This document shows positions 1 through 64,000 of a stretch of DNA of 64,000 bases, piece by piece. Each line of letters starts with the position of its first letter. Positions within the stretch are counted from its first letter, which is position 1. The notes below the pieces were generated by a model. It had not been told where the DNA came from. It did not search any database and saw only the letters and a list, made by a program, of their open reading frames with translations. The position numbers were made by a program, and so were the translations under genes. Source of the stretch: Epinephelus fuscoguttatus (lineage: Eukaryota; Chordata; Actinopteri; Perciformes; Serranidae). The DNA is taken from assembly GCF_011397635.1 (NCBI RefSeq), contig NC_064757.1, positions 27,352,339-27,416,338 on the forward strand, in the 5' to 3' direction.

Positions 1-480
1 CATGATAATAGGCTGAGTCATACTTTTTAAGATGATTATGCACAGTGCTGATCTTCAAAGTAACTAAAGCAATAAAATAAAGGTTATAGAGTGCAAAGTA
101 GAACAGTATTGCTTACTTTATGTCTAACCTATTTCCAATACAAGTATTGTCCAATTACACTTGGTTTTTCCAGGTTTGTGTGGCAAACTCATAAAGTTTG
201 GAGACATGGGAGTTCCCTAGAGTTTTAAAACGCATTAATAATTTAGCACCTGACAGAAAACACTTTTATGAGTTTAGCAAGTCTTTGAAAGGCTCCTGTT
301 AAGTTCTGATACCCCTGTCCAGCTCCCCTCACTCCGGTCTCGTGCCCGTCGCGCCCCTGTCTCCCGGGAGATGGGAATGAGAAGCGGCAGCACGCAGACT
401 GCTCTCGCGCATTGGAATGGGAGCCTCCCTCCTCTCTCCCTCGAGGAGCCCCCCAGGCGTGACCAATGGAACATAGAGTC
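1..480. other. upstream non-coding flank, no gene seen
   Basis: AT-rich to about 290, then a GC-richer block (300-480) with no convincing coding frame. I recognise no repeat family, exon or RNA gene here. It belongs to the 5' flank of atoh1. Confidence 0.5.
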
Positions 481-1000
481 TCCATTGTGGCCGCGACACT
501 TTAATAATCGCCAGCTACAATATCCAACCTGTCGGTAGCTTCAGGAGCCCGGGCCGGCCCGTTGGATGGGGGGCTTGTAGGTGGGAAGAGGGGGCGAACG
601 CTCGGCGCCAGACCTCTAGCCCGCAAGACGTCCCCGTGATGAATACATGAATAAAAATAGAAAAGATTGATGTCGGATTATCTCTGAAATTATGGGATTT
701 CTTCACACAAATTTTGTTTTTCCCACAATTCCCAGCTCGGGAGCCCTTTCAGAATAAAACCAATATGTCTAACCGCTCTATATATTTGTATGTCAAAGTT
801 GTGATGCTTATGATGTTGTTTCCATGTGGCCTGTATTCTGTGATCAGGTCTTTTAATGTAAAAACGGGGGGTAGTAGCAGGTTGCCTTGCTTGATCATTG
901 TGCCTCATACATTGGGCTACTGTATTTAACATACAGCCTGTGAGGTTATACTTTAAATCGACTGTGGCAATTAGGTTAAATAGCCAATTTCCACCCAGCA
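481..1000. promoter_or_regulatory. candidate upstream regulatory DNA of atoh1
   Basis: Non-repetitive sequence of even composition with homeodomain-type ATTA/TAAT cores and a GC-rich block (535-610). It lacks the low complexity and repeats of the intergenic DNA further on, so it could be conserved non-coding sequence. No specific enhancer is recognised; the call is inference only. Confidence 0.25.
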
Positions 1001-1019
1001 ATTAGCCCATTGTTCATTT

Positions 1020-1150
1020 GCCAGGTTAGGCGTAAAGTTTGCATCTCAGTAAGCATGGCTGCTTTGATCACTGGTTGGTTCCCTAAACAGCTGTAATTTG
1101 TCCAAACTTTATTTCCTTTCCTTTCAACGTGTGATCAAAGCTCTTATTGG
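1020..1150. promoter_or_regulatory. candidate TCF/LEF-responsive element upstream of atoh1
   Basis: CTTTGATC at 1072-1079 and its reverse complement GATCAAAG at 1133-1140 are two TCF/LEF consensus sites facing each other about 55 bp apart. A CAGCTG E-box (1088-1093) lies between them. Atoh1 is a known Wnt/beta-catenin target in other vertebrates, so a Wnt-responsive element 1.2 kb upstream of the start codon is plausible. Function is inferred. Confidence 0.35.
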
Positions 1151-2110
1151 AATATCTATTGATAAACCAATAGCTCTATCGGTGATTGTATATTGTCACA
1201 TCGTGTTCTGCATGTGTGAGTATTTGCATCTTTCTCTCTAAGTGTGTGTGCGTGCACTTTCTCCTCGCTGCCTCCAGTTGCAACCGCGCGCCACATCCAG
1301 CTCGTGTCAGCAAAGGAAACAGTGTTGAGCGCGAGACCCCTGCTCATGTTTCCGTTCCCTGTGAAGCCCTTTTTACCGACAGGGCGTTCCGAGAGCTGGA
1401 TCAAAAGGTTTTTAGAGCCGCTACAAAAGAAAAATGGAAACTGGAGATGATCTTAGAATGGATGAATTGACAATGAGCGCGCGAGCCCCAGGAGCCGCAA
1501 AATATTTTGGCATCTCTTTTTTTTTCCAAGATGACTTTTGCTCAAGCTTAACTTTGCATACTTTATTCTCTTCAGGGTTTTTCCTCCCTTAACTTTGTTG
1601 ATTTCTACAACTTGTTTCCTGCATTTATGTCACTGTTTATTTTCTAAATTTAATAAAAATGTATCTGTAGTGCCTGTTCTGAAATTGAGACCCACAGTTA
1701 GTTAATTTGGGGGAAATATTTTGTCAGATTCTTCTCTTTCAGTCGTCTCACCTGTATGTGTGATGCACCCTCTGTGTTGACATGAACTTTGGAGCAGGTT
1801 TTACGTGTGCCAGTGGGGTGCAAACTTAAACGCACAGTGCGCAAGAAACACTTTCGGCAGTAAAGGATGGCAAATTAACCCTTTTCCAGCTCCCTCCCCT
1901 CCTCCCCTGCGATGTCAGACAGACACACGAACAGGTAGGAATTCTGTCCCAGCTGCGCACGTCTCGCGCCGTCCTGTCCACGCTCTCCATGCACGTGCGT
2001 CCTGTGGGAGGTTCCCCTTACCTCCCCTGCGTTAAACACTCCTTAAATTGTAACGTTATCATAAACAGTCCAGCTTCGGGGGGCCATAATCACCTCTCTC
2101 GAGGCCTTAC
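1151..2110. other. proximal 5' flank of atoh1
   Basis: No gene. Short open frames here lack family resemblance. The stretch runs from AT-rich (1500-1700) into GC/CpG-rich DNA (1900-2110) as the atoh1 promoter is approached. Confidence 0.5.
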
Positions 2111-2119
2111 CGAGACTTC

Positions 2120-2215
2120 TCATTGGATGTCAACACGCGACCAGCGCGAGGAGGGGGGCTCCCAGACGCGTGCCGCTTTTTAAACCGACGCCGCGCCTTG
2201 AGACACCAGAGAAGG
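2120..2215 (+). promoter_or_regulatory. atoh1 core promoter (predicted)
   Basis: An inverted CCAAT box (ATTGG, 2122-2126) is followed by a TATA-like TTTTTAAA at 2177-2184, in CpG-rich DNA about 160 bp before the start codon. Transcription would start near 2205-2215. CACGCG sites at 2134-2139 and 2223-2228 fit the class C sites bound by Hes/Hey repressors, which are known to repress Atoh1. The transcription start is inferred. Confidence 0.5.
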
Positions 2216-2344
2216 AGTCTCGCACGCGACAGTTATATTCACACAGAGCGACCCGCGTATCAGTGCGTGCCCCCAAGAAGTTTTTTTTCGTAATACTGTT
2301 AGTTGGTTCAACTTCAACTTACCTTTTGGGGTGTTTTTGGAAAC

Positions 2345-3747
2345 ATGGATGTCCGAAGTGTGGAAGACTGGAGCAGAGGCGCGCGGGAGGTGGCGGTCCT
2401 CGAGTCGCGGCTGCAGAGCCCGAAAGTGATGGAGAGGGGAGGGGAGCAGCAGCAGCTCGCGGAGTCCCGCATCGAACCTGGACTGACGCTCGTGGACAGC
2501 GGCAGTGACCCACGCGCCTGGCTGGCTCCGGTGCAGCCTTCTGGCACCTGCGCGGCACACGCCACTTCACCCGAGTACCTGCGGCACTCGCCCTGCCCGA
2601 GCACCGGCTCCTACCACGGTGAGAAACGCTGCTTTTAATTTCAAACAGCAATGCAACATCACATTCAACAGGCAGCTGGGATTAGTAGTGGTGATGAAGT
2701 TTTTGGGGGGCGCAGTGCAGGTGTCACACAGGCTTATAGATAGATAGGTGCAAAGTTTATTTTGCGCAATTTAATATAGGCTACTTATGCTATGCTATTA
2801 GTTGACAACTTGAAACAGTCATGAGATGTATATGCATGTATTTTAGGTTGTATTCCACTTCATTAAATTTTTGTTTTCATTTTCATTTTTCAGAGAGTAG
2901 TTCCCCGGAGTCCTCGGGCCACCCCAGCCCTCCCAGCTACAGAAAACCTGCCAAGAGCCCCTCCTCTTCCTCGCTCAAAGTCAGGGACTTGTGCCGTCTT
3001 CAAGGCACGATCCCCGGGCCCGAGGAGGACGCATGCACGAGACAGAGAGCCCAGTCCAGCAGACCTGTCAATGGGGTCCAGAAGCAGAGACGCGTGGCCG
3101 CCAACGCGCGCGAGAGGAGGCGGATGCACGGGCTCAACCACGCGTTCGACGAGCTGCGCAGCGTCATCCCGGCGTTTGACAACGACAAGAAGCTCTCCAA
3201 ATATGAAACTTTGCAGATGGCGCAGATTTACATCAACGCGCTGGCCGATCTGCTCCAAGGTCCGGTGTCCTCCTCTTCCTCCTCCAACAGCAGCAGCAGC
3301 AATAACGACGCGTCAAACAATAACAGCAACTCGCCAAAGTGTGACATTATGCTTTCACCCACTGTTGGGTTTGACGGGGCGAAGGGCAGGGTTTCTCCGT
3401 CCCCTACAACCTGCAGGACAGCAGCGGCGGTGCCCGTCTCAGGTAGCAGCTTACCTGTCCACATCAGCGGGATCCCTTTCCGCTCCTCCTTCGATGATGG
3501 GTCGTTTTCCGCCTTGGTTGAGGAAGCGATGCGCTCGCCCTCTCCTGTGTCCTCCACCCGGGCTGGCAGCTCGCTGGCACCGGTGGGAGGTGGGATGAAG
3601 GAGTCTCCCCGGAGCGACGGAGAGTTTTCCCCGCACTCCCACTTCAGTGACTCGGATGAAATAGCGATGGAGCTCCACTCAAGTGAAGAAGATGACATCT
3701 CAGAACTGAAGCTACGCGGCCACCATCGCCACGCAGTTGCTTTCTAA
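2345..3747 (+). CDS. atoh1: Atoh1, atonal-type bHLH transcription factor
   Basis: Proneural nuclear factor that dimerises with E proteins and activates E-box genes in cerebellar granule, dorsal neural tube, inner-ear and lateral-line hair-cell precursors. Coding exons are 2345-2618 and 2894-3747 (GT-AG intron, phase 1), giving 375 aa. The N-terminus holds the conserved DPRAWLAP segment (55-62). The bHLH is at about 157-213: basic region [20 protein letters not shown], then [20 protein letters not shown] and helix 2 up to [10 protein letters not shown], diagnostic of Atoh1 rather than Neurod or Neurog. A Ser/Asn-rich linker follows the bHLH, and near the end comes a Ser-rich [11 protein letters not shown] motif (ending about 347) as in tetrapod ATOH1. 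A further 28 acidic and His-rich residues follow it. The ATG chosen begins MDVRSVEDW; the frame is open upstream to 2303, but that extension is not family-like. Which teleost paralogue (a or b) this is cannot be settled here. Confidence 0.95.
2619..2893 (+). other. atoh1 intron
   Basis: A 275-bp intron with donor G|GTGAGA, a pyrimidine-rich tract and acceptor TTTCAG. It splits a Glu codon (92) between the N-terminal conserved segment and the bHLH. Reading straight through would put stop codons in the frame, so the splice is required for one protein. Confidence 0.85.
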
Positions 3748-3757
3748 ATGATTAAAG

Positions 3758-3763
3758 AATAAA
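3758..3763 (+). terminator. possible polyadenylation signal of atoh1
   Basis: AATAAA lies only 10 bp past the stop codon. That is very close, so a later AATAAA (4591-4596), leaving an approximately 850-bp AT-rich 3' UTR, is at least as likely to be the main site. Confidence 0.35.
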
Positions 3764-5320
3764 CTATATTAGAAGTTGACTGTAGCCTACAACAAAGTAA
3801 TGTCCGTGTAAACCGTGTCAATCATGCAGTGTATCTGTTGCTAACAAAATGCCGTTTTAAAAAGATGGACATTTTTATTTGCTTTTTCAAAACAGTCCAT
3901 TTTTAACAATAATCCTATTTTATCACCTTGTGACATAGTCTAAAGATTATTTTTTTGTGTGAGATAGGCCTGATTTGGTTCTGCCAATAGATGTATAGCC
4001 TATAATTTCCAGTTTCCATGGAGACGTGGCTGGAAGACCCCTCTGCCATGTCGCGCGCAGCACTGCCATGGGTATTTCCCACGTCACTCCGACCAAAAAG
4101 CTGTCTTCCACAAAATCATAATTTTATGGATAATTGCTTATATTTGATAATGTAAAAAACTCTTTTTTTGTAGCTACAATATTTGTTGTGTTTTTATTTT
4201 TTAATTTGTATGTAGGCCTAATGTATTTTGTTTTGCAACTTCAAAAGTTCATAATGTGCACTTTAAAAAAACACACGAGCCAGAGGCTTGAGAGATGAGA
4301 CTTTTTTTTTTCAAACCATAAACAACATTGTTTTTGCTTTGTTTGCTAGTGTAGTACTGCCAATTCCATACCGATAGCCTATTTAATGTAGCCATCATTG
4401 CTGCCTTCCTTTTTGTATTTTCTTTTGTATCTTCAGTGTGTCTCTTGCTTTCACTGGATGAGATTAATTGACATGTATTTATTACTGATATGTTTCATTT
4501 GATTTTGCATTTTGTAAACTCCATAGTTGAATTTGCTGGAAACAAAAAAGCTATAATTTTTGCCATTTATTATGTTAATTTGATTTTGGGAATAAAAAAG
4601 CAAACGAAAAAATGTGATGTTTCTTTGTGTCATGTTGTTTCTGTGCACCTAGACAACAATGAAGTCTTTTATAGGCTACAGTCAGAATTTATATGTCATC
4701 ATAATTGCCCCAATATAATGCTAATGATTATAATAAAAAGAAAAATAAATAATAACTAATAATAGATAATTTTTTTTTTAATAATTGGAAAATGAAGTCT
4801 GTTTGGACTGTTAGGTTTTAACAACTGTCTTCTAAGCATAGAAGTGGCCAGTAACACAATATTAATCATGATAATAATACAACACTAAGGTTAATTTTAT
4901 AAATAGATGGATAAACAAATAGGTTTTAAAAAAGTTTTAACCCTGCACCTCATTTTAGAAATTACATGTGGGCCTATATAACAAAATTTACATCTACAGC
5001 ACAATAACCTTGATGAATATGCTATGAAAAACGTAGAATAAAATACAAAATTATATTCAATTAAATTACATTCAATTAAATTAAAAACAAACTAAAATAA
5101 AATAGAATAAACTGAGTCACAGTAAATTAACAGGCCCCTCCAGGAGATAATGGCGTGGTCTGCCAATAAAAGTTTGGTCCACTGTTTGCATGTTGGGGAA
5201 AATAGCTGAACCTCACATAAGTAGGCCTCTCCATTTAATTCAAGTAACTTTCAACACTTGATCTTCTCTTATGTAATTTATCGTAAACTAACAGCGACGT
5301 GAAACGTGTCCAACACGCGC
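3764..5320. other. atoh1 3' UTR / AT-rich 3' flank
   Basis: Strongly AT-rich with homopolymer T and A runs and no coding frame with family resemblance. It includes AATAAA at 4591-4596. The first 800-900 bp probably belong to the 3' UTR; nothing else is recognised. Confidence 0.5.
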
Positions 5321-5329
5321 TCGCTCGCC

Positions 5330-5660
5330 ATATGCTGCAGGTGCACGCGCCCCCTGACCCCCAGTCCCGTGATTGAGTGTCCCAAACTGCGACGTTTGTG
5401 GCAACTTTGACGCAGAGAATCGTCGCATTAAATTAAAGCGCAGTGTTGTTTTCGAGCAACAGTCTTCTCCGCACTCAGAGAAAAGTTTGAACTGTTGCCA
5501 TGCCGTCCATTTGGTGAATACCAGATTTGGTAATGGGGAGTGTGCATTAATTTCAGCCTATTGTTGGCAGGCTCGTGGGCCGAGGTGTTGGATGGCCTCA
5601 ATGAAGCACGCGCTGTCAGCTGGTGAGCGCTCGCGGGTCCCCACCGTGTCCCCGAGGACC
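5330..5660 (+). promoter_or_regulatory. Atoh1 3' autoregulatory enhancer (enhancer B-like)
   Basis: The core CTGTCAGCTGGTGAGCGC around 5613-5630, preceded by GCACGCG, matches the Atoh1-binding E-box of the mammalian Atoh1 3' enhancer as I remember it. Atoh1 with an E protein binds this E-box (CAGCTG, 5617-5622) to sustain its own expression. Upstream in the same block are a CAGGTG E-box (5338-5343) and TAAT/ATTA homeodomain cores (5531-5550). It lies about 1.9 kb downstream of the stop codon, closer than in mouse (about 3.4 kb). The surrounding 300 bp are GC-balanced and unlike the AT-rich flanks. Block limits are approximate. Confidence 0.75.
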
Positions 5661-5698
5661 TGACTCGAGAGGGAACACACTTTCTCAACTAAAGAAAG

Positions 5699-5699
<1 letters not shown>

Positions 5700-5758
<59 letters not shown>
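5700..5758. repeat. (CA)n microsatellite
   Basis: About 29 uninterrupted CA units directly after the enhancer block, followed by a CT/TTTC-rich pyrimidine tract (5770-5815). Confidence 0.98.
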
Positions 5759-5761
<3 letters not shown>

Positions 5762-6059
5762 GATACACCACCTCCTCTCTCTTTCTTTCTTTCTCCTTTC
5801 TTTCTCTCTTCCCATCAACTCAAACAAACGCGCATGTGGACGTTTACGCACGCACCGCGCGCACTGGCTCTGGTAACCTGTCCTGCTGCGTGACTCAGGC
5901 TGAAGTTTTTTCTCCTCTCTCTTTCTCCCAACTTATTTTCGACTCATCTACCGTGTGTCAGAAGCCTGGCGGACACGAGGGCGTGGAACAGAAAAAAAGC
6001 AAAACACTTGGAAATAATTTATGACACTGCCTGAAGTACCTGTTTGCTACCTGTCACTG

Positions 6060-6245
6060 CTCTGTCTCCCACCCACTGTTTCCAGCCAATCACGAGCCGT
6101 GGCCCTTTGCTCGCCTCCTGAAGGCAAGGAATAAAGGGAAATATAATGAGGATGCTGTGTTAAATTATTAACAGAATTTATGCAGGTAGGGCTCTATCAG
6201 AGTATGATCAGACAGCCATCTGCAGCGAGTTCGTGTTGCGGTGAG
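6060..6245. promoter_or_regulatory. candidate second 3' enhancer of atoh1
   Basis: A balanced-composition block in AT-rich surroundings. It has a CCAAT motif (6087-6091), a near-palindrome GTTAAATTATTAAC (about 6158-6172) resembling a homeodomain/HNF1-type dyad, and a CATCTG E-box near 6220. It could be the partner of the 5.3-5.66 kb element, since mammalian Atoh1 has two adjacent 3' enhancers. Inferred from motifs only. Confidence 0.3.
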
Positions 6246-7751
6246 AGGAGATCAAGTTTCAGTAAACACTTTAAAGGGATACCATAGAAATGTGACAGTA
6301 AAATGACTTTTTTCTGTAGGAAAATAGGGGAAATCATCACAATTTTGAGGTCCCAGTCTGTGTTTTATTTATTGATTTATTTTTAATTTAATTTTGTTTT
6401 ATTTTATCTTGTTTTATTTTACTTTGTTTATTTTGTCTCTGATCAGTCATCAAAACTTCCCTTAACCGCAGGATAAAATGGAACTATTAAACGTAAAAGA
6501 TATGCTTTCATGGACGTTTTAGATTTCAGAGAAAACATTTGTTTTTATTTCTTTTGAAGCGTTGTGTGCTATGCAAATAAGTAAAAAAAATGGTTCATGG
6601 TTGATCGCAAAAACCGTGGGCACAGCCTCTAATACTAACCTTATCTCCAGTACATCTAGATCTGTTATAAATTCTCTCGAGGTGTTTATTTTAGTAACTT
6701 CCTGCTGAGGTCATTTCAGTAAACAGCTCACTGGGGTCTCCATGTAAGATGCATCCATGTTTTTTGATGCGTTTTCAAATTTGGTATATGATGGTTTAAT
6801 AATAACGACCAATGGCATGCTTTATTTATGTAACCAATGGTGGTACGTATAGAAGGAGGGAGGGAACAGCCGCTATTTTCAACAGGTGGGATGCTGATCG
6901 GGTTGAGGTTTCACGCACATTAATTATTTACGCACGGACGTTATGAAAAATAACAGAGTGGTGGAGTTAGGGAGAACCTGAGACGCACTGACGCGTGTGG
7001 ATGCTGTTGTGGGTAAAAGAAAACACTGGAAAGGGGGGAAACTGTTTTTGCACACTGTCTTCACTTTGACAGTTGTTTCCTAGCTTGATTTCGTTGAGGG
7101 GAATTTGTTTAACAGACCCATAAATCGACTTGTACCTTCCTCTGACACAATTCAACAGCCTTATAAGGACACAATTTCCTATCCATCAAAAGCATGATGC
7201 CATAAACAACAAGTAGCAGACTCAGAGTGCACATGGGAGATGTTTGCCTCTGTTCATTTTCACCCAAACCATGATACTTTCCCTAAAATAGTGCATCAAA
7301 CAGGTAGGCAGCACTAAAGGAATGAAAATAACCAACATTATAATGCATAAAGAAAGTTTCAGTGAAGTTAAACAGTCTCTGGAGAAGAGGTGTGTTCAGT
7401 ATGTTTTATTACGCCTCTGTAGTCATGCTCTTTTCAATAAATATATTCAGAATACTTGCATTCCACAGCTTCCTTTTTTTTTATGAAAAGAAAGGCGCTT
7501 GCATTTTGTATGAGATATGGGGAGCCGAGCAGTGTGCTGTCCAAAAAGCCACGGGTCTCTCTGGGGACCCAGAACAAAAGGCAGAACTGGGCCATAGTCT
7601 CCATCTGCTGTCCCAGAGAGAGAGCGGGAGGAGAGGGTGGCGAGTGAGGACACCATGGGCAGAAGAGACAGAATAATAAGTAAGAAGGAGGAGAAAAGAG
7701 AGACAGAGTAGAGGCAGTGGCAACAGGGGACACGATGGGCAGTTACAAGAC
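6246..7751. other. intergenic, no gene seen
   Basis: Contains a TTTTA-rich low-complexity tract (6360-6440) and a CG-balanced piece around 6770-6960 with homeodomain-like TAAT motifs that might be regulatory. The short open frames here are not family-like. Confidence 0.5.
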
Positions 7752-7755
7752 AGAC

Positions 7756-7806
<51 letters not shown>
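7752..7806. repeat. (GATA)n microsatellite
   Basis: About 13 consecutive GATA units, preceded by CAGA-like variants. Confidence 0.98.
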
Positions 7807-8639
7807 GTCCAGTTGAATCCAACTAACTGTAAATTGGCCAACATAGCTACACCTTTGTTTGATCTTACCCTTTAATTACCCAGAAGCCCTCACCTCTCAT
7901 TAGCCACCACAGCCCTGTATTATCATGTCCTGTAGCGTAACCTATAGTGATCACACAAACACACAATGCAGCTGTGATGCAATGAGCACCTGTTGCATTG
8001 CATGCTCCAACTCAGTGATGCTTTAAATTGTTAATGAGTTTCCTTGGTAGTGCTACAGTCACACAAATGGCAGCATGTATATCAGTAGAGTTATCTTTGT
8101 TGTGATGCTGTTACAGTGAAATATCTGGGAATGTGTTTGAGTACGAGTCAATATCTAGCCTGTGATGTATGCATGTGTTGGGCTGTGATCCAAATTGTCA
8201 GACAGGGTTTACAGTAAAATACAGTTAAAGTCAGTAAGTCAGCATCTTGGCACACAAAGTTGGTCAGCCGTGCTTCTACAGACACAAGAAGCTCCATCAT
8301 TTCATGTGCAAATCTAATTAGAGTAGGGAAATAAAAATGAGCCCTTAGTTCTCTTCCTCTTCATCTGCTCTAAAGCAGCGCCCAGAGGCAGTCAGCTTGC
8401 ACTGACCTTTTCTATCTGAGGAGGTGACTAGGACACACAGGTCAGAAATTAAAGCTGTGCCTAGATCAAACCATGTAGTAACTGTTTTAACTTATCAGTC
8501 GAACCATTGTTGTAATATTAAAAAAAAAAAAAAAACATCCAGTAAAATGATAAGTGAGAATCATTTTTAAACAAAGTTTATCAGTGGACACAAAACATAC
8601 AACACACTTCATTGCAATGAACACATTCACAACATAAAA
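7807..8639. other. intergenic, no gene seen
   Basis: Unremarkable AT-rich DNA with one A-run (8520-8536). Nothing recognised. Confidence 0.5.
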
Positions 8640-8990
8640 CGATCCAGATGTTGATGGGCAAATTATTCCAAGCAGAAGGAGCTTTGAATTTGAAGGCGCG
8701 TCTGCTAATTTCTTTGATAGTTTGGGGAACTAAAACGTATGATTATTGAGTATGTCTAAGTGAGTAATAAAAAGTCTAAGTGTCCTAAATGAGGATAATT
8801 AAAATGGATGCATTTGAAAATGCACTGGAGCGAGTGGTAATGTCTTTGAGCACTGAGTGGTAACCAGTTCAAAGTTTCGTACACTGAGCAGTGAGGAGTT
8901 CGGAAGAGACACTTTAAAATAAATCTACAGAGGCTATTGTCAATGACTAATGAATTAGGATGTTTCATATGTATTCTGATAAACAATATT
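8640..8990 (-). mobile_element. LINE (non-LTR retrotransposon) C-terminal fragment
   Basis: The minus strand encodes TLNWLPLSAQRHYHSLQCIF at about 8870-8812. After a frame change it encodes RAFKFKAPSAWNNLPINI at about 8700-8650. This pair is the usual C-terminal tail of fish LINE reverse-transcriptase polyproteins (a W-LPL block, then a RAF-F-APSAWN-LP block). The fragment has stops and a frameshift and lacks catalytic domains, so it is a dead remnant. The clade is not determined. Confidence 0.55.
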
Positions 8991-9398
8991 TTTCATTATT
9001 TGAATCTTTTGTATTTGTGTCACATCAAATGTTGGTATACACGACTGGTTATCTTGAAAATATATTGTAAATTACCTGTAAATTTCTGTTGTAGTTCCCA
9101 GAATTCAACACAAGGAACATTTTTCTGGTAACACAAAGGGATCAGCAGTATTGCAGTCTGATTTTGACGTTCAAGCAGATAAAATGTTTAAACACACAGG
9201 ATAAAATGTCTACTTATTTACTGTAGAAATGACTATTTGGCAAACAAGTTATAACTAAAGCAACGGCTAAACATAATAAGATAATGAAATGTAATCCAAA
9301 AGTTAAGTTTGTTGAACTGCTGAAACAGAACGGTGAATGCCAAATGATTTTGTTTGGGACCATTCTGCAGCAACAGGCAATACAGTACAATACTGAAG
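8991..9398. other. intergenic, no gene seen
   Basis: AT-rich single-copy-looking sequence; nothing recognised. Confidence 0.4.
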
Positions 9399-9722
9399 GG
9401 CAGTTATAGTCAGGTATAGCCCAGGGGCCAAATCTGGCCCTTGATAGGGAGCCAGGTAGCCCGCCGACCATTTTCTCATCATCACTAAAAGTAAACTGAT
9501 TCACACTGGGATTTTCTTTTTGTACTTTGAATGTAAAAAATGTGCCAAATCACATTAAAAAAGCACCAAAACAGAGCTTGTTTATTAAAAATATTTGAAT
9601 AAATGAGTGCCATGAGAGGATCCTGGACCCCCAGCAGAGGTCTGGGGCTAATTTCCTGGCCCTTGGCCTCCTGTCGTCTTGCAAAAGTGGCCCCGGGCAA
9701 AGCGAGTTGAGTATCCTTGCAG
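9399..9722. mobile_element. hAT/Charlie-like nonautonomous element
   Basis: The left end has a GGGGCCAAATCTGGCCC motif and the right end reads TGGCCCCGGGCAAAGCGAGT then TGAGTATCCTTGCAG. These resemble the decayed inverted ends of the common hAT family whose ends are rich in GGCCAAA/GGCCC. No coding capacity and no clear 8-bp target duplication. Family assignment is tentative. Confidence 0.4.
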
Positions 9723-10306
9723 TAGGGGCTAAAAATATCTAATGGAGTGATGCACCAATGCGCCAACATCATGAGTTCTGATAATGACAGTAAGTCCTCA
9801 AAGTAAGTCTAAAATGTGCTGACATCATTTAAAATGGCCCACGTGATAAATAGTCAAAGTTATTGCCTCACAGAGAGTTTTTTTTCCTTTATTTTGAAAG
9901 GGTCCCAACGCTGAGGGCTTTACATCTTCTAAAGCGGTACTTTTAAACTATTTTGACAAAATACATCCTGTGGTTTCTCTGATGACAAGTAGCCCATCCC
10001 TTAAAGCATGTCCGCATGTCCACCTGCACACACACACATACTGACACAGTCGCACACAGAGGTTTGAGGAAGAAGATCATTTATCTCTGCGGTTCTCTCC
10101 ATGAAAGACATCTATGGGTGAAGCAGGGTCTCCCAGGGCTTTGTTCTGGGCAGGGTTCAGCTCTTTGTGTCCGCCACCTTCAAAGCAAATGTACATGAAC
10201 ACGAACATGAGGCTTCTTGGGTAACCGGCCCATTGAAGAGCAGCACAATGGTGCTACCAATTATCCACAGTGCTCAATGCTCCTGCGGAATCAGTTACAT
10301 GGCTTT

Positions 10307-10364
10307 GTTTGTGTTTGTGTGTGTCTGTGTGTGTGTGTGTATGTGTGTGAGTGTGTGTGTGTTT
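10307..10364. repeat. (TG)n microsatellite, interrupted
   Basis: TG units with a few interruptions (TTTG, CTG, ATG, GAG). Confidence 0.9.
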
Positions 10365-10446
10365 GTTAGGTTTGCATGTATGATGATGTAAAAGTTTGAT
10401 ATGTGTGCATATATTTTTCAGTCGGTGGTGTTAGTCCGTGTAAATT

Positions 10447-10461
10447 TGTGTGTGTGTGTGT

Positions 10462-10493
<32 letters not shown>
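10447..10493. repeat. (TG)n microsatellite
   Basis: About 23 TG units with one ATG interruption. Confidence 0.95.
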
Positions 10494-12603
10494 TATCCAT
10501 GTCATCTTGTAAATCACTTCCCAAAACTATTCCTCTTATCTTTCTGTGATGTTCTAACCTTCCTATTTACTCCATAACTTCCATTTTGATTCACTTTGTG
10601 CCTTTTTCTCAATTTTATTTTTGATTGTTTCATAAAAATGCAATGCAAATGCCTTAGCTGCAATGGATGTGTGTGCACATCTTGCTTGTCTGTGCGAGTG
10701 TGTGTAGTGTGCTTATACCTCCCAATAGGAAACACCTCAACTGCAAGGCTGTTTACTCCCTTTGACACAGTATGACTTCCAGCAGGCTCAGGTTACCGAG
10801 AGCATGCAGCCGGCCCTCCTCAGCTGGGGAAGAGACCTTCACTCTGACCGACTCCGCACACATGAAAGGAAACCTCTGGAAGCTTCGGAAGTGATTTGGC
10901 TGGAGGTGCTTTTCCATCTTTTTCACACCTTGGAACATGAGAGGTGTGTGAGAGGGTGAGAGTGCAGGGAGGTAGGTTGTTCATATATGTGTGTATGTGT
11001 ATGTCCTCAAACACACGTGAGCATCCGCTAGTGTGTCCCCCACCATTTACACATACACACACACACCCAATCACTTGACACCGGTCATTCTCACCACATG
11101 TAACCTCTGCTGGCAATCTTCCAGATTCACGTGTACTGTACGAACGTGTACATACGAGAACATGCCCCATATGTCACTGATTGTCACTTTGATGAATGTC
11201 AGGTTCATTAGCTTAACTAGGTGACCATACTGACCATACATTAATGAAAACTAACAGGAAGAAGAATTTTATTTATTTTGTTTTTTTACTTGCCCATTTG
11301 TATATGTCTGAACCTCATCCTGCATTATGACCCCTCAGTCTGTGAAAGACCATGACCAACATGACAAACTAAAATTCTACCCAAGTTTGCTTGATACTAA
11401 TGTTGTTTTTTAGCAGTCTCAGGTTTAGAGCACATGCAGTGTTGTTGGTTATTTTATTAGAATGGGCTTGCCAGCAAAAGTGAAAATGAAAGCCAACCCT
11501 AGATTCACTCTCATTTGACATTTTACCTTGCTATATTTGCATATTTGCAACACAAAACTCTGCAGAAAAATATATAGACACACTTCTGGTGGTTCATAAG
11601 TGATGATTAAGAGGGACTGCGTCTTATGAGTCTTGCGTGGTTTATCTGTGGGTAAACTTTAGGGCTGCACCCAACTCAGGATTTTGTCATTTGAATCAGA
11701 TTTGGCTATTCAATATGAATATTTGATTACAGACTATCAAGCAACATTTTATTGAACTGCCAGATTTTTTAACCAAGCTCAGAGGGATGTTCAGGGTGAC
11801 AGGGAAGTTCACATAATATAGTAAACAAGCCAATTTAGCTCCCGGAGCTAATGCATGCTAACTACGCTAACAATGCATCAGAAATGTCTAATATATTTGC
11901 TGAGACTAGATATCAAACAAAAGCCAGAATCTATCTTATATTCCATTGAAGCAACCTGTAAATTCACCAATTTTAAGAAAAAAGCAGAAGATAACATTAT
12001 CTCAAAACCTCTCTTGCAGCTGTCTCCATCTCGCACAAGCCCCTTCTTACACTTTCTGGTCAAGGTGGGAATTTCGCATTGTTATTCTACCTTGCCGATT
12101 TTCTAAAAAGTTACGATAGCAGCAATGTGGGGACACAGATGTCTCACCTTAAAGCTGGCAGCCGAGGTAGTAACAGCACTAAATCACTTCTGCGTAAAAG
12201 GGACAGCCAGCAGGATGGGACCATGGACAGGATGGGTGTGAAACATAGATTTTTATTAATATCTACATACTGCACCCAAAGATGGCACCTATTCATTCCA
12301 ATGGAGTTGCTCACTTGGTGCATACGCCAAAGAAGTTTTCTAGCTTCCAGGTTTACTTCCACAGTATGCAGCCCACTGAATGTGTGCAGCAGTGTTCTTA
12401 TTTAGCTTTACTTTGTGATGACGTCACAGATTTTTAAATCACTTTTCTTGGTTTGAGGAAAATTTCACAGATATAAAACCACCATGAGTCAAAAATTCAG
12501 AGTAGAAAGATTCATAATTGACTTATTTTGCAGTTCGAGGTGTCCTGTCAATAGTTTCACAGATGTCTCTTTTACAAGGGTGGTCTATGTAGAAAATGCT
12601 TTT

Positions 12604-13045
12604 TACTGTGCGTTCACACTGGGCGCGAGTGAAGCGAATTACTCGCACGTAATGCGTGAGTTTGGGCGCCAGACCACCTCCTCCAGGAACTCTGGATGAT
12701 GATGATAGCCGCTTTCAGCGGTACTTCTGGCTGACTGGGGCCCAGTTTGAGGACCTGTTGGCGAGGGTTGGCGCCAGGATCTCCCGGGAGGACACCAACT
12801 ACAGGCGCTCCATTTCAGCTGCAGAGCGCCTGTCCATCTGTCTCCGGTGAGTAGCAGTTTATTGTTGTGGACGTCACTGGCGTCAAGACGTCATGATGCC
12901 AGTGACGTCGGGAATCTCAACGCTGATTGGCTTTCGCGGCACAGCGTCACGCGAATTCACCTCAAAAGTTCAATATTTTCAACTCGAGCGATGAGGCGAT
13001 GGACGCGAATTTGTTGTTGAAAATGTCTGGGAGTTCTTCACTGTT
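12604..13045 (+). mobile_element. PIF/Harbinger transposon remnant with transposase exon
   Basis: From about 12690 to 12848 the + strand encodes DDSRFQRYFWLTGAQFEDLL, then ARVGARISREDTNYRRSISA and AERLSICLR. This is the N-terminal exon of Harbinger/HARBI1-like transposases, ending at a donor-like GGTGAGTAG. The DDE catalytic part is absent. The left flank GTGCGTTCACACTGGGCGCG (12608-12627) looks like a Harbinger terminal repeat. The right portion (12900-13010) holds further element-like sequence with GCGAATTC and TCGCG motifs. It is an internally deleted, inactive copy; the right boundary is uncertain. Confidence 0.65.
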
Positions 13046-15299
13046 TAAGCAAAGGGTTAGATAAGCCATCATATGGCATTGACAGTAAATGATTGTTAGT
13101 GCCATGTTATGCCATTGTATGAGCAAATGTTATGTCACACCAGAGGCGTCACGCCTGTCACACCTCTCCTGTTTGTGGGATGACGACATGTCATCTGTAA
13201 TCACACACGGGTGGCATGATGTCGCAAAGGCAGCACAATGACAGGACTTCGTAGTGACCCTATAACATGATCTCTGTGTAAAGTAGGGCTTCAAATTCAT
13301 CCTGGATCTGAGTCCACAGCTGCCTGTATCTGTCGCAGATATCTTCATGGAGCGGATGGGATGACTTAATATAGTGCAGTGATTTTACCCTAGAGAGCAG
13401 TGTGAAAGTCTTGAAACAAAAATGTCCACAGAACAGACTACTCGACTGTCAGTCAACTGAGGTCTCAGAGTGATGATCTGAATCCTCATCTTTCAGTGGG
13501 CAGCCCTGGTAAACTTCACGTTAAGCCACTGTGCTTTGACATTGAGAACTGAGATAGTCTTGCTCACTTGCTTGCAAAAGTGCATGAACACACACATTAC
13601 CTGTATAGGGAGGAGGAAAAAGAAGAGTCTAGCAGGAACAATGACAAGCACAAAAAGAACAAAAACCAGGGGAAGAAGACGAGTATAAAGAAGAGGAAAA
13701 TGATAAGGACTGATGTTCAACATTCTGTCTTCATGGCAGTGCAAAGGTCACACTAGGAACATTTTGTAGCAGAAAGTGGTTCTCTTGACTCTCCTTTCTC
13801 TTTCTCACTAAACCTTGCTATTTTTGCCCCCACTCACCTGTTAAATTAACTACATCTCTCTCCTCTCCTCTCCTCTCCTCTCTTGTCCTCCCTGGGCCCA
13901 TTGTACAGTTGCCCCCGCGGATCTCCTTTCAGCTAGCTGCCCTACTCAGGTGAGGGATACAGTATATTGAAGGAGATTTTGCTTGTATTTGATTCCGCTC
14001 CTTTTCATAGTGGCTGAAAGCCTGGCCTCCATGCTGCCCCCCCTTCTCCCTCCCTGTCCTGTCCAGTTCCCAGGGGACCCCCACTCTCTCCCGGGCTGGC
14101 CTGGGTGGAGCGGCCTCAGAGTGGGGCAAGTAGGGAACAGACAAGGGTATCGCTTACAGCCTCCCTCCTGCACTCACACAGCACACAGAGCGCAGGCAGC
14201 GACAGCGCACCCCCTCACCTTGCCTGTCTCCCTCTCTAAGGTGCACATAGACACACAGTGCTGTCAGTGCATACTCACACGTACCTGCACATGCACATCT
14301 TTTCCTCCATCTTACCAATTAGATTTACATGTCCTATCGTTTTCACCCCCCCCCCCTTTTCAATCTGTCCATTCAGCCACCGATCCAGGACGGAGGCAGA
14401 CTACAATGGAGTTGTGGAAAGCCATTTCTGTGCACTGAAAAGCAAGCAATTGAGATTTGGTGACTAAGAGTGACACAGGAGTTTAGATGGAGAATGGCAC
14501 AAGTGCATTTGCAGGGACAAAAACTCGCACACACACACACACATGCACACAATCACATAGAGAATGAGCTCCGTCTGGGCTCCCTTTTTGTCAACACGCC
14601 ATGTACTCACACACCTTCTCCTACTGCTTAAACTAGCCAGGTATATCAGATAACGTCCTGCTCAATGCTACAGCATTAAGCTTTAAACAATGCCAATATC
14701 CATGCGTTAAACTGTCTTGCTTCTTATCCAGAACCAAGGACCTGAGTTCAGCGGGTTCACTGTTGGATATCATTGCACCTGTCTCAAGACTTTTATAGTT
14801 CTAAAGTTAAGCATACTCCGATACCCATTTTTGAATGAACTGCAGTTTCTAAGGCAAGACGATATCATGTTATGTAAAATTTTGGTACATTCATGCTTGG
14901 GGCTGACATGTATGACTTAAACTAATATCTACCTTAAGTGCCTAGGGTTACCTAAGAAATGACATCTGGTTATCTTTAAGTGTTGCTCGTGTATCAGTGC
15001 CCCCAATAACTAAGGACTTTGGTTCCTGAGAAAAAGCCCACCCAACTGCACACATCAGAGGAGTAGATTTCAGGGGGGTCGCAGGAGACACTTTCCCTTC
15101 AATATTTAGAACATATGCACTTGTCTCCTCCCCACCATCCTTCCCCAAAAAACATGAAAGTTGCAGCCGACTATTATTTTGACAAAATTCAGCCCCTTTT
15201 ACACATGCACTACAAATTGAACTCATCTAGACATTACCCAGAGGAGCTGTACTTGAGAACACAAATGCCTAAATCTGTTGATAGGCCATTATAGTTGAA
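13046..15299. other. intergenic, no gene seen
   Basis: Holds a TCCTC pentamer repeat (13861-13882), a poly-C run (14347-14358) and CA-rich patches. On the minus strand near 13400-13270 there is a 42-codon frame that reads like a degenerate hAT-derived (ZBED/GTF2I-repeat type) fragment, too short to annotate. Confidence 0.45.
13861..13882. repeat. (TCCTC)n short tandem repeat
   Basis: Four and a half pentamer units in a pyrimidine-rich stretch. Confidence 0.9.
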
Positions 15300-15600
15300 C
15301 AGCGCTCAGTGGCATCAGGCAGGAGGGGTGGTGGATGGGTCTAACAAATATGGACTTTCACCCAGGAGAGCGGTGTTTGTGTCCTGTAAGAATATAAAGC
15401 CAAACCCTGTTCTTTTTTTCCTAAACCTAACCACGTGCGTAAATTTCCTGTGAAAACGGAAGTGTATTTTGAAAGAAGACAGTGCATGTAACAGGCAGAA
15501 CTTGACACAGTGTCCCAGAACATCAACAACCAACGCACCCAGGGTACCTTTCACTTCAAATCTGGATGTCGAAAAGTCCATGACGAGAGGTTGATGTGTC
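15300..15600. repeat. dispersed repeat, copy 1 (inverted relative to 28.02-28.39 kb)
   Basis: Shares long stretches, reverse-complemented, with 28020-28340. Examples are the CACCCAGGAGAGCGGTGTTTG motif near 15360 and the AAAACGGAAGTGTATTTTGAA motif near 15455-15475, which match the copy near 28300 and 28110. The family is unknown to me; it is probably the interior of a nonautonomous DNA transposon. Confidence 0.6.
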
Positions 15601-18600
15601 ACGAAGTCTGAGTGAGAATGTGTTAAATTGTCAGAGGTATTCTTAGCAAATGAGTGTAAGAGCTGATGATGTTTTTGTGAGGTGGCTCATGGGAAACCGG
15701 AAGAAAACAAACATTGGAGGGTGAAGAGGAAGGGTCATTTATACAAAAATGACAAAGACAATGTCTCCACATAGAGAAGTAACAAGGTTTGGGTCCTACT
15801 CTGAGTAACGCAAACATCGTCAGACAAATTCCAGCAATGGCAAGAGACTGTTGTTTACAACCAAATCATGAACTGGATATTTGACTGCAGTGTGATCTGC
15901 GTCATGTCCTCCAGATTGCACACTCTGCCCAGGCCTCATCCCTCGTTTAAACTAAACAGAGTATTTCCAGTATGTAAGTATGCTTACGACACGGACAGTC
16001 TCCTGTTTTGTGCTAAATACGTGGAGGGTAAACTGAGTTCATTAAAAAAACGGCTTTAAAGACATTTACACCATAAATTGGTACATATAAATTCACCAGA
16101 ATGTAGGAAATTAAGTGTCTGATGCTCATTAATTTCCGTCTGAGGATCCCATGCCCCCCGTTTCATATCTGCCCCTCCTCCCCCCAGTGTTGAAACCAAA
16201 CTTACACCCTTGGCAGTCATCACCCAGTAAACAGAGGAGCAGTGCTATCATGTATTTCTTGAGTGGTCTCTTTACGCACAACAATAGCTGCAGGGCACAT
16301 TTAGACACAACAAGCCCCCTGCTAGATTAAAACAACAGCTCACTACTTCCCACAGTGAAGGAACTGGATTAACATAGATGTGTTTAAGTAGACAGGAACT
16401 GTAACGGTGTGTCTATGAGCCTCAACCCTCACAAAAATAGCTGAAATACCTTCACTCACGTTTGTTTCCATCAAGAGCTGCTTTCAATTTCAATTTTAAC
16501 TGTAAAAAATCTAATAATATTTCCAAATCACCACATCACTATAAAGTACAGAGCTGTTTTGAGGTTTAAATGTGAAAACCTCCTTTAGATGGTCTTAATT
16601 CTCCCCATTTCTCAGTATATTTGTTGTTTGTTGGTTGGTAACGCCTGTAGGGCATCTTTAAGAGTAAAGGACCCTCAGCGAGACACAAGATCCCAGCAGG
16701 ATAACACAGCTAATATAGCCAGACATTTCCTACTGCTGTAACGGATTAGCAAGCCTCTCTGCAGGGTAACGCAAACACACAAACAATGGTCGTTTGACTG
16801 TGAGACCCGGCTCATATTCCACCTGTTATGCTCACTAATGAGACTTTTTTTTTTTCCTCTTAATTTTGCGACTGTTTCCCAAATTGCACTTCTTTTAGCT
16901 TCAGTAAAATGCATAAATATTTGGCTGTTTTTTCTGTGACAATGTGGATTTTTGGAAGAAATGCCAAACCCCCAAAATGCAGGCTTTGGGCTTAAAAAAA
17001 CAAGCAGAATAAGTCACCCAAGAATTAAAGGTACTAGTGAAATGAAAATCCAGTTTCATTGCAAACGCGAGAAATTTCGGAGCTCAATGACTCTTGTTTG
17101 TTTGTTTGTAGCTTATTTGGCCGTCCTTATCTTCCTCCTCCCAGATTAAGTGCTATAGTCTGCCTGTTTTCACATCATTAAAGCCAATCCACATCCTCTT
17201 CATTGAAAGGAGGGGGGGCTCCCCTGGAGATCAGTGACGCCTCACTGACCACATCAATCAATCATTCTCCCTCTGACTACCTCGCTCCCGCTCCCCTTTG
17301 TCTCTTCTCTGTATGTCTCTGTCTCCATATCTCTCTGTCTCGCCTACACAACTTTAATATCTGTCTCATCCCTCTTTCCCACACATGACATGGGAACTAC
17401 TTATCATAAAAACACAGATAAATGTTGTTGTCAGGGCGGCTCATCGACAGGGCCTGTCTTGGACGGTGCTTTGGCAAGTAAATTATGACCATAAGCAAGC
17501 TGCTGTTGTGGTTTTGATAGATATAGATAGAACATAATTAATATTTTTCTGAATTTGTTGCCTGTAGAATTTGATGTATTCATAATGTGCTACTTTTCTG
17601 ATGGTTTTGAAAATTTACTTTGAATCTCTGAATCTTCCTCTCCCAAGAAAGTTTACTGAAGTGCCACGTGTCCACCTAAAGCAGCCATACATCCTGCAGT
17701 CTTCCAGAAAAAACTCTATACTCATCTTTAAAATGGGGTCAACTGCACAACATCTGTAGGGAGGTGAGTTGACAATAGAGATCGGTTGAACTTGCACACC
17801 TCATGTAGCAAAGGGTTTTTGTTCCTGCATTGCACTCATGGGAGGTCATGCAATGTGACACAAAATACAGGCCACATACAGTATATGTGTCCCATGTACT
17901 GTGATACGGGCCTTTTCAGTGCTTCTGTCCAATCCTACAATGATATGATTGATAAGTTATTGAGGTTTCCAATGGGATGAGCAATAACAGACCTTCTGTT
18001 TCTATCTGCCTTTCTGCTTCTCTGTGTTAAAAGATAAGTTAGTTTTGAATGCAAGAGTTAGCGCTGGCAAGGAAGAGGTGCATGTGACTTGGATCATGAT
18101 AGAGAAAGCATGTGACATCCTGTGTAGTCCGTATTTTTCTTATTATTTTTCTTACTGTCATTTGCACTGGGTGGCATGTTCCTTCATTATGATGAAAATG
18201 GCCACTGTATTAAGATAATGTTCACCACAGTGGCCAAAGGGGTACCATCTGTAGTCCTGGTAGTGCAGTTCACCTTAGTGTTCATCAGTGAGTGATCCTC
18301 ACAGTCAGAACATGCTAGAGCATTGACGGGTATGGTGAAGTGGAGTGTAAATGGAGAGCATTAGAGTAGGAAATGCAAATGCCATCAGTGTGTAGTACAA
18401 ATAAAATAAGACGAAGAAAAAGACACAATTGGCTCATACCGTATTCTTTTATTGTTAATCTTTTGTTATTATTATTTGTTAGCAAAATTGTCTGCCCAGC
18501 TTTTTTTAGGAAATCATTTAGCCTTTTAAAAGCATAACTATATATTTCTGACCAATTTTTAAAGATTTAGAAACAAATTGGTGCAGGGCTGAGAGTATAG

Positions 18601-18734
18601 AACATTTAAAGTATTATGACATTTACTGACACATTGATATTTGTCATCTCATGTTTGTTTTTTTCTCACAATGAAGGAATGTAGAATATCTCCAGCCTTA
18701 TCCTTTAACTCAGATCAGGTGGCTGTTTAGCAGG
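15601..18734. other. intergenic, no gene seen
   Basis: Mixed AT-rich DNA with short poly-T/A runs and a pyrimidine-rich patch (17270-17350). No frame resembles a known protein and I see no clear element boundaries. Confidence 0.45.
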
Positions 18735-19531
18735 ATTTGTACTTCTGGGTCAAATCGTCACCACACCTACCACCAACGCAGAGCATACGCTGTACACTAT
18801 TCATAGCCTGACGTGCACTTCCCCAGAAAAGTAACTGCACGTCACCGTGACGCAGGCCTTCTGTCTATTTCTGTAAGCTGAAACCATTTCCCTCAGTGGA
18901 AATTAAGCTTTAATTTACTTTAATTTCACAGATTATAAAGAATACATTGTGAAGACAATAAAGCCTCCACAAAAATATGTCTTGCGTGTGATTTATCCTG
19001 GCTTCATATGAGTAGAGGAAATCTCCACTTTTCACCAGGCTAATTTATACAATGTAAAATGCCATAGGCTTGTGCTAATAATGTTAGCATGTTATCTTTG
19101 TTTGGAAAGCGTGTTTAGTATAACACAGTTGTTTTGTTGGTGAGCCTCGTGAGTTGTAATGGTACTGAATTTGCCACCTTATCTTTGTTAAATGTTGCTG
19201 TTGTCCCTGGCTTCATTTGAGTAGAGAAAAAGTCCACTAGCCACTAGGCTAACTTATACAATGTAAAATGCCATAAGCTTGTGCTAAAAACATTAGCATG
19301 TTGTATTTGTGGAGAAAATGTGTCCAGCAAAAGAGAAATGAGTTATAGTGAGGCCAATTTGTGTACTTGATAGCACTTTACAGAAACCCAGATGCCAACT
19401 AGTGTTTTGGGAGGTGTAAATGCAAAGTGACACAGATACACCACCACACAAGTATAAATTCTCACAACAGCGTAGTCCACATGCGTGGCTACGGCATAGG
19501 CACTGCATAGAGCTGATGCACAAGTATAAAT
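18735..19531 (+). mobile_element. MITE family 1, copy A
   Basis: The right end is GCACAAGTATAAAT (about 19518-19531); the left end is a decayed ATTTGTACTTCTGGG (18735). An internal segment (TACAATGTAAAATGCCATA, then GCTTGTGCTAA and the TTAGCATGTT theme) occurs twice in it, near 19050 and 19260. The same element lies in the opposite orientation at 54498-55252. Noncoding; the superfamily is not determined. Confidence 0.7.
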
Positions 19532-20359
19532 CCAGCTTTAGTTCAGATATAAAAAGAACTGTGGCATCCAGAAGAACACCCACAGCTTTCCATCACTCAT
19601 TTCTATTTTTCTGCGGTTTTGTGTACTTAGTTGTTGTTCTTCCGGCCTTCTCATCTTCTCTACTAACCTGTCATAATGTCTCTCACCTGTCTTTCTGCAT
19701 ACCAACCTGTCTGCTCCTCAGTGTGTCTTTTTACCTCTCAGTCTGTGTGTCTGCCAGCTAGGAAAGGTCAGTGCTAAATGGGCTGAGCGTAAACAATGCC
19801 CTCAGTACCCAGGGCAGGGACAGCCAGTGTCCCACAGCGGACATGCTGCATGTGATGTGTGGCCAGCCCTCCCTTCCTCCTCTCCCTCTTCCTCCTCTGT
19901 GCACTTGTTGCATCTGTGTCTGTTTTTGCCGCCCTCTTCTACTCTTCTCCTCCTTTTTTTGTTCTGCTTTTGGCCACTTCTCCCTTTTTTTTTTCTCTAC
20001 TCCACCCTCCACCTCAGTGTCCGTCCTTCCCTGCCTTCCTCTCCTCCCCTCCTCTCCCCATCAGTCCCCATCAGGAGGAACCTAATAGGAAATCAAAGTT
20101 TCTGGTGGAAGAATGGAGTGGGGCTTAGCGTTACCATCCCCTGGGTCCTCCCCGCTGAAAGAGGAGTGCCGAAAAGACTCTATACTGGCACTGTGGAGGG
20201 GAAGGTTAATGCAGCAGATAGTCTTTCCCTTACTCTCTTTCTGTGTCTCTTTATCCATTCTTTTTCTCCCAGACACACACTCTCTCTATCTTTTTAGTTC
20301 TTTTCCCTTCTTGCTGCCTTTCATTCTCACTCACTCCCCCCCCAATGCACACACTCAAA

Positions 20360-20361
<2 letters not shown>
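19532..20361. other. pyrimidine-rich intergenic stretch
   Basis: Long CT-rich tract (19860-20080 and 20220-20340) producing long open frames rich in Ser, Leu, Pro and Phe. These are compositional artefacts. No gene. Confidence 0.6.
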
Positions 20362-20412
<51 letters not shown>

Positions 20413-20440
20413 AACATACACACACACACACTCAACACAC
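20362..20440. repeat. (CA)n microsatellite
   Basis: About 24 uninterrupted CA units (20362-20410), then a degenerate CTCAACACACA array. Confidence 0.97.
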
Positions 20441-21139
20441 ATGCACACTTCTTTTCTCTCATAGAGTGAATAGCAAAGCAGGTGAACTCAGCTGCCCCTG
20501 GCCGGATGGTGTTTGGTGAGGTCGGGTTTGCAGCCCACCACTGCACCATACGTCCTTTGGGATGTGGTTGTGGATTGGATCGTGTGTGTGTGTGTGTGCC
20601 ACCCCCAGCCCGGTACAGCACGCACCCTTGCCCTTCAAAGCACTGGCTATGTGTAGCAATTGACTCCATGGCCCCTGTGAGCTCAGGTACTGCTGCCTCG
20701 TCAAGCATGTCAAGAAGCATCTACAAAGGCTGCCCCTGTGCGTCGCTACATATGGAATTAAAATGATAAGCAGATAATTGAATATATATATCATCACAAC
20801 CCTTGCAGTAAAATAGACTGTTTTTCCCAAATTCAAAATGCTGAGTAGGAACAACAACAATCCTGAATAGTGCCTTAAAAAATAATAATACATTTTTATT
20901 TCAAAGTCAAAGTACAGTTAGGATTGAATGAAATAAAGTGCAAATTGCAGGCACAATAAATGATGATCTCATTTTATATCATCTTGGAAAATAAATAATT
21001 TTTCAGCTTTTTTTCAGGATTTAAAAATCTAAATAGGATATAAAGAAAGACTTACACATATTAGAATAACTTTACTGAATGCATTTATTCCTCCCTTTGG
21101 TTGTTAGAATTACATAGTCCTCCTGTAGTGCCCTAAAGG
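20441..21139. other. intergenic, no gene seen
   Basis: The first 300 bp are fairly GC-balanced (20460-20750) and could be a conserved non-coding block; the remainder is AT-rich. Nothing specific recognised. Confidence 0.4.
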
Positions 21140-21530
21140 CTCAGGCACACCAACCCAACATCAAAGAACTAGCAGCGATAAAGGTCCACTGTTGTATTGC
21201 CTAATGTCGCCTGTGTCCTGGTCAAAAAGTTGCTCTGAACACACCACAATGACCAACAGCAAACTAGCATGTGAGAAGTCTCGGGTGAAAGTCAGTGTTT
21301 GTTGGACCCATCCACCACCCCTCTAGCCCGCCCCGCTCGGACATTCGCAGCCTTTACTTTCATTCTTGTTCCACCACGTTTCCCCTTGTTGTCGCTGGGC
21401 ACCGTTAAACTATAATGACAACCGGCTGTGTATCATGCCGACATTAAAGGACACCTTTTTTAGTTGGTTTCTGACAGCGCAAGTCACTGCCCAAGTGCCA
21501 GATTTTGACAACTGAGACTGGGCTCACAAG
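21140..21530. repeat. dispersed repeat relic
   Basis: The block at 21400-21500 (ATCATGCCGACATTAAAGGA, TTGGTTTCTGAC, CAAGTCACTGCCCAAGTGCC) matches 28368-28440 (ATCATGCCAACATAAAAGGA and onward) in the same orientation. The start (AAAGGCTCAGGCACACCAAC, 21135-21154) looks like a transposon terminus. It is a third copy of the family at 15.3 and 28.0 kb. Confidence 0.5.
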
Positions 21531-23945
21531 ACAGATTCAAGACGCTAGTTAGCCAGCTAGCACATTATTATCATAACCTAATGGTGACAAAAAAAGAAAT
21601 TATTACAACAAGTCAGTTACGATCTCACTTCCTCTTGACTTTAGTAGTTTGTTTACTTTCCTCACTTCAGTTTCTCTTCTCGTGCAGTGAGCTGAACTGC
21701 CAATCAGAGGGATTTCATTCAACAACATGGGCAGACATGTGCCAATGGGGTGTGACACACTGCAGATGCTCACCTACAGCCTGACACTGACTAAACCATC
21801 AGGGGGTGTCCCCAGAGCCTTTCGATTGTATCTCTTGCTCCCTTGTCTGCTGTCATGTCTGCACTGTGCCTTTCTAGCAGCATAAAATGCCCAAAACATG
21901 ATTTAAAAAAGGAAAAACCACCTTCCCGGAATAGATGCCCTTTGAAAGCAGCTGATGAAGTCATTTATCAATTTAGGTACAGTTGAGAAGACAGCTGTTT
22001 TTCTTGGAGTAGAAGGGTTTAGAATGTGATGGTGCACCCATGTGTGTTGGAGTGTGTATTTGTATCACTTATGCACATGCTGCTTATGCATGTAGGTCGT
22101 CACACACATGAATAGACTGGCAAAGAGTGTCATGTAAAAGTGAGGGCTAAGCCTAGCATTAGTCCTGTATTAGCTGTTGAGCATCAGCCTGTACTCCAGG
22201 CTGAGCAGTGCAGATCCTGCTGTGTTAAGCTGCTTAAACACTCAAGAGGTGGAAAAGATTAAACAGCGTGAATGCCTTGGGGCACAAGGGACCGCTGGAG
22301 GATAGGGCAGGGGAGTGAGCTGTATGGAACAGGGTGGGGCCGAGGGGCCAGAGCAGGAAGGGGTGGCAAAAGATTAAACACATGATTTTGAGAGTCAGCA
22401 CAGAAAACCTTGAAGGAAATCCAGATTCATGTAAAACAAATTCCAACCCCCCAAAATTTCCTCCGCTCTGGTCCCTTTGTACACCCCTCCGCTACCTCTT
22501 CACCCCCTCACGCCTGCACACCACCCACCTGCCCTCTGTACTCCCCCACAGAAGAGTTCGGATTCTTGAAGGTGTTGGGTGTCTACAGTGTCACAACTAA
22601 ACAAAACCATTTGAAAACAAAGTGGGCCGGTGAATGCGCCGGCGCAATCCGAGCCCTCTCCCTTTGTGGCCGTAGAGAAAAACGGCCTCTCAGAATCAAG
22701 GGGATGGAGGGCGGGCAGGGGGAGGCACACCATTTCAATCCGCAGGTTACCCCCCTATCCACCCACTCAGACCCGCTTTTACCGCCTCCTCTCCACCCCA
22801 CACACACCCACACTTTTAAGTGCACCCTTCAAAGGTGAACATGCTATCTGAAACAGAGCTGTCTGTGTTACAGTACCTCCAAGAACAAGATACCCCCTCT
22901 CTTTTCCTTTCTCCCTTTCTCTTTTTTTCTCTTTTAAGCCACTTTCATTGCTCTTTACCCATTTCTTCAGATTTTAAACAATGTCATTTTTCTTGAAATA
23001 ATCTGAATGCAATGGGTAATACTCCCGTGAAATGTTGAATGACAAATAGATGCAATCAGAGTAGTCTCTGGTCAACTTTTCTAGAGGTGTATCACACAGA
23101 ATTTAGCAGGAACTTCATAGAAATCAAATGTGACAGTTTGACAAGAAAATGTCACAAGTATGAGTAGGCTGAAAATGAATACCCATGAGTCAGTGACTAC
23201 ATGTGACATTTGTATAACAGGGTGATGAGGAGGGTTTGAGTCATGCCATTGCTTTCTGTGTAACATGAGAACTTTGGAGATTAATGTACAAAGGCCAAAA
23301 ATAGAAGTGATTACTCATAGTCATATGCCTAAACTGTGCATGTATTGTTGAATTATGTGGATGTCTATGACACTCTGTTATGTTAAGAAAGCATTATAAG
23401 AAAAAAATAAGTCTTGCACAAAGCATTACATGCTGTTTGATATTTATCTCATTATGACAGTGTTGTCATTAGAATTATTTTACAGTCATTCGTTTACCAT
23501 CTTTGAAATCCTTTTCTTTATTATGAAGAAACACAAAGAAATACACAGGTCATCTCTCTTGTCTAGGCTGCTGATTATGGGAAAGTAATGCCCCCAGTTT
23601 GTGTGTGTGTGTGTCAGTGTGATGAACTGTCTGTCAATCATAGTCGGAGTTAATTATTTCGTCGCCCCGCTGGGTGTGAGTGTGTGTCAGGAACTCTGAC
23701 CTGGAGACCCAGGGTTGGGTCACGAACGCACACATTCTTCCCCTAGAGAGTAAAGAGGTCCACCCATGTCCCTCGAAGGATGGTCCATCGGCCACCTGAC
23801 TAACCACTTTGCTGACCAGGCTTACTTGCGTTTATGTTTGTGAGTATTTATGCACACACCCTTTGTGGTCTAAAACAGTAATTCACAGTGTTACCTAACT
23901 TGATAGGTAAAATATTTTGCACTGAGCGATTATTTCTAGCAGCTC
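21531..23945. other. intergenic, no gene seen
   Basis: No gene or clear element. Sequence around 22330-22850 is GC-richer, with CACC/CCCC-rich patches. The 23600-23840 block is of balanced composition and could be conserved non-coding DNA. A (GT)7 lies near 23600. Confidence 0.4.
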
Positions 23946-24226
23946 TCTAAAGACATACTACGCAGGATTTGCCCCAAAACAAGCAAGTAATCCCTCTCAA
24001 TCATCCCTTATGACCCGCCAGATGTATGTGGCGGTGTATTTATCTGCAGAGACTCTGCCCTCTGCCTATATTTTGCTATTTTCTTCATATTTTTGGTGTT
24101 CAGGACATTTACGTGCGCTCAGGTGAGCTACCAGGTTCCAGATTGCAAGAATACAAACAGGAGTAAATCTGGGGTTGGCGTTGATTTCACAACAGTAACC
24201 GACAATCCTGCATAGTTTACCTTTAA
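23946..24226. mobile_element. short MITE (about 280 bp)
   Basis: Inverted ends: TCTAAAGACATACTACGCAG with GATTTG at the left, and the complement of TTAAAGGTAAACTATGCAGG with ATTGTC at the right. The termini have the AAAGGT-A-ACTA-GCAGGATT style also seen at 29549 and 63922, so these may be related. Noncoding. Confidence 0.6.
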
Positions 24227-24382
24227 TGAACAGACTGTATTTGGTGTACTTGATTACAAATAGAGAGATTTGTGCCCATAGTTGCAGAGCTTTATGTCTG
24301 ATATATATTTTTTATAGAGAAAGAATGCATTTTATTTTACTTATATATTGTTAAAATGTGCTCATAATTATGCCTCTGTGTG

Positions 24383-24416
<34 letters not shown>

Positions 24417-24669
24417 ACACTGTGACAAGTGGAGACAGAGGGAGGCAGGACCCCTGGGAGATCAAGTAATCCTGCAGGCAGCACAATGGACACCCCTGAG
24501 TAGGATCCTTTCTGTTGGAGCATTGGAGGCCGGGGGCAGACAAAAAGATGGTGTAACACGCTGCCATGTTTCACTGGCTGGTTAAGTCAGCCTGTGTGTT
24601 TGTCTCTTGTCAGTGTGGGTGTCTTTCCGACATACAGGTTTGATTCAGTGAATTTAACAAATTAGATTG
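24227..24669. other. intergenic with (TG)n
   Basis: AT-rich, with a (TG)14 microsatellite at 24386-24414. No gene. Confidence 0.6.
24386..24414. repeat. (TG)n microsatellite
   Basis: About 14 TG units. Confidence 0.95.
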
Positions 24670-26047
24670 AGGGTGTTGACAAAAAGGGTTGAACTCAAAA
24701 AATGTAATTTATTATTAATTACTTGTTCCTCTTTTCAAAAGTAATATATTTACCTCATTACTTCCTGCCGACAGTAAGTTGTTACACTACTTGTTATATA
24801 ACTTTTCTGTTGCACCCCACAAAATTGGTTATTGCCTTATTTTTCCTCATATCCAGGCTTCACATGCCTCTGCGTGAATGCCTGGGTATTCTCTGGTAAG
24901 GGCAACTAAGGCTGGATCACTTGCTATTTTTCTTTTCTTTTTTACCTGGGTGGTCTTCTGTCACCTGTGACTGGTATTTCCCAAGAAACTGTCTGAATGA
25001 CAGAGAGTCAGTCATGAACACAGGCAACATTTTATCCAGCAACAAGCTTCATTAGCTCTTTGTCACTTGTAGCCTGCTGTCTATGATTATAATCCAGTTC
25101 GGTCAGAAACACTTTAGTCAAAAAAAACTTTATTTCCATCTGTAGTATTATATTTGGCAGTCTGGCTTTGTCCTGGGGCCTCTCTGCCTTTCCTCGGGCC
25201 TATGCAAAAATCTTGTTCCATACACCTATGTGGAAAGCCTAAGGTGGAGAGAGCACATTGCTCTGACCTTCTGTGTGCCTATGTGGAAAGCCTAAGGCGG
25301 AGAGAGCACACTTCTCTGCCCTTCCATGTGCAAACAAGGAAAGCCTGAGGCAGAGAGAGCAAACCTCCCTGCCCTTCCATGTGTCTACATGGAAAGCCTA
25401 AGGCAGGGAGAGCAGCAGCAAAGACCCCCTGGGAACAGAACAGAGCAGCATCAATGACAAATAGAAATGACATTGATAAGTCAGACACATGCACCTATGT
25501 GGAAAGCCTAAGGTGGAGAGAGCCCATCGCTATACCCTTCTGCATGCCTATGTGGAAAGCCTGAGGCAGACAGAGCAAACCTCCCTGCCCTTCCATGCGC
25601 CTACATGGAAAGCAGTAGCAAAGACCCTCCTGGAACAGAACAGCGCAGCATCAATGACAAACAGAAATGACATTGATAAGTCAGACACAGCATGAAAAGG
25701 AGGAGCCGGGGATGGATGCAGGTTACAAAGCAGTTTGCAGAGGAAGCAGCAACAGTAGGCAGGCCAGAGCAGTTTAAATAGGCCACCCTGAATGAGATTT
25801 CACCAATTGGTTGCATAGAAAGGAATCATGTGATCTATCAGCTGACTCCCTTCATCAATCAGCTGTCCATCAGTTGATTGGACTGCTTGAGATCAGCTGA
25901 TGTAGCTGGGATGTGAGCTGACAACCAAAGTAACGTTGTAACATTCTTTGTTTTGGGGCTAACTGTAATAACAAAACAAAAATTTTAATAGTATTTGTTA
26001 CACTACTTGTTACTTGGAAAAGTAATATTATTTACTGGCCAACACTG
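24670..26047. mobile_element. hAT-like nonautonomous element carrying a minisatellite
   Basis: The right end reads, inverted, CAGTGTTGGCCAGTAAATAA with TATTACTTTTCC. The left end (GGGTGTTGACAAAAAGGG, with AAGTAAT and TTACTT palindromes up to 24800) is a decayed version. Such CAGTGTTGG ends with multiple AGTAA/TTACT motifs are typical of fish hAT elements. Both ends also contain TGTTACACTACTTGTTA. The interior (25080-25890) holds a 53-bp minisatellite and unique sequence found again, inverted, at 34805-35283. No transposase frame. Left boundary and target duplication uncertain. Confidence 0.5.
25230..25700 (+). repeat. 53-bp minisatellite with higher-order structure
   Basis: The motif TGGAAAGCCTAAGG begins at 25231, 25283, 25337, 25390, 25500, 25553 and 25606, a 52-54 bp period. 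The 110-bp gap between the fourth and fifth starts holds an extra block (AGCAGCAAAGACCC to AGTCAGACACA) that recurs after the last unit. The array is therefore also duplicated at a higher order of about 200 bp. Confidence 0.9.
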
Positions 26048-27557
26048 TTAATGAAAGATGAAAACAAGCAAGTGTTGAAGATCACATATCAAAAAGACTT
26101 TTTAAGATGTTCTCTCCATTCACGCTGTGCCTGGTTAACATTGTCTACAGAGATTTTCTTTTGTCAGTGGAAATGATCAGTTTTATGCTTTGATTCTCTA
26201 TAGCTTCCTTCAAAATAGTTTTATTATCCCTCACCTCACTGCGGTTGTTGCCCTGTTTCCCTCCCCAGTGTACAAAGGCCGGTTATCTTTCCCACCACAA
26301 CAGAGTACCGGGTTCTTTGCCTTCTGAAAAACATTTCTTATACGCTGACCCCACTGACCGACATCAATTATCAAAGCCAAATAATCAGCACCAAACCGCC
26401 AGGCTCAGACAAATCTTACCAGTATGATCCAATAGACTCTGCCTCTGTGAATAAACAATAACAGAAAGCTCCTATTTTAATCACATCTAAACCACAAACC
26501 CTGCTCTTCATTTTCCCACAGGAGAGAAATAAAAGCTTGCACAATAACCAGCACCTACATGTGTCTCGCTCTATAAACTCCACCACACACTGTGAGCCGA
26601 ATTGATGGAGAGTAACCCGAGAATGAAAATTAAAACACTGTCACCTTGTTTTTGAAGATGAAAGATGCCGAGTAAAAGAGAAGTGAGCGGGGCGTTATTG
26701 GATTAGCAGCCGATACAATCACATCTGTGCAGATTTGCCTCTGTGCTGTAAATGTGATTGTGGGCAATAACACGTCGATTAAGGGGCCGTGGCTGGACTA
26801 TTGGAGGCTTTGTGTGAGTCTGCAGAGGAGTTGATTAGATTAGTGTGGGCCAGGGTGGGAAGCCTGAGGGAGAGGGGGTGAATACTGATGAGAAGGTCCA
26901 AAAGTAACCTCTTGAAAAGTACCACTTTTTTCAAAAACATCAGGAGGCACAAGGGATAATGTGGTGATTTGTTGTTGCAAGATATGCCTGTTCTCCTGTA
27001 TGTTAAAACATTTAAGACAACCTCATCTGACCTGTGTAGCACTAATCAAGGTGGGAATAAGCGTGGGGAGATGTCGGTGGCAGAAATTACAGTATTTCCT
27101 CCTGCAGCAAGCACAATTCTGCAGAGGGGACAATGGGCCGGAGGAGATCCTAATCAGAGTGAAATATCACTCCTGTCCTGAAGAAAGTTCACATCTTCAA
27201 TTCTTTGGTGAGTACAACCACTTTCACACATAAACATTGTGTTTAACGTGGGGTAATAATCGTGCATTGAAACTGTTTGACACACCAGACTTTCATCACA
27301 GGCTAAATGCTGGACCCAAGTCTGCAGTTTAATTACAAGTTGTGTAAAATGGTTGCTGCCATGTTTACAATACAGATTAAAAATGGCAGGCAGCAAAGTG
27401 GAGGTGAAATTGAGCAAAGCTAAAAGCTTTCTGGGCAGCTTTCATTTATGTTGCTGTTTGCACTGCAAGAGTGCAACTTTGATTTTGCTTTGCTGGTAGT
27501 TTCTGAGGCAGTGAGCTCCCACACTGGATCTGTCAGTCTGAAGAGTGGTTTTTTACA
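26048..27557. other. intergenic, no gene seen
   Basis: The block 26480-26830 is of even composition with homeodomain-type motifs (ATTAAAAC, GATTAG, CAATAA) and may be conserved non-coding DNA. There is no gene. A short A-run lies at 27635-27648 in the next element. Confidence 0.4.
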
Positions 27558-28745
27558 ATTTAAAGTAATACTTCACCCAGAAAATCATCATTTGTATATC
27601 AGTTACGTACCCTTTATTATGCTGAATTTGTGAAAAAAAAAAAAAAGTTTTCTTGCAAGCCTCCACAGTGAACAAAGAATCCAAAAACAGAGAAAACTCT
27701 AGATGAATTGAAGTAAAAGGGGGCCATGTTTAACAACAGCACACTATATCATAACATCCGTTTACAAACTCTCACACAACTTGTACAATAATCCAAGTCT
27801 CATCTGTCCAATTGAATGCTCATTACTTCCCACACACATGCATTTTCGCTAAAATCTTACTGTTTCAACAGTCTCAAGCGTGGACGAGTAGTGCGCCTGA
27901 GCAAGCACGTGCGTTTGAGCTCTGCTCGGTGGACGGCACAAGAAGAGTTCAAATGCATGTGCTTGCCCACACATGTTACTCATATGCGGAAGCAAGGCAT
28001 TCTCACTCTGACGTTTGTAATGGACTTTCTACGTCCAGATACAACGGGAAAGGTTGTTGACGTTCTGGGATGCCGTGTCAAGTTCTGACTGTTACATGAA
28101 TTGTCTTCTTTCAAAATACACTTCCATTTTCACAGGAAATTTACCGATTACATACTGTCTCTTTCAAAATAAACGCACTATGTCGGTAAAACACCGCGAA
28201 TTGACGCTTTTTTGCCTTCGACAGCTAACACACATGGTTGGGTTTAGGAAGAAAAGAGAAGGGTTTGGTTTTATAATCTTACGGGACACAAACGCCATTC
28301 TCCTGGGTGACAGTTGGTGTTTCTTGGACCACCAAGCACCCTCAAACTATGACGGTGACCAGCAGCTTATCATGCCAACATAAAAGGAGGTTTTTTTGTT
28401 TGGTGTCTGACGCTGCAAGTCACTGACCAATTGTCGGATTTTGATGACTTCAGAGTGAGACCAGGTTGCAGTGTAGGGCACAAGAGGAGTTCAAAAGCAT
28501 GCACTTGCCCAGGCATGTCACTCATGTGTGAAAGTGTTTGATGTAGTAAGGTTTTTGCAAAAATGTGTTTGGGAAGTACGAGCATTTGACTGGATTAATG
28601 AGACTTGGATTAATACAAGTTGTGTGAGAATTTACTCCGTTTTTGGATTTTTCGTTCACCATGGAGTTTTCTTTCAACATGACACAGGGGAAAATTAATA
28701 AAAATGATCATTACGTTTTTTGTCCTGGGAGTAATGCTAGTTACC
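27558..28745. mobile_element. nonautonomous DNA transposon with long inverted ends
   Basis: The left arm (27558-27990) and right arm (28450-28745) are imperfect inverted copies. Left TCCAAAAACAGAGAAAACTC (27690) pairs with the complement of right GAGTAAATTCTCACACAACT. The shared order continues through ACAACTTGTA, CCAAGTCTCAT, AATGCTC, ACTTCCCA, CACAAGAAGAGTTCAAA and GCACTTGCCCA-GCATGT. The outermost ends (AAAGTAATACTTCACCCAGA) resemble known fish elements ending in TTAAAGGGATA-TTCACCC. The centre (28020-28440) is the dispersed repeat found at 15.3 and 21.3 kb. No coding capacity. Confidence 0.65.
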
Positions 28746-29149
28746 TCGTTAGTAGGTGCTGTGAATAAGCTGACCAGACATACTAAATGTAGTGGCATAC
28801 AATAAAGCAGACAGACACACTCTTTAATCCATGTCATACACTTTTGTCTTGTGTTTTTGGTTTAAAAGGCAAAAAATAAAACATTGGCCTCAACTGTAGA
28901 TGACAATATTTCCTCTTGGCAGCGATCAAAACATCTACCTTTATCTCTACATGCTATACCTCTTTTCACCTCATGTTACTTCTTCCCCGTCTCCACCTCT
29001 CGATCTCCTTCCTCCATCTGTCTCCCCCAGACAGCCAAGAAAAAGGCCTCTCTGATTTCCACCTGACAAATTGTCTTATCGGTCAGCGAGCCGGTTGGGG
29101 GCGAATGAAAACATGACCTTCTCAGGCGGGGTCCCTCACAGAGAACTCT
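28746..29149. other. intergenic, no gene seen
   Basis: Balanced composition from 28900; could be regulatory. No specific feature. Confidence 0.4.
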
Positions 29150-29250
29150 GGGTACACTGATCAGGACTGATAAAAGCTCAAGGAAGAGGATACTGCACAC
29201 TCACACAGAGACTTATCTCCAGGTACACTGATCAGCAATGATAAAGCCAT
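29150..29250. promoter_or_regulatory. duplicated GATA/TGATCA module (candidate)
   Basis: GGTACACTGATCAGGACTGA followed by TAAA at about 29151 is repeated as GGTACACTGATCAGCAATGA followed by TAAA at about 29222, a 70-bp spacing with two or three differences. Each copy has TGATCA and TGATAAA, the latter being a GATA-factor core. Function is inferred only. Confidence 0.35.
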
Positions 29251-29548
29251 GGGAGGATAAGGGAGAGCAGTGGAGTGGCAAACAAGCACCATTAGGGTTA
29301 TTCTATTCATACTTGGAGCGAGGAAGAGAGACACAGAGAGCAAGGTAGGCAGTTAAGTGGCTAACGAGGCCCATTAGTACTGCTCAGACTTTCAGAGTGA
29401 TGCTTGGCAGACAGACTGACTGACCTGCTGATTGACAGGAGTGGACGGGGGCTGGAAGGGAGGAGGGGAAAGAAGGAAAGCAAGAGAGTATATAATGTTG
29501 CATTTACACAAACGACTGGATTAGTGTGAACTCTTGGTTTAGTTTAAT

Positions 29549-29645
29549 TAAAGGTCCAGTGTGTGGGATTTAGGGGCATCTACTGGTAAAAATGGTGTAT
29601 AATATAATGTTTTTTTTAGTTTATAATCACCTGAAAGTAAGAACT
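29549..29645 (+). repeat. dispersed fish repeat end, copy 1
   Basis: TTAAAGGTCCAGTGTGTGGG, followed by ATTTAGGGGCATCTACTGG, is the terminus of a very common percomorph-type repeat. A second copy begins at 63922 in the same orientation. Only about 95 bp are recognisable. Confidence 0.7.
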
Positions 29646-30693
29646 GTTGTGTTCTTTTTATGTTAGAGGCAGGTATAGGTGACATTGGGAAGAAAGAGAA
29701 GGAATGAGAGGAGAGTTCATGAGGATACAGTGCAAAGGGCTAGCTAACCTTTCAGATCTGTCCCATTGTCCCACATTTAAGGCACCAGCATCCAATGTGA
29801 GAGCACGAGGTGCAAAGTCTCCCTGCGAGTGGAGGGAAGTTAGACGAAGGAGAGAAAGGGAGAAAGGGAAAGACGTAGCGACCGACAGAAAGTTGAAAAA
29901 AGTAAGAAGATGTGACCCGAGCGTAAATCAAGTGCAGACAAAAAGTATGATGGGAGAAAGGCGGGGGGGGGGGGAGTGAAGGTAGAACAAGTTGGGGTGT
30001 GTGCACAAGATAAACGGCCCCTCCTCTTTACCTCACGCTTGGCTGCTCCAGGACGGAGAGAGAAGGAGAGAAAGAGGGGATGGGGGAAGAATAGAGGGTC
30101 ACACTAGACAGTGGGGGCTTTGTGGGCACTTATCAGAGACTGATGGCAAAGCAGTGGAGAGACGGTGAATAGAAAAGGACGTAGGTGTGTGTGTTTGTGT
30201 GTGTGCATGCTGGATTGTCGTGTAAGAGAACCAGCAATGAAAGAATAGAGGGATGATGCAGATGGAGATGAGACAAGAAACTGTAAAGTGCAAAATGGGG
30301 TGAAGGAGGAGGAGTGGTGAGGCCCACGAGCAGCAGCATAGCGCCCTGTAGATCACTTTACCAAACCTGAATGCAACTTCAGGAGAGACCGAGGAGGAGA
30401 GAAAGAGAGGGAAGGAGGGAGCACAGGGACACCAACAAAGAGTGAGAAGGTCAAGAAGAGGTATATGATATGGAGGGAGAGAAAATGGAAAGTGGAGGAG
30501 GTGAAGGACCAGTGAAGATTGGGTTACGCAGCAGAATTTCAGTATCACGTCCATCAAGATGTTGTTTCACAGAGAGAGTGACTCTGCTGTGGGTGTCGGA
30601 GAAATCAGGAAAATGTGGAATTAAAGTTCAGTTCCTCGTTAACTTTTGTTGTTGCTCACTTTCGAACTCCATCTCTCTCTTTCACTTTCCCAC

Positions 30694-30695
<2 letters not shown>

Positions 30696-30725
<30 letters not shown>
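30696..30725. repeat. (CA)n microsatellite
   Basis: About 14 CA units. Confidence 0.95.
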
Positions 30726-30733
<8 letters not shown>

Positions 30734-30938
30734 AGTCAGCGGCAGCTCCCAGCTCCCCGTGGTGCGCCCGCTGAGAGGGGTCATGTCAGACATCAACTCC
30801 CGTCGCGTCAGCTCTTTTTCTCCCACAATTCAACACAGCTGAGGCTGTCACCGCGCTAACCTCCCTTCCCCCCTAAAAAAGGCCCAGACACTGGCCCCTA
30901 ACATTCACGCACATATTTATGATGTACACACATAAGTC

Positions 30939-30940
<2 letters not shown>

Positions 30941-30975
<35 letters not shown>
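30941..30975. repeat. (CA)n microsatellite
   Basis: About 17 CA units. Confidence 0.95.
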
Positions 30976-30981
<6 letters not shown>

Positions 30982-32274
30982 GCTCATTCACACGCCTTAT
31001 CAAACACACACATTTAGATGCAGAGGCGTCCCAGAGGAGACGGACCCCCAACTGGTGTCCACCAGCAGGGTTGCTGATCCTGTGCTGACATTCCCATCTC
31101 AGTCGTCTCAACCTCCCTGCCAGCCAACAGAATAGAGACACCGGGAAACACACACACACATACACACAGTCACAGTTGTCTCAGCTCGTCTGCCGGCTTA
31201 AAGAAAAGCTTAACGAGTTTTTCACTCTCTTCCTGTCTCGCCCTTCTTCTCTTTAGTTATGCAAACTTTATAAATGACTTTAAGAGTTTGCTACACCTCG
31301 TAGATGCATGTTTTTTTCTGCATCTGCATTAATACTAGATTGGAATATATGAATGAATGAAACCTTTATTGCCTCAAGGAGAAATTGATTTGCACAATTA
31401 AGCATAAAAGAAGATCAATGAGCATTAACAACAGCACATACACAACACAAGCATCATATAGACACAATAAAAGGCAGAAGAAGATGGAAGATGTTTATAA
31501 TGAGAATGTTATTGTAAAGTCTCTCAAACTGCTGCCAAATATGATAATGCAAGCAAATGTCAGTTATACTCACTGCAACTATTTTTGTTCAGCAATTTTA
31601 GGGGTAGCGCTGCAAAAATGTACTGATTAGCTGCTAATTGTCAAATTATCTGCCATCAGATAAGTGGTCTGAGTAATTTTTTAAGGGAAAAAAGTCAAAA
31701 TTCCAGCTTCTTAAATGTGAATATTTTTTGGTTTCTTTACTCCTCTATGACAGTAAACTGAACATCTTTGGGTTATGGACAAAACAAGACACTAGAGGAC
31801 ATCATCCTGGGCTTTGGGAAGCACTGATTGAAACATTTTCACCGTTTTCTGACAACCAATTTTACGAAGAGAGGAAATCACCAACTGATCAATTGACAGT
31901 CAAAATAACTCTTAGTTGCAGCCCTATTTTGGTGTAGAAGGAGCCGAAGTCAACAAAGTTCAGTCTATTTCAGTAAAATTGTAATAACTTGCCATTGGTG
32001 AGTAACTGCAGGCATTGGTGTAGCCTACTGTAAGGCCATGTTAGATCAAATCCTAATCTTGTGGTATGTTTGCCATTATACCAATGCTTTAAATTTGACT
32101 TTGGAACGTTGTCACAGTCCACTAGTGAAAAAGTTGCCATTGACTTCATGTTTGTCAGAAAAGGCATGTGTATCTACATCTCAAGGCCAGTCTCAACTGG
32201 AAAAATAGAATAATGAATCATAGCTCTCAATTTTAAAAGTCTAAATGACAGAGACATAATTGGGATCATTTGAT

Positions 32275-32820
32275 TCAAACAATTGACAAACAGACAGGAG
32301 GACAATGCAAAGGCATGCAGCGCCAACAAAGCTCTGTCTGAACAGCGTTCTGTAAGGCAGCCTGGGGATCAGTCATTGTCCCCCTGTCTTTCTGCACGTC
32401 TCCTTCTGTTTAATTAAAACACTGTGATAATGTGACAGACCCGACAAAGTTGACTGCAGCCACTGATCTCCTCTGCCATCCAAAAGAGTAAATAACAAAG
32501 GGCAATCTTTTATTTATACTGCGCTAAAGGCCAATACAAACTTCTTTTTTTTTTTTGTACTTTTCAACAGTGATTGTAAATAATAACAATAATCCACAAT
32601 CAGGGCTAAAGATGCTATCATGATTAAACAAATGAACAACGCACAGCTTCAGAATATGGATGCACGACAGAAATTTATGATATAGATAAAATTAACATTG
32701 TTTGATTAAGGAGTGCAAACAGGAGGACAATGCAGAGGAATGCTGCGCTAACAAAGCTCAGTTTGACTGATGTTCTGTAAGGCAGCCAGGAGGATCAGTC
32801 ATTGTCTCTCTGTGATTGGT
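32275..32820. repeat. direct duplication of a ~110-bp module
   Basis: 32285-32395 (CAGGAGGACAATGCAAAGGC, then the ACAAAGCTC, GTTCTGTAAGGCAGCC and GATCAGTCATTGTC themes) recurs at 32719-32812 with about 80-85% identity by eye, offset about 435 bp. The intervening 320 bp are AT-rich and unlike either copy. It matches no repeat family known to me. Confidence 0.65.
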
Positions 32821-33130
32821 GGGTTGTCTCGGCTGCTCCGCAGCATCACCTCCAGCAACATGGGAATTCTCCCCTGCTGCTGTCGCTGTTTGCCTGCAGA
32901 GACAGAGAGAGGTTACATGAGTGATGACTAAACAAAAGCAGAACAAAAGAAGTCAAATGAGTGTTTGATAAGTTATCTATAGATATCGAGGAGGATCTGA
33001 GTTTGTGTTTCATGATATCAACATGAATGTGTAAAAATCCAGCAAGAATTGTGCTGCTAATCAACTACTGTATATGCACAGGACATTGCTGCATGCTCCA
33101 AACTCTATGTTGGACTCGAGTCACATGACT
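32821..33130. other. intergenic, no gene seen
   Basis: Nothing recognised. Confidence 0.4.
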
Positions 33131-33862
33131 TGGGGTGCCTTCAGACCTAGAGTTGTCTTGCTTTGGTCCGAATCAGGGACTAATTTTGTTACAAAGCTGC
33201 ATAATTGCCTAGAGTTGGTTCGTGTTCTCACGGCAGCATTTACAAATGGACCAGATCAAATGCCTTTTGCAATAAAGCTGCTCTTGATTGGTCAGAATTT
33301 CCATGAGGGAAAAATCCAGGAAGTAAACAAAACATTGAAGAAGAGTACACTTGCAAGATAAATGCGACACTTTCTAATGTCACAATGGAGGGACAACTAC
33401 GCAGGTTGATTTTAGCGCTGCTCATCGTGGACTATATTGCTGTCATTGTTCATTTTAGTCAAACCATACAGTTTGAAAACGAGACGCAGCTCCAACTAGA
33501 AAACAATGTTTTGATGCATTAGATGTGCTGAATGTGCATATTAAGGCAGTACAGGAGGAGGCGCACATTAATAATCCTCCAGGACTGTAACATGCTCATG
33601 TTTAACCCAAACAATGTGTCATGTGACTGCAGTTGGTTCAGATCGAGGTCGGAACAGGTGCTCACCGCAAACGAACCGCACCAGAGTTTGTTTGTAATCA
33701 GACCGAGACCACCTCTTCAAGAAGGTCTTGGTCCGGTTGTTTTGTCGCACACCCGAGTGCGGTGGCTGTGTTCACACCTGCCCAAAAAACTGCACTTAGG
33801 GGGCAAACAAACTTGAGTTCGATTGAACCGAACCAAACAGGGCAGGTGTGAAAGCACCCTTA
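33131..33862. mobile_element. hAT-type nonautonomous element (about 730 bp)
   Basis: The right end, inverted, reads AAGGGTGCTTTCACACCTGC then CCTGTTTGGTTCGGTTC. The left end reads GGGGTGCCTTCAGACCTAGA then GTTGTCTTGCTTTGGTCCG. These ends with TTTCACACCTG and TTTGGTTCGG are a well-known fish MITE type. It lacks coding capacity; the target duplication is not clear. Confidence 0.65.
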
Positions 33863-34804
33863 GAGACTCAAGACAGACTGGTATCACAGATTTGATGACT
33901 TTAAACATGACTTGTCAAAAAAAAAACGACCTGCAACACTACCTAGACTTTAACCACAAATCAACTCGTTTCCCTTCATTTCCTCAATCAACTCACATTA
34001 ATGCCATTTTCTCTCATCAGACAGACACTTAATTCCCCAGACCCATTTTGTTGGAACTGATCTGACAGGAGAAGACAATGAAGAACTAATTTTACCTTTC
34101 TGAGAACCAGTTGGAAAGAATGATACCAAAGATCATTTTGTTTGGGCACAAGGAACTACTTCCAAAAACCTTGTTTTAGCAAATAAATATAAATATTTAA
34201 AAGCATTCATGGTTTTTGTTAGTTTAATAGATTATCAATCTGATGTTAAAATGGCATTATATTTGGTGAAGAGTGCATCAAGACTTTTTTAGGACTCAAA
34301 ACACAAAGTTTGGGACTTGGAACTAGACTTGGACTTGTGAGTCTTGACTTGGGACTTGACTGCAGAGATTTGAGACTTTCCTGAAATCATGTACATTGGT
34401 CGATCATGCGCAAGTCTGGGAAGTTTTGTCCACTTAGCTAGTGTACAGTAAAGTCAGTGACATGTAAGTAAAGTATAAACTATAATGAGGTATAAATTAG
34501 GCTTGAGTTATGATCTGTTGTGATAATATTTGCCAAAATTTAAAGTGGTGTGGTAAGACAAGTGGTTTCAGTGATACTTAAACAAAAAGCTCTGTTATCT
34601 ATCAATATCAAACACCTACGCTTGTATAGTCTACTTTAGAGATGGACGGTGAGTGTTGGTGGTTTACCTCATCAGAGAACAGTGTGGTCAGCTTGGCTTT
34701 GTCAGGTTACAATGGATTGCAATGGTGACACCTTTTCACAGCAAAACAAAGACTCGGCACATCTGTAAAAACTTACATCTATATTTATATTTATGTATAC
34801 AGTG
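33863..34804. other. intergenic, no gene seen
   Basis: AT-rich; a decaying GACTTGGGACTTGA-type simple repeat at about 34310-34370. No gene. Confidence 0.45.
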
Positions 34805-35283
34805 CTTCTTTTTTAATCAACAGATGGAGCAGGTGATTGATGGAAGGGAGTCAGCTGATAGATCATGATTCCTTTCTATGCAACCAACTGGCGAATCTCA
34901 CTCAGGGCGCCCTATTTAAACTACTCCGGCTATTACTGATGCTGCTTCCTCTGCAAGCTGCTTTGCAACCTACCTCCACCCCAGCTCCTCCTTTTCATGC
35001 TGTGTCTTACTTATTAGTGTCATTTCTGTTTGTCATTGCTGCTGCTCTCCCTGCCTTAGGAGTTCCATGTAGGCACATGGAAGGGCAGGGTGGCTCACTC
35101 TCTCTGCCTCAGGCTATCCTTGATTGCACATGGAAGGGCAGGGAGCTGTGCTCTCTTCATCATAGGCTTTCTGCGTAGGCCTAGGAAAGGCAGAGAGGCC
35201 CCAGAACAGAGCCATACTGCCAAATATAACCCGGCAAATGGAAATAAAGTTTTCTTTGACTAAAGTGGTCCTGACTTAACTGT
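34805..35283 (-). repeat. inverted partial copy of the minisatellite-bearing element
   Basis: The reverse complement of this stretch matches 25090-25890 of the other copy: GGTTGCATAGAAAGGAATCA at one end, the minisatellite units (ACATGGAAGGGCAGGG theme) in the middle, and ATGGAAATAAAGTTTT-CTTTGACTAAAGTG at the other. It carries fewer minisatellite units and lacks the hAT-like ends. Confidence 0.75.
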
Positions 35284-36513
35284 GACATAGTATCACTCCC
35301 TACTTTAGTCTACTGGATCAAAACATGAGCAACAGTGGGTGGCACACGGCGGATCAACTAGTAATAATGATGTGCTTCATTATTGTGTCAGCCAAATTCT
35401 TTTTGGTCTCTGTGCAAGTTCAGAAACTTGTCGCAGCACCATGACAAACATGCAGAGACTCTTTGACAGGCCAGCTGATCTTTAAAGCAGCATAGCGCTC
35501 TGACAACTCGGGCACTGTGGCTTTTGAGTTTGACATTTCTCAGTGTTGTCCAGCAATGCATGCTGGTACTGTATGTATGTGGAGCTTTTAATGTTCAGAC
35601 TTCATGTTATCTCAGTGATGTCCCCTCTGTGTTGTCTCTCCATGGTGTTACACTGAAAAGCAAAAAGAACTTTTGGATTTCAGTGTCTTGTGTATGCCAC
35701 TGATCATTTTCTGGGATTGTTCAATCATTATGAGGAAAAGGGGAAATATACAAGAGTTGAGACATTTCTTTGTCTGTCTCTCACCTCAACGCCATATCAG
35801 TCAGAGTCAATGGCTACAATTATTTTTAACATGAAATGTCTTCTGCCCTCAGAGAGAGCCTTCATATGGGGTGGTGTGTGTATGTCTCTCTGTGTATTTC
35901 TTAGAGGGGGGGTGGGGTCGGTTACATCCCAGACGTGTTACCACGGTGACAAGGTGCTCCCTGCCGCCGTCGGGTCTCGGCCAAGTTGGGCGCCATGGTG
36001 ACTGGGTGGTGACAGACTTTGTGACGAGTCCGCTGGGACACCGTGGTTGGGTCAACCTTAAAAACACATGCACACGCAGACACCCATGCAACGCATGCAC
36101 GCACACATGCACTTGACATGGACATTGAACGTAAAAGTTAGACACAGATAGGATGTGCAGATGCAAGTTTTTCTTTTGCATATTACATGCACACATGTAC
36201 AGTACATGTATAGTGAGAAGTACTCACACATGCAGCATGCATGCACACATGCACGCTCAACAGCTGGATCTGTCTGTGCTGGTGTGTGTGAATGTGTGTG
36301 TGTGTTCTTGTTGATGCAGCTGCATGCATTTTGTGTAACTATTGATATTAAATTGAAAATTTGTTTTCAAAAGCAGCAGAACATCATATCACCCGCTTCC
36401 CTTTCGCAGTGTGAATGATTCCGCTTTTCTTTTCTTCTTTCTATCACTTATTGCCTCCAGCAAAAACATCCATTAAAACATCTGCGGTACTCGTCTATTT
36501 TTGTTGATGCTAT

Positions 36514-36549
<36 letters not shown>

Positions 36550-37559
36550 ATGTTAATGACTTGCCTCTGTACTGGGACAGCCTTGTGATTTATATTTCTG
36601 TGTTGTTGCATGTGCGCCTGCTTGTCTGTGTGTGTGGGTGTGTGCGTTCTCACATCGACACCCACGCAGCAAACAGACACACAAACCTGAAAAAACAAAA
36701 CACAACAAAGGCCGAAAAACAACAAACAAACGTCTGTCATGATGCAGATGTAAGACGCTCACACGCACAGACACATACACACACAAAAACCTTGACCAGG
36801 AGGACAGGAGAAGGCAAGGAGCCACAGTTTGAGCTTCCCGCTGTGAGGGGTCATGACCCCTATCAGACTCTGTGTCAGTCTGCCTATTGTGCCCGGGGTA
36901 GCGCACAAACATGCTCGCACACATACACACACACGCATTAACTTACATGGTCTCCATGACGATGGTTGAGGCGACAGTAAGGCGGCAGGATGGCGCTGTG
37001 GTGTTCGGATGAGAGGACCCAACCTAATCATATTCACTGTATCTGAGTGAAGTCTACAGGTGTAAGAGTCTTAGTGGGGAAGTGTTTATGTATGTGTAAA
37101 AAGTGTATGAGGACAACATGGAGGGCGTCATTCAAAAAGTGAGATATATACTGTACATTTTATTGATATTTTATTTTGCAAATTGATATTATATGTTGGT
37201 ATTTTAACAGCGACCAAACCCGAAATGAAATGATGTATTTGTTTTGTTTTATTTTATTTATTTGTGAAATTGTGAAAAGACTAAGAAGTAAATTGTCCGA
37301 GGCAGTCAATCTGTGGGTCAATGTGAGTGTGTGGCAGAGGAGGGGGGTGTCTGCCATTGACTTTGACCATCAAGACCAGGCGAAGAAAGGAGGTACAATG
37401 GCTGTAGTGGCTTCTGAGGGAAGTAACACATTATTGTGAGTCTGTTACCTTTTAAAAAACCAAACATTTTAACCCTGATACAGTCCTGTGTGACCGATTG
37501 TATTCATTGAACATGTAATCTTTATCAGCTTTGACTTACTTTATTACTGACTTACATTC
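35284..37559. other. intergenic, no gene seen
   Basis: CA/TG-rich patches (36060-36330, 36600-36800, 36900-36940) and one pure TG microsatellite. The block 35910-36060 is GC-richer. No gene-like frame. Confidence 0.45.
36515..36549. repeat. (TG)n microsatellite
   Basis: About 17 TG units. Confidence 0.95.
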
Positions 37560-37685
37560 CTAAAACCAGACATTGGGAGAGCCAAGACAGTCTGGTGGAT
37601 CATGTGTGAGGTTGCTGTTTTTGAATAAAACTCCTCCTACGTTCTAAAAAAAAAAAAAAAAAAATTGTGTAAAAAAAAAAAAAAT
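37560..37685 (+). repeat. retroposed 3' tail with poly(A)
   Basis: AATAAA at about 37624-37629 is followed after about 16 bp by a run of some 20 A residues (37646-37665), then TTGTGT and a second A-run (37672-37684). This is the signature of a reverse-transcribed polyadenylated RNA inserted in + orientation. The source transcript is not recognised; sequence from 37300 may belong to it. Confidence 0.5.
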
Positions 37686-39235
37686 AATAAGCCCTACTGC
37701 TGCCACGAATTTAAAGTATTTGGAATAAGCCTTTGAACAGCTCTTATTAGACCTTTTCCAGGTTAAGAGGAGATTTTCCAACATTGTTTATGGCTCAACT
37801 TCCATACTTATCTGTATACCAATCTACTCGTCAGACACTTTTTTGTAACACTCAATCATTGCTTAGATTAAGAAGTCTCTACCCTGCAATGGGGTACAGA
37901 GACCCAGCACATTAGTGTTTTTTTTTCTGTAATGTTCTCAGCAGAATAGGGACAGCTCTTAACACTTGGAGGCAGACCTCATCATGCACCCCATCCCATC
38001 TCAGAAAGTGTGTATCTGCTGCCCCCCTTTGATCAGTTAATGTGTGACAGTCTCTGACTCGCTGCTAAAATATGCTCAGTTTCCCATCTGAGTGTGGCAT
38101 CTAGTGGACAACACACAGACACAGGTGGATTTGACTAAAACAACAGGGAAAAGAAAGTCTGTAACTTGATGAATAGAGTTTATTTGAAAAGTAAATAGAT
38201 TTTACTCTATACAACTGATATGTCTTAAACAGGTGGAACTAACAGCATGAATAATATAAGGGCTGCATTCCACACCATGGTGTTCTTGCTAAATATGGTT
38301 TAGTCTCATAACTAAATGGAATAGAGCCATTGTTGATGTTACTACACTCTAAACTATAACACACTGGTTCAACTTTAAAAAATATGTTAACAATTTGCAT
38401 GCATCTTTTTCAGTAATTCTAACTCTGAGTCAATCTTTTCAGTTTTTCATAATCTGACAAACTCAATTAGTTTAGTACAACTGACATGATTTGCTTTGAC
38501 CTTGAAAAATGTAATTAAGTTGAACCTTAATATTTACTTTACTTAATATTTATCCAAAAGTTGATATTTAATGGTTAAACTATTTTATTTAAGATATTCT
38601 AACTTATTAATTTGAATTCTACACTCAAAAATGTAAAAAATGTTTTGGATTTTGTCCAGCGTCTTCAAGTAAGTTGTCAACTGACTAAAACACGTTATTG
38701 AAATGAACATAAATTTTTAATACTGAAAAACTCATTTATTTTAAGTGTTAACCTCCAACCCCATGAATAATTTTCTAGAGTGACACCCCATGCCTACATG
38801 TAATCAGTGTTTATTTGAGAAGAATACATATCTTTATTTTGCACTTACATGGAAATCTGTCTTTGGCATGACATACACTTAAAAACCTAACAGCCTTCAT
38901 ACACTTACAAACTTTACAGACACATTTACACTTAAAAAAATCCTCTGCCATGGGTTGAAATACATTAGATGAAAACAGTTAATAAGTAATAATTAAGAAG
39001 GGCCAAACAGTTTGGGTGAAACTGCTTACAATTAATGCATGTCTTCAAGAGACATCATGAAAAACAGTTGTAGTCATTAATATCTAATAAAGTCATTTGT
39101 TCAGTAAGATGACAGAGGACGGAATAAAGGATTTCCCATTTTTGTGGGTACACTGTATCATCAGAGGATGTGAAGTGTCCTGAACCACTAATGTTGCTTT
39201 CCTCCTGTGGTGTACAGCTCCCACAGCTGTCTCTG
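37686..39235. other. intergenic, AT-rich, possible small CACTA-like relic
   Basis: Strongly AT-rich. At 38623 a CACTCAAAAATGTAAAAAAT motif followed by GTTTTGGATTTTGTCCAGC resembles the termini of small EnSpm/CACTA derivatives, but I cannot find the other end. No gene. Confidence 0.35.
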
Positions 39236-39779
39236 CACTGTAAACCCGGATAAGTTGAGTTTACTTAAAAAATTTTAGGAAACTGGTTGCCCTAAAAAAA
39301 TTAAGTAATGTTTGATGAAAACTTAAGTGGATTTAACTCAAAAAAATTAGTGGATGGCACTGTTATTTTGAGTTCAATACACTTACTACCAAGTTTGTTC
39401 AACTTAAAATCATTAGTAATATTAATTGCTTTGCCCGTTTATTCCACTGTTAATTTAAAGTTAAGTGCACTAACCTCCAAGTTGATTAAACATAAAAACA
39501 TTAGTAATATCAATTGCTTTACATATTTATTCCACTTATAACTTTAAGCTGAATACAGTAACCTCCAAGTTGATTTACCTTAAAAATTCCTTTGTCCAAT
39601 TACTCCACTACAAATAAAATCTGTTTAATAATAATAATAAAAAAAACTATACAGATTAAGAAAATAAAAAGCAAAACCACAGGAGTACATTCTTGTCAAC
39701 ATGTTTAATTAAATTTGTCTTTATCATGTTATCAAACAAAACAGGTTTGCAATCAAAAAATCAAATAGTACTCTTCTCA

Positions 39780-40610
39780 GTCAGGATGGCATTAATCTAC
39801 AAAATCAACGACAATGCTATTAAACATAGGTAACAATAGGAATTAAACTAGATCTGTGCTTATAACACGAATCACACACCAATTGGCATGGAATCAAATT
39901 GCAAAATCAGTGGCAATGCATAAAAAACTTGCATATCAAACAGTGTCTACAGTAATGGTATTTTTAAAGTGCAACATTACAAGTAACCAAGCACTCAGAT
40001 CCAGACCAGTGGTATAAGTATGTAGACCCGTTTAAACACACAGTTAATTTTTCAAAGATTGAATTTTAGGTTTCACCTCACCTCTGCCCAAGTTGAGCCT
40101 GACCTGCTGAAGAAAGTGGAAGGTGCTTTTCATGCACTGTTGTGAATCAGGATGGCATTAAAACTACAAAATCAATGCCAATGCAATAGGAATGAAAGTA
40201 GATCAGTGCTATTAACACAAACATACACCAATCAACATGGAATTACACTACAAAATCAGTGTCAATGCCATAAAACATACTGTAGCTTGAAATAGTAATG
40301 GAACCAAATTGCTAGATCAGTGCTGATAACAAAAATCATACACCAATCAGGATGGAATCAAACAGCAAAATCAGTGGCAATACATAAAAAAACTTGCATA
40401 TCAAACAGTGCCCACAGTAAACATGGTACTTTTTAAAGTGCAACATTACAGCACTCAGATCCAGAGCAGTGCTATAAGTATCCAGACCCCTGTTTTACAC
40501 AGATAGTTGATTCTTCAAAGATTGAATTTTGGGTTTCAGCTCACCTCTGCCCAGGTTTAGCATGACCTGTTGAATAAAGTGGAAGGTGCTTTTCATGCAC
40601 TTGGGGTAAT
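39780..40610. repeat. tandem duplication at the 3' end of the CACTA element
   Basis: 39780-40145 and 40146-40610 repeat each other: ATCAGGATGGCATTAA, then the AAAATCA-TG-CAATGC, ACTTGCATATCAAACAGTG, AAAGTGCAACATTAC, GCACTCAGATCCAGA and TTCAAAGATTGAATTTT themes. The copies are about 463 bp apart at their right ends. The second copy includes the end of the last exon of the SAMD3-like gene, so the first copy is a decayed duplicate of that exon end. Unit 2 has an extra internal triplication. Confidence 0.75.
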
Positions 40611-42968
40611 CCAAGTGCAATGCATAAATCAGTCCAAAAAGGAGACAGAAAGCCTGTGGCAGGTTGGCCAGCTCCTCCATTACCACACTCCCTTCCAAGA
40701 CGATGCTCACTCTGGATGGGTTGAGTTGAGGATGTTCGTCAATGCAGAGGATTCCCACTGGAGTTTCACTGTACAAGTCCTTGTCAGTTGCATCCTAACA
40801 GAAAAAGAAACAGACAAAGAGAGGACATTGTAATGTCAATAATGCTGTATTGACCACAGAAATTAAGAAAGGACAATGACAATTTTACATTACCATAATT
40901 TGATCTGTGCATTACAAGAGCCGTTTGAAAACGTGTGCTGAAATGGTTTTGTAGCTCAGCAGAGATGGAGAGCTTTTTCAGTCCAAGTCAGGCTGAAAAG
41001 TTGTGTAAAACTATTTCCAATACAGACGCAATTGTTGCAGTTGATACAAATTTAAGACCAGTATTGTTCTTTAATCTCAAAAAGTAAGAACTTATGTAAG
41101 GGTTTTCCATAGTCCTCAGCAAAATAAAAAGAGGGTCCTTACTTGTTGCTCCCATCTCACACTAGCTGATGTCAATTTCACAGAAATAAAGACAAAGGTG
41201 AAAGTTCAAACTTTTGTACAATGTTAATTTGTAATTTAGAGTAGGTAGCAGTAATTTGATTTGTTATAGTAAATTCATATCAGATGGTCGTTGTGAATCA
41301 ATAATGCAGATATTCAAACAAATTCAGTTACTTACCGAGCAGGTTTTGAAGAACGCAGATGGGTCATCCCCAAGACGACTGGCAGTCCCCGAAGACAAAG
41401 GCACCTGATGTCTGTTGGCTCAGTGGTCTGGAAGATAGTGGACATAACTAAGTACACTCATACTGTATATGGTTAAAGAGATACCAGAAAATCCACAATT
41501 TAATTACTTTATTACAAACTTCCTGGGCAGAGAGGAGTGGATAGAAGGACAGAAGAGGAGAGATAAAAATAAGAAAATAGCAAAGTATAAAGAGTTGGAG
41601 AAATGAGGAGGAAATGGAAATGGGAGAGCAGTGAAAAGTAATGAGATGAGAAGAAAGGAGGAATAATAGAGAGGCAAGACAGGCAGTCAGTTTAGGTAGA
41701 CAAGCCTACCTTTGTCTGACGTAAAAGGTCAGTTAAAAGCTGTCCACTGAGGCCCCTCTTCTTCCTGAAGAGGTCCATCAAGTTTGGCGAGAAACGGTCA
41801 AGTGCCTCAAAGAAGTTTTCTTTGAGATTTTTCCCCACCACTCGGGTGAACTCGTAACACACCTGAAAATATAACGTATAGGTTCATGGTCAAATGAAAG
41901 ACATTTATGACTCTCAACACGATTTTTCTCACACAGTGTTGACCACTTTTGTAAATACTCAAAACAGGCATACAAACCTCGTTTTCGGAGAAAAGTGCTG
42001 GCCATCGCTGTACAATCTGGGTAATTGCAGGCTTGTCTGTCACAACTTCTTTTCTCCGAAGAGCAAGGGTCTTATCCATCTCTTTCTTAATAAGGGACCC
42101 ATTTGGCTTTGCCTTCATCATCTCATTGACTAGAACCTGGCGAGCTGCTTCCAGGTTGTGGTCATCCAACCTCTGGATACTGAGGCAGGAAATTTATTTC
42201 TCCTTTCCTTGGCTTCTTGACGTCCTTGTTTGGAGGGTCGCCATTTGTTGAGTATCTTCCACGTTTACCACTGTTGACAGTGACGTCAAGTCGGCCCCGC
42301 TTGCACATTTTGGCTCTGTAATTTCCAACCTTGAACTTCAAACTGTTCTTCCATCCAACACAGCCAGAGGTGACCCCGCTTCTTTAAGACATGGAGTGCG
42401 CCTCTACTAAAGCCTGTGCAACAACCTCTAAATCTTCCTTTTTTGGGTATGCATCAAATGCATAGATGACCTCAGCCAATTTCTCAAGGATATCATGCTT
42501 CAACTCTTTTGTCACTTTAAGATAGGTTCCATCTCTTAGATATAACAAGTTACCTTGACGGAGTCGGTACTCAACATCAACTGAAAATTTAGGAATTTCA
42601 AACACCTCCGGCCATGGCGCACTTCTATCCAGAGAGGAGTTGGACAGGATCTCGGTGTCTGCCAGGCTGCTTGCGTCACTACACAATGAAGATTGTTCAA
42701 CTGGTTGAGTGACTGGTGCCAATTCAATCATAGGGATGATTTTAATTGTTGGCTTATCTGGGAGCTCTGAGACATCTTCAAGGTTACACAGTTCATTGTT
42801 AAAGTCGGGGTCTTGGTACTGCAGGACAAAGTTGTAATTTGCTTGGAGAGTGCCTTTAAGCCAGCCAATCAAATCTTCAAGTGTGTCCGGTCGTGTTGTC
42901 ATTGTCAATTTTCTGATGTCTCCCTCTGAGACAATAACCCTCATGATGAATTTCTCTTGCAGAGCCAT
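40495..42968 (-). pseudogene. SAMD3-like gene with PB1-like N-terminus, decayed, inside the CACTA element
   Basis: Not a host gene in this copy. Minus-strand exons, all with GT-AG borders: from ATG 42968 to 41978, 41862-41710, 41427-41336 and 40794-40495 (TAA). The start (MALQEKFIMRVIVSEGDIRK) and about 70 following residues resemble a PB1 domain. The later exons (FSPNLMDLFRKKRGLSGQLL; ETPVGILCIDEHPQLNPSRV; LFGLIYALHLDYPKCMKSTF) match the C-terminal module of fish proteins usually named 'sterile alpha motif domain-containing protein 3-like'. A lysine-rich segment (GGKRGR/KKPRKGE type) lies between them. Damage: an in-frame TAA near 42384, a frameshift near 42170, and a 1-bp loss near 41365. 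No SAM domain is visible. Its role in the element is unknown. Confidence 0.7.
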
Positions 42969-42995
42969 CTGGGGAGAAAGGATATGCACAAGAAT

Positions 42996-45663
42996 TTAGC
43001 AAATAACATATCGTTTTAATGTTACCATAAGTTCTCCTTGGACCCTGTATGCTGATAACGGGAGGACATCATTCAGCTCCGATATTTTGACCACATGTGT
43101 GGAGGGGATATCACCACAGACAAGTTGGTAAGATCTCAAATGTTCACAGTACCATGTGGTCATTTTGTGGCAGATGAACAGGATTTCTGTGTTAGCTGCA
43201 ACAATCTTTTCAATCTGGGCAAATTCAGAGAGACCTGAGCATGAGCCAAAAGAGAGGATCATGCCTGGATGATACATGATTCCATCTATACAGACAGATG
43301 ACACATCCAGAACAGAATCTACCTTTGCAATGTCTCGAGCAAATACTCTCTGAACATTCAAAGGGAAAGAGGCAAGCAAAACTGGGGTAACCCTTGTCAT
43401 CTCCACCGATGGTTTGAAAAATGCGCTGCAGTCAAGATGGTAACTGACTGCTTTCTGGTGTTTGTAGTGTCATTGCAACATTTTTGAAATTTTGAGCGTT
43501 GTGAATTGCTTTTTAAAGAACTTATGTTTCCCCTCAAAGCGCATTGTCCAGACATCGCAGGGACCAAACTTCCTCACAAGGTAAGGATAGTGTTCCAGAT
43601 AGTGATGCTTTGGCTTTAACTGAAAACCTGGAAAAGTTGACTGCAGAAGCCACCTGTGTTCTGTTATTTTACATTCCATGAAATGCAGTGTCTCTTCAGT
43701 ATGCCTTGGTGCCACAGCCAGCTCAATTATGTCTTTAAGAAGCATCAGAATTTCCCAAGTGTCATCACCCTCAGGAACACAGTGACCAATAAGAAGTGGG
43801 AGGAGCCTTATGAGACACCAATTCTCATGGCCATTTCCACCAATGCTTCCTTTGGTGGAAAATCCCTTTCCGATGATCTGAGGGCGGTCTGTTTTGTCTG
43901 TGAATGTATAATTAAAGTGTCTGATGGTCTGATTTAGTGTGTCTAACGTGAAATACCTCTTGCTAATCAGATTTTTAAGACAGAGGCACAACTCAGTTGG
44001 CACAATGCCTTCAAAGAGGTCGCAAGATGTCGGGAGGATACCCTGTCACTACATGAAAATGCTCAAGATTTTCAGTTAATGGACATGCTCTTTTCACACC
44101 ATAAGTCTGAGTCAGTTCTGAGTCCTCTCTCACCTCCTGCACTTGCTTATCATGAGAGTCTTTGTCTCTGAGCTGAAAGAATCCAGAACATACCTCTTGC
44201 TGCTGTGTGTCTTTGCTGCTTGCTAGACAGAATCTGCAAAACTTGTCGACCTTGAAACTCTCCAGGAATCCTGCAAGAGAATGTGCACCAAGATTATCAG
44301 CGGCAACATATAAGACCGTGCCCTTCACACTTGCACCCAGTGACTCTATGTAAACACCATTTTGCTCCAATATCTTTAGATCATAGATGAGAGGTCGCAG
44401 AACTTTTGCATAACCACACTCTTTAACTGTAGAGGTATTGCATAGTACAGCAAGCTGGATTGAGTTGAGGTGGACCTGTATTTTGCAGGTATGTTTGCAA
44501 TGACCCAATATACTGCACACATTTTATGTTTCAGTTTTGACGTTCGAGAGGATTGGCTACCTCAAAGTCAGTCAATGTAAAGGCCAAGAGCAATTGTGAA
44601 TTCATCGCTTGCAAGAAGAGAATTTTCATTAAAGTACTGCCCATCTGCATAAGATGTGTATTCCTGCAGTACATGGACTTTTTCTGACATAGCTTTGTCT
44701 AACACATCAGTTTTGTTAAGCAGTTTCTGGAGCATTGGAACAATGGGGACATATGCAAGTGGTTTTTTGCCTTTTTCCACAACATACTCAATAGGGTTGA
44801 CCAGTGGGAACTCTTTGCGTACATAGGCTGCTCTCTTTTAGCAGTTTCTAAGGGCCCATCTTTGGCACAAAATGACATCATGTTACACTCTGACACAGCA
44901 CTGGTAATTTCGCTCACAACTGTATCATCCACATTATCAAAGTATTTATTTAGTGTAGCCCTCACTTTGTTGTGCAGAAGTGGCTCTGACAGCTTATTGA
45001 TTTGACAAAGCTGCTGTAATATCTCTTGCACAGAACTCTCTGGTATGTGCATAACTGTTTGCATCTTTAACAGAAGAGATGCTAAGTTGTGCTCTAGCTG
45101 CTTTCCTAAATCATGAATATCATTCTCACTAGCTTCTTCACTAACTTCTTCCAACTCTGACATGTCATCAGCATGTGATATTTGCTCTTGTGCATCATCC
45201 TGATCATGACCTTCATCATAATCACAACCAATGATTTCTGACTTGAACCTCTTCCAGCTGTGTCCCTTGTGTGTTTTACTCTTGTGTGCTTTGAACGTGG
45301 AGTAGACACTGCTTTCAAAGTCACAGTCTTTATAAGGGCAACTGACTTTATGGTTGACTTTTAAGTGTGCATTATGCAGGTGACTAAAGTAGTCAGTTTC
45401 AGTACATGACTCAGAAAACCCACATGACAGACAACAAAACTTTACTGGTACATCTACAGTCGGTTGCTGTTCTGAAGGTTTGGTGTGAAGGCGGGATAAG
45501 TGTACTTTTAGTGCATTGAGTGATTTGAATGTACATAGACATTCCTGGTGTAAACATGGGAATGGTTCTGTTCTTGCATAGCTCCCATGTTTTAGTCTAT
45601 AGTGCTTAAAAGCTGTGCTCTCTTGTCACAGATGAAAGGGCAGTACTTACACTTCCACAACAT
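42996..45663 (-). pseudogene. C2H2 zinc-finger/TNP2-like transposase of the CACTA element, decayed
   Basis: From ATG 45663 the product begins MLWKCKYCPFICDKR. C2H2-type fingers follow (KHYRLKHG; CLHQECLCTFKSLNALKVHL; CPYKDCDFESSVYSTFKAHK), then an acidic coiled stretch (45170-44880). The large transposase-like region includes DNLGAHSLAGFLESF, FCRFCLA, PPDIL, then LKPKHHYLEHYPYLVRKFGP and WTMRFEGKHKFFK. The last motif resembles the DUF4218 region of plant TNP2 transposases. Breaks: frameshifts near 45610, 44830, 44540-44470 and 44013, and stops near 44568 and 43471. The final segment ends LMVTLKRYVIC at 42996. Cut-and-paste transposase function is inferred from family resemblance plus the CACTG termini. 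The gene is not functional here. Confidence 0.75.
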
Positions 45664-46005
45664 CTCTTCTGGAGACTTGCAACACAATATCAGAGAAAAA
45701 AAACCAAGAGAGACTAATGTTACTTTGTGGAAGTAAAGAGGGTCACATGCACACTGCAATATCACAGCCTGGTCACATGAATACAGTTAACATTTGACAG
45801 GTGATGTACCAACAATTAATGGCAGATAACTTGAGTGAAAAACTACACAAAAAATATGCAATTAGTGTAGCAAGAGCAAAAATTTCCAATGCTAAGAAAC
45901 AGGAGCTTCAAATATCCTTTTGAGCAACCTTTTCAACCGGCCACAACACTGGAGATTAGGTTTAGGAGAAGATTCAAAATATCGATTTTGCGCGCGGGTG
46001 TGGCG

Positions 46006-46019
46006 GGGGGGGGGGGGGG
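46006..46019. repeat. poly-G run
   Basis: A 14-bp G tract within the CACTA element, upstream of its transposase start. Confidence 0.95.
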
Positions 46020-46059
46020 AGTGTGGAGGGTCTTCACTGCTAACTGCTAACTCTAACAA

Positions 46060-46700
46060 GTGAAAACATCAGTATTAATACTTAAAATGTTGTTTTCACT
46101 GCTCACAAACAGCTACAAAAGCTATGTGTGTCTTAGAGAAAAATGTCCGTTAAAATGCTTTAAAGTTACACTGCCAGCCAAATGTGTCCTAACATTAACT
46201 GAACGTTACCACTTCAGTTTAGCTAATGAAAACGTGATTCCCCCCCACTGCTCTAACAGTCATTGGAGCTAACGTTAGTGCTAACTTTAAATCAAAAGCC
46301 ACCAGAGTAAAACGCGGTCGCTCACTCACCAGATTCAGTTGTCCTGTCACCCTCTTTTTTCCGTCTCTACTTTACTCGAGGCACAAGTCGTCTGGCAGGG
46401 CAGCCGCAGCGCCAACAGCTTGTTTACTGTGTGTCTTTGAAGTGTAATTGTACGTTAAAATGCTTTACACCGCTAGCCAAATGTGTCTTAACATTGCCAC
46501 GCCAGTTAGCTGATGAAAACGTTTTTTCACTGCTCTAACAGTCTTTGGAGCTAGTGCTAACTTTGAATCAAAAGCTACCACAGAGTAAAACTGCTCACTC
46601 ACCAGATTCAGTCGTCCTCTTGCCCTCCTTCTTCGTCTGTTACTCCATTTGACGCACAAGTGGTCGGCCACGGCAGCCGCCAATGGCTTGTTTAGTAATA
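46060..46700 (-). promoter_or_regulatory. duplicated first exon/promoter of the CACTA transposase gene (predicted)
   Basis: Two copies, about 46110-46420 and 46440-46690, offset about 281 bp, share AATGCTTTA, GCCAAATGTGTC, TAACAGTC-TTGGAGCTA, TCACTCACCAGATTCAGT and a GC-richer end (GGCAGCCGC). On the minus strand each has CTGAATCTG|GTGAGTGAG, a strong splice donor. A pyrimidine-rich acceptor (TTGTGTTGCAAG) lies about 15 bp before the coding start at 45663. I infer alternative noncoding first exons with their own promoters. Confidence 0.5.
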
Positions 46701-47479
46701 AAATAAAAGTTTCCACTGCTTACAAATTACTCCTCGTTGTAGATAAAAAACGAATAAGTTGTAAAATGTCTGTCGGACACAACAGCAACGAACAGTTGAA
46801 AATACGCAGAAGTGACGTGCTGCAACATGCCTTCAGGCAGGTGGCCTATGCTGCATTCAAGTGATGTCAGAATAATCGGGTAAATGATTTTCCGACTGAC
46901 AAAGATCACACAAACACTGATAGGCTACAGTAAATATCTGCCCGTGTAGAGTAAAATAGATTAGTGAGTTATTTATTTGCATAAACTATAATATCAATGA
47001 TACCAAGTCAATATTTTTTGTGATTTTAGGCATTGTAGAGTCTACTAGTAGAACACAACAACAAGTCTGGGATAAAATCACTGATATAAAGCTTAAAAAG
47101 TGTTTCTGCATAGTTGATAACAACATTAAATATCACCAGAAACGGCTAACCATGTCTTTTTAAATGTTTTCAGTATTAAAATATAAAAAATCTTCTTTGT
47201 AGCATCCACTAAGTTGAAAAATGACCTCGGGAAAACTGAACCTTCCTATACTACTTGAATGCAGCGGAAATGTAAGAGGCGTGGTCATGACCAAAACTTA
47301 AAAATTCCATCTCACGTAACTTAAAGTTACTCATTCATGGCATTACTTTCGAATGTAAGTTTATTCTACTTTGAATTAGTAGACTGCACTTAAATTTAAT
47401 TGTTATACAATCAAACTTAAATTATTTATGTACATTGAAATTGATTGTTTGAGTAGAAATGAAATCCGGGTTAACAGTG

Positions 47480-48599
47480 TGGGGGTTTCCTATAATCTTA
47501 GTTAAATTGTAGTTATAATTTTTTATTATCATAATTATTTTTTGCCTTTGTGTGTGTAGGTAACTACTGAAACTACAACCAATTTTTGGCCATAAAAGAC
47601 ATTATTTTTCATGTTTATTTTATTATTGATTCTCTACTGATCAGCCCCGCCCCTTTTGGCTGCCATCCTGACCGCTATGAAGGCATGCCCAGGCAGTACA
47701 TCCGCCAGGCAGCCACTGCATTCTTGACCCTCCCGATTACTAGTAACTGTAAGTATTGTTGTTTTATCGTTATTTATGTATTATTGTTATTTATTAGCAA
47801 ATATTCAGAGAAGTTGTTGCATGCTATTCTAGTGGTTACTTGGCCAACTGAGTAATACTGCTTGGTGCAATCCCCCCACATGGACTCTCTTTATGTAGGC
47901 AGGTGACGGAATGATGGGTATGCAAAACCAAAGCTGGCATTCCTGCACTTTAGTGATCCTTTTTTTGTTTTGTGTTGCTTTGCTTTATGTATGATCTTTT
48001 TAAAAGTGGGTCCTTTCTGCAATAAACTCATTTCAGTGGCATGTCTTTACTGGCATCTAACTTTTTTTGCTGTAATTTTTTGTATCACATGCACTCTATC
48101 AGTTTGATTGTTTTGTTGAAAGTAGTTTGAACTATATTTTCTTAGTAGCTGCAGTTAACCAAATTAGATTTCTCCCTAAGATAGCTTTGCTGTAGTTAAA
48201 CTTCTTCCGGTGTAAATTAATACGCAGCTTGCAAGACTTTGTTTTCCAAGAAGCTTCCCCGTCACTGCAATTGATGTGATTACTTTACATCAGTGCTTAC
48301 CCAGCTTATAAGGCATATTTGGCCCCATGTGTTCCCTTACATCACCACATCACCACATCACAGGTTTCATAAGCGATGTTGGCTCTACCGTCAAGATAGT
48401 TCCCCTCTTATTCTTTTCCCCATTCACGGAATACACCGTATACCACACTTAAACGCCTCAAGGCCTTGACACTTTATATATGAGACTACGCTAAGTAAAT
48501 CACAGGAGTCGTAGGTGGATAATACAAGCTATGAATGTTTCGCTATTGACAATGACAGGCTGTTAAAATAAGTTTATGATTGAGCGCCCTAAATCAGAT
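47480..48599. other. intergenic between the CACTA element and smarcad1
   Basis: AT-rich except 47640-47750, a GC-richer island encoding PDRYEGMPRQYIRQAATAFL on the + strand, which I cannot place in a family. No gene supported. Confidence 0.4.
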
Positions 48600-49045
48600 T
48601 TGAGCAGAACCGGAAGTACGCTACAGTGTACTATCTTGATTCACCCGTTAGTTTCCGCCCACCTTTGCCTCTGACCAATGAGCGGAGCCGGCTTAGCATC
48701 CTCCAGGGCCGCTGGAGTTCGCGGGAAACCGGCTGTAATCGAGAAACAGCAAGCTTGATAGGCCCCGGGATAAAACAACCGTGTTTAATACCAAATCAGT
48801 ATTTCAGTTACTCATTTTTACCCTTTTTGAACTGTAACGGTTGGAAACGTAGCTGTGACACTGCCTCAAATCGCCGCCTTTCTACGTCTGCTGCCCCGGC
48901 TGCTATGCTAACACCCGACGCCTCTAAGCTAGGTTGCCTCGTTGGCTAACAGGAACACTGTGCTTCATGCGACAAGACACAGAAAATACAGCCGACCTGA
49001 AAGAGACAAAGGGCTGTCGCTGTCTGACACGGACAGACTGCTGAC
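48600..49045 (+). promoter_or_regulatory. smarcad1 promoter and 5' UTR (predicted)
   Basis: GC-rich housekeeping-type promoter region: a CCAAT box (GACCAATGAGCGG, about 48672) and CpG-containing sequence (48650-48730, 48850-48940), with no TATA box at a suitable place. Transcription probably starts between 48700 and 48950. The boundaries are estimates. Confidence 0.5.
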
Positions 49046-63049
<14,004 letters not shown>

Positions 63050-63456
63050 TGCGCAAACACACGAAACTGTAGAGTGTACAAACACATTTTTTGATGGCAT
63101 TCCTGTGACTCTGGGCAGACTTGAGTGTTCTGACTGAACACACACACTTCTGTGTCTATACTGGAAAACTACTGAGAACCATATGCTGCCAAGTTCTGAT
63201 ATTGAGATCTGATTTACTCCGTAGTGTGGCAGCTGTGCCTAAAACACTATTTTTTTCATGCATATAGTTAGAGTTTTTGCTCCTACTTTGACATGAGATC
63301 AATATATAAAGGCAGAACAAAAATGTTGCCTTTAGAATTGTATGCACGCCACACGTTACACACACGTTAAAACTTGAAAGAAAGTGGTGTTTAGAAGTTT
63401 AGACCAAACTGTCAGTGATGCAGCATGTGTTAAGACTGCACCATGGCACTTGTTTA

Positions 63457-63462
63457 AATAAA
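63457..63462 (+). terminator. smarcad1 polyadenylation signal (predicted)
   Basis: AATAAA 408 bp past the stop codon, followed by a T-rich stretch; this gives a 3' UTR of about 430 bp. Confidence 0.6.
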
Positions 63463-63921
63463 AGTATCATTGACGTTCCCATAACTCTGCAGTCTTATAT
63501 TCACATTCAGATAAAGACATGCAGGAAAGGAAAATGATGCTTACTGGCAGTCTGTGGTGTATGAACTATTCCAAGGTATTTCTATGTGAAGAGATGGAGG
63601 ATGATAGATTTTTATAACCATCCTTCCTACCTGACAGTGTTGCATCTTGCCTAATGTACTTGCTCTTACTTGCCAGGTCTTTAAAAAAAAAAAAAGAAAG
63701 AAAGAAACTTAACATCAAAGCGTTTTCGCTGCTTTATTTTACAGCAACATTTAACAGCAGCCGATATGACAACTATACAGAACATGTTGCTGCACCTCTG
63801 ATACCAGAACTGATCAAACATTTTGACAGTTTTGGTTGCCTCACAAAATCAGCCAAGTATCTGGAAAATTGTATCTCTGTAGGTGTTATGTGTTGAGTTT
63901 CATCCAAATGATTTAATTTTA
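63463..63921. other. 3' flank of smarcad1, no gene seen
   Basis: AT-rich with an A-run (63683-63695). A + strand frame (63744-63893) is discussed under rejected items. Confidence 0.4.
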
Positions 63922-64000
63922 AAGGTCTAGTGTGCAGGATTTGGCAGCATCTATTGGAAGAAATGATGTGTAATATGTTTTTATTAGTTAATAGTCACCA
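63922..64000 (+). repeat. dispersed fish repeat end, copy 2 (cut by the window edge)
   Basis: TTTTAAAGGTCTAGTGTGCA then GGATTTGGCAGCATCTATTGG matches the copy at 29549 over the 79 bp available. Confidence 0.7.

Follow-up and report, generated by a model that had tools for sequence, protein, structure and literature searches.

The window, i.e., the whole 64,000-nucleotide stretch of Epinephelus fuscoguttatus DNA that was analysed, harbours a transposon with two minus-strand genes, a transposase gene and a spliced gene behind it, hereafter gene 2 (Table 1). The right end CACTGTTAACCCGGAT (reverse complement) and the left end CACTGTAAACCCGGAT form 16-bp inverted repeats equal at 15 of 16 positions. 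The preliminary description, in which terminal repeats and a TG duplication enclosed a transposase-like gene and a spliced second gene, was borne out by three further full-length copies on contigs C23, C10, and C17 (8,239-8,254 bp, 99.1-99.3% identical), all with both genes present. Their flanks were TG/TG (C23), TA/TA (C10), and CA/GC without duplication (C17), while the relatives L012, L013, L014, L015, and L042 had duplications of TA, CG, CA, TA, and CA, respectively, the right end of L042 being located with up to 4 mismatches permitted. Equal 2-bp flanks were found in 8 of the 9 copies having both ends located (window, C23, C10, C17, L012-L015, and L042; L016 and L017, with a single end each, were left out), for which the chance is about 2e-9 if the 16 dinucleotides are equally common. 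The ends of L039 and L041 were also sought; an end pair in L041 (12/14) was rejected, as the last gene-2 exon would fall outside it. Pattern searches of viral contigs returned 8 and 6 matches, with no relative of the element among them. Pairwise, the four full-length copies differ by 11-22 substitutions versus 19-37 indel events. Small indels, many of them private to the window copy, break its reading frames. Since indels outnumber substitutions and many fall in short homopolymer runs, the frame-breaking indels look like assembly noise.

Table 1. Features of the two-gene transposon (positions in the window).
Feature	Position	Strand	Basis or remark
Whole two-gene transposon	39236..47479	.	8,244 bp; four near-identical copies with differing flanks
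TG, left half of 2-bp target duplication	39234..39235	.	Flank comparison
Left terminal inverted repeat CACTGTAAACCCGGAT	39236..39251	+	15/16 match with right end
Left subterminal ACTTAA-rich region	39236..39635	+	6 seen, 1.1 expected
Gene 2, last coding exon	40495..40794	-	Comparison with relatives; exon borders
Gene 2, coding exon 3	41336..41427	-	Kept in L012, L013, and L014; exon borders
Gene 2, coding exon 2	41710..41862	-	Comparison with relatives; exon borders
Gene 2, first coding exon	41978..42968	-	Opens at splice acceptor CCCCAG|ATG
PB1-like beta-grasp domain, gene 2 (stretch modelled)	42711..42968	-	AF2 pLDDT 75.2; Foldseek; VIA-align
Transposase gene	42996..45663	-	Frame broken by small indels in window copy; relative L013 has an uninterrupted 882-aa frame
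Putative non-coding first exon b, near-copy of a	46330..46407	-	Donor GTGAGT from 46329; 5' limit provisional
Putative non-coding first exon a	46603..46680	-	Donor GTGAGT from 46602; 5' limit provisional
Right subterminal ACTTAA-rich region	47080..47479	+	4 seen, 0.6 expected
Right terminal inverted repeat	47464..47479	-	15/16 match with left end
TG, right half of 2-bp target duplication	47480..47481	.	Flank comparison

The transposase gene is read on the minus strand from an ATG at 45663 to a stop ending at 42996. Its N-terminus appears to contain finger-like patterns of the C2H2 type; the finger matches of a Pfam search in this region were all below the cut-offs. The motif order after the fingers is D...D...C(2)C...H(3)H...E. 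Four aligned transposases have in common CRFC/CRVC/CRYC, HYLEH/HYIEH/HYLLH, and candidate D, D, and E columns, to which the catalytic residues may be assigned. The best curated transposase model in Pfam for the window family was Plavaka (PF18759; E 2.5e-5, 24.1 bits, cut-off 26.3), which was not among the matches for the family 2 transposase. Transposase_21 matched the latter below its cut-off (E 0.021, 14.4 bits, cut-off 28.6) and was not among the matches for the window family.

Gene 2 is spliced, begins on the minus strand with an ATG at 42968, and has GT..AG exon borders. The distance from the transposase stop to this ATG is 27 nt in the window and 25 nt in L014, and a splice acceptor lies exactly at the ATG (CCCCAG|ATG in both families, CTCAG|ATG in L012). 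Splicing of the element is predicted from splice-site letters. The transposase gene and gene 2 also occur, in unchanged order, in a second family (family 2). Gene 2 may resemble 'SAMD3-like' proteins; Pfam searches matched no enzyme domain in gene 2 and no SAM domain in the window's copy. Gene 2 was also suspected in L045 and L046 from a few ORFs, but no profile match there had an E value below 1.

A first AF2 model of the gene-2 head (194 aa) was discarded (pLDDT 46.1), and for the stretch given in Table 1 the predicted fold is a beta-grasp as in PB1. Foldseek ranks 1-7 with this model were all PB1, a domain type (PF00564; Par6, PKC iota, NBR1, and p62) that serves protein assembly and has the same predicted fold and 11-18% identity to the head in these ranks; the best E was 0.0048, and no row attained E 0.001. 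VIA-align set PB1 level with ubiquitin-like folds. The N-terminus of relative L040 matched the PF00564 profile with 27.4 bits (cut-off 23.6), and weak matches below the cut-off were obtained for three of eight gene-2 N-termini (19.0-21.3 bits), the window's own PB1 stretch having no Pfam match. With one N-terminal stretch, phmmer returned only unrelated chains (E 0.15 or worse), and a profile from the eight N-termini matched no PDB chain. DIX was considered for a possible likeness to the head; PB1 is preferred, although unproven, because a DIX chain appeared at Foldseek rank 38 and in none of the 50 VIA-align rows. Taken together, the fold and Pfam evidence favours, without proving, a PB1-like N-terminus, as the preliminary description had proposed. 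Among the matches listed by a literature search, partly seen as titles and abstract starts, there was no SAMD3-like transposon gene, PB1-bearing transposon or EnSpm, or sterile-alpha-motif CACTA.

To relate the two genes across the genome, 119 of 154, 51 of 453, 150 of 197, and 62 of 62 search candidates were scored. Matches no more than 3-4 kb apart were counted as one locus, and locus coordinates were transferred by hand for the pairing. Gene 2A denotes the form of the window element, and gene 2B a diverged form compared only with distant transposase loci; all counts here refer to the matches listed. At 35 of 46 transposase loci (0.04 pairs expected by chance) and, in a wider census, at 54 of 141 (0.12 pairs expected), gene 2A lay on the same strand no more than 20 kb downstream, with gaps below 4.6 kb in 50 of the 54 pairs. 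Of the 62 close transposase loci, with a core identity of at least 45% (a cut chosen after the list was inspected), 52 were followed by gene 2A in the same orientation. The 79 more distant loci had gene 2A in two cases and gene 2B in the same place in 18 (18/79; 0.03 expected by chance). Neither form was present at 59 of the distant loci, and gene 2A was missing at 10 of the 62 close ones. In the opposite direction, 34 of 88 gene-2A loci and 16 of 34 gene-2B loci had no transposase core in reach. Five of these 34 core-less gene-2A loci were inspected: transposase pieces lay upstream in three (L040, L043, and L044), L030 showed just a 16-residue trace in the 4 kb viewed, and L012 was CACTG-ended with a TA duplication and gene 2 but no transposase. 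Same-ended copies without gene 2 were represented by L015 and by short end pairs on C1, C7, and C22. Such same-ended copies, and gene 2 at unrelated loci without CACTG ends, had been named beforehand as observations that would speak against gene 2 as part of the element; the former exist, and in place of the latter gene 2 without transposase was seen within the CACTG ends of L012. Copies missing either gene look like ordinary deletion derivatives.

Between the window family and family 2, pN was 0.21-0.22 and pS 0.73 for gene 2, and pN 0.19 and pS 0.70 for the transposase; for gene 2 of the window family versus L012, dN/dS was about 0.21. These values come from a simple Nei-Gojobori script with stop-containing codons left out, and the between-family synonymous sites are near saturation. 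Both genes have evolved under purifying selection between families. The earlier suggestion was to look for purifying selection on gene 2 between copies; within families, the ratios of 0.3 to 1.7 rest on too few changes for a selection test. Because gene 2 is paired with the transposase at many loci and is under purifying selection between families, it is shown to be a regular, lasting part of the transposon lineage, as first suggested, and not passing cargo.

Both families show an excess of the motif ACTTAA at each end of the element and few occurrences in the interior. As the motif was chosen after inspecting the window, family 2, where 6 and 8 of 300 shuffles reached the observed level, serves as a partly independent check. 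Two longer variants were less enriched, and family 2 lacked them at its right end.

By its sequence features, the element is filed as a variant of the CMC/CACTA type, in CMC rather than in the narrow EnSpm. According to PMC12730594, the CMC/CMCT group (CACTA/EnSpm, Mirage, Chapaev, Transib, and kin) is defined by a DDE transposase whose C(2)C and H(3-4)H motifs lie between the second D and the last E. Both motifs are present here, as are the 5'-CA..TG-3' ends (CACTG..CAGTG) and, within the 2-5 bp range of the group, the 2-bp duplications of 8 of 9 copies. Narrow EnSpm/CACTA and Plavaka membership were rejected because of duplication length and ends: CAC..GTG ends fit the former, but the duplications are 2 bp, not 3 bp, and the ends differ from TGT..ACA or CATCA..TGATG, given for Plavaka in the same paper (PMC12730594), although its model is the best curated one for the window family and just under cut-off. 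Maize En/Spm, according to PMC1636069, encodes TnpA and TnpD in tandem from one alternatively spliced transcription unit. The window element likewise encodes two proteins in tandem, has transposase motifs of the CMC type, and bears short repeats towards its ends; unlike En/Spm, it has a PB1-like head on gene 2, a 2-bp duplication, and a finger-like transposase N-terminus. SmTRC1, a Schistosoma CACTA relative, has 2-bp direct repeats taken as target duplications and alternative splicing, with one transcript carrying two tandem ORFs; its authors report that the second proteins resembled nothing in other elements of animals or fungi (PMC1636069). It shares the 2-bp duplications and the tandem ORFs with the window element, whose gene 2, in contrast, is present in many families and contains a domain that can be recognised.

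These data are probably best explained by a recently active CMC/CACTA-type element that encodes a DDE-type transposase with fingers and a TnpA-like second protein with a PB1-like head, both made from one transcription unit by alternative splicing. Gene 2 most likely encodes an oligomerising TnpA-like accessory protein, so that gene 2 and the transposase would parallel TnpA and TnpD. One promoter would serve both proteins, and its 5' exon could be spliced to the transposase exon or, alternatively, to the acceptor at the gene-2 ATG. Acting like TnpA, the gene-2 protein would assemble via its PB1 head (a SAM-like head in one or more sister-group members), gather through predicted DNA binding on the ACTTAA-type repeats beside each end, and hold the ends together for the transposase. 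As in plant En/Spm, a second protein is conserved in this animal CACTA-type lineage, and its head receives a likely name. The long-standing question of the accessory protein's role can thereby be addressed in an animal that offers young, near-identical copies.

Outside the transposition complex, gene 2 could instead aid survival in the host, as a repressor of transposition or an antagonist of silencing, which is unlikely: L040 and L043 keep gene 2 with an open exon and most of the transposase gone, and fungal CMC-type elements carry TET/JBP enzymes thought to aid escape from silencing (PMC12730594). The lack of any Pfam enzyme match in gene 2 speaks against this role, and its place immediately after the transposase, among close relatives and distant ones alike, fits a shared function. 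A transposase-PB1 fusion protein, with the frames joined by splicing, is improbable. ATG|GT(A/G)AC occurs just ahead of the transposase stop in both families, and a splice from it to CCCCAG|ATG would preserve the frame; however, the resulting intron of 55-57 nt is very short for a vertebrate, and in L012 gene 2 follows the 5' exon donor without a transposase. That gene 2 is a host gene recently captured by one family as neutral cargo is largely refuted, for all the core-less 34 of 88 loci, by the between-family selection, the linkage at 54 loci with the diverged form at 18 more (among the matches listed), and the transposase pieces kept at 3 of the 5 core-less loci inspected.

Beyond the accessory-protein reading, it is tentatively proposed that the conserved TnpA-like body in the CMC transposons of this animal lineage predates the split of the two transposase groups, that its head was exchanged between unrelated self-polymerising PB1 and SAM modules, that the complex is built by polymerisation, and that vertebrate SAMD3-type genes descend from the element. 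Some of the 'SAMD3-like' models annotated in many copies may represent genes of transposons, and host paralogues of that name might, as the preliminary description suggested, be transposon cargo or its domesticated offspring. The gene-2 exon-2 profile missed an ORF of the distant relative L041 that resembles exon 2 by eye. At the position of PB1 elsewhere, L041, the one paired gene-2B locus inspected there, has a SAM-like ORF, the only one with a SAM-like match (PF22931, 21.5 bits, cut-off 25).

The window element is bounded by 16-bp inverted repeats (15/16 positions equal), and TG adjoins each end. A search of the genome (~1.05 Gb, 26 contigs) revealed three further full-length copies on contigs C23, C17, and C10 (8,239-8,254 bp, 99.1-99.3% identity) with differing flanks. 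The transposase gene and a spliced second gene with a PB1-like head (gene 2) were present in all four copies, which bears out the preliminary description of terminal repeats and a TG duplication enclosing two genes. The copies differ by 11-22 substitutions per ~8.2 kb and by 19-37 small indel events, which outnumber the substitutions and are often private and located in homopolymer runs; none of the four has all frames open. The indel excess was read as noise from the assembly in a family that is very young, with decay of the element as a possible alternative. Equal 2-bp flanks were found in eight of the nine copies having both ends (TG in the window and C23; TA in C10, L012, and L015; CA in L014 and L042; CG in L013; unequal CA/GC in C17), with a chance of ~2e-9 assuming equal dinucleotide frequencies. 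Every one of the eight duplications is a pyrimidine-purine step.

Features of the window element and related loci
Feature	Location	Coordinates	Remarks
Transposon	window	39236-47479	
Transposase gene	window	42996-45663	DDE-type, minus strand
Gene 2, first exon	window	41978-42968	coding start 42968
Gene 2, coding end	window	40495	
Putative 5' exon region	window	46166-46680	tandem near-copies in the window family, single copy in L012
Truncated second copy of gene 2 last-exon end	window	40035-40154	downstream; in a duplication spaced ~460 bp; same internal repeats also in the C23, C17, and C10 copies
Arrays of 152-bp tandem repeat	L012 (C19)	3453-4342, 4901-5437	inside the ends
SAM-like N-terminal ORF	L041	3684-4031	minus strand
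Short end pair	C1	2837532-2838116	~0.59 kb; same end sequence, inverted order
Short end pair	C22	35471183-35471661	~0.48 kb; same end sequence, inverted order
Short end pair	C7	45021427-45022461	~1.0 kb; same end sequence, inverted order

The transposase gene opens with C2H2-type finger-like patterns, for which Pfam finger matches were below cut-offs. The motifs D...D...CxxC...HxxxH...E were common to the transposases compared (window family, a second family comprising L013 and L014, a C16 relative, and a distant C9 relative). Pfam scores were below cut-offs for Plavaka in the window family (24.1 bits, cut-off 26.3) and Transposase_21 in family 2 (14.4 bits, cut-off 28.6). By the criteria in PMC12730594, the transposase fits the CMC-type clade. 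According to the same source, narrow EnSpm has 3-bp duplications (here 2 bp) and Plavaka has other ends, and both assignments were rejected.

Family 2 shares with the window family the ends, genes, order, and orientation, pieces of the transposase being 59-78% identical and those of gene 2 41-67%. For the transposase, pN/pS between families was 0.19/0.70; for gene 2, it was 0.21-0.22/0.73, and the gene-2 dN/dS of the window family against L012, which carries stops, was ~0.21. Between families, both genes have changed under purifying selection. Within-family ratios ranged from 0.3 to 1.7, with changes too few to judge. Among the candidates scored, matches to the first exon of gene 2 numbered 122, at 88 loci. 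The full transposase was found at 46 loci, of which 35 have a same-strand gene 2 no more than 20 kb downstream, and the transposase core at 141 loci. Gene 2 as in the window (gene 2A) occurred at 52 of the 62 core loci that reach 45% identity, a threshold chosen after the list had been seen, and at 2 of the 79 below it (0.12 pairs expected).

Both genes lie between the ends in the four near-identical copies, L013, and L014. L012 has ends, duplication, and gene 2 and no transposase match, and L015 shares the ends and contains a partial transposase. Gene 2A was absent at 10/62 close transposase loci, and neither gene 2A nor its diverged form (gene 2B) occurred at 59/79 distant ones. The short end pairs on C1, C22, and C7 are probably non-autonomous derivatives. 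L016 and L017 have one recognisable end each, and L017 has two traces of gene-2 exons nearly 8 kb away; gene 2 was not found in L045 and L046 by a profile search of ORFs. Conversely, the transposase core was absent at 34/88 gene-2A loci; among five of these examined, L040, L043, and L044 retain transposase pieces upstream, L012 is the CACTG-ended element without a transposase match, and L030 (4 kb examined) has only a weak 16-residue trace. Domesticated host genes could be present among the other core-less gene-2A loci and the gene-2B loci that lack a paired transposase. The derivatives L043 and L040 retain little of the transposase together with an open first exon of gene 2, which is unusual because deletion derivatives need keep no gene.

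A search with the diverged gene 2 of the C9 relative yielded 34 loci, none overlapping gene-2A loci; 18 lie behind distant transposases (18/79; 0.03 expected), and 16 are unpaired with one. Gene 2A profiles matched the diverged gene in the middle (E 1.5e-4) and C-terminal (E 0.0013) parts, in the right order and strand; these two profiles had no other match under E 1 among 2,860 ORFs, taken from seven stretches plus part of the window. Both matches argue for homology of genes 2A and 2B. In the same ORFs, the exon-2 profile missed L041, a distant relative with a diverged gene 2, and matched only a locus partly used to build it. In L041, the N-terminal ORF resembles a SAM domain (PF22931, 21.5 bits, below the cut-off of 25) and sits between the transposase and the diverged gene 2, the place of PB1 in the window element.

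The coding part of gene 2 comprises four exons with GT..AG borders and starts immediately behind a splice acceptor, the transposase stop lying 27 nt (window) or 25 nt (L014) upstream. A 5' exon-like stretch with a GTGAGT donor occurs as a pair of near-copies (~46.6 and ~46.3 kb in the window) in all four full copies and once in L012, ~240 nt ahead of gene 2; the same pattern was not found in L013-L015. The acceptor, short spacing, and upstream donors suggest one promoter and alternative splicing for both genes.

As described in PMC1636069, the animal relative SmTRC1 likewise shows 2-bp duplications, along with tandem ORFs that are spliced; an animal CACTA element with two products therefore has a precedent. 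The literature searched yielded no such element whose second product is conserved, widespread, and headed by PB1. For maize, the same source reports that tnpA and tnpD products are both essential for transposition and that TNPD, which interacts with TNPA, stabilises the binding of TNPA to DNA. By analogy, the gene-2 protein may do the TnpA job, assembling through PB1 (or SAM). The motif ACTTAA (both strands), picked after the window had been seen, has 6 and 4 occurrences in the outermost 400 bp at the two ends of the window element (1.1 and 0.6 expected) and 2 in its interior (6.2 expected); in family 2, there are 4 and 3 at the two ends and 2 in the interior (1.0, 0.6, and 5.7 expected).
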